From Maricaulis alexandrii (GTDB lineage: Bacteria > Pseudomonadota > Alphaproteobacteria > Caulobacterales > Maricaulaceae): a stretch of 64,000 nt of DNA. The stretch covers positions 1-64,000 of the forward strand of contig NZ_SWKP01000011.1 of the NCBI RefSeq assembly GCF_005871165.1. Reading direction: 5' to 3'. Positions 1 through 64,000 of the stretch are shown in pieces. Positions within the stretch are counted from its first letter, which is position 1, and each line of letters starts with the position of its first letter. The translations under genes and the position numbers were made by a program. The notes under the pieces were generated by a model. The model was not told the origin of the DNA. It did no database searches and saw nothing but the letters and a program-made list of their open reading frames with translations.

Positions 1-114
1 GCCGGCAAACCACCCAAACTCGTCAACGTCGCCGTCATGCGAAAGCTCATCGAGGCTGCAAACCTCGTCCTGAAACGCCAAACACCATGGCAATCAGAAA
101 TGCAAACGACATAG
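1..114 (+). CDS. IS110-family transposase, C-terminal fragment (cut by window edge)
   Basis: Frame +1 is open from the first base and stops at TAG 112-114, giving 37 residues. The tail AGKPPKLVNVAVMRKLI followed by LVLKRQTPW matches the conserved C-terminus of IS110/IS1111 transposases, where a basic KP-x-K segment precedes a VAVMRKLL helix and a terminal x-x-PW. These DEDD recombinases move circular intermediates and leave no long inverted repeats. Only the end of the gene is visible, so intactness cannot be judged. The IS boundary presumably lies just downstream, in or before the repeat at 118. The family call rests on a short tail and is moderately confident. Confidence 0.62.
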   Translation, partial: AGKPPKLVNVAVMRKLIEAANLVLKRQTPWQSEMQTT

Positions 115-117
115 TTG

Positions 118-211
118 CTTCTCCCGCAAGGGGAGAAGGAGCACGTCAGGGCTTTGCAGGAAACTCCCTCTCCCCTTGCGGGAGAGGGTGGCGCGCAGCG
201 CCGGGTGAGGG
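118..211. repeat. Dispersed intergenic inverted repeat (two mirror-image hairpins)
   Basis: Two hairpins share one core in opposite orientation. The first spans 118-138 (stem CTTCTCCC, loop GCAAG, stem GGGAGAAG). The second spans 168-186 (stem CTCTCCC, loop CTTGC, stem GGGAGAG). The second continues into a GGTGGCGCGCAGCGCCGGGTGAGGG motif, a known style of short interspersed palindromic repeat in high-GC proteobacteria. It sits between the IS110 fragment and the 3' end of the histidine kinase gene. It may act as an IS110 target, since that family often inserts into such repeats, or as a 3' structure for the kinase mRNA. Confidence 0.6.
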
Positions 212-239
212 GCGGCCGCGTCAGCGGCCCGGCAATACC

Positions 240-1691
240 CTACCCCGAAACCGGCAGTCTCACCGCAAACACGGTCCCATCCTTACCGGTCCTGACCAGT
301 TCCACATCGCCTTCGTGGCCGCGGGCCAATTCGCGGGCGATGGAGAGGCCGAGACCGGTGCCGCCGCGGCGGGTGGAGCCGGTGAAGGCCTGGAAGAGAT
401 TGTCGCGGGCCTTGGGGGGCAGGCCGGGGCCGGTATCGATGATCTCGATCACGGCAAAACCGTCCTCGCATCGTCCGGTAACGGCGAGGCGGTGCTCGCC
501 CTCATGCTCGTCCAGCGCCTGGACGGCATTGCGGAACAGGTTGAGGAAGATGCGGTGCACCTGGTCCGGATCGGCATCCAGCACCAGATCCGCCGACAGG
601 TCGTTCTGCCAGCCATGCTGGTCGCCGCGCCCGGCATGCAGCGAGACCTCATCCACCAGGGCCCGGGCCGGGACCGGCTGACGGGCGGGCGGGCTTTCCT
701 CGGCGCGCCCGAATTCCAGCGTCGCCTCGCAGAGGCGGATACCCCGGTCGATGGCCCGCACGAGGCGCTCGCCCATGCGGCGCACGCGCTCATCACTGTC
801 CATCGCCAGCCGGTCGGAGACGAGGTGGGTCGAGGCCAGCACATTGCGCAGATCATGATTGATCTTGGCCACAGCACTGCCCAGGGCCGCCAGGCGCTCG
901 CGCTGGGTCAGGGCGGTGCGGATATCACTCTGCATGCGCGCCAGCTCGGCCTCGGCCTGGCCGAATTCACCGCGGGCGCCGGATGGCCGGATGCTGCGTG
1001 CCGGATCGGACGGATCCTCGCGGAAACGCGTCATGGACCCGGCCAGGCGCCGCATCGGGCGGACAAAGAGCCGGAACAGGGCGGCATAGATCACCGCACC
1101 GGCGAGGATGGCACCAATGCCGGAATACAGGAGAAGCCGCCGTGAAAAGGCGTGCAATTCCTCCTGCAACGGCGTCTCGCGCACGATCACCCGGATCACC
1201 TCACCCGGTGCGCCCATGGGTTCCGCGCTGATCCGCAGCATCCGGCCCGGCGGCGCGAACATCACGTCCACCGTGTCGCGCAAATGGCCCCAGAGCCCGG
1301 TCGTACGCAGATCGCTCTCCACGAATCCGCCCTCGATCGGACCGGGGAAGAGGACGAGCTCATTCATGCCATTGCGGACCCGGGACACGGCAATGGCGTC
1401 GGCGCCCATCAACAGGGTGCGCACCTCCGCTTCGCCCAGCGCGCCCTCCGGCGCCACATCCGCGGCCAGGGCCGCCAGATGGGCCGCCTCGGCACGGTCA
1501 CTCATCCATTGCAGCCGGAAACTCGCCGCCGCAGGAAAGAAGAACAGGGCAACACCGGTGAAAACCAGGCCGATCGTGACGAGGAATAGCTGCCCCGGCA
1601 GGCTGTCGACGAGACGCCCGATCCCCGGCCGCGGCGCGGCACTGTCCTGCGTGTCATCACGGGCTTTATCCGGTGGCGGTTGTGTGATCAT
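240..1691 (-). CDS. Membrane sensor histidine kinase
   Basis: This is a 483-residue two-component sensor kinase. A first membrane segment lies near residues 33-55, a periplasmic sensor domain spans about 56-185, and a second membrane segment spans about 186-208. A HAMP-like linker follows, then a DHp helix with phospho-acceptor His279 in KINHDLRN. The ATPase domain has an N box (NLFRNAVQ), a G1 box (DTGPGLP) and a G2 box (GGTGLGLS). The DHp sequence HDLRNVLAS is a variant of the usual HELRTPL. An in-frame GTG at 1757 would add 22 residues, but the ATG at 1691 gives a normal N-terminus before the membrane segment. No response regulator is adjacent, so the kinase is orphan here and its signal is unknown. 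Confidence 0.85.
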   Translation of the reverse strand: MITQPPPDKARDDTQDSAAPRPGIGRLVDSLPGQLFLVTIGLVFTGVALFFFPAAASFRLQWMSDRAEAAHLAALAADVAPEGALGEAEVRTLLMGADAIAVSRVRNGMNELVLFPGPIEGGFVESDLRTTGLWGHLRDTVDVMFAPPGRMLRISAEPMGAPGEVIRVIVRETPLQEELHAFSRRLLLYSGIGAILAGAVIYAALFRLFVRPMRRLAGSMTRFREDPSDPARSIRPSGARGEFGQAEAELARMQSDIRTALTQRERLAALGSAVAKINHDLRNVLASTHLVSDRLAMDSDERVRRMGERLVRAIDRGIRLCEATLEFGRAEESPPARQPVPARALVDEVSLHAGRGDQHGWQNDLSADLVLDADPDQVHRIFLNLFRNAVQALDEHEGEHRLAVTGRCEDGFAVIEIIDTGPGLPPKARDNLFQAFTGSTRRGGTGLGLSIARELARGHEGDVELVRTGKDGTVFAVRLPVSG

Positions 1692-1856
1692 GAGCCTGAC
1701 CGGCAATAGACCAGCCCGTGGGGGGCGGCAAGCGGTCACGGCGCGCCGGTTGTGCACCTGTCATTGCCTGCGCAAATCCCCTCGCAGGTCTTGACGCGGA
1801 TGGTCCAGCCGCGTATTAGCCGCCGCTCTCGAATTGAACGCCGATGGAGCGCGACC

Positions 1857-1991
1857 GTGAAACGCACATTTCAACCGTCCAACCTCGTCCGCAAGCGTCG
1901 GCACGGGTTCCGTGCGCGCATGGCAACGAAAAACGGCCGTCAGGTTCTGGCACGCCGCCGGGCCAAAGGTCGCAAGCGCCTGTCCGCCTAA
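1857..1991 (+). CDS. rpmH: 50S ribosomal protein L34
   Basis: The 44-residue, highly basic protein matches L34 along its whole length ([17 protein letters not shown] at the start, [11 protein letters not shown] at the end). It is a late-assembling component of the large ribosomal subunit. The start is GTG at 1857, preceded by GGAG at 1846-1849; longer upstream readings are not conserved. It heads the classical rpmH-rnpA-yidC cluster, and rnpA begins 6 bases after its stop, implying cotranscription. The normal length and sequence leave little doubt. Confidence 0.97.
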
Positions 1992-1996
1992 TCCCG

Positions 1997-2386
1997 ATGG
2001 ACACGCAGCCGCTGGCCGTTAAACGGCTGACAAAGCGGCGCGAATTTTTGTTCGTCGCCAAGGGCAAGAAAGCCGTCCGGTCCAGCGTCGTCATCCAGGC
2101 GCGAAGACGGGACGGCTCTTCTCATATGGGCCCCTGGGTCGGTGCCGGGTTCACTGCCACCCGCAAAATTGGCGGTGCCGTGGTCAGAAATCGTAGCAAA
2201 CGGCGTTTGCGCGAGGCCGCCCGGCTGCTACTCCCCCTCCACGGACAGTCCGGGTTTGACTATGTATTCATCGCGCGTGCGTCCACGCCGGAGAAGGAAT
2301 GGTCGCGCCTCGTCGGGGATGTCAAAAGCGCACTGGTAAGCCTCAAACCGTCCGAGGCACCGGACGAAGGGACACAGCAAGCCTGA
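1997..2386 (+). CDS. rnpA: Ribonuclease P protein component
   Basis: The 129-residue basic protein is the protein subunit of RNase P, which binds the catalytic RNA and the 5' leader of pre-tRNA. The family signature is clear: RLTKRREFLFV near the N-terminus, then GFTATRKIGGAVVRNRSKRR, the RNR-type RNA-binding motif. The ATG at 1997 was chosen because it precedes the conserved start LAVKRLTKRREF. Upstream in-frame codons overlap rpmH and read as shadow sequence. It lies 6 bases after rpmH and 14 bases before yidC. The acidic C-terminal tail (about 15 residues) is a lineage extension. No yidD follows, although yidD is often found at this point. Confidence 0.95.
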   Translation: MDTQPLAVKRLTKRREFLFVAKGKKAVRSSVVIQARRRDGSSHMGPWVGAGFTATRKIGGAVVRNRSKRRLREAARLLLPLHGQSGFDYVFIARASTPEKEWSRLVGDVKSALVSLKPSEAPDEGTQQA

Positions 2387-2400
2387 AAGGCCGAGTTTTC

Positions 2401-4176
2401 ATGGGCGAAGATCAACGCAATCTGTTTATCGCACTGGGCCTGATCGTCGTGATCATGCTGGGCTATGATGTCTTCTTCATGGGCCCGCAGCGCGAAGCGC
2501 GCGAAGCCGAGCAAGCGGCTCTGGAGGCCGCCGGTGAGCTGGCCGACCCTGATCTTCCGGTAGAGACCGGCGAGCCCGCCGCCCCGAGCTATGTCGACCG
2601 CGATGATGCGCTGACCGAAAACAGCCGGATCGCCATTGAAGGCCCGTCCGTGATCGGCTCCTTCTCGCTGACCGGCGCCCGTTTCGACGATATCCGTCTG
2701 GTCCGCCACACGACCAGCATTGATGACGACACACCGGTCGCCCTGCTCAACCCGATCGGGACCGAGCATGTCTTCTACGCCCGCGATGGCTGGCAGTCCG
2801 CCACGCCGGGCTTCAACGATCTGCCGGGCGGGTCCACGGAATGGACGCTGGTCTCCGGCGACACGCTGACCCCCGACACCCCCGTCGTGCTGGCCTATGA
2901 CAGCCCGTCGGGCCTGCATTTCGAACGCACGATCTCGGTCGACGAGGATTACCTCTTCACCCTGGAAGACACGGTCACCAACAATGCCGGGTCCGAAGTG
3001 GAACTCTCCCGCTATGGCCTGGTGCGCCATGAAGGCCTGCCGGAAGACCTGGTGCGCAATATCGCCGTCTTCGAGGGCGCGCTCGCCGTTGTCGACGGCA
3101 CGCTCTTCCAGAGCAAGTTCACCAAGCTTGAAGACGGTGACGGGGCCGAAGAGGAAAGCGGCGTGGGCGGCTGGGTCGGCATCACCCAGCGCTACTGGAT
3201 GGCGGCCGCCATTCCCGATCAGGACCGCAGCTTCACCGCCCGTTTCCGCACCATCGACCGCGCAGGCACGGACGCATACGAAGCCTCCTATGTCGAGCAG
3301 GCCCAGGCCCTGGCCCCGGGTGAGAGCCTGAGCTCCACCACCCGCATCTTTGCCGGAGCCAAGGAGCTTGACGTCCTGCAGGCCGTGCAGGACGAGGTCG
3401 GCATCGAGAAATTCGACATGGCGATCAATTGGGGCTGGCTCTGGTTCCTGGCGCGCCCCTTCGTTTGGCTTCTGCACCTGCTGGAAGGCTTTACCGGCCA
3501 GTTCGGTCTCGCCATCCTCGCCCTGACCCTGCTGATCAAGATCCTGATGTTCCCGCTGGCCAACCGCGCCTACGCCTCGATGGCGAAGATCAAGGCCGCT
3601 CAGCCCAAAATCCAGGAAATCCGCGAGCGTTATTCGTCTGACCAGCAAAAACAGCAAAAGGCGATGATGGATTTCTATCGGACCGAGAAGATCAATCCGA
3701 TGGCCGGCTGTCTTCCCATGCTGCCACAGATCCCGATCTTCTTTGCGCTCTACCAGACCCTTTTCAATGCCATTGAAATGCGCCACGCGCCCTTCTTCGG
3801 CTGGATCCGCGACCTGTCCGCGCCGGACCCGACGAATGTCTGGAACCTGTTCGGTCTGATCCCCTACGACCCGTCCGGCCTGTGGCTGATCGGCGGTGTT
3901 CTGGGCATCGGCGCCTGGCCGATCATCATGGGCATCACCATGGCCGCGCAGCAGGCACTCAACCCGCCGCCGCCGGATCCCATGCAGGCGAAAATCCTGG
4001 CTTTTCTGCCGATCATTTTCACCTTTGTGCTCGCACCGTTCGCGGCCGGTCTGGTGATTTATTGGGCGTGGAACAATACGCTCACCGTACTCCAGCAGTA
4101 CGTCATCATGCGGCGGCAGGGAAATGAAACGCAATTCGACAAATTCATTGCCCACCTGCTCAAGCGTAAGAGTTAA
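2401..4176 (+). CDS. yidC: Membrane protein insertase YidC
   Basis: This 591-residue YidC/Oxa1 insertase places proteins in the inner membrane alone or with SecYEG. Residues 7-25 form the N-terminal membrane helix. About 60-340 form the periplasmic beta-supersandwich domain. About 360-575 form the Oxa1 core, with the GFTGQFGLAILALTLLIK helix, the cytoplasmic coiled-coil hairpin (KIKAAQPKIQEIRERY) and the MAGCLPMLPQIPIFFALY segment. The C-terminus is basic. The start at 2401 follows AAAGGCCGAG at suitable spacing. In related bacteria engB follows closely, whereas here about 2.6 kb of foreign-looking DNA intervenes. Confidence 0.97.
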   Translation: MGEDQRNLFIALGLIVVIMLGYDVFFMGPQREAREAEQAALEAAGELADPDLPVETGEPAAPSYVDRDDALTENSRIAIEGPSVIGSFSLTGARFDDIRLVRHTTSIDDDTPVALLNPIGTEHVFYARDGWQSATPGFNDLPGGSTEWTLVSGDTLTPDTPVVLAYDSPSGLHFERTISVDEDYLFTLEDTVTNNAGSEVELSRYGLVRHEGLPEDLVRNIAVFEGALAVVDGTLFQSKFTKLEDGDGAEEESGVGGWVGITQRYWMAAAIPDQDRSFTARFRTIDRAGTDAYEASYVEQAQALAPGESLSSTTRIFAGAKELDVLQAVQDEVGIEKFDMAINWGWLWFLARPFVWLLHLLEGFTGQFGLAILALTLLIKILMFPLANRAYASMAKIKAAQPKIQEIRERYSSDQQKQQKAMMDFYRTEKINPMAGCLPMLPQIPIFFALYQTLFNAIEMRHAPFFGWIRDLSAPDPTNVWNLFGLIPYDPSGLWLIGGVLGIGAWPIIMGITMAAQQALNPPPPDPMQAKILAFLPIIFTFVLAPFAAGLVIYWAWNNTLTVLQQYVIMRRQGNETQFDKFIAHLLKRKS

Positions 4177-4602
4177 CCGCTCAACAGACCCGCACTCCGC
4201 CTAACGCATGCAGCACGCAAGGGTTTGCTCGTGCGCACGCTGAAGAGATGAGCACTGGCATGCTCCCTTCATGCCAGCCCGGCGGGTTTCGATACGGCAG
4301 GCTCGAACCAACCCCGCCGCAGGCTTGGCGCGCCCCGCAGAGACCCAAGCCACGCCATCGACGCGACCCGCGGGGCCAGCGATGCCAACACGCGGCGTTC
4401 CCGCGTTTTCCAAGCCTCCAAACCCCTGTCTGCAAAGACCCAAACGGCCGGGCGCTGGCTGATTTCGCTCGCCTAAAATGACAATCTGTAGACGTGCACC
4501 TCGAGGTTACGACTTGACCGAGCCCCAAACTGCACCCTAGCGTTATATGGCTTGTCGTTCACCGCTTTTGGTTTTTCGGCAAAGTATTAGATGGAGAATC
4601 TC
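4177..4602. other. Non-coding, structured gap between yidC and the accessory peptide unit
   Basis: There is no convincing gene in these 426 bases; open frames on both strands lack ribosome sites and recognisable sequence. The first 350 bases are GC-rich and fold-prone. One imperfect hairpin spans 4280-4319 (CGGCGGG pairing with CCCGCCG, then TTCGA with TCGAA). A second has a 7-bp stem, GGCTTGG/CCAAGCC, at 4322-4351. From about 4545 the composition turns sharply AT-rich, marking the edge of the inserted material. The promoter of the downstream peptide gene should lie in 4545-4590, but no clean -35/-10 pair is evident. Whether the hairpins form a structured RNA or are remnants is unknown. Confidence 0.5.
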
Positions 4603-4740
4603 ATGAAAGATTTTGTTGTTCCTAAACTTGAAACCCCGGTTTCCATGCACAACTCAAAAACGGCAGAAGAGACGATTCACCCTGTACTTATTGTACCTGC
4701 GATTATTGCAATCGAAGTATGGGTTGCCACTGGAGCGTAA
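4603..4740 (+). CDS. Small 45-residue peptide, candidate precursor peptide
   Basis: The ATG at 4603 is preceded by GGAG at 4593-4596 with 6-base spacing, a strong ribosome site. The 45-residue product begins MKDFVVPKLETPVSM, has a charged middle (NSKTAEETIHP) and ends in a hydrophobic stretch (VLIVPAIIAIEVWVATGA). It has no cysteine. A polar N-terminal half and a distinct C-terminal half, followed at once by a hairpin and two cotranscribed larger genes, is how precursor peptides of modified ribosomal peptides are arranged. Alternatives are a small membrane peptide (the last 18 residues could span a bilayer) or a leader peptide. I recognise no family. The composition is AT-rich and unlike the flanking chromosome, suggesting transfer. 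Confidence 0.6.
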   Translation: MKDFVVPKLETPVSMHNSKTAEETIHPVLIVPAIIAIEVWVATGA

Positions 4741-4745
4741 TGCTT

Positions 4746-4769
4746 GGGCGCGCAAAAATTTGCGCGCCC
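4746..4769 (+). terminator. Strong hairpin after the peptide gene, likely partial terminator or processing stem
   Basis: A perfect 11-bp stem (GGGCGCGCAAA pairing with TTTGCGCGCCC, loop AA) starts 6 bases after the peptide stop. A T-rich run (ACTCTTTTTG) follows at 4772-4781, as in an intrinsic terminator with a slightly displaced U-tract. Since the next gene begins at 4804 in the same direction, it probably lets only part of the transcripts through, giving more peptide than downstream protein. It could equally protect the 3' end of the short mRNA. Confidence 0.6.
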
Positions 4770-4803
4770 ATACTCTTTTTGTTCGCCTGGACGGGACCCA
4801 GCA

Positions 4804-5808
4804 ATGAAATACTTGCCAGACCAAGAAATACCTCTGAATTCACCGAATTTCTCAAGCCATGTAGATACGAGCATTGAGGCGTATGATACAAACATACGCG
4901 GCACATCAGAGTATAAAGAATTATGCAAAAATTTGGAAAAACACTCTTCATACAGAAAATCAAAAAATCAAATTGATAGCTTTCGTGACTACATTGCGTC
5001 GAAATCTTTTTCCGAATGCACACTCAATTTGTGCAAAAGTTACATATCTTCAGCCGTATCATTTCCATACGCGATACCGACTTTTTCATCAAATTGGGAA
5101 TCCCGACGCACGAGCGTGTCTTTGATATTCCCCAATAACATTATTCTTACACTTGAACTTTTCGACAAACTCTCTTCAGAGGCGAGCGCAGAACAAGACA
5201 CGGATAGCTCCCGAATAGTCATATTTGGTGGTTGTGATATTTTCCAAACGGTTCTGAGCGAGCACACGCTCCACTACAAGAAGTGGCAGATCGACAGACC
5301 AGCATCCCCGGACACCCCTCTGTCGACCTATCGGTGCGAGGAGGTTGGCGCCGGCTCGATCGGCTGCGGCACCTCTGCATTTATCAACGGTGCCACTCAA
5401 TCAATTTCCTTCACCTCGTCGAGCGGTCCTATTGTCACGGCATCGCTGTTTATCGACAATCCAGATACTGAGCTCGTGATGGATTTCGATACGAAAACCC
5501 GTAAATGCATAGCCGTCAGACCCAAAAAGACTGCACATTCGCAAGCGCAGATATTTATTGAGCTGATTGGCACACTGGATGAGATCACGCGCTCCGATAT
5601 CGAGACGCTGGTATACTTTCTCAGTTCCGATCAGCACTACATTCGCTGGGATGCCATGCGCACGCTCATCCAAAGGTGCGAGCCCGACGTCTGGTTCTCC
5701 CAATTGCAAGCGTTTGCCGACCACGACCCCCACGCAGAGGTTCGCCTCGCAGCTCGGCAAACTCTGGACCTGATCGCGCAATCCCACATTCAAGCAGAAC
5801 CGGCTTAG
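4804..5808 (+). CDS. Uncharacterised protein with C-terminal HEAT-like repeat, degenerate cupin-like middle
   Basis: The 334-residue protein belongs to no family I can name. The first 140 residues come from AT-rich DNA. Residues about 270-325 (HYIRWDAMRTLIQRC, then VRLAARQTLDLIA) read as paired HEAT-type helices. The middle parallels the next gene's product in length and layout but lacks its HxH metal motif, so it may be a non-catalytic partner; this alignment is by eye. The ATG at 4804 was taken. A TTG at 4744 with GGAG upstream would add 20 residues and put the hairpin inside the gene. GC rises markedly from about 5280, so the gene is compositionally mosaic. It lies 10 bases before the next gene. 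Confidence 0.65.
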   Translation: MKYLPDQEIPLNSPNFSSHVDTSIEAYDTNIRGTSEYKELCKNLEKHSSYRKSKNQIDSFRDYIASKSFSECTLNLCKSYISSAVSFPYAIPTFSSNWESRRTSVSLIFPNNIILTLELFDKLSSEASAEQDTDSSRIVIFGGCDIFQTVLSEHTLHYKKWQIDRPASPDTPLSTYRCEEVGAGSIGCGTSAFINGATQSISFTSSSGPIVTASLFIDNPDTELVMDFDTKTRKCIAVRPKKTAHSQAQIFIELIGTLDEITRSDIETLVYFLSSDQHYIRWDAMRTLIQRCEPDVWFSQLQAFADHDPHAEVRLAARQTLDLIAQSHIQAEPA

Positions 5809-5818
5809 AGGCAGTAAC

Positions 5819-6718
5819 ATGGTTGAGATTGTCGAGACTTCAGAGACAGATGCGATTTCGATAGAGGAATTTTGCGACGAGTATCGCGCTCAGGGTCTGT
5901 CGAGCGCTTCGCCAGAGGGCCTGAAAGAATGTGCGCCCCTGCTGCGGCGCCTCAGCAATAACAAGCGCCTAGTTGTGGATCATATCCGGGACGCGCTGAT
6001 GCAGCCCATCGATGCCAGAACGCGTTCAGTCTACAGCGCCCAAGCCATGATCATGTACCGTCAGAATGGTATATATTTGCGGTGTGCCGTCTGGCCGGGC
6101 GTAGAGGGCGACCTGTACGGCGTGTCCAGCAACAGGGCGTTCACCTACGAGTTCCCCCACGACCACAATTTTGACTTTTTGACCATTGGCCATCTAGGCC
6201 CTGGCTATGAGACCACGTGTTACGAATACGACTATGACGTTGTCGATGGTTATGTTGGTGAACAGGTCGACCTGAAACCGCTTGGCCGCTTTCGGTTGAA
6301 CTTGGACGAGACCCACCTCTATCGAGGGCACCGCACGATCCATGTACAACACCCGCCTCAATCGACATCGGTTTCCCTCAACTTGATGGGCACTGGGATT
6401 ATTTCCGCCCATACGGATCAATACATATTCGATCCCAGCATGCAGCACATCAGCGAAGTCGCCACGCCGAACGGTCTTGTCCATTTGCTGGCCATCTACA
6501 CAGCAACCGAACACGTTGAGAGCTCCCTCGACATGATCGACACAATCGCGACGAACCACCCGAATGGTCAGGTTCGGGCGGCTGCCGTTCGGGCGATCCA
6601 GGGCATCGCCTGCTCACCCGACATCAAGGAGTCGATCTATCTGCGGGCCATGGCGCGCGGCAATCCCCTAGTAAAGCGGGCGGCCCAAACAGCACTGAAC
6701 AGCCTTGCCTCTCAATAG
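5819..6718 (+). CDS. Cysteine-dioxygenase-like cupin fused to HEAT-like repeats
   Basis: The 299-residue protein has a helical N-terminus (1-70), a cupin-like middle (about 85-200) and HEAT-like helices (about 235-297, NGQVRAAAVRAIQGIA and KRAAQTALNSLA). The middle carries FPHDHNFDFLTIGHLGPGY and later HVQHPPQSTSVSLNL. These resemble the two cupin motifs of thiol dioxygenases: PxHDH (His114, His116) and the second-strand His followed by SVSLxL (His171, His175 or His178). A mononuclear iron centre is therefore plausible, though the substrate is not indicated. It is translated 10 bases after the preceding gene and likely works with it and with the 45-residue peptide. Orthology is unknown; the enzyme assignment is inference from motifs. 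Confidence 0.62.
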   Translation: MVEIVETSETDAISIEEFCDEYRAQGLSSASPEGLKECAPLLRRLSNNKRLVVDHIRDALMQPIDARTRSVYSAQAMIMYRQNGIYLRCAVWPGVEGDLYGVSSNRAFTYEFPHDHNFDFLTIGHLGPGYETTCYEYDYDVVDGYVGEQVDLKPLGRFRLNLDETHLYRGHRTIHVQHPPQSTSVSLNLMGTGIISAHTDQYIFDPSMQHISEVATPNGLVHLLAIYTATEHVESSLDMIDTIATNHPNGQVRAAAVRAIQGIACSPDIKESIYLRAMARGNPLVKRAAQTALNSLASQ

Positions 6719-6847
6719 TCACGCCGCCGCTGCCAGAGAGCGGGCCGAGCCGCCGTCACTGCACGCATGACATCATAGAACTGCAGCACGTTCTTGAGAT
6801 ACGGCCGCGTTTGGTCACCTTTGCGGGCGGATGGCGAATTCCTTATC

Positions 6848-7531
6848 GTGGATGGAATTCGCTACGCCTTCAAAGGGAGAGCCGTTCTGGCCGATAATTC
6901 CGACCTCGATATCGCCGCTGGCCGGCGATTGTTTTCCCGGCCCTGCACCTTCCTCATGGGTGCGGTTGATCTCAACCATCTGCCGCCGCCGGACCGGATC
7001 GAAGTGGCCTTTGCCGGCCGCTCCAATGTCGGCAAGTCTTCGCTGATCAATGCGCTGACGCGGCAGAACGGTCTCGCCCGCGCCTCGGGCGAGCCGGGCC
7101 GCACGCGCGAACTCAACTTTTTCAATGTCGATGAGACGGGCCTGCGCATCGTCGACCTGCCCGGCTATGGCTATGCCAAGGCGCCCAAGGATGTGGTCGA
7201 GAAATGGACCCGCCTCACCCGCGCCTTCCTGCGCGGACGGGTCAATCTGAAGCGCGTCTACCTGCTGATCGACAGCCGCCATGGTCTCAAGGCCGTGGAC
7301 GAGAAGATCATGGACGTGTTCGACGAAGCGGCCGTCAGCTACCAGATCGTGCTGACCAAGACCGACAAGATCAAACCGCCGGCCGTCAAACGGGTCAGCG
7401 AGGAAATCCGCACCGCGATCATGAAGAGGCCCGCCGCTTTCCCCCGGGTTTCTGCCACCTCATCCTCCAAGACGGACGGGATCGACCTGTTGCGGGCCGA
7501 GATTGCCGAACTCTTGCCGGACTTCGCCTGA
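6848..7531 (+). CDS. engB: Ribosome biogenesis GTP-binding protein EngB/YsxC
   Basis: This P-loop GTPase is needed for late 50S subunit assembly. G1 is [10 protein letters not shown], the switch region contains [13 protein letters not shown]3 is DLPGYGYA and G4 is TKTDK. The 227-residue length from GTG 6848 fits alphaproteobacterial EngB, which has an N-terminal [12 protein letters not shown] segment before the core. The start is uncertain: TTG 6794 would add 18 residues without a ribosome site, and ATG 6956 would remove the conserved leader. The region just upstream is the right edge of the accessory insertion, so the native start and promoter may have been replaced. The stop overlaps the next start by one base (TGATG). 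Confidence 0.93.
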
Positions 7532-8541
7532 TGGTGCCCCGTTTCATTAAAATAAGCGGTCTTTTCGCGCTCCTCGCCCTGGGTCTGACAGCCCGGTCCG
7601 AGGCGGCCGAGATCTGCAATGAGACCAGTTTCATCGCCGAAGTCGCCGCTGGCTGGGCGGTCGAGGGCGGCGTTGCGATCGAGGGCTGGACACGGGTCCG
7701 CCCGGGCGAATGCGAGACGATCGCCGAGGAAGTGGACCTGACGCAGGAACAGCCGATCTTCTTCTATGCCAAGTCCTCACTGGCCTATCTGGGCGGCGTG
7801 CGCGAATGGCGCGGCACCGTGCCCTTGTGCGTCGATGAAGCCGATTTCGAAGTCGTCGCCAATACGCGCTGCGCCGCACTGGGCCTGGCCTCCCGCGACT
7901 TTTTCGTCCGCGAGGGCGACGACCGGGAACGCACCGTGCTGGCGGAACCGTCGGACTATGGGCGCCGCTCCGGAACGGCCGGCATCCAGCGCCTGCTGCA
8001 ATCGGCCGGTTTCCCGGTGAATGGTGTGGACGGCTATGAAGGCAGCTCCACCCGCCGCGCCATCTCGCGCTTTCTCGAGACGGCCGGGATCGGCCGCGAT
8101 CCCAGCGATGCGGCCCTGATCGACGCGCTGGAAGCCCGGGCCCTGGAACGCAATGCCAGCAGCGGTCTGATCCTGTGCAATGAAGCGGATGGCGATATCT
8201 CTGCCGCGGTCGGCTACCGCACCGCCTCCATCTGGCAGTCACGCGGTTGGTGGCGCATCCATGCCGGCGAATGCGCCCGCCTGATCGGCAACCGTCTGGA
8301 AACCGCCGGCGGGGACGACGCCCCGGCCTATGTCTATGCCGAACGGGTGTCCTCGTCCGGACGCCGCGCCATGACCGGCGGCGACACCGCTTTCTGCCTT
8401 GCCCCGGCCCGTTTCGTGGCCGAAGAGCGGACCGATTGCGCCGAGCGCGGCTATTCCACCGCCCGCTTCCGCCGGGTTCCGGCGCCGCAGGATGGCGGCG
8501 TACGGGTCACGGTCGAAGAAAACGATTTCGAGGGCGGCTGA
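7531..8541 (+). CDS. Exported DUF1036 protein with two DUF1036 repeats and a peptidoglycan-binding-like insert
   Basis: The 336-residue protein has a signal peptide (about residues 1-23, cleavage after RSEA). Two DUF1036 units share the pattern CNET...A.GW...GW..V.PGEC, at about residues 25-125 and 208-315. Between them a short segment (GIQRLLQSAGFPVNGVDGYEG) resembles a PG_binding_1 helix bundle, in which a repeat unit finds glycan strands. DUF1036 proteins are typical of alphaproteobacteria and are exported, but their role is unknown. Translation is coupled to engB through a one-base overlap. Cysteines in each unit are paired and likely form disulfides. Confidence 0.85.
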   Translation: MVPRFIKISGLFALLALGLTARSEAAEICNETSFIAEVAAGWAVEGGVAIEGWTRVRPGECETIAEEVDLTQEQPIFFYAKSSLAYLGGVREWRGTVPLCVDEADFEVVANTRCAALGLASRDFFVREGDDRERTVLAEPSDYGRRSGTAGIQRLLQSAGFPVNGVDGYEGSSTRRAISRFLETAGIGRDPSDAALIDALEARALERNASSGLILCNEADGDISAAVGYRTASIWQSRGWWRIHAGECARLIGNRLETAGGDDAPAYVYAERVSSSGRRAMTGGDTAFCLAPARFVAEERTDCAERGYSTARFRRVPAPQDGGVRVTVEENDFEGG

Positions 8542-8544
8542 CCC

Positions 8545-9249
8545 ATGACGGACGAACGCCCCGACCTCTCGCACATCTCCCACTGGGTGTTCGACCTGGA
8601 CAATACGCTCTACCCGTCCGACGCGCCGATCATGTCGCAGGTGGACCGGCGCATGACGCTCTATGTGGCGCAGCTGCTGGACCTGCCCGAGGACGAGGCC
8701 CGCAAGGTCCAGAAGGATTACTGGCGCACCTATGGCACCACGCTGAACGGGCTGATGACCCATCACGGCGTGGACCAGCGTGCCTTCATGGACTTTGTCC
8801 ATGACATCGATGCCAGCGTGATCGACCCGGACCACACACTCGCCGATCGCATCGCCGCCCTGCCCGGCCAGCGCCTGGTCTACACGAACGGGTCCTTGCG
8901 CCATGCGGAGAATGTGCTCGGCCGGCTCGGCCTGGACCACCTCTTCCACGACATTTTCGATGTCGAGGCCGCCGACTTCACCCCCAAACCCCATCGCGAG
9001 GGCTTTGACCGCTTCACCAGCCGGTTCAACCTGCCCATTCCCCAATCCGTCTTCTTCGAAGACAGTGTGCGCAATCTGAAGACGGCGCATGAATTGGGCT
9101 TCACCACCGTGCTGGTTCGGGCCAAGGAAGGCGACCGCGACGAGGAAAGCGCCGGCCCGGGCGAACACCCGGATCATGTCCATTACGCCATCGACTGCCT
9201 GAGCACATTTCTCGGCACAATCACCACCAGCGCATCGAAACCGCGCTGA
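8545..9249 (+). CDS. Pyrimidine 5'-nucleotidase, HAD superfamily
   Basis: The 234-residue HAD hydrolase has motif I FDLDNTLYP (nucleophile Asp17, acid/base Asp19), motif II YTNGS, a lysine in TPKPHREGF and motif IV FFEDSVRN. This is the SDT1/pyrimidine 5'-nucleotidase subgroup that dephosphorylates UMP, CMP or toxic pyrimidine analogues. The helical cap follows motif I, as in subfamily IA. It starts 3 bases after the DUF1036 gene, forming the end of the engB unit. In many alphaproteobacteria this nucleotidase lies beside dapD, which follows here after the collagen-like genes. That suggests the latter were inserted between them. Confidence 0.9.
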   Translation: MTDERPDLSHISHWVFDLDNTLYPSDAPIMSQVDRRMTLYVAQLLDLPEDEARKVQKDYWRTYGTTLNGLMTHHGVDQRAFMDFVHDIDASVIDPDHTLADRIAALPGQRLVYTNGSLRHAENVLGRLGLDHLFHDIFDVEAADFTPKPHREGFDRFTSRFNLPIPQSVFFEDSVRNLKTAHELGFTTVLVRAKEGDRDEESAGPGEHPDHVHYAIDCLSTFLGTITTSASKPR

Positions 9250-9413
9250 TCCCCCATTCAAAGCCAGATCGGCGACCGCCGGCGTCGGATTATCAACTTC
9301 GCCCTGTACTTGTTGCTGGAACGATGCATAGATTGTTTCAACTCAAAGTATCAATTCAGGGAGCTGTGATCGGGGGTATCAATCGCTGCTAGCAGCCGGG
9401 GGGCGATAGCGAC

Positions 9414-10607
9414 ATGACGCATGATGACACACCCAGATATCTGGCCCTCGCGGACCGTCTCGGGCTGGACCGGGACGCCCTCGAACGGGGTGAAACGATC
9501 CGGACGACGGTGAAAATCGCTTCGTTCGAAGACTTCAGGGAGATTTTCGGCGGATCCCTGACAGAGGCACAGCGTGACGCCCATTCTGCCGCTCACAAGT
9601 CCCGCCCGACGAGCCCTGACAGTACACTGGCCCTGCTGGACGAACTGGAACGGCATGTTTACGGCCGGCACACGCTGAGCGAACAGGCGCGTGACTATGC
9701 ACAGACCGCCTTCCCGATTTCGGCCAAGGTGATGAGCGCCACCGACCTGGTGATTTCCGAAGATGAGATTCTGGGGCCTGGCGGCGCGCCTGTCGTGATC
9801 AGCTGCGACACACTCACTTTTTCCGGCGGCAGCATTCAGGCCATTACAACCTCACTGCATATCACGGCCCGTGAGCTGGCGGTCAATGACCCCGGCTCAA
9901 CCCATTTCCACATCGGCATTCTTGGAGAAAAGGGAGAGAATGGCCCGCGCGGTGAAGACGGAGCCCCGTACGCCGAACCGGCGAAGACGGGCAAAAAGGG
10001 AAAGACCGCCTCGCCCGGCGTCTGCAAAAGCAGCGGCGGTGACGGCGATGACGGCGCGCGCGGCCGTAACGGCACCGACGGCGAACGCGGCGATGACGGA
10101 CGAGGATCCATGTCGGCGAATGTCACAATCGATAAATTTGCCGGTCCCAACCCGTTTATTGTCTTCACCGAGTCCGGCGCCGGAGGGGATGGCGGTGATG
10201 GCGGCAATGGCGGCAAGGGCCAGGATGGCGGGAGAGGCGGAAAAGGCTGCGATTCAGGATGCACAGGCACGAATGGCGGCAATGGCGGCAAGGCCGGTGA
10301 AGGCGGCGATGGCCTGAATGGCGGCGACGGAGGTCGGGCCGTCGACGCCTGGGGCGATATCTATATCCTCTTCCCCAAGGAGGCGACCGCGATGCTCCAG
10401 ACCAATAAGAGCACGGTGTCGCCAGGCAAATACGGAAATGCCGGGAAGGCCGGCCTGCCTGGCGAGCCCGGCAAGGGTGGCAGTGGCGGCAAACATGCCA
10501 ACAAAGGGAAGACGGGCAAGGAGAATAGTCCGGGCATGTCGGGCTCTCGCGGGGAGCACGGCAAAGGCTCCGGCATGCCCGCCAACTACCAGATTCACTA
10601 CTTCTGA
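9414..10607 (+). CDS. Collagen-like glycine-rich repeat protein 1
   Basis: The 397-residue protein has a non-repetitive N-terminal 165 residues with a beta-rich segment (ISAKVMSATDLVISEDEIL). Gly-X-Y tracts follow at about 165-240, 255-310 and 340-390 (GEKGENGPRGEDG, GDGGDGGNGGKGQDG). Between the tracts lie short beta-like modules (NVTIDKFAGPNPFIVF and DAWGDIYILFPKEA). There is no signal peptide or anchor. Bacterial collagen-like proteins form triple helices in surface or spore structures and are spread laterally or grown by repeat expansion. The next gene has the same architecture. Codon use is native high-GC. Function is unknown; a scaffold or secreted structural protein is inference. Confidence 0.8.
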   Translation: MTHDDTPRYLALADRLGLDRDALERGETIRTTVKIASFEDFREIFGGSLTEAQRDAHSAAHKSRPTSPDSTLALLDELERHVYGRHTLSEQARDYAQTAFPISAKVMSATDLVISEDEILGPGGAPVVISCDTLTFSGGSIQAITTSLHITARELAVNDPGSTHFHIGILGEKGENGPRGEDGAPYAEPAKTGKKGKTASPGVCKSSGGDGDDGARGRNGTDGERGDDGRGSMSANVTIDKFAGPNPFIVFTESGAGGDGGDGGNGGKGQDGGRGGKGCDSGCTGTNGGNGGKAGEGGDGLNGGDGGRAVDAWGDIYILFPKEATAMLQTNKSTVSPGKYGNAGKAGLPGEPGKGGSGGKHANKGKTGKENSPGMSGSRGEHGKGSGMPANYQIHYF

Positions 10608-10667
10608 TTCCGTCTGTGCGGTCGGCAGCGTCCGGCGCAACGCGGCATCCCTGCTTGGAATAACTGG

Positions 10668-11939
10668 ATGCAACACCGAGATCTGAACAGGTCGGACACA
10701 GGGGCCGGATGGCCGCTGGGCGATTATTGCGTGCAAATTCCAACCTTGGAAGACGGGCGCCGGTTTCTCGGTCCTCCGTCCGAAGATGCGCGCCACGCGC
10801 GCAGCCAGGCCTATTGGCAACAAGCCCAGATGCGGTCCCGGGGGCGATTGCGTCTTGGCATGCACGACCGGGGCGAGGAATTCATGCTCGCCAACGGCTC
10901 GATCTGCGAGGCGGATCTTGATGGCCATCGCAATCACCTCCCTTTGCATGTCCGGGTCCTGCGCCAGCACGAAATCCGCATTGCCCAGGGTGAAACGCTC
11001 GACCTGACAGCGTCCCACACCTGGTGGGACGGTCTGGACAGTCGCGAGGAACTCTATGTCCTGCTCCAGGTTGACCGGCTCATTGTCGAACCCGGGGCCC
11101 GTCTGACCGTGCGCGGCAATGTCTGCGTCTGCAATATCGGACATCTCATTGCGGATCCGCCGACCGGACCGGGACAACCGCCTGTCCCGCAATTCGAGAT
11201 CCATGTCCGCGGGACGGCGCATGCCGCCTACAGCGCCCTTCGCGACGCGCCGTCGGAAGACGGACGGGACGGGCTGGACGGCGTGCCGGGACGAACCGCA
11301 CGAGAACGCACCCCGGAACCCAGTCTTCTCGGACCTCTTGGACAAGCCACCATTCTCGAACCGGCAACGGACGGACAGGACGGGCTGCCGGGTCAGGACG
11401 GCACTCGCGGACAGAATGGCGGGCTGGCGATGGTCGCCGATATCCGCATTGGCCGGATCAGTGGTTTTGCCCCGAAAGGTGTTCGCGTTTTCGGTCAGGC
11501 CAGTGCGGGCCAGCCCGGAGGCAATGGCGGTCGGGGCGGTCGCGGCGGTGACGGCGGAAACGGGCGCACACATGCCGCCCGGGGCGGTGACGGCGGAGCA
11601 GGCGGAGACGGCGGCCATGGCGGGAATGGAGGCCTGGCCGGAAATATTTTTGTCGAATTGCCGGCCGACGACCGGGACCGCGTCGAAACCTGTTCGAAAG
11701 ACAGTCTGGGTGGCCGGGCCGGGCGGGGCGGCCGTGGCGGGGATGCGGGCCGCAACGGCATGGCACGTGATGCTGGTGCCGCGCAACCGACCGCGCCTGC
11801 ACGGCCGGGCCGGGACGGGCGGGACGGGCGCCCGGGTCGTGGACGGCCGGGGCCGAATATCCATCTTCTGCTCACGCCCCCGGCTGCCCAAGCCGCGGCG
11901 GCAGACGCCTCCCAGGCCCATGAGCCGGTCGCGACCTGA
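10668..11939 (+). CDS. Collagen-like glycine-rich repeat protein 2
   Basis: The 423-residue partner of the preceding gene lies 60 bases downstream. The N-terminal 190 residues are non-repetitive, with beta-like strands (HVRVLRQHEIRIAQGETLDL, YVLLQVDRLIVEPGARLTV) and a VCVCN cysteine pair. The C-terminal half alternates Gly-X-Y blocks (DGLPGQDGTRGQNGG, GGNGGRGGRGGDGG) with short modules such as GNIFVELPADD. As in protein 1, each Gly block is followed by a hydrophobic beta segment ending in I-x-L/V, so the two are clearly paralogues. There is no signal peptide. Joint expression is likely, and they may form a heteromeric fibre. Confidence 0.8.
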   Translation: MQHRDLNRSDTGAGWPLGDYCVQIPTLEDGRRFLGPPSEDARHARSQAYWQQAQMRSRGRLRLGMHDRGEEFMLANGSICEADLDGHRNHLPLHVRVLRQHEIRIAQGETLDLTASHTWWDGLDSREELYVLLQVDRLIVEPGARLTVRGNVCVCNIGHLIADPPTGPGQPPVPQFEIHVRGTAHAAYSALRDAPSEDGRDGLDGVPGRTARERTPEPSLLGPLGQATILEPATDGQDGLPGQDGTRGQNGGLAMVADIRIGRISGFAPKGVRVFGQASAGQPGGNGGRGGRGGDGGNGRTHAARGGDGGAGGDGGHGGNGGLAGNIFVELPADDRDRVETCSKDSLGGRAGRGGRGGDAGRNGMARDAGAAQPTAPARPGRDGRDGRPGRGRPGPNIHLLLTPPAAQAAAADASQAHEPVAT

Positions 11940-12076
11940 CGACGCACGCCTCAAGCGGATTGCCAGCGTGCAGGAAATCGCACGCGCAGGGTTTGATGCA
12001 CCGCAACTTACAGACTAAACCGGCCTCTCGGTGAGACACACCGCACGTGCAACTTCGTCAGCAAGAGCGCCCCATC

Positions 12077-12904
12077 ATGACCGACGCCACCCTCATCTCC
12101 ATGATCGAAGCCGCCTGGGACAATCGCGAGACCGTGTCGACAGACACGCAGGGCGAGGTCCGCGAAGCCGTCGAGAGCGCGATTGCGCTGCTGGACAGCG
12201 GCCAGGGCCGGGTGGCCTCGAAAGAGGGCAATGGCGACTGGATCGTGCATCAATGGCTCAAGAAGGCGGTCCTGCTGGGTTTCCGCCTGAACCCGATGGG
12301 CACGATCGATGGCGGTGTCGGCTCCGGCAAATGGTGGGACAAGGTGCCCTCCAAGTTCGAGGGCTGGGGCGAAGACGAGTTCAAGGCTGCCGGATTCCGC
12401 GCCGTGCCGCCCTGCGCCGTGCGCCGAGGCGCCTATATCGCGCCGGGCACGGTTCTGATGCCCTCCTATGTGAATATCGGCGCCTATGTCGATGAAGGCA
12501 CGATGGTGGACACCTGGGCCACGGTCGGTTCCTGCGCCCAGATCGGCAAGAATGTCCATATCTCCGGCGGGGTCGGGATTGGCGGCGTGCTGGAACCGCT
12601 GCAGGCCGGTCCGGTCATCATCGAGGATGATGTGTTTGTCGGTGCCCGGTCCGAAGTCGCCGAAGGCGTGATCGTCCGCCAGGGGGCCGTTATCTCCATG
12701 GGTGTCTTCCTGGGCCAGTCGACCAAGATCGTGAACCGCGAAACCGGCGAGATCACGCGTGGTGAGATCCCGGCCTATTCCGTGGTCGTGCCGGGCACGC
12801 TGCCGGATCCCAAGGGCGGCCCGTCCCTCGCCTGCGCCGTGATCGTCAAACAGGTCGACGCCCAGACGCGGTCCAAGACCTCGATCAACGAGCTGCTGCG
12901 GTAA
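12077..12904 (+). CDS. dapD: 2,3,4,5-tetrahydropyridine-2,6-dicarboxylate N-succinyltransferase
   Basis: DapD (275 residues) succinylates tetrahydrodipicolinate in the succinylase branch of lysine and meso-DAP synthesis. The N-terminal helical domain is followed by the left-handed parallel beta-helix with hexapeptide repeats ([22 protein letters not shown], then [15 protein letters not shown]). The C-terminus [12 protein letters not shown] is typical. The ATG at 12077 was chosen over an upstream GTG at 12047 because it matches the family N-terminus. The 3' end overlaps the convergent flavoprotein gene by 20 bases. dapE lies 4 kb downstream. Confidence 0.96.
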
Positions 12905-14096
12905 GCCAGTCCTCGATCCCCCGCGCGGCCGCCAGGCCTGTAGCGAAACTCGCCTGCAGGAGATAACCGCCGGTGGGCGCATCCCAGTCGAGCATTTCGC
13001 CAGCCGCGAACACACCCGGCAGGGCGCTCAGCATGAAGTGCTCATCCACCGCCGTGCGGGCGATCCCGCCGGCCGAGGAAATGGCGCGATCGAGCCCGCG
13101 CTGGGCTGTGACCGTCAGCGGTACGGCCTTGATCAGGGCGGCCAGGCCCTGCGGATCGCGGGGCAGGTCCGGTACGGCATCGCGCAGGACGGAGATGGCC
13201 TGGGGTGAGAGGCCGGCCTTGCGCAGCGTGTTGGACAAGGACTGACCTTTCTTCGCCTTGGCCAGTTTCGCCGCCAGGGCGTCAGCGTCCAGATGCGGCC
13301 GCAAATCCAGGGTCAGGGTGAGCGGTCCGTTTTCCAGCGCCGTACGGATGGGTCCGGACAGGGCATAGACCGCCCCGCCTTCCAGCCCGTAACGCGCCAG
13401 GACGAGTTCCCCCTCGATCCGTTCCTCGCCCAGGCTGAGCGCGATGGTCTTCAGCGGAGTGCCGGCAAACCGGTCGCGGGTGATCTCGCTCCAGGTGATC
13501 TCGACGCCGCAATTGGAGGCCGAAAACGGCACGAGCTCGACACCTTTGCCCCGCAGGCCCTCCGCCCAGCCCCCATCGGAGCCGAGACGCGGCCAGCTCG
13601 CCCCGCCCAGGGCGAGGAGGGTGGCATCCGCCGCGGCCGTGACCTGTCCGTCCGGTGTTTCAAAGGCCAGCGCTCCGTCCGCCGTCCAACCGGTCCAGTC
13701 ATGGCGCAGATGGAAGACCACGCCCTGGGCCTCCAGCCGCGCGCGCCAGGCCCGCAGGAGCGGCGAGGCCTTCATCGCCTCGGGGAAGACCCGTCCGGAG
13801 GAGCCGACGAAGGTAGGCTGGTCCAGCCCTTCGCACCAGGCGCGCAGGCCGGCCGGATCAAAGCGGGCGATGACAGGCCCCAACCAGTCCGACGCCTCGC
13901 GATAGCGACCCAGAAAGGCCGGCAAGGGTTCAGAATGGGTGAGATTGAGCCCGCCCCGGCCTGCCATCAGGAATTTGCGGCCCGGCGTGGGCATTTTCTC
14001 GTAGAGATCAACACTGTGCCCGCCGGCGGACAGATGTTCGGCCGCGATCAGTCCGGCCGGTCCGCCGCCGATAATGGCAATGCGTGGGGTCGCCAT
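12885..14096 (-). CDS. BaiN/HI0933-like NAD(P)/FAD-dependent oxidoreductase
   Basis: The 403-residue flavoprotein opens with a Rossmann FAD motif [37 protein letters not shown] then marks the HI0933/TIGR03862 family of uncharacterised oxidoreductases, and [14 protein letters not shown] is a second family motif. The C-terminus has [20 protein letters not shown], the conserved flavin-contact loop. The ATG at 14096 with AGGT upstream was preferred over GTG 14117, which would overlap the preceding gene. Substrate is unknown. The gene follows the P1 peptidase gene by 7 bases on the same strand and converges on dapD. Confidence 0.88.
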
Positions 14097-14103
14097 GCCG
14101 GAC

Positions 14104-15276
14104 CTATTCGCCGTCACGGGCGGCGCTCATCTCGCGGACCTGCTCGACCGGCAGGGCCCGCACCGGCTCACCGCCATCGACGCGCGGATAAGCGATATCC
14201 TCCGCCATCAGCAGGGAATTGTAGATCGCCTCCTCCGTGGTCTCGATCACCGCCTGGAAGAGCGGCGACATCTGTCCATTGGGCAGGTCCGAGACCGCGG
14301 ACACTTCGGACCGCCGCTCCGGCGTCCGCCGCACATCGGCATGGGTGGAAAAGGCGATCGCGTAATCGCCCGATCCATTGGTCATTGAGGCCCCCGTGCG
14401 CGCCAGCCCGGCAAAGGCCCGATGCGCCAATCGTTCCAGATTGCGATCGGACAGGGGGGCATCCGTGGCGATGATGATCATGATGGAGCCATCCGCCCGG
14501 TCATCGGCGACCTGGTCGGACAGGTAGAATTGCCCCAGCGTTTCGCCCACGGGCAGACCGTCCATTTGCAGCACGCCGCCATAATTGGTCTGCACCAGAA
14601 CGCCCAGCGTCCAGCCGCCCAGAGCCTCGGGCATTTGGCGCGAGGACGTGCCGATCCCGCCTTTCCAGCCAAAGGCCACCGTGCCGTTTCCGGCTCCGAC
14701 ATTGCCCTCCGCGACCGGCCCGCCCGTCGCTGCCTCGATCGCTTGAACAGCGTGCTCGGGCTGCACGGCGCGGGCCCGGATATCGTTGAGCCGGCCATCA
14801 TTGGTTTCGCCGACCACCATGTTGAGCGATCCGATGGCCTCATGCCCCGGCCGGTCCAGCGACCAGTCGAGCAGGCCATCGGCGACCCGCGGCACGGACA
14901 TGGTATTGGTCAGCAGGATCGGCGTTTCGATCTCGCCGAGTTCGACGATCTGGGTCGCGCCCATCAGCTTGCCATAGCCATTGCCCACGGCGAGAGCTGC
15001 CGGGACTCGGTCCGCGTAGATATCGCCGGGGTGGGGCCGGATCGCGGTGACACCCGTGCGCAGGAAACCGGGACCGGTCAGGGTGACATGCCCGACCCGG
15101 ACGCCTTCGACATCGGTGATCGCATTGAGCGGGCCGGGCGAGAGGATGCCGGGTTCCAGACCGATCTCGCGGGCGCGGACCTGGTCCTCGCCGCGTGCGC
15201 CATCCTGTGCCTGAAGCGGTGCTGTCATGATCGCCACCCCCATCATGGCGGCCGTCAGAGACCGGGCTGGGCTCAT
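14104..15276 (-). CDS. Secreted P1-family (S58, DmpA-like) aminopeptidase
   Basis: The 390-residue protein has a signal peptide (residues about 1-23, cleavage at LQA-Q). The DmpA/BapA fold follows, with GPLNAITDVEGVRVGHVT at the N-terminus, AVGNGYGKLMGA in the middle and the nucleophile motif ADGSIMIIIATDAPLS. In that motif self-cleavage between Gly263 and Ser264 would generate the active N-terminal serine. Family members are autoprocessing aminopeptidases acting on D- or beta-amino-acid peptides. A periplasmic location is expected. It is probably cotranscribed with the flavoprotein gene downstream. Confidence 0.92.
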   Translation of the reverse strand: MSPARSLTAAMMGVAIMTAPLQAQDGARGEDQVRAREIGLEPGILSPGPLNAITDVEGVRVGHVTLTGPGFLRTGVTAIRPHPGDIYADRVPAALAVGNGYGKLMGATQIVELGEIETPILLTNTMSVPRVADGLLDWSLDRPGHEAIGSLNMVVGETNDGRLNDIRARAVQPEHAVQAIEAATGGPVAEGNVGAGNGTVAFGWKGGIGTSSRQMPEALGGWTLGVLVQTNYGGVLQMDGLPVGETLGQFYLSDQVADDRADGSIMIIIATDAPLSDRNLERLAHRAFAGLARTGASMTNGSGDYAIAFSTHADVRRTPERRSEVSAVSDLPNGQMSPLFQAVIETTEEAIYNSLLMAEDIAYPRVDGGEPVRALPVEQVREMSAARDGE

Positions 15277-15420
15277 GAGGGCGTTCCTTGAATTGCTGCT
15301 GTTCGATCTGAAGATAGCAGGGGGAAACGCCGCGTCACCTGCCGCCTGCGGTGATCGGACGCTACCGCAAACCCGCCGAATCTGATGCTATGGGCGCTTC
15401 TTTGAAACAAGGGGCCCGTC

Positions 15421-15759
15421 ATGAGCGATAACGAGACCAAGGACCGTCCGGCAGCCGACCCGGCCGCCCCCTATGGTTCGGCGAACAATCCGTCCGAATA
15501 TGACGTCTATAACCGCCTGGCCAAGGACGAGCCCTATTTCATCATCCGCGGCGGCGACCCGCTGTCGGATGCGCTGGTTGAGCTGCACGCCTATATCGGG
15601 GCCGGCCAGTCCGGCGCGGCGCATGACACGCTGGAACGCATCCTGGCGCTGACCTCGCAGAAGCCGCCGCGCCCGGTGGGCTCCCCGAAATACCGCGAGA
15701 CCTTCAAGATCTCCGTTTCGATGGAGCGCTACCGGGAAACCCACGGCCGCTCGCACTAG
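15421..15759 (+). CDS. Conserved hypothetical protein, 112 residues
   Basis: A small soluble protein I do not recognise. It has a disordered, Asp/Pro/Ala-rich N-terminus, then YDVYNRLAKDEPYFIIRGGDPL, a helical middle (LVELHAYIGAGQSGAAHDTLERILAL) and a basic tail. There is no signal peptide or membrane segment. The start ATG lies 12 bases after a GAAACAAGGGG stretch that provides the ribosome site. The gene stands alone, divergent from the P1 peptidase and convergent with the cupin gene, whose stop is 2 bases away. Confidence 0.7.
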   Translation: MSDNETKDRPAADPAAPYGSANNPSEYDVYNRLAKDEPYFIIRGGDPLSDALVELHAYIGAGQSGAAHDTLERILALTSQKPPRPVGSPKYRETFKISVSMERYRETHGRSH

Positions 15760-15760
15760 T

Positions 15761-16225
15761 TCAATAGTGCGAGCCGTCCTTGCGGGTGAAACCACCAACG
15801 CCGGAATAGCGTCCGGGCAGGGCTTTCAGGTCAATGTCGGGATAGTCGCAGGCGTCGGAATCCGAGCGCGACCCGACCACCAGGAAGACACAGTCCTCTT
15901 CGGACTTGTTGACCAGATGGTGGGCGTCCTCGACGCCGGCCGGGAAGCCCGCGAAATCACCCGCCTTCATGACGGTCTCGCCCTCTTCGCTCACCAGCAC
16001 GGCCTCGCCGGACTGGATGATCACGAATTCGTCCTCATCGGAATGCCAGTGGCGCTGGGATGACCAGGCCCCCGGCTCCAGCCGCACCAGATTGACGCCG
16101 AACTGGTCCAGGCCGGCGGCAGTGCTGAGACGCTTGGTGTGACGCCCGGCCACCGCCCCGGCGAACTCGGCCGGATAGCCCGTCCCGCTGGCTTCCTCCA
16201 CATCACTGGACGCAAACTTTTTCAT
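15761..16225 (-). CDS. Single-domain cupin protein
   Basis: The 154-residue protein has one conserved beta-barrel cupin. Motif 1 is RHWHSDEDEFVIIQSGEAVLV (metal ligands His, His, Glu) and motif 2 is GDFAGFPAGVEDAHHLVNKS. The fold may bind a metal or sugar ligand; no specific reaction is indicated. The ATG at 16225 with AGGGG upstream was chosen over an upstream in-frame start at 16342, which would add a basic low-complexity stretch. It converges with the hypothetical gene at 15421. Its upstream region, shared with the DNA-binding gene on the plus strand, contains a CCTTATAAG site. Confidence 0.85.
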   Translation of the reverse strand: MKKFASSDVEEASGTGYPAEFAGAVAGRHTKRLSTAAGLDQFGVNLVRLEPGAWSSQRHWHSDEDEFVIIQSGEAVLVSEEGETVMKAGDFAGFPAGVEDAHHLVNKSEEDCVFLVVGSRSDSDACDYPDIDLKALPGRYSGVGGFTRKDGSHY

Positions 16226-16594
16226 CTTACTTGCCCCTCGATTTGGCTTGGCGCTGTTTGCGCCCCCTTCATAGGGGGCGTCCCCCGTCTCGGCTAGGGC
16301 CGATCCGGTCTTCTTCCGCCGCTGCATGCTTCCACCTCCCATTCACGTCACCCCATCGATCCCCTTATAAGCAGCTCAAGGCTGCTATTTTGCCGCCAAC
16401 AAAGGTCCGAGCAGGCGCGATACTGGGGGAAGCAATGACTCACAACTCAGGGGACACAGTTCACTATCACGGTGGCCAAATCCTCTTGGTGCCCGACTTG
16501 GTACTCGACGCACCTTTTGAATCCACCCTTTCCTGGCCTGCTTGACTCCCAAGTCTCTTACTCTAAATATCCTTATAAGGATATGGAGATTGCC
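16226..16594. other. Divergent intergenic region between cupin and SeqA-N-like regulator
   Basis: The 369 bases hold no credible gene; frames here are low-complexity or shadow. They contain a direct pair of related sites, CCTTATAAG at 16363-16371 and an extended palindrome at 16567-16584. Both genes are transcribed away from it, so it should hold two promoters. Confidence 0.5.
16567..16584. promoter_or_regulatory. 18-bp perfect palindrome, probable operator of the downstream DNA-binding gene
   Basis: ATATCCTTATAAGGATAT is a perfect inverted repeat with no spacer. It ends immediately upstream of the ribosome site GGAGAT (16585-16590) of the gene at 16595. A related core, CCTTATAAG, occurs about 200 bases upstream at 16363. 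Tight overlap with a translation start is typical of an autoregulatory operator for a small ribbon-helix-helix type repressor. Confidence 0.5.
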
Positions 16595-17119
16595 ATGCCG
16601 TCCGTGATTGAATTGGATCTGGGCCTGCACAAGGCGCTGGAAGCACACCGGATATCTCTCGAGGAAAGCCAGACAGACATTCTCCGTCGGGTCCTCGACA
16701 CGACGCCCAGGCCGGTGGAGCCGGCGCCGCCTTCCGCGCCCATCCCTCAGGATTGGCTGGACCAAGACGACACGACGGGGCGCCGCACAGGGCATTTTCG
16801 GGTGCGTCTGCATGACCGGGAATATTACGCGGGAAGCCAGAAGTCCGCCTATCGCCTCGCCCTGATCTGGCTTGAGAAAACCAGGCCCGGCTTGCTGGAT
16901 ATCCTGTCCAGGGACGGAACCGGGCGCCGGCGCGTCGTGGCCCGCAGCCCGCAGGCGCTTTATCCGCGGTCCCCGCAACTCACCAAACATGCTGAAAAAC
17001 TCTGCGACGGCTGGTATGTCGATGTGAACCTGTCCCGCGAACAGAAACTCGCCCGGATCAAAACCGCCTGCCGTCTGGCCCAGCTGGACTATGACAAGGA
17101 CCTCATCATTGAGCTCTGA
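16595..17119 (+). CDS. SeqA-N/ribbon-helix-helix-like DNA-binding protein with an uncharacterised C-terminal domain
   Basis: The 174-residue protein starts [20 protein letters not shown] and continues [14 protein letters not shown]. This pattern matches the N-terminal multimerising/RHH segment of SeqA-type proteins (beta strand, then two helices). After a proline-rich linker (residues 36-50), the C-terminal domain (about 55-174) has [25 protein letters not shown] and [20 protein letters not shown] recognise it only as a domain seen with such N-termini. The ATG at 16595 is set by the RBS GGAGAT. The gene overlaps dapE by 29 bases, so dapE translation is coupled to it. The palindrome at its start may be its own target. 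Confidence 0.6.
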
Positions 17120-18281
17120 CACGATTGCCGACCTCGCCAATCCGCTGCCGATTGCGCAGGCCCTGATCCAGCGCCCTTCGATCACGCCGCGGGATGAAGG
17201 CGCGCTGGGCGTTGTGCAGGACGCGCTGGAAGCGATGGGATTCGACTGCCGGCGCTATCCGTTCGGCGAGGTCGACAATCTCTACGCCCGCCTGGGCAGG
17301 GCAGAGCCCTGCTTCCTGTTCGCCGGGCATACCGATGTCGTGCCGCCCGGTGCGGAAGCGGCCTGGCAACAACCGCCCTTCGCCGCCCGGGCAGAAGACG
17401 GCATGTTGTGGGGACGTGGCGCGGCCGACATGAAGGGCGCGATTGCCGCCATGATTGCCTCGGTGCGGCGCTTTCTGGATGCGGCAGGCACGCCGGACGG
17501 CTCCATCGCCTTCCTGATCACCGGCGATGAGGAAGGCCCGGCCGTCCACGGCACCAAGGCCGTGCTCAAGGCGCTGGAAGCGGAAGGCGAGCGCTTCAGC
17601 CATTGCCTGGTCGGCGAACCGACCAATCCGAATGCGCTGGGCGACACGATCAAGTCGGGCCGCCGGGGCTCGCTGAACTGCACGCTGACCGTGACCGGGC
17701 GCCAAGGCCATGTCGCCTATCCGGAACGGGCGGAAAACCCGATCCCGCGCCTGATGGGTCTGCTGGAACGGCTCAATGCCCGGGTGCTGGATGAGGGCGC
17801 GCCGCACTTCCAGCCCTCCAATCTGGAGATCACCTCTGTGGATGTCGGCAATCCGACCACTAATGTGATCCCGGCCGAGGCGACCGCGCGCTTCAATATC
17901 CGCTTCAACATCAAGCATACCGGCGATGAACTGACCCACTGGATCGAGGACGAGGCGGCCAAGGCGGGTCTGGGCTTCAATGGCAAGGTCCGGGCCGACA
18001 TCCATGTCACGGGCGAAGCATTCCTGACACCGGCCGGCGCCTTCACCTCCCTGTTGCAGGACAGTATCGAGGCCGAGACCGGGCGACGTCCGGCCCTGAC
18101 GACCGGCGGCGGAACCTCCGATGCCCGTTTCATCCAGACCTATTGCCCGGTCGCGGAATTCGGCCTGGTCGGGGCCACCATGCACCAGGTCGATGAACGC
18201 GTGCCGGTCAGCGATATCGAGACACTCACGAAGATCTATACGCGGATCCTGACCCGCTATTTCACGGACACGCCGAAATGA
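17091..18281 (+). CDS. dapE: Succinyl-diaminopimelate desuccinylase
   Basis: The 396-residue M20 metallopeptidase-family enzyme releases succinate from N-succinyl-LL-DAP, following dapD in the pathway. Zinc-site motifs are [29 protein letters not shown] and GEPTN, with a late [11 protein letters not shown]. The start is uncertain. ATG 17091 overlaps the upstream gene by 29 bases. TTG 17109 has an AAGGA at 17095-17099 at good spacing and would remove 6 residues. It overlaps the following membrane gene by 4 bases (ATGA). Confidence 0.93.
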
Positions 18282-18844
18282 TCCGGCTGATCGCGGAGGG
18301 TTGGGTCGGCGTTCGGGCCAGTCTCAGGCTCCTGACCTTCCGGCCGGGCTGGGAAGACGGTTTCAATACCTCGATCGCCGGCTTCTGGCGGTCCTTTGCC
18401 GCCATCCTGCCAGCCATTCCGATGGTGCTGTTGATCCAGGCAGCCACGGTCAAGGCGGGCGGCACCATGAGCTATCTGGACCAGTTCGTGGTCCAGTCCC
18501 TGTCCTGGTTCATCTTTCCGGTCGCCGCGGCAGCCGCCTGTTTCGCGACCGGCGCACGGGCGGCGTTTGTCCGCTGGGTGGTGGTGCACAACTGGGCCGT
18601 TATCTGGCTGTATTTCTACCTGTTTGTCGTCTGGATGGCCTATACGGCCGGCGTGCTGCCGACCTTCCTCACGGCGATCGCGCTCAACATCTACCCCTAT
18701 ATCCGGGTCCTGGTGCATTGGCGGGTGGCCTATGCCACGCTCGGCCTGCCGACCATTACATCAGCCTTGGCTGCCGCGGCGCCGATCCTCGCCATCGAGC
18801 TGGCCATGATGGCCTATCTGGGCACGCTGGAAACGCCAGCCTAG
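18278..18844 (+). CDS. Multi-pass inner membrane protein of unknown function
   Basis: The 188-residue protein has about five predicted membrane segments ([69 protein letters not shown] and a C-terminal [16 protein letters not shown]). The [11 protein letters not shown] loop is positive. No family is recognised. It is translationally coupled to dapE (ATGA overlap) and convergent with truA, whose stop overlaps by 4 bases. Confidence 0.75.
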
Positions 18845-19590
18845 GCGTCCCCGGGATAATCCACTGCCACGAGGTAGAGCCCGTCCGACGGGGCCACCGG
18901 GCCGCAACGGGACCGGTCCGCGGCATCAAGCGCGGCCTTGAAATCCTTGGCCGACCATTTACCGACCCCGACCTCGACCAGTGATCCCACCATCGAGCGG
19001 ACCTGGCGGTGCAGGAAGGAGCGGGCCGAACAGGTCAGCTGAACCTCCTCGCCATAACGCGACACGGAGATGGCATCGAGCGTCTTCACCGGGCTATCGG
19101 CCTGACATTGGGCATCGCGGAACGTCGTGAAGTCATGCTGGCCAAGCAGGGCCTGGGCGGCGTGATGCATGGCCTCGGCATCGAGCGGCCGCGGAACGCG
19201 CCAGACCTGCCCCCGGTCCAGGGTGAGTGGCGGACGCCGGTCGATCATGCGATAGAGATAATGACGCTTCGTGGCCGAGAAGCGGGCGTGGAAGTCGTCC
19301 TCCACCCGCTCGGCCTCCAATACGGCAACCGGGTCCGGCTTGAGGTGGTAGTTAATCGCGTCACGCACCTTGTCAGCGGCGAGATCCTTGACCAGGTCGA
19401 TATGCGCCACCTGCCCCAGCGCATGCACGCCACTGTCCGTCCGGCCAGCCCCATAGACCAGGACCGGCGCGCCATCGAGCGCCTCGGCGGCCCGCTCCAG
19501 GCTCTCCTGCACGGACGACGCATTGTCCTGACGCTGCCAGCCGGAAAAGGGCGTGCCGTCATATTCAAGGGTCAGCTTGTAGCGCGGCAT
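18841..19590 (-). CDS. truA: tRNA pseudouridine(38-40) synthase
   Basis: TruA (249 residues) isomerises U38-U40 in the tRNA anticodon stem. It contains [16 protein letters not shown] and the catalytic Asp segment [46 protein letters not shown] and a C-terminal [13 protein letters not shown] complete the family pattern. Its start overlaps the fmt stop by 4 bases (ATGA), so the two are translationally coupled. Confidence 0.96.
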
Positions 19591-20522
19591 CAGTTCAGCA
19601 CCGTGCCCACGGCGACGGCATTGCCGCGCTGGAAGGTCTCGGCGTCCATGGCGCCCTTGCCCTCGCGTTGCAGGCGGGTCAGGCGCAGAGCCCCTTCGCC
19701 ACAGGCCACGGTGAGATCATCCGTCAGCACACTGCCCGGCTCGCCGCCACCCTCGACAGGCTCAGCCATCAGCACCTTGACCCGCACCGGGCCCTTCTCG
19801 GTCGGCAGCTCGAACCAGGCACCCGGGAAAGGCGAGAGCCCGCGGACATGGCAGGCCAGATCGGCCGCCGGGCGCGCCCAGTCGATACGGGCCTCGGCGG
19901 AGGAGATTTTCTTGGCATAGGTGACGCTGTCTTCGGACTGGGGCACGGCTTCCAGCGAGTCCCGTTCCAGGGCGGACAGGGTGCGCGGCCACATCAGGGC
20001 GCCTGTTTCCATCAGCTTGTCATGCAGACTGGCCGCAGTGTCGGTGTCGGCGATGCGCACGGTTTCCGACAGCAGGATCGGCCCGGTATCCAGACCCGCC
20101 TCCATCTGCTGGATCTGGACGCCCGTCATCTCATCCCCGGCCATGATGGCCCGCTGGATCGGCGCCGCCCCGCGCCAGCGCGGCAGGAGGGAGGCGTGCA
20201 GGTTGAGACAGCCCAGACGCGGCGCATCGAGCGCCTCCTGCGGCAGGATCTGGCCGTAGGCGACCACAGCGGCGAGATCGAGGTCCAGCGCAGCGAACTC
20301 GGCGATGACCTCCGGGTCGCGGAAACTCTCCGGCGTAGAGACCGGAATGCCCAGCACTTCGGCCAGCTGGTGGACCGGCGTCTTCTGCTCGCTCTGTCCC
20401 CGGCCCCGGCGGCGCGGTGGCTGGGTGTAGACGCGCGCGACCTCATGCCCGGCGGCAGCGATCTCGGCGAGCGAGCGGGCGGCGAAGTCCGGCGTGCCCA
20501 TGAAGGCGAGGCGAAGCGTCAT
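19590..20522 (-). CDS. fmt: Methionyl-tRNA formyltransferase
   Basis: Fmt (310 residues) formylates initiator Met-tRNA with 10-formyl-THF. Seen are [15 protein letters not shown], the AYGQILP stretch, [20 protein letters not shown] (active-site Asn/His) and DTGPIL. The C-terminal OB-fold-like domain contains [14 protein letters not shown] 20522 ([10 protein letters not shown]) was chosen over ATG 20534 because family proteins begin there. def, the usual partner, lies about 3.5 kb away on the same strand rather than next to it. Confidence 0.95.
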
Positions 20523-20602
20523 GTCGGTCCACATTCATCTGCGGTTGAAGTTGCAGGTGTGATAACGTCCCCAACATCCTGCCGCCAAGAGAAAGCGACA
20601 TC

Positions 20603-20962
20603 ATGAAAGCGATCTGGCTCATCCTGCCCGCCCTCCTGCTCGCCGCCTGCGCCACAGATGGAGGTCCTTCACCCGACGGTCCCCGCGACGTGATCGAGGT
20701 CGGAATCGGGGAAAGCTGCGGCGGCATGCGGATGACACCGCAAGTCTGCGCCGGCGCACCGGAAGAGACCTATTGCCGCTATGAGCCGGCCGCCATGTGC
20801 GGTGCTGCCGATGCGCCAGGCACCTGCCAGCCGCGTCCGCAAATGTGCACGCGGGAATACCGTCCGGTCTGCGGCTGTGACGGCCAGACCTATGGCAATG
20901 CCTGCACGGCCGCGGCGGCCGGCGTCAGCGTCGTGCATGACGGCCAGTGTCGCGCCGACTGA
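20603..20962 (+). CDS. Kazal-type protease inhibitor domain lipoprotein
   Basis: The 119-residue protein has a lipoprotein signal (ILPALLLAAC, lipid on Cys16). The C-terminal 45 residues form a Kazal-like domain (CTREYRPVCGCDGQTYGNAC and a later C; six cysteines in Kazal spacing). Such lipoproteins are thought to inhibit serine proteases at the cell surface. The reactive-site residue is not determined. It is convergent with the lipoprotein gene at 21544. Confidence 0.87.
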   Translation: MKAIWLILPALLLAACATDGGPSPDGPRDVIEVGIGESCGGMRMTPQVCAGAPEETYCRYEPAAMCGAADAPGTCQPRPQMCTREYRPVCGCDGQTYGNACTAAAAGVSVVHDGQCRAD

Positions 20963-20965
20963 TCC

Positions 20966-21544
20966 CTATTCAAACCCCCAGGGCGGTGGCGGCGGGGCCA
21001 CCGGCTGGGTGACATTGAACGCGGCCTCGAAATGCCGGTCCGGCCGGTCGAGGGCATAGGTGAAAGTCGTGTCGGTCAGCGTGATCGACCAGACATTCGC
21101 CATCGAGGCGGGAATGCCTTCGTGTTCGAACAGGTTCCGGGAAAAGGCGTCAGCCGGGAATTCGGCGCGATTGGCCGACGCCGGACCGGCGGTGTCGCCG
21201 CCATACTGGGTCAGCACGTCCTCGCTGCCATCCTCGTGGCGATGATCATGTTTGAGGCGCAGACCGTCACCCTGGCGCGTGATCACCCAGGTCCGCGACC
21301 GGTCCTCACCGACATGCAGCGGAATGCGGATCTCCGTGTCGGAGCACTCGCGCACATGCATGGTCAGGGTCTGTGACGCCCAGTCCGCATCGCGCGGATC
21401 CTCGCTGACCACCTGTCCCTCATAGGCCTGGCCGCACAAGGCGGTGAGCTGGTCAAACAGGTCCGTTTCCGGCGCCGCCTCATCGGGGGCCGAACAGGCC
21501 ATCACGGTGACGGGCAAAGCCAGGCAAAGCAGGGATCGGCGCAT
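20966..21544 (-). CDS. Uncharacterised lipoprotein
   Basis: The 192-residue protein has a lipoprotein signal, VTVMACSAPDEA, with lipid on the Cys. It was started at ATG 21544 because GGAGGAA lies 7 bases upstream. The mature part holds paired short beta motifs (QTLTMHVRECSDTEIRIPLHV, RTWVITRQGDGLRLKHDHRH) and an acidic centre (EDGSEDVLTQY). The tail is PPPPPWGFE. I recognise no family. It lies 4 bases from the convergent Kazal gene and is divergent from the pirin gene. Confidence 0.75.
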   Translation of the reverse strand: MRRSLLCLALPVTVMACSAPDEAAPETDLFDQLTALCGQAYEGQVVSEDPRDADWASQTLTMHVRECSDTEIRIPLHVGEDRSRTWVITRQGDGLRLKHDHRHEDGSEDVLTQYGGDTAGPASANRAEFPADAFSRNLFEHEGIPASMANVWSITLTDTTFTYALDRPDRHFEAAFNVTQPVAPPPPPWGFE

Positions 21545-21701
21545 GTCATTTCCTCCATGGATGACAATACGCTGCCTCATCCCTTCCGATTTGGAAACAA
21601 TGCCTTTCAAATCCCCGTCTGGGTTTTGGCCGGTTGCGCACCTATCTTCCTCCTCAAGACCGGCGCCCGAGCCAGGCGCCCCAGGCGAGGAGGACACAAC
21701 C

Positions 21702-22553
21702 ATGTCTGCCACCGACACACTCACCCGCACACGCCGCATCACCAAGGTGTCGCGCGGCCTGCCGACCTCGGACGGAGCCGGCGTGAAACTGACGCGCATG
21801 CTGGGCCATCAGGGTCTGATGGATCTTGATCCCTTCCTGATGCTCGACCAGATCCGCTCCGATGACAGTGCCGACTACATGGCCGGCTTCCCCAACCACC
21901 CCCACCGGGGCTTTGAGACCGTGACCATCATGCTGGACGGCAAGATGCGCCATGGCGACAATAAGGGGCATTCCGGTGTCATCGAAGGCGGCGGCATCCA
22001 GTGGATGACGGCCGGCCGCGGCATCGTCCATTCGGAGATTCCCGAACAGGAAGATGGCCGGCTCTGGGGTTTCCAGCTCTGGGTCAACCTGCCGTCGGAA
22101 CTCAAGATGACAGATCCGGGCTACCAGGAATTCGCCAAGAACGAGGTTCCCGTCGAACAGCGCGAAGGCGCGAGCCTGCGCGTGCTGGCGGGTTCGACCA
22201 TGAACGGTCTGGAAGGCCCGGCCAAGTCGGTCTCCATCCAGCCCACCCTGATCGATATCGTGCTGGAACCGGGTGCCACCCTGACCGAGGCGATTGATCC
22301 GGATCACACGGCCTTCATCGCCGTCTACAAGGGCTCCGTCTCCTCCGGCGAAGGCCGGGTGAACGACCCGGATCTGGGCGTTCTGGAAGATGGTGATACG
22401 ATCGAGCTGAAAGCCGGACCGGAGGGCGCCAGCCTGCTCCTGGTCGCCGGCAAGCCGATCAAGGAACCGGTCGCCCGCTACGGCCCCTTCGTGATGAATA
22501 CCGAAGCCGAACTGCACCAGGCCGTTCGCGACTTCCAGGCGGGTCGCTTCTAG
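21702..22553 (+). CDS. Pirin family protein
   Basis: The 283-residue bicupin pirin has an N-terminal metal site in FPNHPHRGFETVTIMLDGKMRHGDN (His, His, His and Glu in pirin spacing) followed by GGIQWMTAGRGIVHSEIP. The C-terminal cupin is shorter. Bacterial pirins act as quercetin dioxygenases or redox-linked regulators; which applies here cannot be told from sequence. The ATG at 21702 follows AGGAGGA. Confidence 0.92.
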   Translation: MSATDTLTRTRRITKVSRGLPTSDGAGVKLTRMLGHQGLMDLDPFLMLDQIRSDDSADYMAGFPNHPHRGFETVTIMLDGKMRHGDNKGHSGVIEGGGIQWMTAGRGIVHSEIPEQEDGRLWGFQLWVNLPSELKMTDPGYQEFAKNEVPVEQREGASLRVLAGSTMNGLEGPAKSVSIQPTLIDIVLEPGATLTEAIDPDHTAFIAVYKGSVSSGEGRVNDPDLGVLEDGDTIELKAGPEGASLLLVAGKPIKEPVARYGPFVMNTEAELHQAVRDFQAGRF

Positions 22554-22635
22554 CGCCCGCCGCGGCGGATGCCGTCCCCCTCCCCCCGGACGCGCATCCG
22601 CCCCTTCTTTTCTCCGCGACAGCAAGGACAATCCC

Positions 22636-23610
22636 ATGGGCCTTCTCGTTGATGGTCAGTGGCAGGACCGCTGGTATGACACGTCGAAATCGGGCGGACG
22701 CTTCGAGCGCTCGGCCTCGCAATTGCGCAACTGGATCACGCCGGACGGCGAAGCCGGGCCATCGGGCCGCGGCGGCTTCAAGGCCGAGCCCGGGCGCTAT
22801 CACCTCTATGTCTCCTATGCCTGTCCCTGGGCGCACCGCACCCTGATCTACCGGGCCCTGAAAGGCCTGGAGGACATGATCTCGGTCTCTGCCGTGGACT
22901 GGCTGATGAAGGAGAATGGCTGGACCTTCAAGGATCGCGGCGACGGGATCGTCGGCGATGATTTGTTCGCCAAGGACTATCTCTACCAGGTCTATCTGGA
23001 GAGCGAGCCGGACTATTCCGGACGCGTCACCGTGCCCCTCCTGTGGGACAAGCAGACCGGTCGCATCGTGTCGAATGAGAGTGCGGAAATCATCCGCATG
23101 TTCAATTCGGCCTTTGACGGGGTGGGCGCCAAGCCGGGTGACTATTACCCGAAGGACCGGCGCGCCGAGATCGATGCCCTCAATGAACGCATCTACGACA
23201 CGGTCAATAACGGCGTCTACAAATCGGGCTTCGCGACCACGCAGGAGGCCTATGAAGAAGCCGTCGGCCCGCTGTTCGGCAGTCTGGACTGGCTGGAGGA
23301 CATTCTGGCGCGGTCACGCTTTCTGACCGGCGATGAACCGACCGAGGCAGACTGGCGTCTCCTGCCCACCCTGCTGCGCTTCGACCTCGTCTATCACGGG
23401 CATTTCAAGTGCAATATCCGGCGCATCGCGGACTATCCCAACCTGTCGGGATACATGCGTGATCTCTACCAATGGCCTGGCATTGCCGACACCTGCAATT
23501 TCGATCACGCCAAGCGGCACTACTATGCCAGCCATGACACGGTGAACCCGACCGGCATCGTGCCGGTGGGTCCGGTCCAGGATCTGGACGCGCCGCACGG
23601 GCGCGGCTGA
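22636..23610 (+). CDS. Glutathionyl-hydroquinone reductase
   Basis: The 324-residue xi-class glutathione transferase has the catalytic motif SYACPWAHRTLI with Cys in place of the usual Ser/Tyr. It also has a GRIVSNESAEIIRMFN segment and the C-terminal alpha domain (LPTLLRFDLVYHGHFKCN). It reduces glutathionyl-hydroquinones in detoxification of quinones. It follows pirin by about 80 bases in the same direction, so both may be transcribed together, perhaps in quinone or flavonoid metabolism (inference). Confidence 0.93.
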   Translation: MGLLVDGQWQDRWYDTSKSGGRFERSASQLRNWITPDGEAGPSGRGGFKAEPGRYHLYVSYACPWAHRTLIYRALKGLEDMISVSAVDWLMKENGWTFKDRGDGIVGDDLFAKDYLYQVYLESEPDYSGRVTVPLLWDKQTGRIVSNESAEIIRMFNSAFDGVGAKPGDYYPKDRRAEIDALNERIYDTVNNGVYKSGFATTQEAYEEAVGPLFGSLDWLEDILARSRFLTGDEPTEADWRLLPTLLRFDLVYHGHFKCNIRRIADYPNLSGYMRDLYQWPGIADTCNFDHAKRHYYASHDTVNPTGIVPVGPVQDLDAPHGRG

Positions 23611-23633
23611 TGATCAGGAAATGAGGGCGGAGC

Positions 23634-24158
23634 CTAGGCCGCGTCCTTGTCCTTGGCCTTCTCGACCTTTTTTACCTTCTGGACCGCGCGATTGCGCTTC
23701 AGACGGGAGAGATAATCGATGAAGAGCACGCCTTCGAGATGGTCCATCTCGTGCTGGATGCAGACGGCGTACATACCCTCGGCGATCTCGTCGACCTGAT
23801 TGCCATCATAGTCCATGGACTGGACGCGGATACGGTCGGGGCGCTCCACCTCGTCGAACACGGTCGGCACGGACAGACAGCCCTCTTCATAGGGCTGCAG
23901 CGTGTCGGACGGATCCGACAGGACCGGATTGACGAAGAATTTCGGGGCCGGCTCTTCATCCGGCTTGGCCAGGTCCATCACGATGACGCGCTTGGGCACG
24001 CCGATCTGGATCGCCGCCAGGCCGATGCCGTCGGCGGCGTACATGGTGTCCAGCATGTCGTCCATGAGCGCACGAAGATCGTCATCAACCTTTTCAACCG
24101 GTTGGGAGACTTCCTTCAGGATCGGATCCGGGACGGTGCGAATTTCACGTATAGCCAT
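23634..24158 (-). CDS. def: Peptide deformylase
   Basis: The 174-residue metallo-deformylase removes the formyl group from nascent proteins. All three motifs are present: [17 protein letters not shown] (metal Cys) and [11 protein letters not shown] (metal His and catalytic Glu). The ATG at 24158 ([10 protein letters not shown]) matches the family start; the upstream frame is not conserved. The C-terminus is lysine-rich ([14 protein letters not shown]). It lies 31 bases after rmuC on the same strand. Confidence 0.96.
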
Positions 24159-24189
24159 GAGCCCTAGATAGTCCCGACGGCTTAAGGGT

Positions 24190-25632
24190 TCAAGAATCGA
24201 CCGCTTCGGGTGCTGACAAGGCAGGGGCGTCTTCGTCGGCACTCTCGGCGCCGGCCGCATCCAGGTAATCGGACGGCAGGGATTTTCGCGCATTGGCGCC
24301 CAGCGTCTTCAGCATCTCGGTCTGACGCACCAGATTGCCCCGTCCTTCAACCAGCTTGCCTTTGGCATCGCTCCAAGCCTGTTTCGCACTGTCGATCCGG
24401 CTTCCGACCTTTTCCAGGTCCGTCACGAAGCCTTCGAACTTGTCGTAGAGCGCGCCAGCCCGGTCGGCGATATCGATCGCGTGACGGTTCTGGCGGTCAA
24501 TGGTCCACAGATTGCCCACCGTGCGCATCGCCATCATCAGCGTGGTGGGCGTGGCGATCATCACATTGCGATCCCAGGCATAGGCCGACAATTCCGGATC
24601 ATTTTGCAGGGCCAGCGAGGCGGCCCCTTCCAGCGGGATGAACATCAAGGTGAAGTTCACGCCCTCATAGAGCCGGGCATAATCCTTCTCGCCGAGCGCC
24701 TTGATATGGGCCCGGACCGAGGCGAGATGCTGCTTCAAGGCGGCCTTCTGGGCTGTGTCGTCCTCGGCATTCACACAGCGCTCGAAAGCGGTCAGCGAGA
24801 CCTTGGAATCGATCACCAGGCGGTGCTCGCCCGGCATTTCCACGATCACGTCGGGGCGCAGAAGCGCCCCTTCATCATTCCGCTCGGTCTGCTGGGTGAA
24901 GTAATGCTCATTCTCACGCAGGCCGGCGCGTTCCAGGATGGTGGTGAGCACCATTTCCCCCCAATCGCCCTGCACCTTGGAGGAAGACCGCAGCGCATTC
25001 GCGAGGTTCTGGGCGTCCTCGGACATGCGCGCGGCATCCTTGCGCACCGTCTCCATCAGCATCTTGATCTCGCCGCCATGCTGGGAGCGTTCCTTGGCGT
25101 CGGTCTCCACCTTGGTCCGGAATTCGCTGAGCTGGTCCCGCAGCGGCTTAAGCAGGACTTGCAGGTTTTCCGTGCTCTGCTTGTTCAGCTCGGCACCGGA
25201 GGATTTGAGGATTTCATTGGCGGTCAGCTTGAACTGTTCGGTCAGGCGCTCGCGTGCCTTCTCCAGCTCGGCCAGCTTGTCGGTATGGTGTTCCATCGTG
25301 GCGCGATGCTCGGCCTTGAGGCTGGCATGTTCGCGCGCCAGGGCATCCTTTTCCTGCTCCAGCGCTTCCAGCTTGATGCGCAGCCGGTCGCGCTCCTCCA
25401 CCGCCCCGTCCAGGCGGGCCAGTTGTTCGCGCACCTGAGCCGCAGCTTCGGTCGATGCTTCGGCGCGCTGGCGCCAGTCATCGCGTTCCGCGCGCAGGCG
25501 TTCGGCCTCGTCGGCCGCAAAGCCATCCTCGGCCCGCGGCCGGCGCAGGAGCAGTACGGCCATCAATCCGCCCACCAGGGCGATGGCGGCCAGGATCAGC
25601 CAGGTTTCAAGGGCGATTTCGGTCAAGGTCAT
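24190..25632 (-). CDS. rmuC: DNA recombination protein RmuC
   Basis: The 480-residue protein has one N-terminal membrane helix ([19 protein letters not shown]) and a long coiled coil at about residues 40-230. The RmuC nuclease-like domain (about 230-430) has [38 protein letters not shown] and [19 protein letters not shown]. RmuC proteins limit sequence inversions and belong to the PD-(D/E)XK-like fold. The tail is acidic. Likely cotranscribed with def. Confidence 0.94.
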
Positions 25633-25782
25633 GCGTGGGTCCTGCGTTTGTCCGTATTCTGCGTGAGTCGGTGATCAGCGACCAGCATGGCAGATGCGCG
25701 CGACAAAACCTGACACCCCCTGTCAGGCGAATCCGGCCCGGCTCTTGCTTCACACAGGGGCAAGGGACGCAGGAGGATGGCG

Positions 25783-26901
25783 ATGCGCACGCGGATCGTT
25801 TCAATTGAGGACATCACAGCGGGCGAAATCGTCCAGTGGAATGCCTGGGCGTGCCAGGACGGCCAGTTGGTCAGCCCCTATCTGCGGTTCGAATTTGCCG
25901 AAACCATTGCCCGGACCCGTAATGATGTCCGCGTCGCGATCCTGGAAGATGAGAACGGCCTGGCCGGCTTCTTCCCGCACCACGCGCCCTGCGGCGGCAT
26001 CATCCGCCCGGTCGGCGCGCCGATGAGCGACTATCAGGGGATCATCGCCCGCCCCGGTGCCAGCTTCGACCTCGCCCACGTGGTCCGCGCCTGCGGCACG
26101 TCCGCCTTGGTCTTCGACAATTGGCACACGGCGGACGGCCTGTCGCCGGCAGCCCGGCGGGAACGCGATGGCAGTGTGATCGTCGATCTGGCGGACGGGG
26201 CCGAGGCCTATTTCGCCGACCGGCGCGCGCTCCACAAGGATCACTTCAAGAAGACCGCGCGCCGCCTGCGGGGCGCCGAGCGGGATTTCGGGGCCGTACG
26301 GGTCGAATTGGGGGACCCCAAAGGCGCGGCCTTTGCGCAGCTCCGGGCCTGGAAGTCGAAGCAGTACACCACAACCGGCAAGCTGGATGTCTTCTCCATC
26401 AACTGGGTGCAGGACGTGCTTCGCGACCTGCGCCGCCGTGAAGGCCAGGAGTTTTCCGGCCTGACCGCCTCGCTCTGGTTCGGCGACCGGCTCGCCGCGG
26501 TCGAATTCGGCCTGGTCGCCGGCGATGTCTATCATTCCTGGTTCCCGGCCTATGACCCGGACTTGGCCAAATACTCGCCCGGCCTCCTCTTGCTGCACGG
26601 CCTGTTCGAACAGGCCCATGAGCGCGGTCTGTCGCGGATCGATCTGGGCCGGGGCGGGGTTCACTACAAGAAATACTATGCCAGTTACGAAGTTCCGCTC
26701 GACCAGGGCCGTCTGCTGGTGCCGGGTCTGGCCGCGGCGGGAATCCGCAGCTGGGAAATGGCCGAAAGCCTGGCCGGCCTGATGCCCGAGCGGCTCGCCA
26801 ACCTGCCGGTCCGGCTGCGTCGACGCTGGTCTCAGGTCAGCGCCTTCCAGCCGCGCCTGGCCCCGCGCCTCGCGAGCTTCACGACCTCCATCTCGCTATA
26901 A
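25783..26901 (+). CDS. CelD/BcsL-type GNAT acetyltransferase
   Basis: The 372-residue protein belongs to the CelD/BcsL (Acetyltransf_6) group associated with polysaccharide or cellulose synthesis. The core segment (about 160-300) contains HKDHFKKTARRLRGAE, RAWKSKQYTTTG, ASLWFGDRLAAVEFGLV, YHSWFPAYDP and GLSRIDLGRGG. The AGGAGG at 25771-25776 directly abuts an ATG at 25777 but is 6 bases from the ATG at 25783, so the latter was chosen. No polysaccharide genes are adjacent. Confidence 0.83.
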   Translation: MRTRIVSIEDITAGEIVQWNAWACQDGQLVSPYLRFEFAETIARTRNDVRVAILEDENGLAGFFPHHAPCGGIIRPVGAPMSDYQGIIARPGASFDLAHVVRACGTSALVFDNWHTADGLSPAARRERDGSVIVDLADGAEAYFADRRALHKDHFKKTARRLRGAERDFGAVRVELGDPKGAAFAQLRAWKSKQYTTTGKLDVFSINWVQDVLRDLRRREGQEFSGLTASLWFGDRLAAVEFGLVAGDVYHSWFPAYDPDLAKYSPGLLLLHGLFEQAHERGLSRIDLGRGGVHYKKYYASYEVPLDQGRLLVPGLAAAGIRSWEMAESLAGLMPERLANLPVRLRRRWSQVSAFQPRLAPRLASFTTSISL

Positions 26902-26991
26902 ACAGATAAGCGTAACCTTCAGCGCAACACCCCCTTCATTCCGCCACATCCCGCCCCTAAAATCGCGGTGAGTTGCAGGAGTGATCCGCGT

Positions 26992-28131
26992 ATGCGCGCC
27001 ATGGCGAGCACATTGGCCCTTTTGGTCCTGTCCGGGATGATGCCCGCGACAGCCGGGGCCCAGACCGAGATTTTCGAGACAGAGCAGGCCGATTTCACCC
27101 TGGTGACCGTTGCGGAGGGGCTCGACCATCCCTGGTCCCTGGCCGCCCTGCCCGGTGGGAATTTTCTGGTGTCCGAACGGGCCGGCGCGTTGCGCTATGT
27201 CGAACAGGGCACGCTGCGCCCCGAGGCCGTGACCGGTCTGCCGCGCGTGATGAACGACAATCAGGGCGGCCTGCTGGGCCTGGCCCTGCATCCCGATTTC
27301 GAGACGACGCGCTGGGTCTATTTCGCCTATTCGGAAGGCTCGTCCAGCGCCAACCATACCGCGCTCGGCCGCGGACGGCTCAGCGAGGACGGACGTGCAC
27401 TGCATGAGGTTGAGACCCTGTTTCGGGTCAATATCGACAAGGCGCGCGGCTATCATTTCGGGGGACGCATCGTCTTCCAGCCCGATGGCACCCTGGTGCT
27501 GACCCTGGGTGATGGTGGTCTCTACCGGGATGAGGCCCAGAATCTGGGCAATCACCTGGGCAGCGTGGTCCGGCTCAATGATGACGGCACCGTCCCTTTC
27601 GACAATCCCTATGCCTCGGCCCGCGGGGCCCAGCCGGAGATCTACACCTGGGGCCACCGCAATGTGCAGGGCATTGCGTTCAACCCGCAGACCGGCAGCC
27701 TTTGGGCCCATGAACACGGGCCGCGCGGCGGGGACGAGATCAACATTCTGGAGCCCGGTCGCAATTATGGATGGCCGGCGATTTCCTATGGCATCAATTA
27801 CGACGGGACCCCGGTCTCCGATGCCACGCATGCAGACGGCATGGAGCAACCGGTCTGGTTCTGGGATCCCTCCATCGCGCCTTCCGCCATGGCGTTCTAC
27901 CAGGGCGAGGAATTCCCGGACTGGCAGGGTGATCTCTTCATCGGTGCCCTGGCCGGAGAACATCTGGTCCGCTTCGAGATCGAGGGCGACCGGATCATCT
28001 CCACAGAAGAGCTCCTGTCCGGCCTGGGCGAACGCATCCGCGACGTCGCAGTGGCCCCGGACGGGCATCTCTACCTGCTAACGGATTCCCGCGATGGCCG
28101 GATGCTGCGCCTGGACCGGGTCATTCCCTAG
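26992..28131 (+). CDS. Periplasmic PQQ-dependent sugar dehydrogenase (aldose/glucose type)
   Basis: The 379-residue beta-propeller of the soluble-glucose-dehydrogenase/YliI group has a signal peptide (cleavage after TAGA, giving QTEIFETEQ). Seen are GLDHPWSLAALPGGNFLVSE, GLLGLALHPDF, DKARGYHFGGRI, YTWGHRNVQGIAFNP, HEHGPRGGDEINILEPG and WDPSIAPSAMAFY. These match the PQQ and calcium site loops (His, Arg, Asp, Asn). Oxidation of aldose sugars in the periplasm is the expected role. It starts at ATG 26992 after AGGAG. It overlaps the convergent yhhQ gene by 4 bases. Confidence 0.92.
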   Translation: MRAMASTLALLVLSGMMPATAGAQTEIFETEQADFTLVTVAEGLDHPWSLAALPGGNFLVSERAGALRYVEQGTLRPEAVTGLPRVMNDNQGGLLGLALHPDFETTRWVYFAYSEGSSSANHTALGRGRLSEDGRALHEVETLFRVNIDKARGYHFGGRIVFQPDGTLVLTLGDGGLYRDEAQNLGNHLGSVVRLNDDGTVPFDNPYASARGAQPEIYTWGHRNVQGIAFNPQTGSLWAHEHGPRGGDEINILEPGRNYGWPAISYGINYDGTPVSDATHADGMEQPVWFWDPSIAPSAMAFYQGEEFPDWQGDLFIGALAGEHLVRFEIEGDRIISTEELLSGLGERIRDVAVAPDGHLYLLTDSRDGRMLRLDRVIP

Positions 28132-28847
28132 CCGCGCATGTCCGTCAGCCGCCGGCCTTCCGCGAAATTGCGCAGGAGATAAACTGCCGGTGTATCCAGC
28201 ACGGCGACGGTGATCTTGAAGATCACCTGGCCCAGGATGAGATTGCCGATCTCGGCCCAGCTGAAAACCCCGGCAAAGGCGACCGAGATGAAGATCGTCG
28301 AATTGAGGATCTGCGAGACGATGGTGGAGATGTTGTTGCGCAGCCAGAGCCGGTTCTTGCCCTGATCGCGCAGACGCAAATGGTGGAAGATCAGCACATC
28401 GGCCAGGGCACTGACCCCGAAGGCCACCAGTCCCGCGAAATTGGTCCGGTTGCCCGAGGAAAACACTGACACGAATTCCGACTGCCGGTCCGGCGTCCAG
28501 CTGTCCGCTGCGGACATGAAGGGCAGCACGGCCTCGACATGCATGGCGTAAATCAAGAGCAGGGCGACGAGAAAGCGCATCGCCACGCCGGTCAGGACGA
28601 CGCAGAGCGCATAGCCCCGCCCCCAGACCTCGCTGATCACATCCGTCGCCAGATAGGTCAGGCCGAAAGCCAGGGTTCCCGCCGGTACCAGGACCACGAG
28701 CGGGCCTAGCTGGACTTCATGTACCTTGATGGCGGTCAGGGCGGCCAAAACGAGCGACACCATGAACAGCCCGGTGCAGAAGAACAGCACGAAGGCTTTC
28801 CGGGTGACTTTTTCCGGATGCATGGCGGCATCAACTGACGGATCCAA
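28128..28847 (-). CDS. yhhQ: Queuosine precursor transporter
   Basis: The 239-residue protein of the VUT/QPT family has six membrane segments with the LTYLATDVISEVWGRG motif, HHLRLRDQGKNRLWLRNNIST and a C-terminal hydrophobic region (LILGQVIFKITVAVLDTPAVYLL). It imports preQ0/preQ1 for tRNA queuosine modification. It converges on the sugar dehydrogenase gene. No other queuosine genes are in the window. Confidence 0.9.
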   Translation of the reverse strand: MDPSVDAAMHPEKVTRKAFVLFFCTGLFMVSLVLAALTAIKVHEVQLGPLVVLVPAGTLAFGLTYLATDVISEVWGRGYALCVVLTGVAMRFLVALLLIYAMHVEAVLPFMSAADSWTPDRQSEFVSVFSSGNRTNFAGLVAFGVSALADVLIFHHLRLRDQGKNRLWLRNNISTIVSQILNSTIFISVAFAGVFSWAEIGNLILGQVIFKITVAVLDTPAVYLLRNFAEGRRLTDMRG

Positions 28848-28910
28848 GGACGCCCCTCCCTTATCTCGTGGGCAAAGGATAGGCCGATTTGGTTTCGAGA
28901 AAAGGCGGAA

Positions 28911-29516
28911 CTAGACCGAGGACCGGCTTCGGAAGGCCGCCGCCAGGGTCCCGTCGTCCAGATAATCCAGTTCCCCCCCGACCGGCACACCCCGGGCCAG
29001 CGAGGTCACGGAGACACCGCAGGGCTCCAGCTTGTCAGCCAGGTAGTGGGCGGTGGTCTGTCCGTCCACCGTGGCATTGAGCGCCAGGACGATCTCGGTC
29101 ACATCCGCCTCGGAGGCGCGCTCCACCAGGCGGGCGATATTGAGGTCCTCCGGCCGGACGCCGTCCAGCGCCGAGAGGACACCGCCAAGCACGTGGTAGC
29201 GGCCCTTGAAAGCGCCGGCCCTCTCCAACGCCCACAAATCGCCCACGGTCTCGACGACACAGATGGCGCCATCCTGACGATTGGGCGCCGCGCACACAGC
29301 GCAGGGATCGGTGACGTCGAGATTGCCGCAGGTCGAACAGGCCTGGATCTTGTCCGCGGCATCGGCCAGCGCATCGGCCAGCGGCCGCATCAGCACATCG
29401 CGCTTGCCGAGCAGCTGCAGGGCGGCCCGGCGCGCCGAGCGCGGGCCCAGCCCCGGCAGTTTCGCCAGCAGGGTGATCAGGCGTTCAATCTCCGGCCCGG
29501 CGGACGCACTGCGCAT
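28911..29516 (-). CDS. recR: Recombination protein RecR
   Basis: The 201-residue RecR has an N-terminal helix-hairpin-helix ([21 protein letters not shown]), a C4 zinc finger ([16 protein letters not shown]) and a Toprim domain ([37 protein letters not shown]). It acts with RecF/RecO to load RecA at gaps. It follows ybaB by 23 bases in the dnaX-ybaB-recR unit, a conserved arrangement. Confidence 0.96.
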
Positions 29517-29539
29517 GGATATTGTTCCCTGAAAGCGGC

Positions 29540-29863
29540 TCAGAACGGCATCTGCATGCCGGGCGGAAGCTCGAGCCCGCCGGCGGCGTCTTTCAGGATT
29601 TCCTGCTGACGCTGTTCCGCCTTGCGGCGCGCATCATTGTGCGCGGCCAGGATCAGGTCTTCGAGGATTTCCGGTTCTTCCGGATCGATCAGCGACTTGT
29701 CGATATTGACGCCTTTCAGGTCGCCCTTGGCGGTCATGCTCACGCTGATCATGCCGGCCCCGGCTTCACCCGTGACCACTTCCTCATCGAGCTTGGCCTG
29801 GGCGTCAGCCATTTTCTGCTGCATGGCCTGCGCCTGCTTCATCAGGCCCATCAGGTCCTTCAT
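29540..29863 (-). CDS. ybaB: YbaB/EbfC family nucleoid-associated protein
   Basis: The 107-residue protein begins [22 protein letters not shown] and has the central [23 protein letters not shown] signature of the family, followed by [18 protein letters not shown]. These dimers bind DNA and may affect replication or recombination. It overlaps the dnaX stop by 4 bases (ATGA) and precedes recR. Confidence 0.95.
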
Positions 29864-31701
29864 GCCCGTTTCTCCGTCGTTCGGGTTTCATCCTTGCCGT
29901 CATCCGCCGAGACGGCGTCACGGACGGCCAAAATCTCTGCTCCGGGGAAGAGGCGCAAGGCCTCGGCGACAGCCGGATCGCGGCGCGCCTGCTCCAGCCG
30001 TTCCGCCTCCAGCCGTTTGCGCCGCTCCGCCCAGGTCTCCCCGCCCTGCGCATCACCGCTGGCCAGGATGGCCCAGCGGGCCCCCGTCCATTCCAGCAGG
30101 CGCTTGGCCAGACGCTGGCCCAGATCGGCCGGACAATCCGGCTCGGGCTGATAGGTGAAGGAGCCCGGCTTGAAGCCGGCCGGGCGGACATAGCGTTCCA
30201 CATCAGTCTGCAGGGCGATATCGCGCTTTTCCCGCAGGAGTTCGATCAGGGCCTCGAACGTCTCCGGCCCGTCTACCGGCACTTCGCCCTCCGGACGGGT
30301 CCGATCGGGCGGGCTGACCGGTTCGAAGACGGTCTGGGGCGCCGGTGCCGGTTCGGGTCTGGCCTCCGGCATCCTGTCCGCCGGCGCCATGGACGCCGGC
30401 TCAGGCTTTCCCGGCGCCTCCCCGCCAGAGGCGGGTGCCGGAGCGGGGGCGGGCGAAGCCGGATGCCCTGCCAGAATGCGCGCCGCCTCTTCCGGTCCCG
30501 GCAGCGAAGCCGCCGCTGCAAGGCGCAGTACGGTCATGTCGGCCGCGGCCAGCGGATCCGGCGCATTGCGCACATCATCCAGCCCGGTCAGCAGGATTTT
30601 CCAGAGCCGGGTCAACTGCCCCAGCGACTGGGCATCCGCCAGTTTGGACAGGCGTTCCACGGTATCAGCGGCTTCACCCAGATCTGCTCCGGCGCCAGCC
30701 GCCTTCACCCGAGACAGGGCGTGGACGAAATCGAGCAGGTCCCGGGTGATCACCACCGGATCCCCGCCGGCATCATAGAGCGAGGCCAGTTCGGCGAGGG
30801 CTTCGGAGGTCTGGCCGGTCAGGGCTTCTTCCAGAAGATCCAGGACACGCGCCCGGTCGGCCAGGCCCAGCATGTCTCGGATTTGCGGCGCGGAGACCGG
30901 GCCGTCCTCTTCACTGCCCTGGACAATCGCCTGGTCGAGCAGGGAGAGCGCATCGCGCACGGAACCTTCCGCGGCGCGGGCGATCAGGGACAGGCCCTCA
31001 CGCTCGACATGGGCATTTTCCAGGCGACAGATGCGCTCGAGATGATCGGTGAGAACCTCGCGATCGATCCGCTTGAGATCGAAACGCTGGCAGCGCGACA
31101 GCACGGTCACCGGCACCTTGCGGATCTCCGTGGTCGCGAAAATGAATTTGGCGTGCTCCGGCGGTTCCTCGAGTGTCTTCAACAGGGCGTTGAAGGCCGA
31201 GGTGGAGAGCATGTGCACCTCGTCAATGATGTAGACCTTGTAGCGGGCCGACACCGGCGCATAGCGCACGCCTTCCAGGATTTCCCGGATATCGCCGACA
31301 CCGGTGCGCGAGGCGGCGTCCATTTCCATCACATCGACATGGGCCGAGCGGGCAATGGCTTCGCAATGCGCACCCGGGAAATTGAGATCCATGGACGGAC
31401 CATCGACCTCGTCGGACACGTAGTTCAGGGCGCGGGCAATCAGGCGGGCCGTCGTGGTCTTGCCGATCCCGCGCACGCCGGTGAGCATGTAGGCATGGGC
31501 GATCCGGCCGGCCGCAAAGGCATTGGTCAGGGTGCGCACCATGGCGTCCTGACCGATCAGATCCTCGAATTTCGACGGGCGGTATTTTCGCGCCAGCACC
31601 TGATAACCCGGATCGGGCGTCGTGGCGGGCAGGTCGAGTCCCGGCATCAGGACGTCGTCGCTCGCTCCGGTATCGTCGGTGGAGAGCGGGGTGTCGTCCA
31701 T
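29860..31701 (-). CDS. dnaX: DNA polymerase III subunit gamma/tau
   Basis: This 613-residue clamp-loader ATPase has Walker A GVRGIGKTTTARLIA, Walker B VYIIDEVHMLS, sensor ATTEIRKVPVTVLSRCQRF and the gamma/tau C-terminus. The C-terminus is P/A/E-rich (about 390-470), ending in a tau-like domain. The zinc module usually between Walker A and B (four Cys) is reduced: only NFPGAHCEAIARSAHVDVMEMDAAS remains, which is common in this lineage. The start MDDTPLSTDDTG adds an acidic tail before the family core. Translation is coupled to ybaB. Confidence 0.95.
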   Translation of the reverse strand: MDDTPLSTDDTGASDDVLMPGLDLPATTPDPGYQVLARKYRPSKFEDLIGQDAMVRTLTNAFAAGRIAHAYMLTGVRGIGKTTTARLIARALNYVSDEVDGPSMDLNFPGAHCEAIARSAHVDVMEMDAASRTGVGDIREILEGVRYAPVSARYKVYIIDEVHMLSTSAFNALLKTLEEPPEHAKFIFATTEIRKVPVTVLSRCQRFDLKRIDREVLTDHLERICRLENAHVEREGLSLIARAAEGSVRDALSLLDQAIVQGSEEDGPVSAPQIRDMLGLADRARVLDLLEEALTGQTSEALAELASLYDAGGDPVVITRDLLDFVHALSRVKAAGAGADLGEAADTVERLSKLADAQSLGQLTRLWKILLTGLDDVRNAPDPLAAADMTVLRLAAAASLPGPEEAARILAGHPASPAPAPAPASGGEAPGKPEPASMAPADRMPEARPEPAPAPQTVFEPVSPPDRTRPEGEVPVDGPETFEALIELLREKRDIALQTDVERYVRPAGFKPGSFTYQPEPDCPADLGQRLAKRLLEWTGARWAILASGDAQGGETWAERRKRLEAERLEQARRDPAVAEALRLFPGAEILAVRDAVSADDGKDETRTTEKRA

Positions 31702-31819
31702 GGGATCCTGTCAGATGGCTAGAGGGCGGCGCGATACGGCTCGCCGGGCAACCGGGGAGCCGGTCTTGAGCCTAGAGCAAGATTCGCGTTTCACGAAACG
31801 CCTGACGCTGAATTGAAGT

Positions 31820-31915
31820 GGAAGACCGGACAGCGACCCGAGTAAAAACTCGTTACGGCTGCTTCCTTCCGGACCTGACCGGGTTGGCGAGGCACTCGTC
31901 CACCGCCGGCCTTCC
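31820..31915 (-). ncRNA. ffs: Signal recognition particle RNA (small bacterial 4.5S type)
   Basis: Read on the minus strand, the RNA begins GGAAGGCCGG at 31915 and ends CCGGTCTTCC near 31820, ends that pair. The SRP domain IV apical region is present: CCTCGCCAACCCGG then TCAGGTCCGGAAGGAAGCAG, with the internal AGCAG and GGAAG tetraloop region. The total of about 96 bases is the small bacterial size. It lies between dnaX and the 73-residue gene, its common position in alphaproteobacteria. Ends are set by base pairing and the promoter. Confidence 0.92.
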
Positions 31916-31921
31916 GCGCCC

Positions 31922-31950
31922 TATATCGCGTGCCGATGCCCGTAACGCAA
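31922..31950 (-). promoter_or_regulatory. Sigma-70-type promoter of the SRP RNA
   Basis: On the minus strand, TTGCGT (31950-31945) and GATATA (31927-31922) are separated by 17 bases. The predicted start, 7 bases beyond the -10, is 31915, the same G that pairs at the SRP RNA 5' end. Agreement of two independent criteria supports the call. Confidence 0.7.
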
Positions 31951-31959
31951 GGCGCGCCT

Positions 31960-32181
31960 TCATTGCGTGGGGTAGAATTCTGCACCGCCCAGATGCGCCG
32001 CCGCTGCCAGGAAACTGGCATGCTCGTCCAGGGCGGCGATCAGATCCTCATTGCCGCCACCGGAAATCAGCAGGTCGCGCCAGTATCCCGTTACCCGGGA
32101 CTGGGTTTCCAGCCAGTCCCTGACAGCCATCTGGGCATGATCGGCCTGGTGCATCGCCAAGCGTTCGGATTTCAGGTCCAT
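31960..32181 (-). CDS. Small conserved hypothetical protein, 73 residues
   Basis: The ATG at 32181 has a near-perfect ribosome site, AGGAGGTGA, directly upstream. The soluble, mostly helical product starts MDLKSERLAMHQADHAQM, continues AVRDWLETQSRVTGYW, and has a Gly cluster and ALDEHASFLAAAAHLGG. I do not recognise the family. It is divergent from the beta-CASP hydrolase gene, and its end lies near the SRP RNA promoter. Start and length are well supported; the function is not. Confidence 0.7.
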   Translation of the reverse strand: MDLKSERLAMHQADHAQMAVRDWLETQSRVTGYWRDLLISGGGNEDLIAALDEHASFLAAAAHLGGAEFYPTQ

Positions 32182-32304
32182 GGGTCACCTCCTGACCGCG
32201 ATTATCTGCGAGTCATTCTCAATTGCAAGATGGGCGTGACATTTTTCCGCAAGGCAATCGCGGATTTCTGTCGCAGAATGCGGGCGAGGCAATGGAAGCG
32301 ATCC

Positions 32305-33669
32305 ATGGAAAGTTTGACCCTGACCTGTCTGGGCGCCGCAGGAACCGTCACCGGTTCGCGGCACCTTCTGGAAGCGGACGGCACCCGCCTCCTGCTGGAT
32401 TGCGGCATGTTCCAAGGCCGCCGGGATATACGCACCCGCAACTGGGCCGCCTTCGGTGTCGATCCCTCCAGCCTCGACGCCATCCTGCTCTCGCATGCAC
32501 ATCTGGATCATTCCGGCTATCTGCCGCGCCTGATCCGGGAGGGTTTTGACGGCGACATCCTGTGCACGCCGCCGACCGAGGATTTGTGCCGCATCCTGCT
32601 CAGTGACAGCGGCTATCTGCAGGAACGGGACGCGGAATATGCCAACCGCAAGCGCTTTTCCCGTCATGAACCCGCCCTGCCCCTCTACACGCAGAAGGAT
32701 GCCGAAGAGGCGATGGACTATTTCAGCGCCCGCCCCTTCGACACGGATTTCGACCTGCCCGGCCAGGCCCGGGCCCGCTTCAACCGGGCCGGCCACATTC
32801 TGGGTGCTGCCACGATCTCGCTCGACTGGAAGGGCCGGCGCATCGCCTTCTCCGGTGACCTGGGGCGTTTCGGGGATCCGATCATGTGCGAACCGGCGCC
32901 CATTCCCGAGGCGGACTATCTCCTTCTGGAGACCACCTATGGCGACCGCCTGCACGAAACCCGTGATGCCGGCGAAGTCCTGGCCGGCATCGTCAAGCGG
33001 ACCGTGAGACGCGGCGGCACGCTGATCATCCCCGCTTTCGCCGTCGGCCGCTCGCAATTGATGATCTATTTCCTCTGGAAGCTGCGCCAGGCCGGACAAT
33101 TGCCGCCGGTGCACGTCTATCTGGACAGTCCGATGGCGATCAATGCGAGCCATCTGCTCACGCGTCATATCGGGGAGCACAAGCTCTCCCGCGAAGACGC
33201 CGAGGCGATGAGCCGCTCGGTGGAATATGTCCGCGAGGCGGAACGGTCCAAGGAGATCACCGCCGATCCCATGCCCAAGATCATCATCGCGGCCAGCGGC
33301 ATGGTGACGGGCGGACGGGTGCAGCACCATCTCAAATCCTACGCCCCGGACCGGCGCAACACGATCCTGTTCAGCGGCTTCCAGGCCCCGGGTACGCCGG
33401 GTGCCGCCATCGTCGCCGGGGCCGACGAGGTGCGCATCCATGGCCGAACGGTCGACATCGAGGCGGAAGTGGCCGATCTGCCCATGCTGTCCGCCCATGC
33501 GGATGCCAACGGGATCATCGCCTGGCTGCGCCATTTCAAACGCCCGCCCCGGCGCACCTTCCTGGTGCATGGCGAACCCCATGCCTCGCGGGCGCTGCGC
33601 GACCGGATCGAGAGTGAGCTGGGCTGGGACTGCGTCATCCCGGAACATCGCGAGCGCTTTGACCTGTAA
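32305..33669 (+). CDS. MBL-fold beta-CASP RNA-metabolising hydrolase
   Basis: The 454-residue metallo-beta-lactamase/beta-CASP protein contains LSHAHLDHSGYLPRL (HxHxDH zinc motif), RFNRAGHILGAATI, FSGDLGRFGDPIM and PAFAVGRSQLMIYFL. A C-terminal RMMBL has HADANGIIAWLRHF and FLVHGEP. This group acts on RNA, as with the archaeal CPSF/YSH1-type enzymes. It starts at ATG 32305 after GGAAG. Confidence 0.93.
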   Translation: MESLTLTCLGAAGTVTGSRHLLEADGTRLLLDCGMFQGRRDIRTRNWAAFGVDPSSLDAILLSHAHLDHSGYLPRLIREGFDGDILCTPPTEDLCRILLSDSGYLQERDAEYANRKRFSRHEPALPLYTQKDAEEAMDYFSARPFDTDFDLPGQARARFNRAGHILGAATISLDWKGRRIAFSGDLGRFGDPIMCEPAPIPEADYLLLETTYGDRLHETRDAGEVLAGIVKRTVRRGGTLIIPAFAVGRSQLMIYFLWKLRQAGQLPPVHVYLDSPMAINASHLLTRHIGEHKLSREDAEAMSRSVEYVREAERSKEITADPMPKIIIAASGMVTGGRVQHHLKSYAPDRRNTILFSGFQAPGTPGAAIVAGADEVRIHGRTVDIEAEVADLPMLSAHADANGIIAWLRHFKRPPRRTFLVHGEPHASRALRDRIESELGWDCVIPEHRERFDL

Positions 33670-33762
33670 CCGGTGCCCCGGTGTTGAAGCCCTCCGGCGA
33701 ACGGCCTAAATCTCGGGTCTCTCCTGCGCCTTGCGGCGCACCCTGCTGCACAGGCCTGCCCC

Positions 33763-34683
33763 ATGAATGACCGCACCCTGCTCGCCGGCGACCGCCCGAT
33801 GGTTTTCGCGGGCTCGCCGCTCGACCGTGGCGATGCCCTACGCCGGGACGAGGACCGGGTTTCCGCCCTGATGGACGGGGATGAAGGCTGGTGGATGATC
33901 CTGGCGGACGGTGAGGCCTTGCTGCAGCCGGATGGCAATCTTTTCTGGTTCCATCCCAGCGAAGCCCGGGCCCTGGACCTCATGCCGACGCGCATCTTCT
34001 TGGGCCATTATCGCGGCTCGCCCTGTTTTGCGGCACAATTGACGGAGGAGGCCCCTGTTCCGGACGGTGTGGAACCGGTCGATCCGCGCCGCGCCGCCAT
34101 GGGGATGAGCCCGGACGAGGCGGCGCTCTACGGCTATGCGCGCTCCATCCTGCTCTGGCACGAGCATCACCGTTTCTGCGCCAATTGCGGGACGGCCACG
34201 ACCGTGAAAGGCGGCGGCACGCGGCGGCAATGCCCCGGCTGCCACAAGGAGCATTTCCCGCGGGTCGATCCGGTGGTGATCATGTTGGCGACGAATGGTG
34301 ATGAATGCCTGCTCGGGCGCCAGTCTTCCTGGCCGGAAGGCATGTGGTCCGCCCTCGCCGGCTTCACGGAACCCGGCGAGACGCTGGAAGAGGCCTGTGC
34401 CCGCGAACTCAATGAGGAAGCCGGCGTCACCGCCGACATTCCCGCCATTCGCTATGTGATGGGCCAGCCCTGGCCGTTTCCGTCATCCTTGATGATCGGA
34501 CTGGTCGCGCCGGTCAGCGACGCCACGATCACGGTGGATACGCATGAGCTGGAGTCCGCGCGCTGGTTCCACCGTGACGAGGTCGCCGCCATGCTGGCAG
34601 GTACGCATCCGGAGGCCGCCATGCCGCCCTCCATCGCCATCGCCCGCCGCTTGGCGGAATTATGGGTGGCCGGACGGATCTGA
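33763..34683 (+). CDS. nudC: NADH pyrophosphatase / NAD+ diphosphatase
   Basis: The 306-residue Nudix hydrolase has a zinc ribbon (FCANCGTATTV and CPGCHKEHFPRVDP, two CxxC) and a Nudix box GFTEPGETLEEACARELNEEAG. The C-terminal SQPWPFP-type motif appears as GQPWPFPSSLMIGLVA, which marks the NudC class acting on NADH and NAD-capped RNA. Divergent spacing suggests its own promoter. Similar N-terminal domains (1-140) occur in family members. Confidence 0.95.
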   Translation: MNDRTLLAGDRPMVFAGSPLDRGDALRRDEDRVSALMDGDEGWWMILADGEALLQPDGNLFWFHPSEARALDLMPTRIFLGHYRGSPCFAAQLTEEAPVPDGVEPVDPRRAAMGMSPDEAALYGYARSILLWHEHHRFCANCGTATTVKGGGTRRQCPGCHKEHFPRVDPVVIMLATNGDECLLGRQSSWPEGMWSALAGFTEPGETLEEACARELNEEAGVTADIPAIRYVMGQPWPFPSSLMIGLVAPVSDATITVDTHELESARWFHRDEVAAMLAGTHPEAAMPPSIAIARRLAELWVAGRI

Positions 34684-34712
34684 CCCGCCCGGCCCCGGGC
34701 CGTCCCGCCGGA

Positions 34713-35285
34713 TCAGTGCGCGTGGGACAGGATCGGCTTGGACCAGGCCATGGACTGGAAGGCCTCGTCCAGCGGTGTCTCCGCGATATGATTGAGGTAG
34801 TTGGTCATTGTCTTGACCGTCACCCCCTGGATCACGTCCAGCACATTCGCCTTGGTGAAGCCGGCTTTCAGGAAGGCATCCACATCGGACCGCTCCACCA
34901 GGCCGCGCTCGCGGACGATGGCGAGGGTGAACTGGCGCAACGCTTCCAACCGCGTGTCCTGGCGGATCGCCTCGCCATCGCGGATCGTCATGATGATATC
35001 CCGGTCCAGCCCGACTTCGAGGGCCAGGGTGGAGTGCACGGCGACGCAGTATTCGCAGTTGTTGGCGAAACTCGTGGTCAGCAGGACGATCTGCTGCTCG
35101 ATCGCGGTCAGACCGCTCTGCGCGAAGGTCTGGCTCATCGACATGTAGCCGCCCAGCGCACTCGGTGACCCGGCCAGCTCGCCCAGGACATTCGGCACGA
35201 AACCGTATTTCGCCTTGGCCTTGTTGAGCAGGGGGCGGGACGCGGCCGGAGCCTGGTTCTCGTCGAAAATGGTCAGTTGAGTCAT
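34713..35285 (-). CDS. AhpD-like carboxymuconolactone decarboxylase family protein
   Basis: The 190-residue alpha-helical protein has the family core AIEQQIVLLTTSFANNCEYCVAVHSTLA. Cys-x-x-Cys-type chemistry is represented by CEYC and the following His. Members reduce alkyl hydroperoxides or act on small molecules, often as peroxidases. The gene is convergent with nudC. A downstream-acting function cannot be assigned. Confidence 0.88.
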   Translation of the reverse strand: MTQLTIFDENQAPAASRPLLNKAKAKYGFVPNVLGELAGSPSALGGYMSMSQTFAQSGLTAIEQQIVLLTTSFANNCEYCVAVHSTLALEVGLDRDIIMTIRDGEAIRQDTRLEALRQFTLAIVRERGLVERSDVDAFLKAGFTKANVLDVIQGVTVKTMTNYLNHIAETPLDEAFQSMAWSKPILSHAH

Positions 35286-35498
35286 CGGTTACCCTTTCAT
35301 GCGTTGACTGATGAAGTCCGCTAAACAGGGGCGCCGGAGGCAGAGGGGAGCAGCCGGCGCACGGGCTCAGGGAGCGCCGCGGCGGCAGGGCGGGTGGCCG
35401 GGCCGGACACGCGGCGGCACACACGGATGGCGGGTTTCTGCACCCCACCAGCCGGACCGGAACTCTAGCACATCCGGTCTCCCGAGACGACTCAAAGC

Positions 35499-35529
35499 AA
35501 AAAGGCCGCACCCGAAAGCGCGGCCTTTT
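35499..35529 (-). terminator. Intrinsic terminator of the outer membrane barrel gene
   Basis: The stem GGCCGC/GCGGCC with an ACCCGAAAGC loop is followed by a T-run on the minus strand. It lies 25 bases after the stop of the gene at 35554. A-runs on both sides allow some function in both directions, although the plus strand has no gene ending here. Confidence 0.7.
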
Positions 35530-35553
35530 CTTCATCCAAACCGGATGGAGGGA

Positions 35554-36081
35554 TCAGCCACCGAAACGGCGGACATAGGCAATGCCGAACGCGTCTGCGT
35601 CGGAGCCTTCGTCAAACTCGTAGCGGGTGTAGTCGACGCGGACGCCATTATTGCCCGAGAAGAACCACTCGCCGCCCACGCCATAGGCCCAGGCATTGTC
35701 ATCATCGCTGACATTGTAGCCAGCAGCGGAGGCTTCGGCGTCGGCCACGGTGTAGCCGGCCCGCAGGAAGACATTGGCCTGGTCATTGGACCACGGACGC
35801 ACGACGCCGAACACGCCGGCGGCATAGTTCAGCTCGACGTCCACATCGGTGCCAAGCACGTCCACCGTGTCGTCGCCAACGCCGATGTTCAGCTGGCCTT
35901 CAACGCCGAAATACTGGTTGAAGTCATAGCCGCCACGCAGGGCCAGGCTGTCGAGATCGACACCGTCGAGGTCGAAACGCTCATAACCGGCACCGAGGGT
36001 GAATTGCGGCGCATCCTGGGCCGAAGCGGTGGCGGTCAGGGCCAGAACGGAGAGGGAGGCTGCAATAAGGGAACGGTACAT
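35554..36081 (-). CDS. Outer membrane beta-barrel (OmpA/OMP_b-brl-like) protein
   Basis: The 175-residue precursor has a signal peptide cleaved at ASA-Q (residues about 1-22). The mature protein shows eight alternating beta strands (FTLGAGYERFDLDG, LALRGGYDFNQYFGVEGQLN and so on) and ends with the aromatic-rich AFGIAYVRRF typical of outer membrane insertion. It is close to porin-like/OmpW/OMP_b-brl proteins. It was started at ATG 36081 because that is where the signal begins. Confidence 0.88.
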   Translation of the reverse strand: MYRSLIAASLSVLALTATASAQDAPQFTLGAGYERFDLDGVDLDSLALRGGYDFNQYFGVEGQLNIGVGDDTVDVLGTDVDVELNYAAGVFGVVRPWSNDQANVFLRAGYTVADAEASAAGYNVSDDDNAWAYGVGGEWFFSGNNGVRVDYTRYEFDEGSDADAFGIAYVRRFGG

Positions 36082-36435
36082 TGTCTGAAGACCTTTTTTG
36101 AGTTGGCGTGGTTGTCGCCACGCACGTGTGAAACCCCAGCGAGGCGGCGAGATGGGTGTCGCCCAAGGCGGATTCAAGGCGCAAAAATGGCCGAACTGCG
36201 GAGGCGTCACACACGGGTGGAAACAAACGCGTGATGACAGGCCTCGGCACCATTGCAGCGGCAGGCTCCCGCGTCCGGTGACAGGCTCCGGTCGCTCGCC
36301 CGGATGAAATTTCACTCATTTTCCGGACATGCGGCGTGTTAACGCATGCACAAGAGCGCGCTGGAGTGTTGCTTGCGGCCCCGCCTCATGCCAAACACGG
36401 GGCCGATTGTGACCTGACTGATTTTGGGGGCGTCC
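36082..36435. other. Divergent intergenic region between the barrel protein and cytochrome c genes
   Basis: The 354 bases hold no convincing gene. It contains the 5' regions of both divergent genes. A small hairpin, GCGTGG/CCACGC, spans about 36109-36126 close to the barrel gene. The stretch TGCAAT to TTTTTTG next to the barrel start is likely its leader. No clean promoter pair stands out. Confidence 0.4.
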
Positions 36436-37131
36436 ATGGGCGATCTCTTCTTTAACAAGATTGCCGGTGTAGTCATCGGAGCCGTTCTGGCCGTGATGGG
36501 CATCACCGAGCTGGGCCATATGCTGGTGCCGTCGCATGGCGCACACGAGCTGACGGCTGAAAACACCAGCTATCCGGTCGACTGGGCTTCGATCGAATCC
36601 GGTGCCGGCGGCGCGGCCGTCGAAGAGGACACCGGTCCGACCGACTATGGCGCACTTCTGGCCGCCGCCGATATCGCCAGCGGTGAGCGGGCTGCCCGCC
36701 GTTGTGCCTCCTGTCACACGTTCGAGCAGGGCGGCGCCAATGGCGTGGGTCCGAACCTCTGGGGTGTGGTCGGTGCCGAAATCGCCTCCCATGACGGCTT
36801 CTCCTATTCCGACGCGCTGACCAGCCTGGAAGGCAATTGGGACTTTGAACGCCTGAGCCACTTCATCGAGAACCCGAGCGCCTTCGCACCGGGTACGGCG
36901 ATGTCCTTCCGCGGTCTGCGTGACGAGGCCACCCGCATGGATCTCCTGGTCTATCTGCGCAGCCTGTCCGACAATCCGCTGCCGCTGCCGGCGGCTGACG
37001 AGGTGGCCGAGGACGTGACCGAGATGGCCGAGGACGCCGCTGACGCCATGGGCGACATGGCCGACGAAGCGACCGAGACGGCGGCTGAAATGGCGCCTGA
37101 AACGAACGACGAGCCGAACGGCGACCACTAG
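36436..37131 (+). CDS. Membrane-anchored c-type cytochrome (CycM/c552-like)
   Basis: The 231-residue protein has an N-terminal membrane anchor (KIAGVVIGAVLAVMGITEL). A class I cytochrome c domain follows, with heme motif CASCH at 90-94, the PNLWGVVG segment, GFSYSDAL and the distal-Met stretch GTAMSFRGL. After residue about 180 a low-complexity acidic tail runs DEVAEDVTEMAEDAADAMGD and onwards. It is a periplasmic electron carrier, likely in the respiratory chain. ATG 36436 follows GGGGGCG. Confidence 0.88.
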   Translation: MGDLFFNKIAGVVIGAVLAVMGITELGHMLVPSHGAHELTAENTSYPVDWASIESGAGGAAVEEDTGPTDYGALLAAADIASGERAARRCASCHTFEQGGANGVGPNLWGVVGAEIASHDGFSYSDALTSLEGNWDFERLSHFIENPSAFAPGTAMSFRGLRDEATRMDLLVYLRSLSDNPLPLPAADEVAEDVTEMAEDAADAMGDMADEATETAAEMAPETNDEPNGDH

Positions 37132-37157
37132 ACTCCGCCTCCCGCATCAAAAATCAG

Positions 37158-37187
37158 AAGGCCCGGCTGGTTTCAGCCGGGCCTTTT
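37158..37187 (+). terminator. Bidirectional intrinsic terminator
   Basis: A perfect stem, AAGGCCCGGCTG/CAGCCGGGCCTT, with a GTTT loop and TTTT tail lies 26 bases after the cytochrome stop. The symmetrical A/T flanks would also stop the convergent NlpC/P60 gene on the minus strand. Confidence 0.85.
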
Positions 37188-37201
37188 GCTTTGGGAATCA
37201 G

Positions 37202-38071
37202 TCAGCCGGCGGTGGGGTCGAGCGGCACGCGCACAATCGTCCGCACCGGATTCTCCGCGTCCCGGATACGGGCCTCCGCCTCGGCAAACGGCTCCAGCGT
37301 CGTGTCCATCGTGTGGCCGTTGGCGTGCAGGAAAAACTCGCTGTCGGTCATGATGCCGACATGGCCGGGCCAGAAGACGACATCGCCGCGCTGGCGGTCC
37401 GGATCGGCCGTCACATCCGGCCAGCGCGCCTTCAGGGCCGCTTCCTGCTGGTCGGCATCGCGCGGGGCATCAAAGCCCGCCGCCCGCATCGCCATCTGCA
37501 GCAGGCCGGAACAATCCAGACCCAGGCTTTCCTTGCCGCCCCACAAATAGGGCGTGCCGAGAAAGGCTTCCGCGACCGCCACGAAGTCCGGCGCCGTCAC
37601 ATCCAGGGCCGCCGTATGGGCCTCGATCACCCAACCCAACCCCTTGGCTTCAACGAACCGTCCCTGGCGCTCACCGGCATCAAAACAGGCATTGAGGCTG
37701 AGCAGGCATTCCGGCGCTGTCTTGATGTCCGGCTCGGAGAAGGCATAGGTGCGCAGCACGCTGATCTTGCGGCTGACCGGCAGGACGGCATGGGTGAAGC
37801 CGCTCAGATCGACCCAGCCGACATAACCGCCAGCCCGGGAAAAACCCCAGGCCCAGCCGTCCACCTCTTCCAGAACTGCGAAAACCTCGCCGCACAAAAC
37901 CTGGTCATCCATGGCACCGGTCGGTGACGGCGTCCGGCGGATCGGCGCGGCCGGGACATGGCATTGCCGGTCGACCGGCTCAACAAAGCGCTCGGCCTCG
38001 ACCTGTCCCTTCAGATGCGCGGCTGCGAGATCGGGACGGGCGGGTGTGAGACGGGGATCCAGTTGGGGCAT
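37202..38071 (-). CDS. NlpC/P60-family C40 peptidase with SH3-like domains
   Basis: The 289-residue protein has SH3-like domains (about 50-135, including VLEEVDGWAWGFSRAGGYVGW) and a C-terminal C40 domain (about 155-265). The catalytic Cys is in GLDCSGLLQMAM and the His in GHVGIMTDSEF. It cleaves peptidoglycan or modifies its stem peptide. No signal peptide is evident. Its start overlaps the MarR gene by 61 bases; the overlap lies in the MarR tail, which may therefore be extended. Confidence 0.9.
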   Translation of the reverse strand: MPQLDPRLTPARPDLAAAHLKGQVEAERFVEPVDRQCHVPAAPIRRTPSPTGAMDDQVLCGEVFAVLEEVDGWAWGFSRAGGYVGWVDLSGFTHAVLPVSRKISVLRTYAFSEPDIKTAPECLLSLNACFDAGERQGRFVEAKGLGWVIEAHTAALDVTAPDFVAVAEAFLGTPYLWGGKESLGLDCSGLLQMAMRAAGFDAPRDADQQEAALKARWPDVTADPDRQRGDVVFWPGHVGIMTDSEFFLHANGHTMDTTLEPFAEAEARIRDAENPVRTIVRVPLDPTAG

Positions 38072-38412
38072 GTCCGGGTTTCCTCGGCGCGTAGAGCGAC
38101 ACGTTCGCCGTAATCGTACAGAAACACGGCCCCTTTGACAGTCCGGTGTACCGAGACGTCCCGCTTGTCGGCCTGGTCCTTCTTGCGCCGGACGAAGCCC
38201 TGGCGTTCCAGCACATCCAGGGCCCGTGTCACGGCCGGTTTGGGCAGGTCAAGCTGTTTGGACAAGTCCCGCACGGCATGCGGGCCGGGCCGCATGAAGA
38301 TGGCGAGTAGGAGCGCAAACTGGCGCGCCGTCAGGTCCGCGGTCGCCCCGCGGACACTGTCAGCCGACACTCGTCGCATCATCTCAAGCGAAGTCATCGC
38401 CTGCGACGCCAT
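38011..38412 (-). CDS. MarR-family winged-helix regulator
   Basis: The 133-residue protein has the winged-helix core of MarR/DUF-type repressors: LTARQFALLLAIFMRPGPHAVRDLSKQL, then PKPAVTRALDVLERQGFVRRKKDQADKRDVSV. It starts after GGGAG at ATG 38412. The last 20 residues are proline-rich and read into the NlpC gene, giving an unusually long same-strand overlap of 61 bases. It possibly regulates that gene or itself. Confidence 0.85.
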   Translation of the reverse strand: MASQAMTSLEMMRRVSADSVRGATADLTARQFALLLAIFMRPGPHAVRDLSKQLDLPKPAVTRALDVLERQGFVRRKKDQADKRDVSVHRTVKGAVFLYDYGERVALRAEETRTCPNWIPVSHPPVPISQPRI

Positions 38413-38447
38413 GGATACGCTCCCGAAGAAAAAGCCGTCTATCGGCC

Positions 38448-39806
38448 CTAATCTTGGAACCGCTCCTTGAGCATTTGGTAAACGGCGCGCGCGGCATGCA
38501 TGTCGCCCCCCTTGGGACGGCCCGGACGCTCCTTGGGATTCCAGGCGAAAATGTCGAAATGCATCCAGGCGGCATCGCCGACGAAGCGCCGCAGGAAAAG
38601 CGCCGCCGTGATCGATCCGGCCATCGGCATTGCCGTGGAATTGACGATGTCGGAAATCTCGCCGTCGATATCGGCCTCATAGCCATCCCAGAGCGGCATG
38701 CGCCAGACCGGATCGGCGACCTTGAGCGCTGAAGCGGACAGGTCTGCGGCCAGCATGTCGTCATCGGTATAGAAAGGCGCCACTTCCGGCCCCAGCGCGA
38801 CGCGGGCGGCGCCGGTCAGCGTGGCAAAATCAAGCAGGAGGTCGACATCATGCTCGGTCGCCTTTGCCAAAGCATCGGCCAGGACGAGACGCCCCTCGGC
38901 ATCGGTATTGTCCACCTCGACCGTGAGCCCCTTGCGGGAATCCAGCACATCGCCCGGGCGGAAAGCACCGGCCCCGACCGCATTCTCCACCGCCGGCACC
39001 AGCAGATGCAGGCGCACCGGCAAGCGGGCCGCCATGATCATCTTGGCCAGGCCCATCGCATTGGCGGCTCCGCCCATATCCTTCTTCATCAGGCGCATGA
39101 ATTGCGCGGCCTTGAGATCCAGACCGCCCGTGTCGAAGCAGACCCCCTTGCCGACCAGGGCCAGGCGGGGGTGGTTCTCGTCACCCCATTCCAGCTCCAG
39201 CAGACGCGGCGCTTCCGCCGCTGCCCGCCCGACCGCATGGATCATGGGATAGTTCTGGGCCAGCAGATCATCACCGCGCACCACCGAGACCTGGGCGCCA
39301 TAGGCATCGGCCAGTTCGCGGAAGGCCGCTTCCAGCCCCTCCGGTCCCATCCGGTCGGCCGGCGTGTTGACCAGGTCCCGGGTCAGCGTGACAGACGCCA
39401 CGATGGCGGCCGCCTCGTCCGCATCGGCCCCCTTGGGCGGCACCAGGCGGGCCGGTTTGCGATCAGCCTTCTTGAACGCTGTGAAGCCGTAACCGCCCAG
39501 CCCCCAGGCCGTCATGGCCAGAGTCTCATCCCAATCTTCCGGCAATGCCTCGATCGCCCAATCGCCTTCCGGCAGCTTGCGGGCCGCCGCTCCGAGCGCG
39601 AACACATCCTTGCCCTCGCCAATCCCGAGCCAGGCCGCGCTGTCGGAGTCGGACGGCCAGAGAACAATCTGGCCCGCCTGCCCCGTGAAGCCCGCCGCCA
39701 GGGGCTTCAACCCGGCCGGGAGTGCGTCCACCAGGCGCGCGGCATCGGCCTTGCTGACAAGCTTGAGGGCCAACCCCTCGCCTGTAGGTGCAAAAATATC
39801 GCTCAT
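38448..39806 (-). CDS. M17 leucyl aminopeptidase family protein
   Basis: The 452-residue metallopeptidase has the C-terminal M17 catalytic domain: VGKGVCFDTGGLDLK (metal Asp), MKKDMGGAANAMG and VDNTDAEGRLVLADAL (metal Asp and Glu). The N-terminal domain is shorter than in PepA. It hydrolyses N-terminal leucine or other residues with two divalent metals. GAGG lies before ATG 39806. Confidence 0.93.
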   Translation of the reverse strand: MSDIFAPTGEGLALKLVSKADAARLVDALPAGLKPLAAGFTGQAGQIVLWPSDSDSAAWLGIGEGKDVFALGAAARKLPEGDWAIEALPEDWDETLAMTAWGLGGYGFTAFKKADRKPARLVPPKGADADEAAAIVASVTLTRDLVNTPADRMGPEGLEAAFRELADAYGAQVSVVRGDDLLAQNYPMIHAVGRAAAEAPRLLELEWGDENHPRLALVGKGVCFDTGGLDLKAAQFMRLMKKDMGGAANAMGLAKMIMAARLPVRLHLLVPAVENAVGAGAFRPGDVLDSRKGLTVEVDNTDAEGRLVLADALAKATEHDVDLLLDFATLTGAARVALGPEVAPFYTDDDMLAADLSASALKVADPVWRMPLWDGYEADIDGEISDIVNSTAMPMAGSITAALFLRRFVGDAAWMHFDIFAWNPKERPGRPKGGDMHAARAVYQMLKERFQD

Positions 39807-39916
39807 TGCCTCTTCGCCTTTTTTGCCGGGTTTGAAATCAACCCATCGTGATTAACCCATTTTTGACCGGGTCAGCGCAGTTTCAAGGCACGCTCACAGT
39901 AAACCGGCCGAAAACC

Positions 39917-40714
39917 ATGCGCCTGATCCATGCTCTGCTCCCGCTGACTGCCCTCACGCTCGCCGCCTGCGCCACCACGGCTGCAACGGAAGAGGAACAG
40001 GCTGTCATCGACACGATGAACGCGAACACGATCGTTCCGGCCTCGACAGCCGAACGCCAGGCGATTCGCAGCCAGGACATGCTGACCCAGGCAGCGTTCT
40101 GGGCCGAAGCCTATGAACTCAACCCGTCCGACCGGGAAGCCGCGCTGGAATTGTCGCTGGCCCTCCGCCAGCTGGGCAATCACCGCCGCGCCGCAGAAGT
40201 CGCCCAGCAGACGCTGGCGCTTTATCCTGACGACACCGACATCCTGCTCGCCCATGGCAGCGCGCTCGCCGCCGCCGGCCGCGGAGCCGCCGGGCTGGAC
40301 AGTCTGCGCCGCGCCAACCAGCTCGCTCCGGGCAATTGGCGGGTTCTGAACGCGCTGGGCGTGGCCCAGGAACAGGCCGGCCAGGCCGAGGCCGCCCGCC
40401 TCTCCTTCCGCCAGGCCATGGAGCTGGATCCGGGCAATCCGTCCATCCTGTCCAATCTGGCGCTGTCCTATGCCGCCGCCGGTGAAGCCGAGACCGCCGA
40501 ACGCATGCTGCGCGAAGCCATGATCCGCCCCGGCGCCGATGCCACCATTCGCCAGAACCTGGCCCTGGTGATCGCCCTGCAGGGCCGTTTCGACGAAGCC
40601 GAGACCATGGCCCGCGTCGATGTCACGCCGGAAATGGCCGAAGCCAACATGGCCTATATCCGCGCCATGCTGACCTCGCGCCGCCGCTATGACACGGTGA
40701 CGGCCGGCTACTGA
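39917..40714 (+). CDS. TPR lipoprotein of the Flp pilus locus (TadD-like)
   Basis: The 265-residue protein has a lipoprotein signal (LTALTLAAC, lipid on Cys). TPR repeats follow in the mature part (for example ALELSLALRQLGNHRRAAEVA, LAHGSALAAAGRGAAG, NALGVAQEQAGQAEAARL and SNLALSYAAAGEAETAERML). TadD proteins of this type help assemble the Tad secretion machine. ATG 39917 was chosen because the lipoprotein signal begins there. It ends overlapping the convergent OsmC gene by 7 bases and lies near the tad genes. Confidence 0.8.
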   Translation: MRLIHALLPLTALTLAACATTAATEEEQAVIDTMNANTIVPASTAERQAIRSQDMLTQAAFWAEAYELNPSDREAALELSLALRQLGNHRRAAEVAQQTLALYPDDTDILLAHGSALAAAGRGAAGLDSLRRANQLAPGNWRVLNALGVAQEQAGQAEAARLSFRQAMELDPGNPSILSNLALSYAAAGEAETAERMLREAMIRPGADATIRQNLALVIALQGRFDEAETMARVDVTPEMAEANMAYIRAMLTSRRRYDTVTAGY

Positions 40715-41181
40715 TCCGCCACGCGGTAATCCGCCTCGCAGGTCACCGGAAACCGTACAGACCGGGCAATAAAGCAGTATTTGTGTATCTCTGCATGGAT
40801 CGAATCGGCCCTGGCCGCGTCCATGCCCGGCGCCAGCGTGATCACTGGCCGCAGGGTCGCCCGCACGAACTGGCCCGCCCCGTCCGGCGCGGTTTCGCCA
40901 ATTCCCTCGGGACAATCCTCATATCCCGTCACCACAATCCCCGCCACGCTGGCCAGGTGGAGATACCAGAGCATGTGACAGGCCGAGAGGGCCGAGAGAA
41001 GCATGTCTTCAGGATTGTGCAGGCCGGAATCGCCGCCCAGAAGCGGGTCATTGGAACACAGGACCACGGGTTTCCCCGGTGTTTCGACCTGCCAGGTCCG
41101 GTCATAGGCCTTGTAAGCGGAGGTGCCGGTGCCGCGATTGCCGGTCCAGGCGATACGGGCCGTGCAGGCGTGTTCGGTCAT
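40708..41181 (-). CDS. OsmC-family peroxiredoxin
   Basis: The 157-residue OsmC/Ohr-type protein has catalytic cysteines in LSALSACHMLWYL and IHKYCFIARSVRFPVTCEA. It detoxifies organic hydroperoxides with thiol reductants. The N-terminus includes the redox-surrounding KPVVLCSNDPLLGG. It converges with the TPR lipoprotein gene (7-base overlap). Confidence 0.88.
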   Translation of the reverse strand: MTEHACTARIAWTGNRGTGTSAYKAYDRTWQVETPGKPVVLCSNDPLLGGDSGLHNPEDMLLSALSACHMLWYLHLASVAGIVVTGYEDCPEGIGETAPDGAGQFVRATLRPVITLAPGMDAARADSIHAEIHKYCFIARSVRFPVTCEADYRVADQ

Positions 41182-41238
41182 GTTCGTCTCCCGTTTGCGC
41201 CGGGAGATAGACCCGGTTGCTCGGGTCCGGCAAGCGGC

Positions 41239-41772
41239 TCAGGACACGCCGACCGGAGGCGGGGGCGGGGGCGGAGGCGGCGGCGGTCCGTCAGCCTCGT
41301 CCAGCGCCTTCAGGGGGAAGTCCTTGCGCAGCAACGGTGTCACCATGGTGTGGTCAAAGCGGAAATCCTCGACGAGCTCCCGCAATTCCGCCGGGGCCCG
41401 ACCGTCCTTGGACTGTTCCGAACCGCGATAGAGCGCGTAGAGACGCAGATAATTCTTGTCGTCGAGCGAGAGCGAGGTGTCATCCAGACGGGAACACACC
41501 GTCACAAGACGCTGCACGGCCTGGCGTCTTCGGCCTGCCTTCATTTCGACCATGGCCGTCGCCAGACCCACTTTCCAGCCCATGTCGGCATAGTGGGTCT
41601 TGGGCGCCTCCGCGAGGCGTTGCCGGGCGGAATCAATGTCGTCCAGGCTGAGCGCATGCATGGCCTCGCCGACCGCCTGGTCAGCCAGACGGATGTCTTC
41701 GCGGCGTTTCTCGGCCGATTTGCGCCCGGAAAACATGGGCTGTGTCCACCTGTGCAACATGTCTGACGCCAT
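41239..41772 (-). CDS. Tad-locus helical protein with polyproline tail
   Basis: The 177-residue protein is helical in its main part (DIRLADQAVGEAMHALSLDD, GLATAMVEMKAGRRRQAVQRL) and ends with eleven consecutive prolines followed by VGVS. It is on the same strand as tadC and 25 bases downstream, so probably cotranscribed with the tad cluster. I do not recognise it; TPR-like packing is possible. Start alternatives exist at 41736 (MFSGRK) and 41760, neither with a clear ribosome site. The Pro run is encoded by G/C-rich repeats that are slippage-prone. Confidence 0.6.
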   Translation of the reverse strand: MASDMLHRWTQPMFSGRKSAEKRREDIRLADQAVGEAMHALSLDDIDSARQRLAEAPKTHYADMGWKVGLATAMVEMKAGRRRQAVQRLVTVCSRLDDTSLSLDDKNYLRLYALYRGSEQSKDGRAPAELRELVEDFRFDHTMVTPLLRKDFPLKALDEADGPPPPPPPPPPPVGVS

Positions 41773-41797
41773 ACAAATAACGCGCCAGCGCGATTTG

Positions 41798-42793
41798 TTA
41801 CATACTATTGAAGCGGATAATTGCCGGTCCGAGAATGACGACGAACAGAACCGGCAGGAAAAACACGATCATGGGCACGGTCAGCTTGGCCGGCAGGGAG
41901 GCAGCTTTCTTCTCCGCCGCGGCCAGGCGCATGTCCCGGTTTTCCTTCGCCATGACACGCAGGGCCTGCCCCAGGGGTGTACCATAACGCTCCGCCTGGA
42001 TCAGGGAGGTACACACGGCCTTCACGCCCGGATGGTTGGTCCGCTTGGCCAGGTTCTCATAGGCCGTGCGACGGTCCTGCAGGTAGGACAGCTCAGCCGT
42101 CGTCAGCGACAATTCCTCGGCCAGCTCGATCGATTGCGATCCGACCTCGGTGGACACCTTGTGGAAGGCCGCCTCGATCGACATGCCCGATTCCACACAG
42201 ATCAGCAGGAGGTCCAGCGCATCCGGGAAGGCCGCCATGATCGATTGCTGGCGCTTGGCGGCCAGATTGGAAAGGTAGAGGTTCGGCGCGTAATAGCCGA
42301 GCAGACCGAGGCCGAAGGAGAAACAGATCCGCGTGATCTGCGGCAGGCCGAAATCATTGACCACGAACACGTAGAACAACGCCCCGAGGAAGAGAATGAT
42401 CGGCGACGCCAGGCGGAAGAAGTAGAAGGCGACCGCCGGCCGGTTGCCGCGCATGCCGGCCTGCTGCAGCTTTTCCTGAAGCGCCGGGTCCTCGAACGCC
42501 TTTTGCAGGTTGAGCGAGTCCACGACCTTGCGCATCACACCCTTGGCTTCGGCGCCGCGGATGGATCCGCCTCGGCCGCGCGAAGCCTCTTCCATGGCTT
42601 CGCGGCTCTTGCGGCGCAATTCCTCGCGGCGGTTGTTCACCGACTTGATGCGCTTGTCGAGCTTGTCCGTGCTCAGCATCGGCGCGCTCAACGTCACGAT
42701 CGTGGCGAACACCAGAATCCCGCTGACCAGCATGATCAGGGATTCCGGGCTCGTCAGGAAATCGCGAATGTCGTTGAAGCCGATACCGAACAT
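41798..42793 (-). CDS. tadC: Tad pilus inner membrane platform protein TadC
   Basis: The 331-residue type II secretion F-domain protein has an N-terminal membrane helix, a cytoplasmic region and the F domain (about 190-320: FPDALDLLLICVESGMSIEAAF, GTPLGQALRVMAKENRDMR). The C-terminal membrane span contains TVPMIVFFLPVLFVVIL. With TadB it forms the platform on which pilin is polymerised. It is close to TadB in gene order (7-base gap). Confidence 0.92.
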   Translation of the reverse strand: MFGIGFNDIRDFLTSPESLIMLVSGILVFATIVTLSAPMLSTDKLDKRIKSVNNRREELRRKSREAMEEASRGRGGSIRGAEAKGVMRKVVDSLNLQKAFEDPALQEKLQQAGMRGNRPAVAFYFFRLASPIILFLGALFYVFVVNDFGLPQITRICFSFGLGLLGYYAPNLYLSNLAAKRQQSIMAAFPDALDLLLICVESGMSIEAAFHKVSTEVGSQSIELAEELSLTTAELSYLQDRRTAYENLAKRTNHPGVKAVCTSLIQAERYGTPLGQALRVMAKENRDMRLAAAEKKAASLPAKLTVPMIVFFLPVLFVVILGPAIIRFNSM

Positions 42794-42800
42794 GCCTGCC

Positions 42801-43793
42801 TCAGATCTTGAAATTGATCATGCCGCGCATGACCATGATGCCGATGAACATCCAGGTCGCCCCGCCCAGCAGCATCAGCTGACCGGTCGGATGGACGAAC
42901 ATCTGGCCCATGTAGGACGGCGTGGTGGCATAGACGATGCCCAGAACGCCCGGCGGCAGCGAGCCGATGATCGCGGCCGAGGACTTCGCTTCCGACGACA
43001 ACGCGCCGATTTTCTCGCGCATCATCTTGCGCGAGCGCAGCACGGTGGACAGGTTGGACAGGGTCTCGGCCAGATTGCCGCCCGTCTTCTGCTGGATGAC
43101 CAGAACGGTCCGGAAGAAGTTCAGCTCAGGCAGCGGCATGCGTTCACACATCCGGTCCAGACCGTCCGGCAGGGACACACCGACAGCGATCCCCTCGACC
43201 AAGAGCTGGAACTCACCACGCACCGGGTCCGGACTTTCCGCCGCGATGATCTTGAGACATTCATTCAGCGGCAGACCGGATTTCACACCGCGCGTGATCA
43301 CGTCCAGCGCATTGGCGAATTCCGAAGTGAATTGCTTCTGGCGGCGACCGCGCAGGAATCCCAGCCACCAACGCGGAAAGCCGAAGGTGCAGATCAGGGC
43401 CGCCATGCCGGTCACGACCAGGTTCTGGCCCGTGATGAAGGCAATCAGTGTGCCGGCCACGCCAGTGCCCGCGGAAATCATCCAGAAGGTCGTCGGCGTG
43501 AAGGACATGCCGGCCTGCTGGATTCGCGCCTTGATGGTCAGGGTCTTCTTGCGCTGGTCACGCTGGCGCTGTTCCAGATCCTTCAGGGATTCCTGGACCT
43601 GGCGCTTTCGTTGGGCGGCCTGGTCGAGCGCCGAGGTCTGGCGCTTGCCCCGCTGGAGGCCGCTTCCGACCGCACGATTGACGCGTTTTTTCGACTGGGC
43701 ATCGCCCGCCGCACCGGCAGCGACCCAACCGATGCCGCCGACGGCGACGAAGGCCGCGAGGGCGGCCAGCATGAACATCATGTCCGGATTCAT
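42801..43793 (-). CDS. tadB: Tad pilus inner membrane platform protein TadB
   Basis: The 330-residue protein has the F domain (ANALDVITRGVKSGLPLNECLK, GVSLPDGLDRMCERMPLPELN and FRTVLVIQQKTGGNLAETL). Membrane segments lie at both ends. It is a paralogue of TadC and the other half of the platform. It starts 2 bases after cpaF stops, so translation is likely coupled. Confidence 0.93.
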   Translation of the reverse strand: MNPDMMFMLAALAAFVAVGGIGWVAAGAAGDAQSKKRVNRAVGSGLQRGKRQTSALDQAAQRKRQVQESLKDLEQRQRDQRKKTLTIKARIQQAGMSFTPTTFWMISAGTGVAGTLIAFITGQNLVVTGMAALICTFGFPRWWLGFLRGRRQKQFTSEFANALDVITRGVKSGLPLNECLKIIAAESPDPVRGEFQLLVEGIAVGVSLPDGLDRMCERMPLPELNFFRTVLVIQQKTGGNLAETLSNLSTVLRSRKMMREKIGALSSEAKSSAAIIGSLPPGVLGIVYATTPSYMGQMFVHPTGQLMLLGGATWMFIGIMVMRGMINFKI

Positions 43794-43795
43794 TC

Positions 43796-45349
43796 TCAGG
43801 CCTCCGCAGCGTCGAGCGCGTTCGCGAGTTCTCGCTCGAGACCGAAATAGCGCGCCCGGTCCCAGAACTTCGGACGGGCGATGCCGGTGGACACGTGGCG
43901 ACCGGAAATCCGGCCATGCTCGTCCTCGCCCTGGATCTCGTACAGAAAGAGGTCCTGGGTCACGACGACGTCGCCTTCCATGCCGATCACTTCGGTGATG
44001 TGGGTGATCTTCCGTGAACCGTCGCGCAAGCGGGCGGCCTGGATCACGACATCGATCGAGCCGACGATCATTTCTCGGATCGTCTTGGCCGGCAGGTTGT
44101 AACCGCCCATCGTGATCATGGATTCGATACGGGACAGGCCTTCGCGCGGCGAGTTGGCGTGCAGCGTGCCCATCGAGCCGTCGTGACCGGTGTTCATGGC
44201 CTGCAGGAGGTCGAACGCCTCCGGGCCACGCACCTCACCCACGATGATCCGTTCCGGACGCATACGCAGACAGTTCTTGACCAGATCGCGCATGGTGACC
44301 TGACCGGACCCTTCCAGGTTCGGCGGACGCGTTTCCAGGCGGACCACGTGCGGCTGCTGCAGCTGCAGTTCGGCGGCGTCTTCGCAGGTGACCACGCGCT
44401 CATCTTCCTCGATGAAGCCGGTCATGCAGTTCAGCAGGGTCGTCTTACCGGAACCCGTACCGCCCGAGATCAGCACGTTACAGCGCGAGGCGCCGATGAT
44501 TTCCAGAACCTTAGCGCCTTCAGGCGAGATGGAGTTGAACTCCACCAGGTTCCGCATCGTCAGCTTGTCTTTCTTGAACTTACGAATGGTCAGGGTCGGA
44601 CCATCCAGCGCCAGCGGCGGTGCGATCACGTTGACACGCGAACCGTCCATCAGGCGGGCGTCACAGATCGGCGAGCTTTCATCGACCCGGCGGCCGACCT
44701 GGCTCACGATCCGCTGACAGATATTCATCAGCTGGGCATTGTCCCGGAAGCGGATATTGGTCTTCTCGACCTTGCCGTTCACTTCGATGAAGACGTCATC
44801 GGCGCCGTTGACCATGATGTCGGCGATGTCATCGCGCGCCAGCAGGGGCTCCAGCGGACCGAAGCCCAGCACGTCGTTGCAGATATCCTGGAGCAGTTGT
44901 TCCTGCTCCGCGATCGACATGGCGACATTCTTGATCGAGATGATCTCGGTGACGATGTCGCGGATCTCTTCGGCCGCCGTCTCATTGTCGAGACGCGCCA
45001 GCTGGCCCAGATCGATCGTGTCGATCAGCGCGTTGAAGATCGTCGTCTTGATCGCATAGTATTCTTCGGACCGTCCGCCGGGATCCGCGGCGGCGCGGGC
45101 GGCCGTCCGGGCCGCCGGTTTCGGCGCAGGTTTCGGGGCCGGCTTGGCCGACTGGAAACCCTGGGGCTTGGGAGCCGGTTTCGGCGCAGGTTTGGGGGCC
45201 GGTTTCGGCGCCGGCGCAGGGGCGGGAGCCGCCGACTGGGCCGGCGGTTCGGTTCGGGTTTCGGCATGCGAATCCGCCGACGGCGCCGCGGGCGGCGGCG
45301 CCGATGGGGCTGGACGTGATGTAGGACCTCCGGCGCGCTTGCCGAACAT
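43796..45349 (-). CDS. cpaF: Tad pilus assembly ATPase CpaF/TadA
   Basis: The 517-residue type II/IV secretion ATPase has Walker [15 protein letters not shown], an Asp box, Walker [21 protein letters not shown] and a His box [16 protein letters not shown]. The N-terminal about 85 residues are a low-complexity Ala/Pro/Lys region (repeated PAPKP units), much longer than the family core requires. It powers pilus extension. It precedes tadB and tadC in the usual order, and cpaE is upstream by 6 bases. Confidence 0.94.
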
Positions 45350-45355
45350 GGCGCA

Positions 45356-46867
45356 CTAGCCTCCGAACAGATTTCCGAACAGGCCCCGCTTGCGCGGCGG
45401 GGCAGCGACACGACCCGTCACCAGGCCGGCCAGATGACCGAAGCCTTCCGCCGCTTTCGACTTGGCATCCAGCTCGGTGATCATCTGACCATTATTCGCT
45501 GCTTTGCCAAACAGTTGCGGTTCGAACGGCAGGACCAGGGCCGGCTGCACCCCCAGGGCTTCGGCGAAATCCTTCACCGGGATCTCCGGGCGTTTGGGCA
45601 TGCCGGCCATATTGATCACCACGCGGGGCGCCTCGTCATTGGGACGCGCACTGGTGACCAGGTCGAACAGGTTTTTCGCATTGCGCAGCGAGGCCAGGTC
45701 CGGCGTCACGGTGACAACGACCTGATCGGCGCTCAACAGGGTCTGGCGCACCCAGGGCGACCACACATGCGGCAGGTCCAGGGTGACGAAGGGGGCCTGG
45801 CGGCGCACCTTGTCGAGGACCATTTCGTATTCCTGCGGCGCGAAATCCCAGTCCTTGTCCAGCGTGGCCGGGGCCGAGAACAGGCTCAAACGATCCGTGC
45901 AGCGAACCAGGAGACGATCCAGCAGGGCGTCATCGAGACGATCCGGGTCGCTCAGCGCGTCACCCAGCGTCTGGGCCGGATCCTGGTTGAAATCGAGACC
46001 CGCCGTCCCGAAGGACAGGTCGAGATCCATCAGCACCGCATCCGATTGCAGACCTTCGGTCAGCGCCCAGGTGCAATTGTGCGCCACGGTCGAGGAACCG
46101 ACGCCGCCCTTGGAACCGATGAAGGCAATCGACTTGCCGGCAAAGGGCTGTTCCGGATCGAGAAAGAGTTCCGAAATCGTGCGGATCAGATGGATCGGCG
46201 TCATGGGCGGCACGATGTATTCGGACACGCCGCGCTTCATCAGCTCGCGATACAGGCCGATATCATTGGTCGCCCCGATGATGACCACCTTGGTATCGGG
46301 ATCACAGACACCGGCGAGCTCTTCCAGCTGGTCGAACAGGCCACGGCCGCGCATGCCGCTCTCGATCACCAGAAGATTCGGCGTGGATTCATCGTGATAG
46401 CGCTCGATCGCAGCCGGCAATCCGCCCATCTCGATATCGACATGGGCCTTGGCCAGACGGCGGTCATTGGCGGAGTTCTCGATCAGGGCCGCGGTTTCCG
46501 GGCGCTCGCAGAAAGCGCCGATCGTGATACGCGGCACAGGCTGGTCGAGGAAATCATCGTCATCGACCTCGCCATACAGGGCGTCACCGGACGGCATGGC
46601 AGCCAGTTCTTCGCGCACGGCGTCAAAGTCCGGCATCTCCGGACGGATGGCCGGGCGTTCGGGCATTTCCGCTGCCTGCGGGGCCTCGAACTCGGTCTCG
46701 GCCTCGGCCATGAAGGGGTCTTCATCCTCCATGCCCTCACCGAACAGGCCGGCATCGCTGTCCTCGGTTTCACCCAGCAGGAGACGCTCTACGTCAGCGG
46801 CCTCCAGAAAGGGGTCGTCACCATCCAGGAAGTCATCATTCTTCAGGGCTCGATTGGCGTCGCTCAT
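45356..46867 (-). CDS. cpaE: Tad pilus localisation ATPase-like protein CpaE/TadZ
   Basis: The 503-residue protein has an N-terminal acidic region, a receiver-like domain (about 110-230) and a C-terminal ParA/MinD-like domain. The P-loop FIGSKGGVGSSTVAHN is deviant (Ser in place of the Lys-Thr pair), as in other CpaE/TadZ. CpaE places the pilus at the pole. ATG 46867 was preferred to 46876 because GGGGG lies at proper spacing only for the former. Confidence 0.92.
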   Translation of the reverse strand: MSDANRALKNDDFLDGDDPFLEAADVERLLLGETEDSDAGLFGEGMEDEDPFMAEAETEFEAPQAAEMPERPAIRPEMPDFDAVREELAAMPSGDALYGEVDDDDFLDQPVPRITIGAFCERPETAALIENSANDRRLAKAHVDIEMGGLPAAIERYHDESTPNLLVIESGMRGRGLFDQLEELAGVCDPDTKVVIIGATNDIGLYRELMKRGVSEYIVPPMTPIHLIRTISELFLDPEQPFAGKSIAFIGSKGGVGSSTVAHNCTWALTEGLQSDAVLMDLDLSFGTAGLDFNQDPAQTLGDALSDPDRLDDALLDRLLVRCTDRLSLFSAPATLDKDWDFAPQEYEMVLDKVRRQAPFVTLDLPHVWSPWVRQTLLSADQVVVTVTPDLASLRNAKNLFDLVTSARPNDEAPRVVINMAGMPKRPEIPVKDFAEALGVQPALVLPFEPQLFGKAANNGQMITELDAKSKAAEGFGHLAGLVTGRVAAPPRKRGLFGNLFGG

Positions 46868-46885
46868 GTTCCGCATGCCCCCTTC

Positions 46886-47560
46886 TTAATCGTTGTTCAC
46901 GTTGGAGACCGCACCGCTCTCGTGTTCGGAGCGATTGCTGGCTGTGGATTCACCGGCCCGGTAGAGGTCGATGACGGTCTGACGGCGACCCGTATCCGGA
47001 TCCCCCATCGTGCGCGGCGCGACCAGGTCCCGGGGGTCCGCCACCATGGCCGCCAGATTGGCCGCCATCGCACAGCCGAAATTGGCATGGCGCTGATTGT
47101 CGTATTCCATCGCCAGATTGTCCCAGCTGGAACCGCATTCCGGCGCCACGGCAGCATAGCGGGTGAAGGAGAAGATCAGCTCCCCGCTCTGCGCGCCGCG
47201 GGCGTCATAGGCTCCGCCGGCGATCTGGCGCCAATTGATACCCTGTTCGTAGAAAAAGGTGCGCGCTTCGGAGATCGCGCCGATGGCGGCGTCCTCATTG
47301 GCCGCGCCCTGCGGGTAGGAAATCACCAGCGGGCCATGGCCCCGTGCCTGGTATTCCGCGGCAATCGCGGCCAGCTGGCTTTGCTGGGCCCAGGTCAGGC
47401 CATTGTCGCGCGGGTCGATCGCCATGGACGAGCGGAAGGTCTCCGCCACGGCCGTGGCCTGGTGCTGACCCAGATCTGCGGTCGGCGTCGTACAGGCCGG
47501 AAGCCAGGCGGCGAGCGCCAGGGTCGCCAGGGCTGCGTATGTCTTTTTATTCGCCACCAT
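46886..47560 (-). CDS. cpaD: Tad pilus protein CpaD
   Basis: The 224-residue protein has an N-terminal signal region with LAAWLPACTTPTAD, a lipoprotein-like signal. The central pattern RSSMAIDPRDNGLTWAQQSQLAAIAAEY and ANFGCAMAANLAAMVADPRDLVAPR is typical of CpaD, which assists the secretin. The ATG at 47560 is preceded by GGAGTGGGTG; an earlier ATG at 47575 overlaps the cpaC stop. Neighbours cpaC and cpaE confirm the call. Confidence 0.9.
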   Translation of the reverse strand: MVANKKTYAALATLALAAWLPACTTPTADLGQHQATAVAETFRSSMAIDPRDNGLTWAQQSQLAAIAAEYQARGHGPLVISYPQGAANEDAAIGAISEARTFFYEQGINWRQIAGGAYDARGAQSGELIFSFTRYAAVAPECGSSWDNLAMEYDNQRHANFGCAMAANLAAMVADPRDLVAPRTMGDPDTGRRQTVIDLYRAGESTASNRSEHESGAVSNVNND

Positions 47561-47571
47561 CACCCACTCCA

Positions 47572-49035
47572 TCAATCGAACAGGAAGCCGACCGGGCCGG
47601 TCCAGCCGCGATCACCCGTGTCCGATCCGGGAACCGAATAGACCTGGTTGATGCGGTTGAAGAACAGGCTGGAGGCTTCGCTCGCCGTGCGGAAACCGTC
47701 TGCCGGGGTCGACAGATTGTTCGGATTGGTCGGGTCCACCAGATACGGGGTGACCAACACGACCAGTTCGGTTTCCTGGTTTTCGAAATCGCGCGACCGG
47801 AACAGGGAGCCCAGAACCGGCAGGTTCTGCACGCCCGGCACACCGTCGAGATTCTGACGCGTCTCTTCCTGGATCAGGCCCGCCAGGACCAGGGATCCAC
47901 CTGACGGCAATTCCACCGTCGTCTCGGCGCGGTTCACATTCAGGGCCGGGATCGTCAGACCCGGGACCTGGCCGATGATATTGCCCTCATCATCCGTGAC
48001 GGCGCTGGACTGGTAGGTCAGCGAGCCCTGATTGGTCAGCTCGGACACTTCAGTGGAAATGCGCAGGCTGATGCGGCCTTCCGACAGGACCACCGGCGTG
48101 AAGCCGAGGCCGACACCGAAGGGCTTGTACTCGATGATGATATTGCCATCGCGGTCACGGCCCACCGGGACCGGGAATTCACCGCCGGCCAGGAAGTTGG
48201 CGCTCTCGCCCGTGATCGCGGTCAGGTTCGGCTCGGCCAGGGTGCGGACCAGGCCCACGCGTTCCATCGCCTGCAGGAGGGACTGGACATTGCCGATCCC
48301 GTCGCCGGAATTGCCGCTCACCCAGTCGATCACGGCACTGGTGCCGCCCAGGAAACGGCCGACGCGGGAGAAGTCCGGCTGGCTGGCCACGGAGAAACCG
48401 AATTCGCCCGACGTGCCGCCGGCCGTCAGATTGACGCCCAGCTGGCGCACGATCGTGCGCTGCATTTCCACGATCCGGACCTTGAGCATGACCTGCTCGC
48501 GGGCCTGCACCGTGACCATGTTGAGAATATTGTCAGGCTCGTCCACCCAGCGCTCCGCGATACGCAGGGCAGCATCGGCGTCCGAGGCGCTCGGCACAGA
48601 GCCGGACAGGACGATATGGTCATTCATGGCTTCGGCGTTCACCCGCGCATTCGGCAGAAAGCGTTGCAGCGCGTCACGCAGCGGTGCCAGATCCCGCTCG
48701 ACCCGCAGGTCCAGATCGAGGATCAGCTGACCATCGGCATCAAAGAAGAAGGCATTCGTCTGGCCGATCCCCATGCCCATCAGATAGGCGCGGCGCGGCG
48801 TGCGCACGACGGCATCGACGACTTCCGGATTGGTGACCAGGACATCGGCCACATCCACCGGCAGGTGAACCACGGCGGCCTTGTCGAGCGGCAAATCGAG
48901 GCTTTCCGAGACCGGGCCATTGCCCGGTTCACGGATATAGACCTGCATCGTGTTGCCACGTTCACTGCCGGGCGCCTGGGCCAGGGCCGGGGCCGACATC
49001 GCCAGGGCGGCGAGAAGGATCAGGGGGCGGATCAT
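47572..49035 (-). CDS. cpaC: Tad pilus secretin CpaC/RcpA
   Basis: The 487-residue outer membrane secretin has a signal peptide (AAALAMS region, cleavage near ALAQ), N-terminal BON/N0-like domains and a secretin domain (about 230-440) with VRIVEMQRTIVRQLGVNL, NFLAGGEFPVP and PSGGSLVLAGLI. It forms the outer membrane channel for the pilus. ATG 49035 was chosen for GAGGA at good spacing; the upstream GTG at 49050 is possible. Confidence 0.93.
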   Translation of the reverse strand: MIRPLILLAALAMSAPALAQAPGSERGNTMQVYIREPGNGPVSESLDLPLDKAAVVHLPVDVADVLVTNPEVVDAVVRTPRRAYLMGMGIGQTNAFFFDADGQLILDLDLRVERDLAPLRDALQRFLPNARVNAEAMNDHIVLSGSVPSASDADAALRIAERWVDEPDNILNMVTVQAREQVMLKVRIVEMQRTIVRQLGVNLTAGGTSGEFGFSVASQPDFSRVGRFLGGTSAVIDWVSGNSGDGIGNVQSLLQAMERVGLVRTLAEPNLTAITGESANFLAGGEFPVPVGRDRDGNIIIEYKPFGVGLGFTPVVLSEGRISLRISTEVSELTNQGSLTYQSSAVTDDEGNIIGQVPGLTIPALNVNRAETTVELPSGGSLVLAGLIQEETRQNLDGVPGVQNLPVLGSLFRSRDFENQETELVVLVTPYLVDPTNPNNLSTPADGFRTASEASSLFFNRINQVYSVPGSDTGDRGWTGPVGFLFD

Positions 49036-49046
49036 CGCGTCAGTCC

Positions 49047-49892
49047 TCACTCGTCTCCGGCCAGCGCGACCTGTTGGGCGCGGCCATAGCGGATCAGGGT
49101 TACATGGCTGGAGCGGCCTTCACGCGGCTGTTCCAGGCTCGAAGGTTGCGGCACCGGATCGCCGCCGCTGACCAGTTGCGGACCACCGGTCGCATTGTCG
49201 GTCAGGCTGCGCAGGACGAGAGAGACCTCGCCGCGGGCCACGGCCAGCGACACGGCGCGAGCCTGTTCGGGGGTCAGTTCCAGCGTGGCGGTTTCACCCA
49301 GCACGACATCCTCGCCTTCGCCATCTCCGAAAGTCTGGTCGATCGCGAGGACTCGGGTGTTCTCGACGATCGTGCGAGCCACGAAATTGCGGCCACCGCG
49401 ACGGCTTTCGCTTTCCTCTTCAAAGGAGACGATCACATCAACGCGGTCATTGGGCAGAATGAAGCCGCCCGCGCCCGTCTCGGCCGAGATCGGCACGGCG
49501 ACAGCGCGCATGCCCGGCGTCAGGACAGCGGCCATGAAGCCGGCATCGCCAGGCTGCACCAGCCGGCGGCCGGTGATCGGTTCGCTCTGGCTGATCGGGG
49601 CGCGAACCACCGAGCCGGCAAAGTCCTCAATGCCCTGGCCGCGGCCTTCCACGATATAGCCCGGCGCAATGGCTTCATCCGGCCAGGCCTGCCAGTAAAG
49701 GTCGGAGGCGGAAATGCGCGCGCCAATGGTCAGGTCACTGCGGGCTGCCAGAATACGGACCGCCGGACGTTCCTCCTGTACCTGAACCACTTGTGGGGCT
49801 TCCGGGCCGGACATGGCCTGGCGGACAAAAAAGGCGACCGCGACGGCCGCGACGGCGGCAGCAGCGAGAATAGCGATACGGACAGCGTTCAT
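49047..49892 (-). CDS. cpaB: Tad pilus assembly protein CpaB/RcpC
   Basis: The 281-residue protein has an N-terminal membrane anchor (IAILAAAAVAAVAVAFFV) and a SAF domain (VRILAARSDLTIGARISASDLYWQAWP). The C-terminal region includes VALAGD and the PISAETGAGGFILPNDRVDVIVSF stretch. CpaB/RcpC may stabilise the secretin or bind the pilus. It lies just upstream of cpaC, overlapping the long form by 4 bases. Confidence 0.92.
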   Translation of the reverse strand: MNAVRIAILAAAAVAAVAVAFFVRQAMSGPEAPQVVQVQEERPAVRILAARSDLTIGARISASDLYWQAWPDEAIAPGYIVEGRGQGIEDFAGSVVRAPISQSEPITGRRLVQPGDAGFMAAVLTPGMRAVAVPISAETGAGGFILPNDRVDVIVSFEEESESRRGGRNFVARTIVENTRVLAIDQTFGDGEGEDVVLGETATLELTPEQARAVSLAVARGEVSLVLRSLTDNATGGPQLVSGGDPVPQPSSLEQPREGRSSHVTLIRYGRAQQVALAGDE

Positions 49893-50030
49893 GGGACGCT
49901 CAAACCTCTCGGACGCACGAATACGTCAGACAGGAGACGTTGAATTCCTCAAAGTCGCGTTAATGCTATTGAGACAATGCGTTTGAAGGGCCGGTTTTTT
50001 GTAATCGCCTGCAGCGCCTAGCTGATTCGA

Positions 50031-50528
50031 CTAAAAAGCGCTGAAAATTGGCGTCGCCGGAAGGGTCCAGAAAACCCCTGCTGCGATCGCGATTCCGTAG
50101 GGGACAGGAGCCCCTTTTTCCAGGGCCGTTTCGGACGTCCAACCGCTTGGAATCCGCATCAAAGGGGCACCATGACGCAACAAGAGCAGCACCAGGACCA
50201 GCACACCGCCGGCCACCACGGTGTGCAAGAGGAAGGGGAATAAGGAATCCCAGCCCATCCAGACCGCGACAGCGGCAAACATTTTGGCATCACCGCCGCC
50301 GATCCAGCCCGGGGCAAACAGGGCAAACCCGATCAACAATCCCAGAAAACCGGCCAGGATGTGGAATCCGAAGAGCGGCCAGCTGAACCCGGCGGCAAAA
50401 GCCGCAACGGGAAAGGCCAGGGCGATGATGCCGCACAACCAGTTCGGAATGATGAAGCGCACCGCATCCGACAGGGCCGCCGCCGCGACGAGACCCACAA
50501 AGATCACGATCAGTATTTCGATGGCCAT
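50031..50528 (-). CDS. cpaA: Prepilin peptidase CpaA/TadV
   Basis: The 165-residue A24-type aspartyl protease cuts the Flp prepilin leader. It has an N-terminal segment with LVAAAALSDAVRFIIPNWL (catalytic Asp) and a second site GWIGGGDAKMFAA, matching the TadV GxGD motif. Several membrane helices are present. It sits in the tad operon beside the pilin gene, its substrate. Confidence 0.9.
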   Translation of the reverse strand: MAIEILIVIFVGLVAAAALSDAVRFIIPNWLCGIIALAFPVAAFAAGFSWPLFGFHILAGFLGLLIGFALFAPGWIGGGDAKMFAAVAVWMGWDSLFPFLLHTVVAGGVLVLVLLLLRHGAPLMRIPSGWTSETALEKGAPVPYGIAIAAGVFWTLPATPIFSAF

Positions 50529-50604
50529 CCCGGTCCCCTCTTCCTGCGCGCGAAGAAAAGCACAGAGGTTTTAAAATCCGGTTGGCAGGGTAGAGCTCCC
50601 CCAA

Positions 50605-50636
50605 AACGAAGAAGGCCGCTCCGTTGGGAGCGGCCC
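50605..50636 (-). terminator. Intrinsic terminator of the pilin gene
   Basis: The stem GGCCGCTCC/GGAGCGGCC with a short GTTG loop lies 30 bases past the pilin stop. On the minus strand it is followed by a TTCTTCGTTTTG stretch. Strong termination after the pilin gene would separate abundant pilin mRNA from cpaA. Confidence 0.75.
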
Positions 50637-50665
50637 TCGCCGTCTTTACACGATGTGCGGTTCGC

Positions 50666-50824
50666 TTAGAGCGCGCCGGCAACCGTGTTGAAGTTGTCGC
50701 TGACGCCCGTACCAAGGGCAGTCACGGCACCGATGATGACCACGGCGATGAGGGCGGCAATCAGGCCGTACTCGATAGCGGTGGCGCCGGATTCGTCTTT
50801 GAAGAAGCGAGAAATCATTTTCAT
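50666..50824 (-). CDS. pilA: Flp-type major pilin
   Basis: The 52-residue prepilin has a short basic leader (MKMISRFFKDESG). Cleavage is expected after Gly13, at GATAIEYGLIAALIAVVIIG, where the mature protein has a Glu at position 5 followed by Tyr (TAIEYGL). The hydrophobic helix follows. It is the subunit of the Tad pilus. The RBS GGGAG lies 8 bases upstream of ATG 50824; the longer upstream frame is not used. Confidence 0.93.
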   Translation of the reverse strand: MKMISRFFKDESGATAIEYGLIAALIAVVIIGAVTALGTGVSDNFNTVAGAL

Positions 50825-50958
50825 TTTTAAACTCCCGTGTAGGTACCCATCCATCAGGAGCTGATCCGTCCCGACCCCTCCTGAACGATGCCCATCAAAC
50901 ACGAGAACAATTTCGGTCTAGTAAAAATACGTGGTTACCAAAATCTGTACGCTGCACT

Positions 50959-50987
50959 TTGTGCGCTATAGTTAAAAATCGGATAAC
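50959..50987 (+). promoter_or_regulatory. Possible promoter of the divergent CpaC-N-like gene
   Basis: TTGTGC at 50959-50964 and GATAAC at 50982-50987 are 17 bases apart, about 120 bases before the ATG at 51106. Spacing fits sigma-70 type promoters, but the match is modest. The 281-base region between pilin and this gene is AT-rich and likely carries promoters for both directions. Confidence 0.3.
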
Positions 50988-51105
50988 GATATTGCCCAAC
51001 TGAAAAACAAATTACCAAACAAATAAATGCGCCCCCGTTTATAAAAGATTCAGACGCGCGCGCGAGACTGGGGACATGTTCAGTCGACCGGGACGGAGTG
51101 CCCCC

Positions 51106-51576
51106 ATGATCAAACGGATAGCTGCCGCGTTCACCTTGGCCCTCGCTTTCATGGCGCCCGCCGCCGCCAGCGATATCGACATCGCCGTCGAGCACGCCCA
51201 GGTCATCCGCCTTCCCGGTGATGCCTCGGCCGTGGTGGTGGGCAATCCCTCGATCGCCGACGCCATGGTCCATGACGGTCGCACCCTGATCCTGACCGGC
51301 CGCCTGCAGGGGCGCACCAATGTCATCGCGCTCGATCGCATCGGTCGTGTCATCTATTCGCGCGACATCGTCGTCAGCAATCCGGTGGACAATCAGGTCG
51401 CCCTCTTCCGCGGCCCCGACCGGTCCACCCTGTCCTGCGGCGATGTGTGCGAGGACATCCCGCGCGTCGGCGATGAGCAGACCCGCGTGGAAGGCCTGAC
51501 CGACCAACAGCGCAACCGTCTCTCCATTGCCGACCAGGCCATGGCAGGCGATGACTCCGGCGGCATGCCGCAATAA
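51106..51576 (+). CDS. Pilus assembly protein, CpaC N-terminal-like domain
   Basis: The 156-residue protein has a signal peptide (cleavage at AAAS). The domain seen at the start of CpaC-type secretins follows (DIAVEHAQVIRLPGDASAVVVGNPSIADAMVHDGRTLILTG, then NVIALDRIGRVIYSRDIVV), with no secretin domain. A disulfide pair CGDVC follows, and the tail is Gln/Gly-rich. It likely acts in the periplasm with the pilus machine. ATG 51106 follows GGAG. It leads a short unit with two TadE/G genes. Confidence 0.85.
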   Translation: MIKRIAAAFTLALAFMAPAAASDIDIAVEHAQVIRLPGDASAVVVGNPSIADAMVHDGRTLILTGRLQGRTNVIALDRIGRVIYSRDIVVSNPVDNQVALFRGPDRSTLSCGDVCEDIPRVGDEQTRVEGLTDQQRNRLSIADQAMAGDDSGGMPQ

Positions 51577-51598
51577 GTCGCGCCCGAGGGGGATGATC

Positions 51599-52150
51599 AT
51601 GCGTCTTGCGGGTCTCAAGCCCAGCTTCAAGCCGGCACCCTGGCGCCGGCTTCGACGTGACCAGAAAGGGGCCACGGCGGTGGAATTCGCCATGATCGCC
51701 GCCCCCTTCTTCTTTCTCCTCTTTGCGATGATCGAGATTGCGGCCGTGTTCTTCACCGGCACGGTGCTGGAAAACGCCGTGCTGGAAGCGGCCCGGCAGA
51801 TCCGTACCGGCCAGGCCCAGTCCGGCGGCATGTCCCAGGCCGGTTTCCGCCAGGAAGTCTGCGACCGGATCGGCGTGGTCGGCGATTGCGACCGGCTGGA
51901 GATCGATGTCCAGGTGTTCGAGGACTTCAATGATGTCGACCAGTCCAGCCCGATCGATGGCGGTGGACAGATGGACACGTCCGGCTTCGGCTGGGATCCG
52001 GGGGATGCCGGCGACATCGTCCTGGTCCGCGTCTTCTATCGCTGGACGCTGATGACGCCGAATTTCGGCGGCGCCCTGTCGAACATGGAAGGCAATCAGC
52101 GCCTGATCACGGCGGCCACGGTTTTCCGGAACGAGCCCTTCGATGATTAA
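51599..52150 (+). CDS. TadE-like minor pseudopilin
   Basis: The 183-residue protein has a TadE domain near the N-terminus (DQKGATAVEFAMIAAPFFFLLFAMIEI), where the sequence G-A-T-A-V-E-F resembles a prepilin cleavage site. It is followed by a soluble domain. ATG 51599 has GAGGGGG upstream; ATG 51593 is an alternative. It overlaps the next gene by 8 bases. Such minor pseudopilins are needed for pilus biogenesis. Confidence 0.88.
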   Translation: MRLAGLKPSFKPAPWRRLRRDQKGATAVEFAMIAAPFFFLLFAMIEIAAVFFTGTVLENAVLEAARQIRTGQAQSGGMSQAGFRQEVCDRIGVVGDCDRLEIDVQVFEDFNDVDQSSPIDGGGQMDTSGFGWDPGDAGDIVLVRVFYRWTLMTPNFGGALSNMEGNQRLITAATVFRNEPFDD

Positions 52151-52682
52151 GGCCCTGACCTCTCTCCTGCGCCGTTTCCGGCGCGAAACCGCCGGCGTCT
52201 CCGCCGTCGAATTCGCCCTGATCGCGCCCTTCATGATCCTGCTCTATCTTGGCGCGGTCGAGGTCAGTCTCGCCCTGTCGATCGACCGCAAGATCACCAG
52301 CGTGTCCTCGGCCCTGGCCGACCTGGTCGCCCAGGATGACATCATCACCGATGACGAGATGAATGACATCCTCAATGCCGGTGCCGTGATCGTGGCGCCC
52401 TTCTCGACCGAACCGCTGCAGATCCGCATTTCCAGCGTCTTCATGAATCCGGATGAGAGCGTGGAAGTGACCTGGAGCGACGCCTTGAACACCTCGCCCT
52501 TGGCCGAAGGCGGGTCCGTCGCCGTGCCCCAGGGCGTGCTCGACCGGAACCGGTCGATCATCATGGTGGAAGTGGATTATCGCTACGACACCATGTTCGA
52601 CCAGCTGGGCGTCAACGGGTTCGACATTTCCGAAGTCTTCTACCTCCGCCCGCGCCGTTCCATCGTGGTCTCGCGGAATTAG
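52143..52682 (+). CDS. TadE/TadG-like pilus protein
   Basis: The 179-residue protein has a membrane segment with the TadE/G pattern ETAGVSAVEFALIAPFMILLYLGAVEV, followed by a soluble domain with SIDRKITSVSSALADLVAQDD. It overlaps the TadE-like gene by 8 bases, so translation is coupled. It ends 18 bases before the convergent pabC gene. Confidence 0.87.
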   Translation: MIKALTSLLRRFRRETAGVSAVEFALIAPFMILLYLGAVEVSLALSIDRKITSVSSALADLVAQDDIITDDEMNDILNAGAVIVAPFSTEPLQIRISSVFMNPDESVEVTWSDALNTSPLAEGGSVAVPQGVLDRNRSIIMVEVDYRYDTMFDQLGVNGFDISEVFYLRPRRSIVVSRN

Positions 52683-52700
52683 GGAAGGCGGACCTTTCCT

Positions 52701-53507
52701 CTAATCCAACAGATCCGCGATCGGACCCGGAATGCCGGATCCCGTGGCAACGGCTTTGCCGTCCAGGGCGGAGACCGGGATGGCCCCCATCAGGGCATTG
52801 GTGACAAAGACACACTCCGCACCAGTCAGGGCCTCGCGGCCGAAGGCCCCGGTCTCCACGGGAATGGCATCAAGAATGGCGGCTCGGGCCGTGCCCGGCA
52901 GGACGGCACATTCCAGACCGGGCGTGAACAACGTGCCCGAGCGCATCCAGAACAGATTGGCGCAGTCGGCACCGGACAAATAGCCGCCGGTATCCAGAAG
53001 CAGCGCCATGCCGGCCCCGGCATTGCGGGCCTCCCGGCGCGCGGCGAGATTGTCAGTATAGCCCAGCGTCTTGTGCGCAGCGGCCAGACTGGTCGGCGAA
53101 CGGCGGATCAGACTGGTTTTCAAGGCAATGGAATTGGGCGGCGCCGTGCGGCGGGCCGCCGTCAACAAGACGGCCGGCTGCCCCTTCGGGTCGCGATCCA
53201 GGCCGCGCGGACCGATCCCGGCGGTGACCGTCAGGCGCAGGGCCGCATCCTCCAATCCGTTACGCTCGCAGATTTCCGCCGCCAGATCGCCCAACTCATT
53301 CCCGGTCAGGGGCGAGCACAGGCCCAGCGCCGTACAGGCAGACTCCAGCCGCGCGACATGCCGCTCCAAGCGTTCCACCGCCTGGTTGCGCCAGCGCAGG
53401 GTTTCAAACACGCCATCGCCGAGCAGGGCACCGCGGTCGGCGGCCGGCCAGCTGGCCGCGCCGGCCGTCAGCCATTCCCCGTCCAGCCAGACCACGGCCT
53501 CACTCAT
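52701..53507 (-). CDS. pabC: Aminotransferase class IV, aminodeoxychorismate lyase-like
   Basis: The 268-residue PLP enzyme (fold IV) includes GDGVFETLRWRN, the PLP-lysine region KTLGYTDNLAARREARNAGA and a C-terminal segment with ECVFVTNALMGAIPVSALDG. Its position, overlapping pabB by 8 bases, supports 4-amino-4-deoxychorismate lyase, which makes p-aminobenzoate for folate. A branched-chain or D-amino acid aminotransferase role is less likely. Confidence 0.85.
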   Translation of the reverse strand: MSEAVVWLDGEWLTAGAASWPAADRGALLGDGVFETLRWRNQAVERLERHVARLESACTALGLCSPLTGNELGDLAAEICERNGLEDAALRLTVTAGIGPRGLDRDPKGQPAVLLTAARRTAPPNSIALKTSLIRRSPTSLAAAHKTLGYTDNLAARREARNAGAGMALLLDTGGYLSGADCANLFWMRSGTLFTPGLECAVLPGTARAAILDAIPVETGAFGREALTGAECVFVTNALMGAIPVSALDGKAVATGSGIPGPIADLLD

Positions 53508-54780
53508 GCCCGCCTCCCAGCGCCCGGCGCAGCGCCGAGGCCTTGGTCAGGGTTTCGGCATATTCCGCCTCCGGCTCGGAGTCGGCGACGATCCCGCCGC
53601 CCGACCGGACGCTGGCCCGCCAATGCCCGTCAGCCTGCCGGCGCAGGGATGCCGTTCGGATCATCACATTCAGGTCCATGGCCCGCTTCCCGTCGATCCA
53701 GCCCAGAGCTCCACAATAGGGCCCCCGGGGCTCGGCTTCGAGCTCGGAAATGATTTCCATGGCGCGAACCTTGGGGGCGCCGGTGATTGAACCGGGCGGA
53801 AAGGCCGCTTCCAGCACGTCATAAACATCGCGCCCGGGTGCCAGCGCGCCGGTCACCACAGAGACCAGATGGTGCACATTCGTGTAGGTCTCGACATCGC
53901 AAAGCCGGGGGACTTTCACACTGCCCGCCGCGCAGACCCGGGACAAATCATTGCGCATCAGGTCGACGATCATCAGGTTTTCCGCGCGATCCTTGGCACT
54001 GGCGGTCAATTCCGCGGCCAAATCGGCATCACGGGCGGGATCGGCATGACGCGGCCGCGTCCCCTTGATCGGACGTGCCTCCACAACGCCGTCGGCCACC
54101 TCGACGAAACGTTCCGGCGAATTCGTCATCACCACGCGATCATCATCCAGGCGGAAATAGGCTGCATGCGGGGCCGGCGACTGGGCGCACAAACGGGAAA
54201 AGACACCGAAGGGCGTCTCCTCCGGGGCCAGATCCGCATCAAAGCCTTGCGAGAGATTGACCTGGAAGACATCGCCGGCGCGGATATAGGCCTTGGCCTG
54301 GCGCGCGGCCGCCAGATAGGTCTCCAACGACCAGCGGGGTGACCAACTGGCCGGCGCGGCGGGCCTGGCGTCCGGCGGTTCCAGACCGTCGCCCAGCTGG
54401 TCCACAAAGGCTTCGGCGGCCGCCCGGTCCGGCGCGAAGACGTCCAGACCATCCGTTTCGCGATCGAAACGAGCCCAGACCGGATAGCGCCCCACGACCT
54501 GGGGCGGCCAGCGCGGATCGAGATGTGGCAGGCGCTCGAAGGCCGCGGCCAGGTCATAGCCGAACAGGCCGGCATGCAAACCGTCCGTCTCGCGAGCCGA
54601 AGCCGCCAGCGCCTCGAAGGCCGCCCGGCCCGCGCCCTCGAACACGGCGTCGGGCGCCGCGAATATCCGCGCCCGTCCCTGGCGGCCATCATGCAGAAGC
54701 AGGGCATGCGCCTGTCCGGACAAGGGCGCGAACGCCGCCAGCGGGTCACGCCAGGGCAGTCGGAGGACGGGATGGGTCAT
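53500..54780 (-). CDS. pabB: Aminodeoxychorismate synthase component I
   Basis: The 426-residue chorismate-utilising enzyme has conserved RAGDVFQVNLSQ, PERFVEV, RPIKGTRPR (catalytic Lys), DRAENLMIVDLMRNDLSRV, YTNVHHLVS, FPPGSITGAPKVRAMEII and GPYCGALGW. ATG 54780 (MTHPVLRLPW) was chosen over an upstream reading. The glutamine amidotransferase subunit PabA is not adjacent. Overlap with pabC by 8 bases. Confidence 0.92.
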   Translation of the reverse strand: MTHPVLRLPWRDPLAAFAPLSGQAHALLLHDGRQGRARIFAAPDAVFEGAGRAAFEALAASARETDGLHAGLFGYDLAAAFERLPHLDPRWPPQVVGRYPVWARFDRETDGLDVFAPDRAAAEAFVDQLGDGLEPPDARPAAPASWSPRWSLETYLAAARQAKAYIRAGDVFQVNLSQGFDADLAPEETPFGVFSRLCAQSPAPHAAYFRLDDDRVVMTNSPERFVEVADGVVEARPIKGTRPRHADPARDADLAAELTASAKDRAENLMIVDLMRNDLSRVCAAGSVKVPRLCDVETYTNVHHLVSVVTGALAPGRDVYDVLEAAFPPGSITGAPKVRAMEIISELEAEPRGPYCGALGWIDGKRAMDLNVMIRTASLRRQADGHWRASVRSGGGIVADSEPEAEYAETLTKASALRRALGGGHE

Positions 54781-54787
54781 GGCCGGT

Positions 54788-55549
54788 TCAGGCGAGCCAG
54801 CGCTGTCGCAGCGCCTGGCGCTCCGCCTCGGTAATGCCCAGCTGCTCGGTGACGTATTGATCCGTCGAGCCCATCGTGCGGAAGGCCTCTTCCAGATAAT
54901 CGCCATCCACGCCGAGGAAGACCTGCATCATGGCCGCGGGCATGGGCTGGCCATCCTCCGAGCGGACGCGTTCCTGGATGCGCGGGATGATCTCGTCGAA
55001 ATTCACCGCCTTGTTGGTCAGCAGATAGTCCTCGACAATGGCGTCATGGTCGACGCCCAGCTCGTCGAGAATGAGGGCGCAGAAAATCCCGGTCCGGTCC
55101 TTGCCGGCCGCGCAATGCACGAGGAAGCCGGAATCCGCCTCGCCGGAGGCCAGCGCTTTGTAGGCTTCGCGATAGACTTCCTGATTGCACGCTTCCATCG
55201 GGATGCGGCGATAGGCCGACATCATGTAATCACGCACGGCCTCTTCGGTGTGGATGCCCTTGCGCAGGAAGGCCAGGTGCGGCGGCTCGCCGGAATTGCC
55301 CTGTTCGGAGGCAATTACGCGGACATGGTCCGGCCAGTCGAAGGGTTCATTGTCGCGTTCGCGCCGCTTGCGCAGATCGGCCACGACCTTGATGCCCAAT
55401 TCCTCGAACACGGCCCGGTCGGCCTCGCTGGCGCGACTTTGATGGCCGGAACGGAACAGACCTTCGCGCACCTTGGCGCCATCGGCTGCGTCATAGCCGT
55501 GGAAGTGTCTGAAATTGTGGACGCCGTCGAGTTGTCTGATGCGTGTCAT
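54788..55549 (-). CDS. Tyrosine-protein phosphatase
   Basis: The 253-residue phosphatase has the P-loop HCAAGKDRTGIF (catalytic Cys and Arg), the N-terminal NFRHFHGYDAADGAKVREGLFRSGHQS pattern, and a DLRKRRERDNEPFDWP loop with the general-acid Asp region. This is the bacterial DSP-type (Tyr_phosphatase_3/Siw14-like) group. It lies 7 bases after pabB on the same strand. Confidence 0.9.
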   Translation of the reverse strand: MTRIRQLDGVHNFRHFHGYDAADGAKVREGLFRSGHQSRASEADRAVFEELGIKVVADLRKRRERDNEPFDWPDHVRVIASEQGNSGEPPHLAFLRKGIHTEEAVRDYMMSAYRRIPMEACNQEVYREAYKALASGEADSGFLVHCAAGKDRTGIFCALILDELGVDHDAIVEDYLLTNKAVNFDEIIPRIQERVRSEDGQPMPAAMMQVFLGVDGDYLEEAFRTMGSTDQYVTEQLGITEAERQALRQRWLA

Positions 55550-55609
55550 GCCATGGAGGTACGCAATCCGCTGGCCCGCGGCAAGACCGGAAATTCGAAT
55601 GACGGACCG

Positions 55610-56260
55610 CTATTCCTGAAGCGCGGCAGGCGGCTCGATCCCGTTCTCCTGCAGCACGACAAGCTGGCGCCGCAAATGATCGATGAGGAAGCGCTCCTGG
55701 GAGGCCAGTTCGGAGAAGCCCGTCTGGGTAAAGCGCAGGCTTGCCGCGACCTCCTGCTCACGCATCACATCCGGGCCGGAGAACAGCAATTCGACAATCT
55801 GCCGCCAGGTGGATTCCACGCCGCTGGCCTGCATTTCATAGATCCGCGCCGTCGTCGCCACGAGTTCGTAGGGCATCACATCCAGCTGCCCGTGCTGCTG
55901 GGCGTGCGTCCAGGCAAAATCCGACAAGCCCGGCGCGTTCACCCCCCGCGGCAGGACACGGGGGAATTCATCGAACACGATGCCGCGAACGGGACCGTCA
56001 GCCGCCTCGATCTCCGCCAGCCGCTCATCGATCAGGGACACCACGGATTCATGGTAGGCCACCACTGCTTCCAGCTGCGCGACATTGTCCTCGATCTCGG
56101 CGGCAACCCGGATCATGGCATCGGTCGCGGCCTGCCGGTCGGCCACGGTCTCGCGCCATTCATTGACGATGAAACCGAGCACGACCGCAAAAACGATCAG
56201 CACGCCTTCGACAATGGCACGGCCGAGCCAGGCGGACACGGGAGAGGACGAGGTCGACAT
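55610..56260 (-). CDS. Membrane-anchored protein of unknown function
   Basis: The 216-residue protein has one N-terminal membrane segment (AIVEGVLIVFAVVLGFIVNEW). A long, mainly helical periplasmic or cytoplasmic part follows (EIEDNVAQLEAVVAYHESVV, VASLRFTQTGFSELASQERFLI) with coiled-coil-like character. I do not recognise it. It ends 60 bases from the phosphatase gene on the same strand. Confidence 0.72.
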   Translation of the reverse strand: MSTSSSPVSAWLGRAIVEGVLIVFAVVLGFIVNEWRETVADRQAATDAMIRVAAEIEDNVAQLEAVVAYHESVVSLIDERLAEIEAADGPVRGIVFDEFPRVLPRGVNAPGLSDFAWTHAQQHGQLDVMPYELVATTARIYEMQASGVESTWRQIVELLFSGPDVMREQEVAASLRFTQTGFSELASQERFLIDHLRRQLVVLQENGIEPPAALQE

Positions 56261-56337
56261 GAGGAAATTCCGCGTTTGTTTCCGCCAGCATAGGCAGAAG
56301 ACAAGCGCGGCGTCACCCTCAACGTGTTGCCCGGTCC

Positions 56338-57801
56338 CTATCTGAAGGGCGGCTCGTCGAAACTGCGCAGTTTGCGCGAGTGCAGGGCGGCGCCCTCATC
56401 CTTCTTCAGGATCTCGATCGTCTCCAAGCCCGCGGCCAGGTGTTCGGACACCGAACGCTGGTAGAAGAGATTAGCCGCGCCGGGCAGTTTCAGCTCGCCA
56501 TGCAGCGGTTTGTCCGAGACGCAGAGCAGCGTGCCATAGGGCACCCGCAGACGCAGGCCATTGGCGGCGATCGTGGCGGATTCCATGTCCACGGCGATGG
56601 CGCGGGACTGGTTGATCCGGCGGGCCTGCTGGGCATAGCGCAGCTCCCAGTTCCGGTCGGCATAGGTCGCCACGGTCCCGGTCCGCAGCCGCGCCTTCAG
56701 GGCCTCGCCCGTATCCCCGGACACGCTGGCAACGGCCTCCTCCAGGGCAATCTGGATTTCCGCGATCGGCGGAACCGGTACGGACAGGGGCAGATCCTCG
56801 TCCAGCACCGAGTCATAGCGTAGATAGGCGTGGGCCAGGACATAATCGCCCAGTCGCTGGGAGTGTCTCAGACCGCCACAATGGCCGATCATCAGCCAGC
56901 ATTGCGGCCGCAGCACCGCCAGATGGTCGGTGATATTCTTCGCGTTCGACGGGCCGACCCCGATATTGACCAGGGTGATGCCGCGACCGCCCGGCGCCTT
57001 GAGGTGGTAGGCCGGCATCTGGAAGCGCCGCCAGGGCGCCCCCTCGACCACGGCATGGGCGTTCGGCGTATCCGCCGTCACCGTCACATTCCCCGCGGCG
57101 GAGAAGGCTTCATAATGATTGTCTTCCTTCAGCTGGCGGATCGCCCAGGCGGTGAAGGCATCGACATAGCGGTGATAGTTCGTGAACAGGATGAATTGCT
57201 GCACGTCTTCATAAGGCGTGCCGGTATAGTGCCGCAGGCGCTGCAGCGAGTAGTCCACCCGCGGCGCCTCGAACAGGGAGAGCGGCTTGTCCTCGCCCGG
57301 CACGGAGGGTCGCAGCCCGTTGGGCAATTCATCATCGACCTTGGACAGGTCGGCATAGGGGAAGTGGCGGACCAGCTCGGCCGGGCTGGCCGCATTCATG
57401 TCCAGATCATCCGCCCCGTCCAGCACGTAGGAGAAGGGAATCTCCACCTGGGACGGCCCGGTCTCGATCGTGATCTCGTACTGGTCCTGCAGCAAGGAGA
57501 GTTGCTCGATCAGGTAATCGCGGAAATGCTGGGGATTGGTAATGGTGGAGGCATACACCCCGGTATCGGTGAACTTGCCGAAGGCGCGGCTCACCGGAGG
57601 CGGCGGCCCGTCGGGCAGATAGGTGACCCGGAGCTCCGGATACACAAAAGCGCCAGACTGGCGCTCTTCTTCACTCGGGGGATGTCCGCCATCCAGGAAA
57701 GTCTTCAGAGCGGATTGGAGGCGTTCGACGGAAGCTTGGTAGAGCGCATCCAGCTGCTCCACCGCTTCTTCTGGTGTTCTAGCAATTTTATGTTTTGTCA
57801 T
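56338..57801 (-). CDS. amn: AMP nucleosidase
   Basis: The 487-residue enzyme cleaves AMP to adenine and ribose 5-phosphate. It has the AMP nucleosidase N-terminal domain (about 1-190) and a C-terminal nucleoside phosphorylase fold with TLVNIGVGPSNAKNITDHLAVLRP, MIGHCGGLRHSQRLGDYVLAHAYLR, AIAVDMESATIAANG and LLCVSDKPLHGE. ATG 57801 (MTKHKIARTP) was chosen over 57858. It is divergent from the crotonase gene. Confidence 0.93.
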   Translation of the reverse strand: MTKHKIARTPEEAVEQLDALYQASVERLQSALKTFLDGGHPPSEEERQSGAFVYPELRVTYLPDGPPPPVSRAFGKFTDTGVYASTITNPQHFRDYLIEQLSLLQDQYEITIETGPSQVEIPFSYVLDGADDLDMNAASPAELVRHFPYADLSKVDDELPNGLRPSVPGEDKPLSLFEAPRVDYSLQRLRHYTGTPYEDVQQFILFTNYHRYVDAFTAWAIRQLKEDNHYEAFSAAGNVTVTADTPNAHAVVEGAPWRRFQMPAYHLKAPGGRGITLVNIGVGPSNAKNITDHLAVLRPQCWLMIGHCGGLRHSQRLGDYVLAHAYLRYDSVLDEDLPLSVPVPPIAEIQIALEEAVASVSGDTGEALKARLRTGTVATYADRNWELRYAQQARRINQSRAIAVDMESATIAANGLRLRVPYGTLLCVSDKPLHGELKLPGAANLFYQRSVSEHLAAGLETIEILKKDEGAALHSRKLRSFDEPPFR

Positions 57802-57856
57802 CGCGCACCTCATGCCTGAATTTGGCGCGAGCGTAAATAGGACAGAGAACAGAGAC

Positions 57857-58672
57857 ATGACGCAGATCGAAAACTTTCATGACCGTGTCGAGGCCCGCCT
57901 GGACGGGTCTGTCGCCCATATCGAGATGGTCCGCGAAGACAAGCTCAACGCGCTCGATCCGGCCATGTTCGACGCGCTGATCGCGGCCGCGGACTGGCTG
58001 CGCGGCCAGAAAACGGCCCGCGTCGCCATCCTGTCCGGCCGCGGCCGCATGTTCTGCGCCGGGCTCGATTTCGGCAGTTTCGCGGCCATGTCGGAGGATG
58101 GCGGCGAGTCGGCCAACTCGCTGGAAGCGCGCACGCACGGCCTGTGCAACAAGCCGCAATATGTCGGCTATGTCTGGCACGAGATGGAAATCCCGGTGAT
58201 CTGCGCCATCCAGGGCGGGGCACTGGGCGGGGGTCTGCAGATCGCGCTGGGCGCCGATATCCGCATTGCGGCCCCCGACGCCAAGATCGCCATTGCCGAG
58301 ACGCAATGGGGCCTCGTCCCCGACATGTCCGGCTGCGCCACCGTGCGCCGCCTGGTCCGCGATGATGTCCTGCGCCTGCTCACCTATACCGCCCAACGGC
58401 TCGACGGCACGCAAGCGCAGGCCCATGGCCTGGTCACCGAAGTCAGCGCGGATCCGCTGGCCCGCGCCAGGGCGATCGCCGACGCCATTGCCGGGCGCAG
58501 CCCCTCGGCCATCCGCGCCTGCAAGACCCTGCTCAACACGCTGGATGACGGCGATGCGGCCGAGATCCTCCAGGCTGAATCCGACCTGCAGCAATCGGTC
58601 ATGGGCGGCCCCAACCAGGTCGAGGCCGTGATGGCCAATCTGGAAAAGCGGGCACCCGTTTTCGCCGATTGA
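57857..58672 (+). CDS. Crotonase/enoyl-CoA hydratase-family protein
   Basis: The 271-residue crotonase fold has oxyanion-hole segments SGRGRMFCAGLDFGSF and IQGGALGGGLQIALGADIRIAAP, followed by AETQWGLVPDMSGCATVRRL. Members include hydratases, isomerases and hydrolases of acyl-CoA; the exact reaction is unknown. ATG 57857 follows AGAGAC after the divergent AMP nucleosidase. Confidence 0.87.
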   Translation: MTQIENFHDRVEARLDGSVAHIEMVREDKLNALDPAMFDALIAAADWLRGQKTARVAILSGRGRMFCAGLDFGSFAAMSEDGGESANSLEARTHGLCNKPQYVGYVWHEMEIPVICAIQGGALGGGLQIALGADIRIAAPDAKIAIAETQWGLVPDMSGCATVRRLVRDDVLRLLTYTAQRLDGTQAQAHGLVTEVSADPLARARAIADAIAGRSPSAIRACKTLLNTLDDGDAAEILQAESDLQQSVMGGPNQVEAVMANLEKRAPVFAD

Positions 58673-58804
58673 CGGCAAAAGCCGTGCGCTGACCGCCGGT
58701 GTCAGACCGGGATTGCGCATTTATCTGTTGTTGCTGTGCACCATGACCTGTATGCACGCCGCGCCCCGGCCTCCCGGCCGGGCGCTCGTGTAATGGAGAA
58801 GGAT

Positions 58805-61387
58805 ATGAGCAACACGCACAATTGGGTCGTCCTGAAATTCGGCGGCACCAGCGTTAAGTCGCTGGCTGATTGGCGCGTGATCTCGAAACGGATTTCAGAC
58901 GTGAAGGCGGAAGGCAAACGCGTGTTTGTCGTCCATTCCGCCGTCGCGAAAATCTCCGACCTTCTCGATGCGCTGGTGCGCAGCGCCGTGGCCGGTGACG
59001 GCGAGGCCGAGCTGGACGCGATCAAGACGCGCCATCTGGAGCTGGCCGCCGAGCTGGGCGTTGAGGGCGAAACCCTGCTCGCCCCCTATTTCGACGAACT
59101 GACGCGCCTGCGCGCCGGCCTGTCCCTGACCGGCGATGCCAGCCCGCGCCTGAAGGCCCGGATCATGGCCCAGGGCGAGCTGATGGCGACCACGCTGGGT
59201 CAGGCCTGGCTGGCCGGTGAAGGCGTCGCCTCGCGCTGGCTGGATGCCCGCAATCATCTGGCGGCCCTGCCGGCACCGGGCGCGCGCGGCTATCTGGCCT
59301 GCGACTGTGTCCACACCGAAGACGGCAATCTGCTGGCAGAGCTGGATGGCGGGCCGGATGTCATCATCACCCAGGGCTTCATCGCCCGGCGGGAGGATGG
59401 CGACACCGCCCTGCTCGGCCGCGGCGGGTCCGACACGTCCGGTGCCTATTTCGCGTCGAAACTGGGCGCCGAACGGATCGAGATCTGGACCGATGTCCCC
59501 GGTTTCTTCTCGGCGGATCCGCGCCTGACGGGCGCGGCCCGCCAGATCCGGTCGCTGGCCTATGAGGAAGCCCAGGAACTGGCCTCCATGGGCGCCGGCG
59601 TCCTGCACCCGCGCGCCATTGCGCCGGTGCGCGCGGCCGGGATCGAGATGCAGGTCCTGTGCACGCATCGCCCGGAGATGAGCGGCACCACGATCACCGC
59701 CACCCCGTCGGAAGATACGCCGCGCCTCAAGGCCGTGTCGGTGAAGAATGGTGTCCGCCTGATCACGATGGAAACGGACGGAATGTGGCGGGCCTCCGGC
59801 TTCCTGGCCGAGGCCTTCGAGCCCTTCTCGCGCCATGGCGTGTCCATCGACCTGGTCTCCACTTCGGAAACCTCGGTCACGGTCTCGCTTGATGATGATC
59901 CGGGTCTGACGCCGGACGTGATTGCGGCGCTGGAAGATGACCTCGCCAAGATCGCCCGGGTCACCCTGATCGAGAATTGCGCCGCCGTGTCCATGGTCGG
60001 CCGGGGCGTGCGCGCCCTGCTCGCCCAGCTCGGCCCGGCCATGGAGGCCTTCGCCCATTATCCGGTGCGTCTCGTCTCCCAGGCCGCCAACGACCTCAAC
60101 CTCACCGTGGTGGTCGATGGCGATCAGGGCAAGCCGCTCTGCCGCCGCCTGCACGACCAGCTGATCCAACCCAAACCGATGGACAAGACCTTCGGTCCGT
60201 CCTGGCGCGAGATCGGCGAAAACCTGACCGGCACCCAGCCGGCCGGCACGGGCACCTGGTGGCGCGAGAAGCGTCAGGCGTTGATCGATCTCTGCCCCGC
60301 CGATGGCGCGACCTATGTCTATGACCTGGACACGGTGCGCACGCGTGCCGCCGCTGTCGCCGGTCTGAAGCATCTGGATCGCGGCTGGTATGCGATGAAG
60401 GCCAATGGCCATCCCGACATGATCCGCACCGCCGTCGAGGCAGGACTGGGCGTGGAATGCGTTTCCATCAATGAGGTGAAGGCCGCGCAAGAAGCCGTGC
60501 CCGACCTCACCGTCGACCGCATCCTGTTCACGCCGAACTTCGCGCCCAAGGCGGAATATGCCCAAGCGCTGGAGATGGGTGTCCATGTCACGCTGGACGG
60601 GCTGCACCCGCTGCGGGCCTGGCCGGAGATTTTCAAGGGCCGCAAGATCACGCTTCGGATCAATCCCCAGCGTCCGGAAGGCCACCACAAGCATGTCCGC
60701 ACGGCTGGTCCGGAGGCCAAGTTCGGCCTCCACGCCGCCGAGCTGGACGAGGCCAAGGCGCTCGCCGCCCAGGCCGGGGCGATCATCAATGGTCTGCACG
60801 TGCATTCCGGTTCGGGCATTTCCGATCCGGACCATTGGCGCCGTGTCGGCCTCTTCCTGGTGGAAACAGCCCGCTCCATGCCGGATGTGGAAATCCTGGA
60901 CCTGGGCGGCGGTCTCTCCGTCGACGAAGCCTCCGGTGTCCGCCGCATCGACATGGCGGCGCTGGACGCGGTGCTGGGTGATCTCAAGACCGCCCATCCG
61001 CACTACCAGTTCTGGATCGAACCCGGCCGCTACATCTCCGCGGAATCCGGTGTCCTCCTGGCCCGGGTCACCCAGCTCAAACACACGCCGGATGCCCGTT
61101 TCGTCGGCATCAATACCGGCATGAACTCGCTGATCCGCCCGGCGCTCTACGGGGCCCGCCACGAGATCGTGAACCTCACCCGTCTCGACGAGGACGCCAC
61201 CTATATCGCTGATATTGTCGGCCCGATCTGCGAAACCGCCGACCGCCTCGGCGCCCAGCGTCTCATGCCCGACACACAGGAAGGTGACATCATCCTGATC
61301 GCCAATGGCGGCGCCTATGGCCGCGTCATGTCGAGCTCGTACAACATGCGCGAGCCGGCCGGTGAGGCGGTGATCCCGGTGAGCTAG
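58805..61387 (+). CDS. Bifunctional aspartate kinase / diaminopimelate decarboxylase
   Basis: The 860-residue fusion joins the first and last steps of the DAP/lysine pathway. Residues 1 to about 470 form aspartate kinase: VVLKFGGTSVKS, ITQGFIARREDGDTALLGRGGSD, EIWTDVPGFFSADPR, and ACT domains. Residues about 490-860 form PLP-dependent LysA: AMKANGHP with Lys532, GLHVHSGSGI, LDLGGGLSVDEASG, EPGRYISAESGVLL, VGPICETADRL and NGGAYGRVMSSSYNMR. The upstream GGAGAAGGAT at 58796 sets the start at ATG 58805. Such LysC-LysA fusions are known in xanthomonads and some other bacteria. It links well with dapD and dapE here. Confidence 0.93.
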   Translation: MSNTHNWVVLKFGGTSVKSLADWRVISKRISDVKAEGKRVFVVHSAVAKISDLLDALVRSAVAGDGEAELDAIKTRHLELAAELGVEGETLLAPYFDELTRLRAGLSLTGDASPRLKARIMAQGELMATTLGQAWLAGEGVASRWLDARNHLAALPAPGARGYLACDCVHTEDGNLLAELDGGPDVIITQGFIARREDGDTALLGRGGSDTSGAYFASKLGAERIEIWTDVPGFFSADPRLTGAARQIRSLAYEEAQELASMGAGVLHPRAIAPVRAAGIEMQVLCTHRPEMSGTTITATPSEDTPRLKAVSVKNGVRLITMETDGMWRASGFLAEAFEPFSRHGVSIDLVSTSETSVTVSLDDDPGLTPDVIAALEDDLAKIARVTLIENCAAVSMVGRGVRALLAQLGPAMEAFAHYPVRLVSQAANDLNLTVVVDGDQGKPLCRRLHDQLIQPKPMDKTFGPSWREIGENLTGTQPAGTGTWWREKRQALIDLCPADGATYVYDLDTVRTRAAAVAGLKHLDRGWYAMKANGHPDMIRTAVEAGLGVECVSINEVKAAQEAVPDLTVDRILFTPNFAPKAEYAQALEMGVHVTLDGLHPLRAWPEIFKGRKITLRINPQRPEGHHKHVRTAGPEAKFGLHAAELDEAKALAAQAGAIINGLHVHSGSGISDPDHWRRVGLFLVETARSMPDVEILDLGGGLSVDEASGVRRIDMAALDAVLGDLKTAHPHYQFWIEPGRYISAESGVLLARVTQLKHTPDARFVGINTGMNSLIRPALYGARHEIVNLTRLDEDATYIADIVGPICETADRLGAQRLMPDTQEGDIILIANGGAYGRVMSSSYNMREPAGEAVIPVS

Positions 61388-62343
61388 ATCAACCGGCCCA
61401 GCAGGAAGTCGTAGGCGGCCCGGCGTTCGGCGTCGGGGAAGCTGTGACCGGCGTCCGGGGTTTTCAGGACGAGGTCGCCGCCCGGCCAGAGCGGGGTGGC
61501 GGCCTCGGCCAGTTCGCGGGCCGAGGCGCATTCGAACGTGTCGTCGCGGGTCGGCGCGGAGATGAAGAGCGGACAGGGCGCGATTGCAGCCAGGACATCG
61601 TCGAAATCGGAGGGCAGGCGATTGACGCGGGTCTCGAATTCATCGGCGATGCGCGGCATGTATTTCTCGCGCAGGGCCCAGCCGGCCAGCCCCATCGGGT
61701 GATGCCGGGCATAGCTGGAAAAGCTGGAATAGCCGGCGCTGCAGACACAGGCCGCGATGCGCGGATCGTGGGCCGCCAGGAAAAGCGCATTGCTGCCGCC
61801 CAGGGAATGCCCGATCACGCCGATCACCGGATTGTAGCGACCGGTGATCTCCTGCAGCGCATCCAGGGCGAGGATGTGATTAACCAGACCCTTCTGGGAG
61901 ACGCTGGCATAGCCCCATTCCTCATAAATCCGGTCGATATCGGGCTGGTACTGGCCGAAGAGCGGATAGTCCGGCGCCAGGACGACCGCGCCCTTGCGCG
62001 CCAGTTCCAGGGCGTAGGCCAGCCCGCGATCTCCCGCCAGACCGGCCGGTTCCGCCTTGCCCAGATCCGCCGGCTCCGTGGTCTGGTGCAGGGCCAGCAC
62101 CAGGGGCAGGGCCGCGATCCGGATCCCGGCCGGATACAATAGCAGGCACGGCACTTCCTCGGGCGCATCCGCCTCGAACACGACACGTTCAACCACTATC
62201 CCGTCCAGCACGCGCTTGGCCTTGCGGGCGACCGGACTGCGGCGCGCGCGGATGCCCTCCACACGCGACCAGGTGAAGTCGGGCGCGCCGAGGATTTGTC
62301 CGAACCGTTCCAGCGGCTGACGGGCGGGGGGTTGAGTGCTCAT
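61384..62343 (-). CDS. Alpha/beta hydrolase
   Basis: The 319-residue hydrolase has the nucleophile elbow VIGHSLGGSNAL (Ser), HQTTEPADLGKAEP, and a late DAGHSFPDAERRA with the likely His. A DLKTPD-like Asp precedes it. The N-terminal about 60 residues carry a basic segment. ATG 62343 was chosen, since further upstream frames read shadow sequence. It converges with the LysC-LysA gene (4-base overlap). Substrate is unknown. Confidence 0.83.
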   Translation of the reverse strand: MSTQPPARQPLERFGQILGAPDFTWSRVEGIRARRSPVARKAKRVLDGIVVERVVFEADAPEEVPCLLLYPAGIRIAALPLVLALHQTTEPADLGKAEPAGLAGDRGLAYALELARKGAVVLAPDYPLFGQYQPDIDRIYEEWGYASVSQKGLVNHILALDALQEITGRYNPVIGVIGHSLGGSNALFLAAHDPRIAACVCSAGYSSFSSYARHHPMGLAGWALREKYMPRIADEFETRVNRLPSDFDDVLAAIAPCPLFISAPTRDDTFECASARELAEAATPLWPGGDLVLKTPDAGHSFPDAERRAAYDFLLGRLI

Positions 62344-62415
62344 GGCGCCAGCATATGCTGGAGCGCAGGGGAGAATACAGAGCGGTATCAGTAAAATGAC
62401 CGCCGGGGGGATCAG

Positions 62416-63453
62416 ATGACACGGCGTTTTCCTAAACCGAATGACCGGTTCCGCTACATGCTGACACGGGCGCCGGTCTGGCGGCTCCTGCTCTATTATG
62501 TCCTGGTCAATCTGCTGATCGCTGCCCTTCTGGCGGCCCTGACGCCCGTTCTCGCAACACTCGCAGCGGACACGGTCGGCGGCCCGGTCCGCACCGGCCC
62601 GCCCGGAGAGCTGATTGTCGGTTATCTGGCCCTGCTGGTCGGACAGGACTGGCCAGCCTCGGGCGTGACCGCCTTTTCCGGCTTTGCGGCCTTGCAGGCG
62701 GCCACGGGCATTATCGGCATCATCCTGCCCGCCATGCTGCTCGGGGCCGTGGTCTTCCGGGTGATGACGCCGAAGTCCGACCTGGTGGAATTCGAGCCGC
62801 ACCTCTTCATCGAGGATGCCACGCCAGGCTCTGCGGCAGAGGGGCCGGCTGGTCTGGTCTCCACCTTCCACATCAGCACGCCCGTGCGCTGCTTCGACCT
62901 GTCGGTGACGCTCCACCTGAAATATTTCAAGCGCAACAAGCGCGGCCAGCCGAATGAGGAAGAACGCTTCCCCTGGCATTCGGTCACGCTAGGCACCGGC
63001 CTGACCGGCGGCGACAATCTCGCCTTGCCCTATGACCTGATCCCGACCCGTTTCCGGACCCAGGCCCAGATTTTCCGCGACCCGGACGCCTTCGAGGCCG
63101 CCGTCGCTTCGACCGGCCAGCAGAACCTGCCCCTGATCCTGATCGAGGACGGCCGTATCAGCCATGTCTATGTCGATGGCCGCAATCTGCGCCGCCAGGA
63201 TGAGGACAGCGAGGACCATTGCGACCTCATGGTGGTCGTCCATGGCAGCCTGCCCGATGCCCAGGCCGAGCTGATGGAAGTCCATCGCTATGACCTGTTC
63301 CGCGATTTTCGGGACACGGCGGATCTGTCCAAGGCCTTCGAGGTGGAATATGTCCGCCGCACGGATGACTATTATGTCTCCAAGCTGCGGGATCGTCGCC
63401 GGAACTGGCTCTGGAGCCTGATCCGGCGCCTGCGCGGACCGCGTCATTTCTAG
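62416..63453 (+). CDS. Ion-channel-like membrane protein with Kir-like cytoplasmic domain (putative)
   Basis: The 345-residue protein has two membrane helices (about 23-50 and 96-116) around a short hydrophobic re-entrant-like segment (62-80, IVGYLALLVGQDWPASG). A long beta-rich domain follows, starting VEFEPHLFIEDA and continuing FHISTPVRCFDLSVTLHLKYFKR. This is the layout of inward-rectifier-type potassium channels. The classical TxGYG filter is absent, so selectivity cannot be claimed. It is a divergent member or a non-channel relative. The C-terminus is Arg-rich. Confidence 0.55.
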   Translation: MTRRFPKPNDRFRYMLTRAPVWRLLLYYVLVNLLIAALLAALTPVLATLAADTVGGPVRTGPPGELIVGYLALLVGQDWPASGVTAFSGFAALQAATGIIGIILPAMLLGAVVFRVMTPKSDLVEFEPHLFIEDATPGSAAEGPAGLVSTFHISTPVRCFDLSVTLHLKYFKRNKRGQPNEEERFPWHSVTLGTGLTGGDNLALPYDLIPTRFRTQAQIFRDPDAFEAAVASTGQQNLPLILIEDGRISHVYVDGRNLRRQDEDSEDHCDLMVVVHGSLPDAQAELMEVHRYDLFRDFRDTADLSKAFEVEYVRRTDDYYVSKLRDRRRNWLWSLIRRLRGPRHF

Positions 63454-63545
63454 CAAAACAGGGCCCCGTGGCGGCAGAAAATTTCTTGCCTCACCGCATT
63501 CCCTTGTTAGCGTGGGAGAATTCACGTGTTGGGAAGGGCGTTCAC

Positions 63546-63851
63546 ATGTACGGGCTGATCGGGAAATTTACCGCTGTCAAAGGCGAGCGCGACGCGCTCA
63601 TGGCCATTTTGGCCGAAGGCATGAAGGACATGCCCGGCTGCCATTCCTACGTCATCGCCCGCGATCCGTCCGACGCGAACGCCATCTGGATCACGGAAGT
63701 CTGGGACAGCGCCGACCACCACCAGGCCTCGCTCCAGCTTGCCTCCGTCCAGGCTGCCATCGCCAAGGGCCGCCCCCTGATCGCCGGCATGGACCGCATC
63801 GCCGAAACGATCCCGCACAGCGGGATCGGTCTGGCAGTGGAGCCGATCTGA
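63546..63851 (+). CDS. Antibiotic biosynthesis monooxygenase (ABM)-domain protein
   Basis: The 101-residue ABM-fold protein begins MYGLIGKFTAVKGERDALMAIL and has MPGCHSYVIARDPSDANAIWITEVWDSADHHQASL. Such small proteins act as quinol monooxygenases or in reactive-species handling (YgiN-like). ATG 63546 was chosen because it begins the family domain. Confidence 0.85.
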   Translation: MYGLIGKFTAVKGERDALMAILAEGMKDMPGCHSYVIARDPSDANAIWITEVWDSADHHQASLQLASVQAAIAKGRPLIAGMDRIAETIPHSGIGLAVEPI

Positions 63852-63863
63852 TCCGACCCGGCC

Positions 63864-64000
63864 TCAGTGGCAGCTCTTTCCGTGCGCGGCCAGGCGCCAG
63901 TAGTTATAGGGCAGCGGCGCGAGGAAACCGGCCACCAGCATGATCGGGATCACCCACCAGGTCAGCTTGGCCCCGCCGGTCAGCCAGACATCGACCGCAT
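63864..64000 (-). CDS. Membrane protein, C-terminal fragment (cut by window edge), possibly DUF4396
   Basis: The minus-strand frame ending at TGA 63866-63864 encodes 44 residues. It has a membrane-like segment (AKLTWWVIPIMLVAGFLAPL) and a tail PYNYWRLAAHGKSCH. The tail pattern (aromatic-Asn-x-W-x-L then basic residues) recalls DUF4396-type proteins, but the fragment is too short for a firm call. The gene runs off the right edge. Confidence 0.4.
   Translation of the reverse strand, partial: AVDVWLTGGAKLTWWVIPIMLVAGFLAPLPYNYWRLAAHGKSCH

Follow-up and report, generated by a model that had tools for sequence, protein, structure and literature searches.

The window, i.e., the whole 64,000-nt stretch of DNA analysed here, carries between yidC and engB a short peptide gene followed by a pair of protein genes, an arrangement pointing to a route to a modified peptide that has apparently not been described before. 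This unit is probably a RiPP-type system, in which the modifier would be a non-thiol, probably Fe/O2-dependent cupin accompanied by an inactive partner. More tentatively, a new RiPP class can be proposed, where a three-His, O2-dependent enzyme of cysteine-dioxygenase (CDO) fold and its dead paralogue, both bearing HEAT repeats, would modify hydrophobic peptides devoid of Cys, either at carbon or in the backbone; we know of no assignment of such carbon or backbone modification of peptides to this fold. The following features are concerned:

2299-4176: yidC, flanking the insert, with engB at the other side
4168-6891 (limits approximate), forward strand: inserted segment in the yidC/engB gap, from congener alignments, low in G+C
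4593-4596, forward strand: ribosome-binding site GGAG, 6 nt 5' of the peptide ATG, read from the sequence
4603-4740, forward strand: precursor-like peptide of 45 aa, ATG 4603 to TAA 4740, with a leader containing VPKLETPVSMHNS, then hydrophobic IHPVLIVPAIIAIEVWVATGA
4745-4770, forward strand: terminator-like hairpin between the peptide gene and the putative maturation genes, 11-12 pairs, then TACTCTTTTT
4804-5808, forward strand: HEAT1, 334 aa, proposed inactive partner or recognition subunit, predicted CDO fold without the His set, C-terminal HEAT repeats
5819-6718, forward strand: cupin-HEAT, 299 aa, proposed modifying enzyme, predicted CDO fold with H114, H116 and H175, C-terminal HEAT repeats
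6158-6166, forward strand: HxH motif, codons of H114, D115, and H116, each His present in 69/69 rows
6341-6343, forward strand: codon of H175, third invariant His, 69/69 rows
6380-6382, forward strand: codon of N188, Asn in 69/69 rows, Ala in the Vibrio row

The alignments of 18 congeners stop at 4123-4167 and restart at 6892-6988, and the unit is missing from the yidC-engB gap in all 18 of these other genomes of the genus, the gap between aligned blocks measuring 34-164 nt there vs. about 2.7 kb here. The insert is AT-rich, with a G+C content of 0.51 for the unit vs. 0.64 for the window. Such an insertion had been claimed in a sequence-only reading, together with the 45-residue peptide gene and its ribosome-binding site, a hairpin with a T-run, and two further genes ten bases apart with HEAT-like C-termini, of which only the second has cupin ligands; all of these are recovered here, apart from the position of the hairpin, which starts four bases past the peptide stop instead of six, a trivial difference. 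The hairpin can be drawn in two ways, with 11 pairs closing a loop of 4 or with 12 closing a loop of 2, and the segment 4738-4804 has a fold z of -3.5 against dinucleotide shuffles. Strong hairpins are found shortly 3' of the peptide stop in 55/89 loci vs. 3.4 in shuffles. The idea of a T-tailed terminator in all loci was dropped, because the stem of the main sphingomonad type is located where the coding sequence of HEAT1 begins and has no T-run.

Both proteins are predicted to adopt the CDO fold, which supports the cysteine-dioxygenase-like protein named in the sequence-only reading. The AF2 model of the cupin (pLDDT 93.2) has the thiol dioxygenase 4tlf as its best PDB match (E 5.9e-8), and that of HEAT1 (pLDDT 89.2) has rat CDO 4ubh (E 1.4e-6). 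The three-His site of thiol dioxygenases is present in the cupin, with His in 69/69 rows, and many further invariant residues surround H114, H116, and H175 in these 69 rows. Since the unit proteins give zero matches to the CDO_I Pfam profile (PF05995) and the cupin aligns weakly with true 3MDO/CDO sequences (hhalign probability 1.4), the assignment as an enzyme rests on the fold together with the His set. When the PDB is searched by sequence, the single cupin has zero matches and the cupin profile no usable match. Thiol dioxygenases possess an outer Ser-His-Tyr triad, of which the His is catalytic. The corresponding positions of the cupin read S186/N188/M190 in a low-probability hhalign register, where N188 aligns with the catalytic His and residue 190 is Met, Leu, Val, or Ile over the 69 rows.

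As judged by profile comparison, HEAT1 is a paralogue of the cupin that has lost the His set, in agreement with the inactive partner postulated earlier. The two profiles align with an hhalign probability of 96 over 253 and 245 columns, and the HEAT1 strands matching the His sites of the cupin contain His in at most 6/31 or 13/60 rows per column. As BLASTP of HEAT1 against the cupin gives zero matches, this paralogy is visible with profiles only. The HEAT1 profile has zero matches to two CDO/3MDO sequences, and by sequence against the PDB HEAT1 finds artificial HEAT-like repeats, one designed binder, and a phycocyanobilin lyase subunit. Regarding the C-termini, both window proteins have weak HEAT_2 matches under the Pfam cut-off and are helical there in the models; for PF13646, the window proteins lie under the cut-off and the HEAT1 proteins of two other loci, L018 and L043, over it.

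One scan across species genomes confirmed 411 related stretches, of which the best 80 were fetched, and the system is common in one sphingomonad family (55/149 genomes). The HEAT1 profile matches directly 5' of the cupin in 97/99 loci (at the cupin start in 67/69 of those outside its seed), and in 95/99 loci an ORF of 180 aa or more terminates at the start of the cupin, overlapping it in 83. A peptide profile, the seed of which was drawn from 54 of the 99 loci, matches 5' of HEAT1 in 85/99 loci at E<1e-3, while among 13,832 small ORFs no other site gives a match at E<0.1; the peptide was also confirmed in 27/28 further loci, 17 of them with peptides not seen before. The peptide gene postulated earlier to accompany both homologues is hence found beside them in other genomes, and a ribosomal precursor gene next to possible modifier genes, as in RiPP clusters, recurs across loci. 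There is no profile match in 10/99 loci, three of which are short of upstream sequence, and a candidate peptide was chosen by eye in five of these ten and in L163, as was a peptide-like ORF downstream of the cupin in L075. Among viral contigs, 27 stretches with the pattern include zero relatives, and plasmids yield 2 records for the cupin and none for HEAT1.

The window peptide is similar to those of L018, L056, L025, and L020 (p<=0.0005, 2000 shuffles), and the sphingomonad-heavy family profile reaches it at E=1 only. An alternative in-frame ATG for the peptide is found at 4591. The leader is conserved across the family peptides as an LPxLxTxxGxxGS-like sequence. For the main sphingomonad type (58/89 peptides), pN/pS amounts to 0.31 for the leader vs. 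0.45 for the core (372 pairs of 58 peptides): the peptide is under purifying selection, and its leader is conserved apart from the core as in RiPP precursors. Core types vary between clades as judged by eye, and the main sphingomonad type shows fairly little core variation (DDxIVVIMVYIYE), less than one would expect from an antimicrobial arms race. In most family peptides a hydrophobic block, mostly Val/Ile-rich, lies close to the C-terminus; the candidate of L163 has no hydrophobic C-terminus. No Cys is present in 73/86 distinct peptides, that of the window included, and the 13/86 with Cys include several with a VGGxxC core.

Exporter-like genes adjoin 5/9 of the non-alphaproteobacterial units examined. 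They are HlyD, MacB/FtsX, and ABC2 genes by Pfam in an Alteromonas plasmid; ABC2 by Pfam with HlyD- and MacB-like genes by reading in A. halophila; exporter-like genes by reading in Tahibacter; HlyD by Pfam and an ABC ATPase by reading in Xanthomonas; and, by Pfam, an ABC ATPase together with a LuxR-type autoinducer-binding protein in Blastopirellula. No exporter was found beside the units of the non-alphaproteobacterial L005, L043, and L103, and an upstream RND-type pump is the sole candidate in L104. With crude ORF calls, no ABC/HlyD exporter was found in the sphingomonad loci L015, L018, L053, and L074, a TolC-like gene 5.5 kb away in L018 being the only export-type gene seen. No protease was recognised beside the units read (Pfam covered 10 chosen neighbours), and the neighbourhood of the window unit shows no recognisable exporter, protease, or RRE-type domain.

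Given that the hairpin lies between the peptide gene and the two protein genes, the peptide would probably be in excess over HEAT1 and the cupin. Its N-terminal leader may be recognised by the pair, most likely via HEAT1, with its retained fold and lost metal site, and via the HEAT repeats, and the three-His site of cupin-HEAT most likely binds Fe(II) and would use O2 on the C-terminal part of the peptide. Because most peptides are Cys-free and the triad reads Ser-Asn-Met, modification would commonly fall not on a thiol but on the mostly Val/Ile-rich block, at its side chains or its backbone. The leader would then be removed, and in several lineages the neighbouring transporters of MacAB/HlyD-like and ABC-2 type probably export the product. 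An antimicrobial or a signal seems more likely as the product than a housekeeping cofactor.

It can also be imagined that the pair is a chaperone or immunity complex dedicated to an unmodified small membrane-active peptide or bacteriocin, which it binds, carries, or protects. HEAT repeats serve as scaffolds for binding, a conserved His set is missing from HEAT1, and most peptides bear the hydrophobic block; this is nevertheless rather unlikely, as the retention of H114, H116, and H175 in 69/69 rows with invariant surroundings is expected of catalysis and not of binding, and as there is a separate conserved leader. The same small peptide with its hydrophobic block, in an AT-rich insert, could be an intracellular membrane toxin neutralised by the two proteins, which is highly unlikely considering that the leader is better conserved than the hydrophobic part, that exporter-like genes adjoin the five non-alphaproteobacterial units, and that PADLOC gives zero matches (four proteins searched).

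A role of the cupin as a genuine thiol dioxygenase, with a peptide cysteine or a free thiol as substrate, would agree with its best fold matches and with the Cys-containing minority of peptides, VGGxxC cores among them. The Cys-free majority, to which the window peptide belongs, and the Asn (69/69) and Met/Leu/Val/Ile found, in a weak register, at the His and Tyr positions of the triad make it very unlikely, in agreement with the earlier remark that a thiol is not the obvious target. Finally, since the small ORF precedes a terminator-like hairpin and a paired stem showing covariation (42 chosen sequences) lies at the HEAT1 start, the ORF could be a regulatory leader peptide, or attenuator, for the two genes, with the hairpin as switch. 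This is barely credible in view of the protein-level conservation of leader and core, the peptide-like ORF after the cupin in L075, and the two different peptides of L004 and L058.

The reading as a RiPP-type system is in line with the likeness to RiPP clusters: a short gene, a conserved leader, differing cores, protein genes directly downstream, a hairpin between genes, and exporter-like genes in some lineages. Unlike in these clusters, the unit matches no known RiPP enzyme family and has no RRE-type domain (PqqD-like), neither being among the family-search matches; RRE is absent from many RiPP classes. These searches of the window proteins returned weak HEAT-type and chance matches only, PHROG a single weak match to a family of unknown function, and Rfam zero matches at the gathering score. 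The pair shares with thiol dioxygenases (CDO, 3-mercaptopropionate and mercaptosuccinate dioxygenases, ADO/PCO; PF05995 and relatives) the predicted fold and, in the cupin, HxH...H, but differs by having no PF05995 match, by extra helices at the N-terminus and HEAT repeats at the C-terminus, by a Ser-His-Tyr triad that the cupin does not keep, and by the paralogue without the His set encoded alongside. Darobactin-type clusters likewise have HlyD/MacB-like (MacAB-like) exporters by a short precursor gene, with a radical SAM enzyme where a cupin pair stands here. The phycobilin lyases CpcE/CpcF and NblB are HEAT-protein pairs acting on protein, to which one HEAT1 has sub-threshold HEAT matches, although restricted to the HEAT part.

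A RiPP precursor is also the substrate of another protein of cupin fold, as proposed for cupin-HEAT: PbsQ, a cupin-like hydroxylase of a biphenomycin-like RiPP pathway, is related to a JmjC protein, hydroxylates ornithine, and works after an MNIO and an arginase; the passages on cupins mention neither an inactive paralogue nor HEAT repeats (PMC12257519). No description of the peptide/HEAT1/cupin pair was found among the matches listed in PMC open-licence full text (bioRxiv excluded, few subscription papers).

If true, the proposal would extend a fold best known for oxygenating small thiols by a type of enzyme that modifies peptides and has a pseudoenzyme partner encoded alongside, and with the large set of precursors its enzymology can be tested directly in E. 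coli. The unit is present in one copy in its own genome, where two weak partial HEAT1 matches occur at other sites.

The unit in the window (4603-6718) belongs to a system best read as RiPP-type, that is, producing a ribosomally made, post-translationally modified peptide. It combines a peptide gene, a hairpin and the genes of two larger proteins, namely HEAT1, without a His set, and the cupin (cupin-HEAT), with H114, H116 and H175:

4603-4740, + strand: peptide ORF, 45 aa, with GGAG six bases upstream
4745-4780, + strand: hairpin (11-12 pairs, T-rich tail), after the peptide ORF
4804-5808, + strand: HEAT1 gene, 334 aa
5819-6718, + strand: cupin gene, 299 aa

Linkage of the three genes can be followed in 99 loci, which are not fully independent, L087 and L088 being repeats. 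In 97 of the 99, the ORF that ends where the cupin begins is matched by a 31-row HEAT1 profile, and the same holds for 67 of the 69 loci that did not contribute to this profile. The exceptions are L005, on a Vibrio plasmid, and L033, at a contig end; an earlier four-row profile matched 80/99. Going only by position and length, 95/99 loci have an ORF of 180 aa or more in the HEAT1 place, and in 83 it overlaps the cupin. Upstream of HEAT1, a peptide profile seeded from 54 of the same 99 loci gives a match at E<1e-3 in 85; in no other place does any of the 13,832 small ORFs of the two strands reach E<0.1. Two of seven weaker matches elsewhere (L084, L075) resemble real peptides, and in L075, from Xanthomonas, the peptide-like ORF (9972-10091, VGGPLC core) lies 3' of the cupin rather than 5' of HEAT1. 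Newly fetched loci match in 27 of 28 cases, with 10 peptides seen before and 17 new; the slot of the remaining one, L163, has no profile match and holds an ORF with a ribosome-binding site. Among the 10 of 99 loci without a match, the upstream sequence is too short in three; by eye, the slot of L006, L058, L096, L098 and L100 contains a small ORF that has a ribosome-binding site, and that of L005 shows no trustworthy candidate ORF. The latter (4177-5745) encodes a 228-aa cupin missing most of the HEAT part, preceded by a 247-aa ORF, not confirmed as HEAT1 by the broader HEAT1 profile, and followed by a 59-aa ORF; this may be a reduced version of the system. Other arrangements include a tandem pair of units in a single Sphingomonas genome (L084 7685-12859), which together have three peptide-like ORFs, and an additional ORF of about 100 aa between peptide and HEAT1 (L006 8329-8631), without a Pfam match at E 0.01.

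The peptides share an N-terminal leader with the consensus (K/N)LPKIDLSSLPDLDTLTGLFGS, followed by a variable linker and usually by a hydrophobic block in the C-terminal core. The window peptide scores only E=1 with the family profile; its segment VPKLETPVSMHNS aligns with LPQLKTPVGLHGS of the relative L018, and against 14 hand-picked relatives (2000 shuffles) p<=0.0005 is obtained for four and for the sum, no similarity being found to the peptides of L004 and L006, also among the 14. For the 58 peptides that can be aligned, the leader has a pN/pS of 0.31 and the core one of 0.45. Judged by eye, the cores are of the types DDxIVVIMVYIYE, VGGxxC and [VI]xP, the last including the window peptide, and Cys is absent from 73 of 86 distinct peptides. 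Two Alteromonas units each have two different peptides. The L163 candidate (G768:C31, cupin -1187 to -1014) has, by eye, a leader-like start and a non-hydrophobic C-terminus, polar and containing Pro and Gly; the sphingomonad set may understate the diversity of cores.

Neither larger protein matched curated families beyond HEAT. Both have confident AF2 models, for which the top Foldseek hits are thiol dioxygenases: P. aeruginosa 3-mercaptopropionate dioxygenase (3MDO), B. subtilis cysteine dioxygenase (CDO), mercaptosuccinate dioxygenase and rat CDO for the cupin, rat and mouse CDO for HEAT1. TM-scores by target length in the top 20 (0.48-0.71 for the cupin, 0.38-0.55 for HEAT1) indicate, for the predicted structures, a common fold with these enzymes and no close kinship. 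The two proteins align with each other by profile at 96% probability over 253 (or 245) columns. H114, H116, H175, R88, W92, Q177, N188 and Q201 are invariant in 69 cupins; with two plasmid cupins added (71 rows), the three His, R88, W92 and Q177 remain so and N188 and Q201 vary, the Vibrio row being the exception. On the HEAT1 strands at the ligand places, His occurs per column in at most 4 and 6 of 31 rows, or at most 13 and 7 of 60; outside these strands, a column in the cupin part has His in 24 of the 60 rows. A profile alignment of the cupin with true 3MDO, of probability only 1.4, has the His set in register and pairs N188 with the His and M190 with the Tyr of the Ser-His-Tyr triad, a correspondence to be taken as a lead. 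The cupin resembles thiol dioxygenases in fold and His set but differs in the triad, and its membership of PF05995 (CDO_I) is not claimed.

While linkage, leader, fold, the His set present or lost and selection are observed computationally, we infer the metal, reaction, product and activity of the system. The cupin would modify the peptide in dependence on O2 and metal, HEAT1 would be an inactive, probably substrate-binding partner, and the product would be exported in some hosts. Among the papers listed in searches of open-licence PMC full text, we found no description of the system.

In 55 of 89 loci, the stop codon of the peptide is followed by a strong hairpin, where mononucleotide shuffles would give 3.4. 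Within the main sphingomonad type, 42 loci have the stem in the first HEAT1 codons:

L015 8062-8112 (example): covarying 13-bp stem at the HEAT1 coding start, without T-run, main sphingomonad type (A9 loci)

In the alignment of these 42 stems, 94% of cells pair and both-sided changes number 42 cells versus 10.8 in shuffles, with slid controls lower, figures that overstate the case because the loci were picked for high hairpin score and are related. Exchanges of CTG/CAG to TTG/CAA, synonymous on both sides, are visible. The stem may act as a brake on translation of the maturation genes.

Of 101 near relatives, counting the genome of the window itself, 2 carry the cupin, and only one copy of the system was found in that genome; with it counted again, 15/398 sampled genomes of the phylum and 5/385 of the class carry it. 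A four-row profile scan of GTDB species genomes confirmed 411 of 454 stretches, and the best 80 of the 411, which were fetched, come mainly from Sphingomonadales and also from Alteromonas, Tahibacter, Xanthomonas, a planctomycete and an acidobacterium. Sampling around a sphingomonad centre, 55/149 genomes of family f9 carry the system; f9 would be GTDB's Sphingomonadaceae, since its loci L087 and L088 share cupins with named loci and peptides with L015 and L081. The plasmid set holds one Alteromonas and one Vibrio record.

In 18/18 other genomes of the genus, only 34-164 nt separate the aligned yidC and engB ends, which makes the window unit an insertion of some 2.7 kb; its G+C is 0.51 versus 0.64 for the window. 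A second unit, in the sphingomonad genome G479 (L102 6521-8582, G479:C3; G+C 0.365, surrounding stretch 0.54), likewise lies at the yidC-engB junction and alone among the fetched loci has a YidC or EngB neighbour. Its peptide has an HP motif in common with the window peptide, the hosts being from different families, and the two cupins group together in the cupin tree (support 94/83), with long branches and a join flagged by the tree tool. L006, the other unit found in the window's genus, falls in a separate clade with L043 (100/98), so that on this tree the genus seems to have gained the system on two occasions; transfer through recombination in flanking genes is a guess. Further along the window (9414-11939), two adjacent genes encode proteins with long glycine-rich collagen-like stretches.

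Neighbouring genes were inspected for nine non-alphaproteobacterial units and four sphingomonad loci. The Alteromonas plasmid unit (L004) is accompanied by an HlyD-type adaptor, a MacB/FtsX permease and an ABC-2 permease (Pfam), with ABC ATPases nearby (annotation or reading). L058 (A. halophila) has an ABC-2 permease (Pfam) and, by reading, HlyD- and MacB-like genes upstream; L056 (Tahibacter) reads as having a similar exporter set, and L075 has HlyD (Pfam) and an ABC ATPase (reading). No exporter was recognised among the neighbours of L005, L043 and L103, nor, by reading, an ABC or HlyD exporter in the sphingomonad loci L015, L018, L053 and L074. An RND-type pump lies upstream of the L104 unit. 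In the planctomycete Blastopirellula (L009 9748-12235), the unit is followed by an ABC ATPase and a LuxR-type autoinducer-binding protein (Pfam), and ruvX, as read from the sequence, adjoins the units of L015 and L074.
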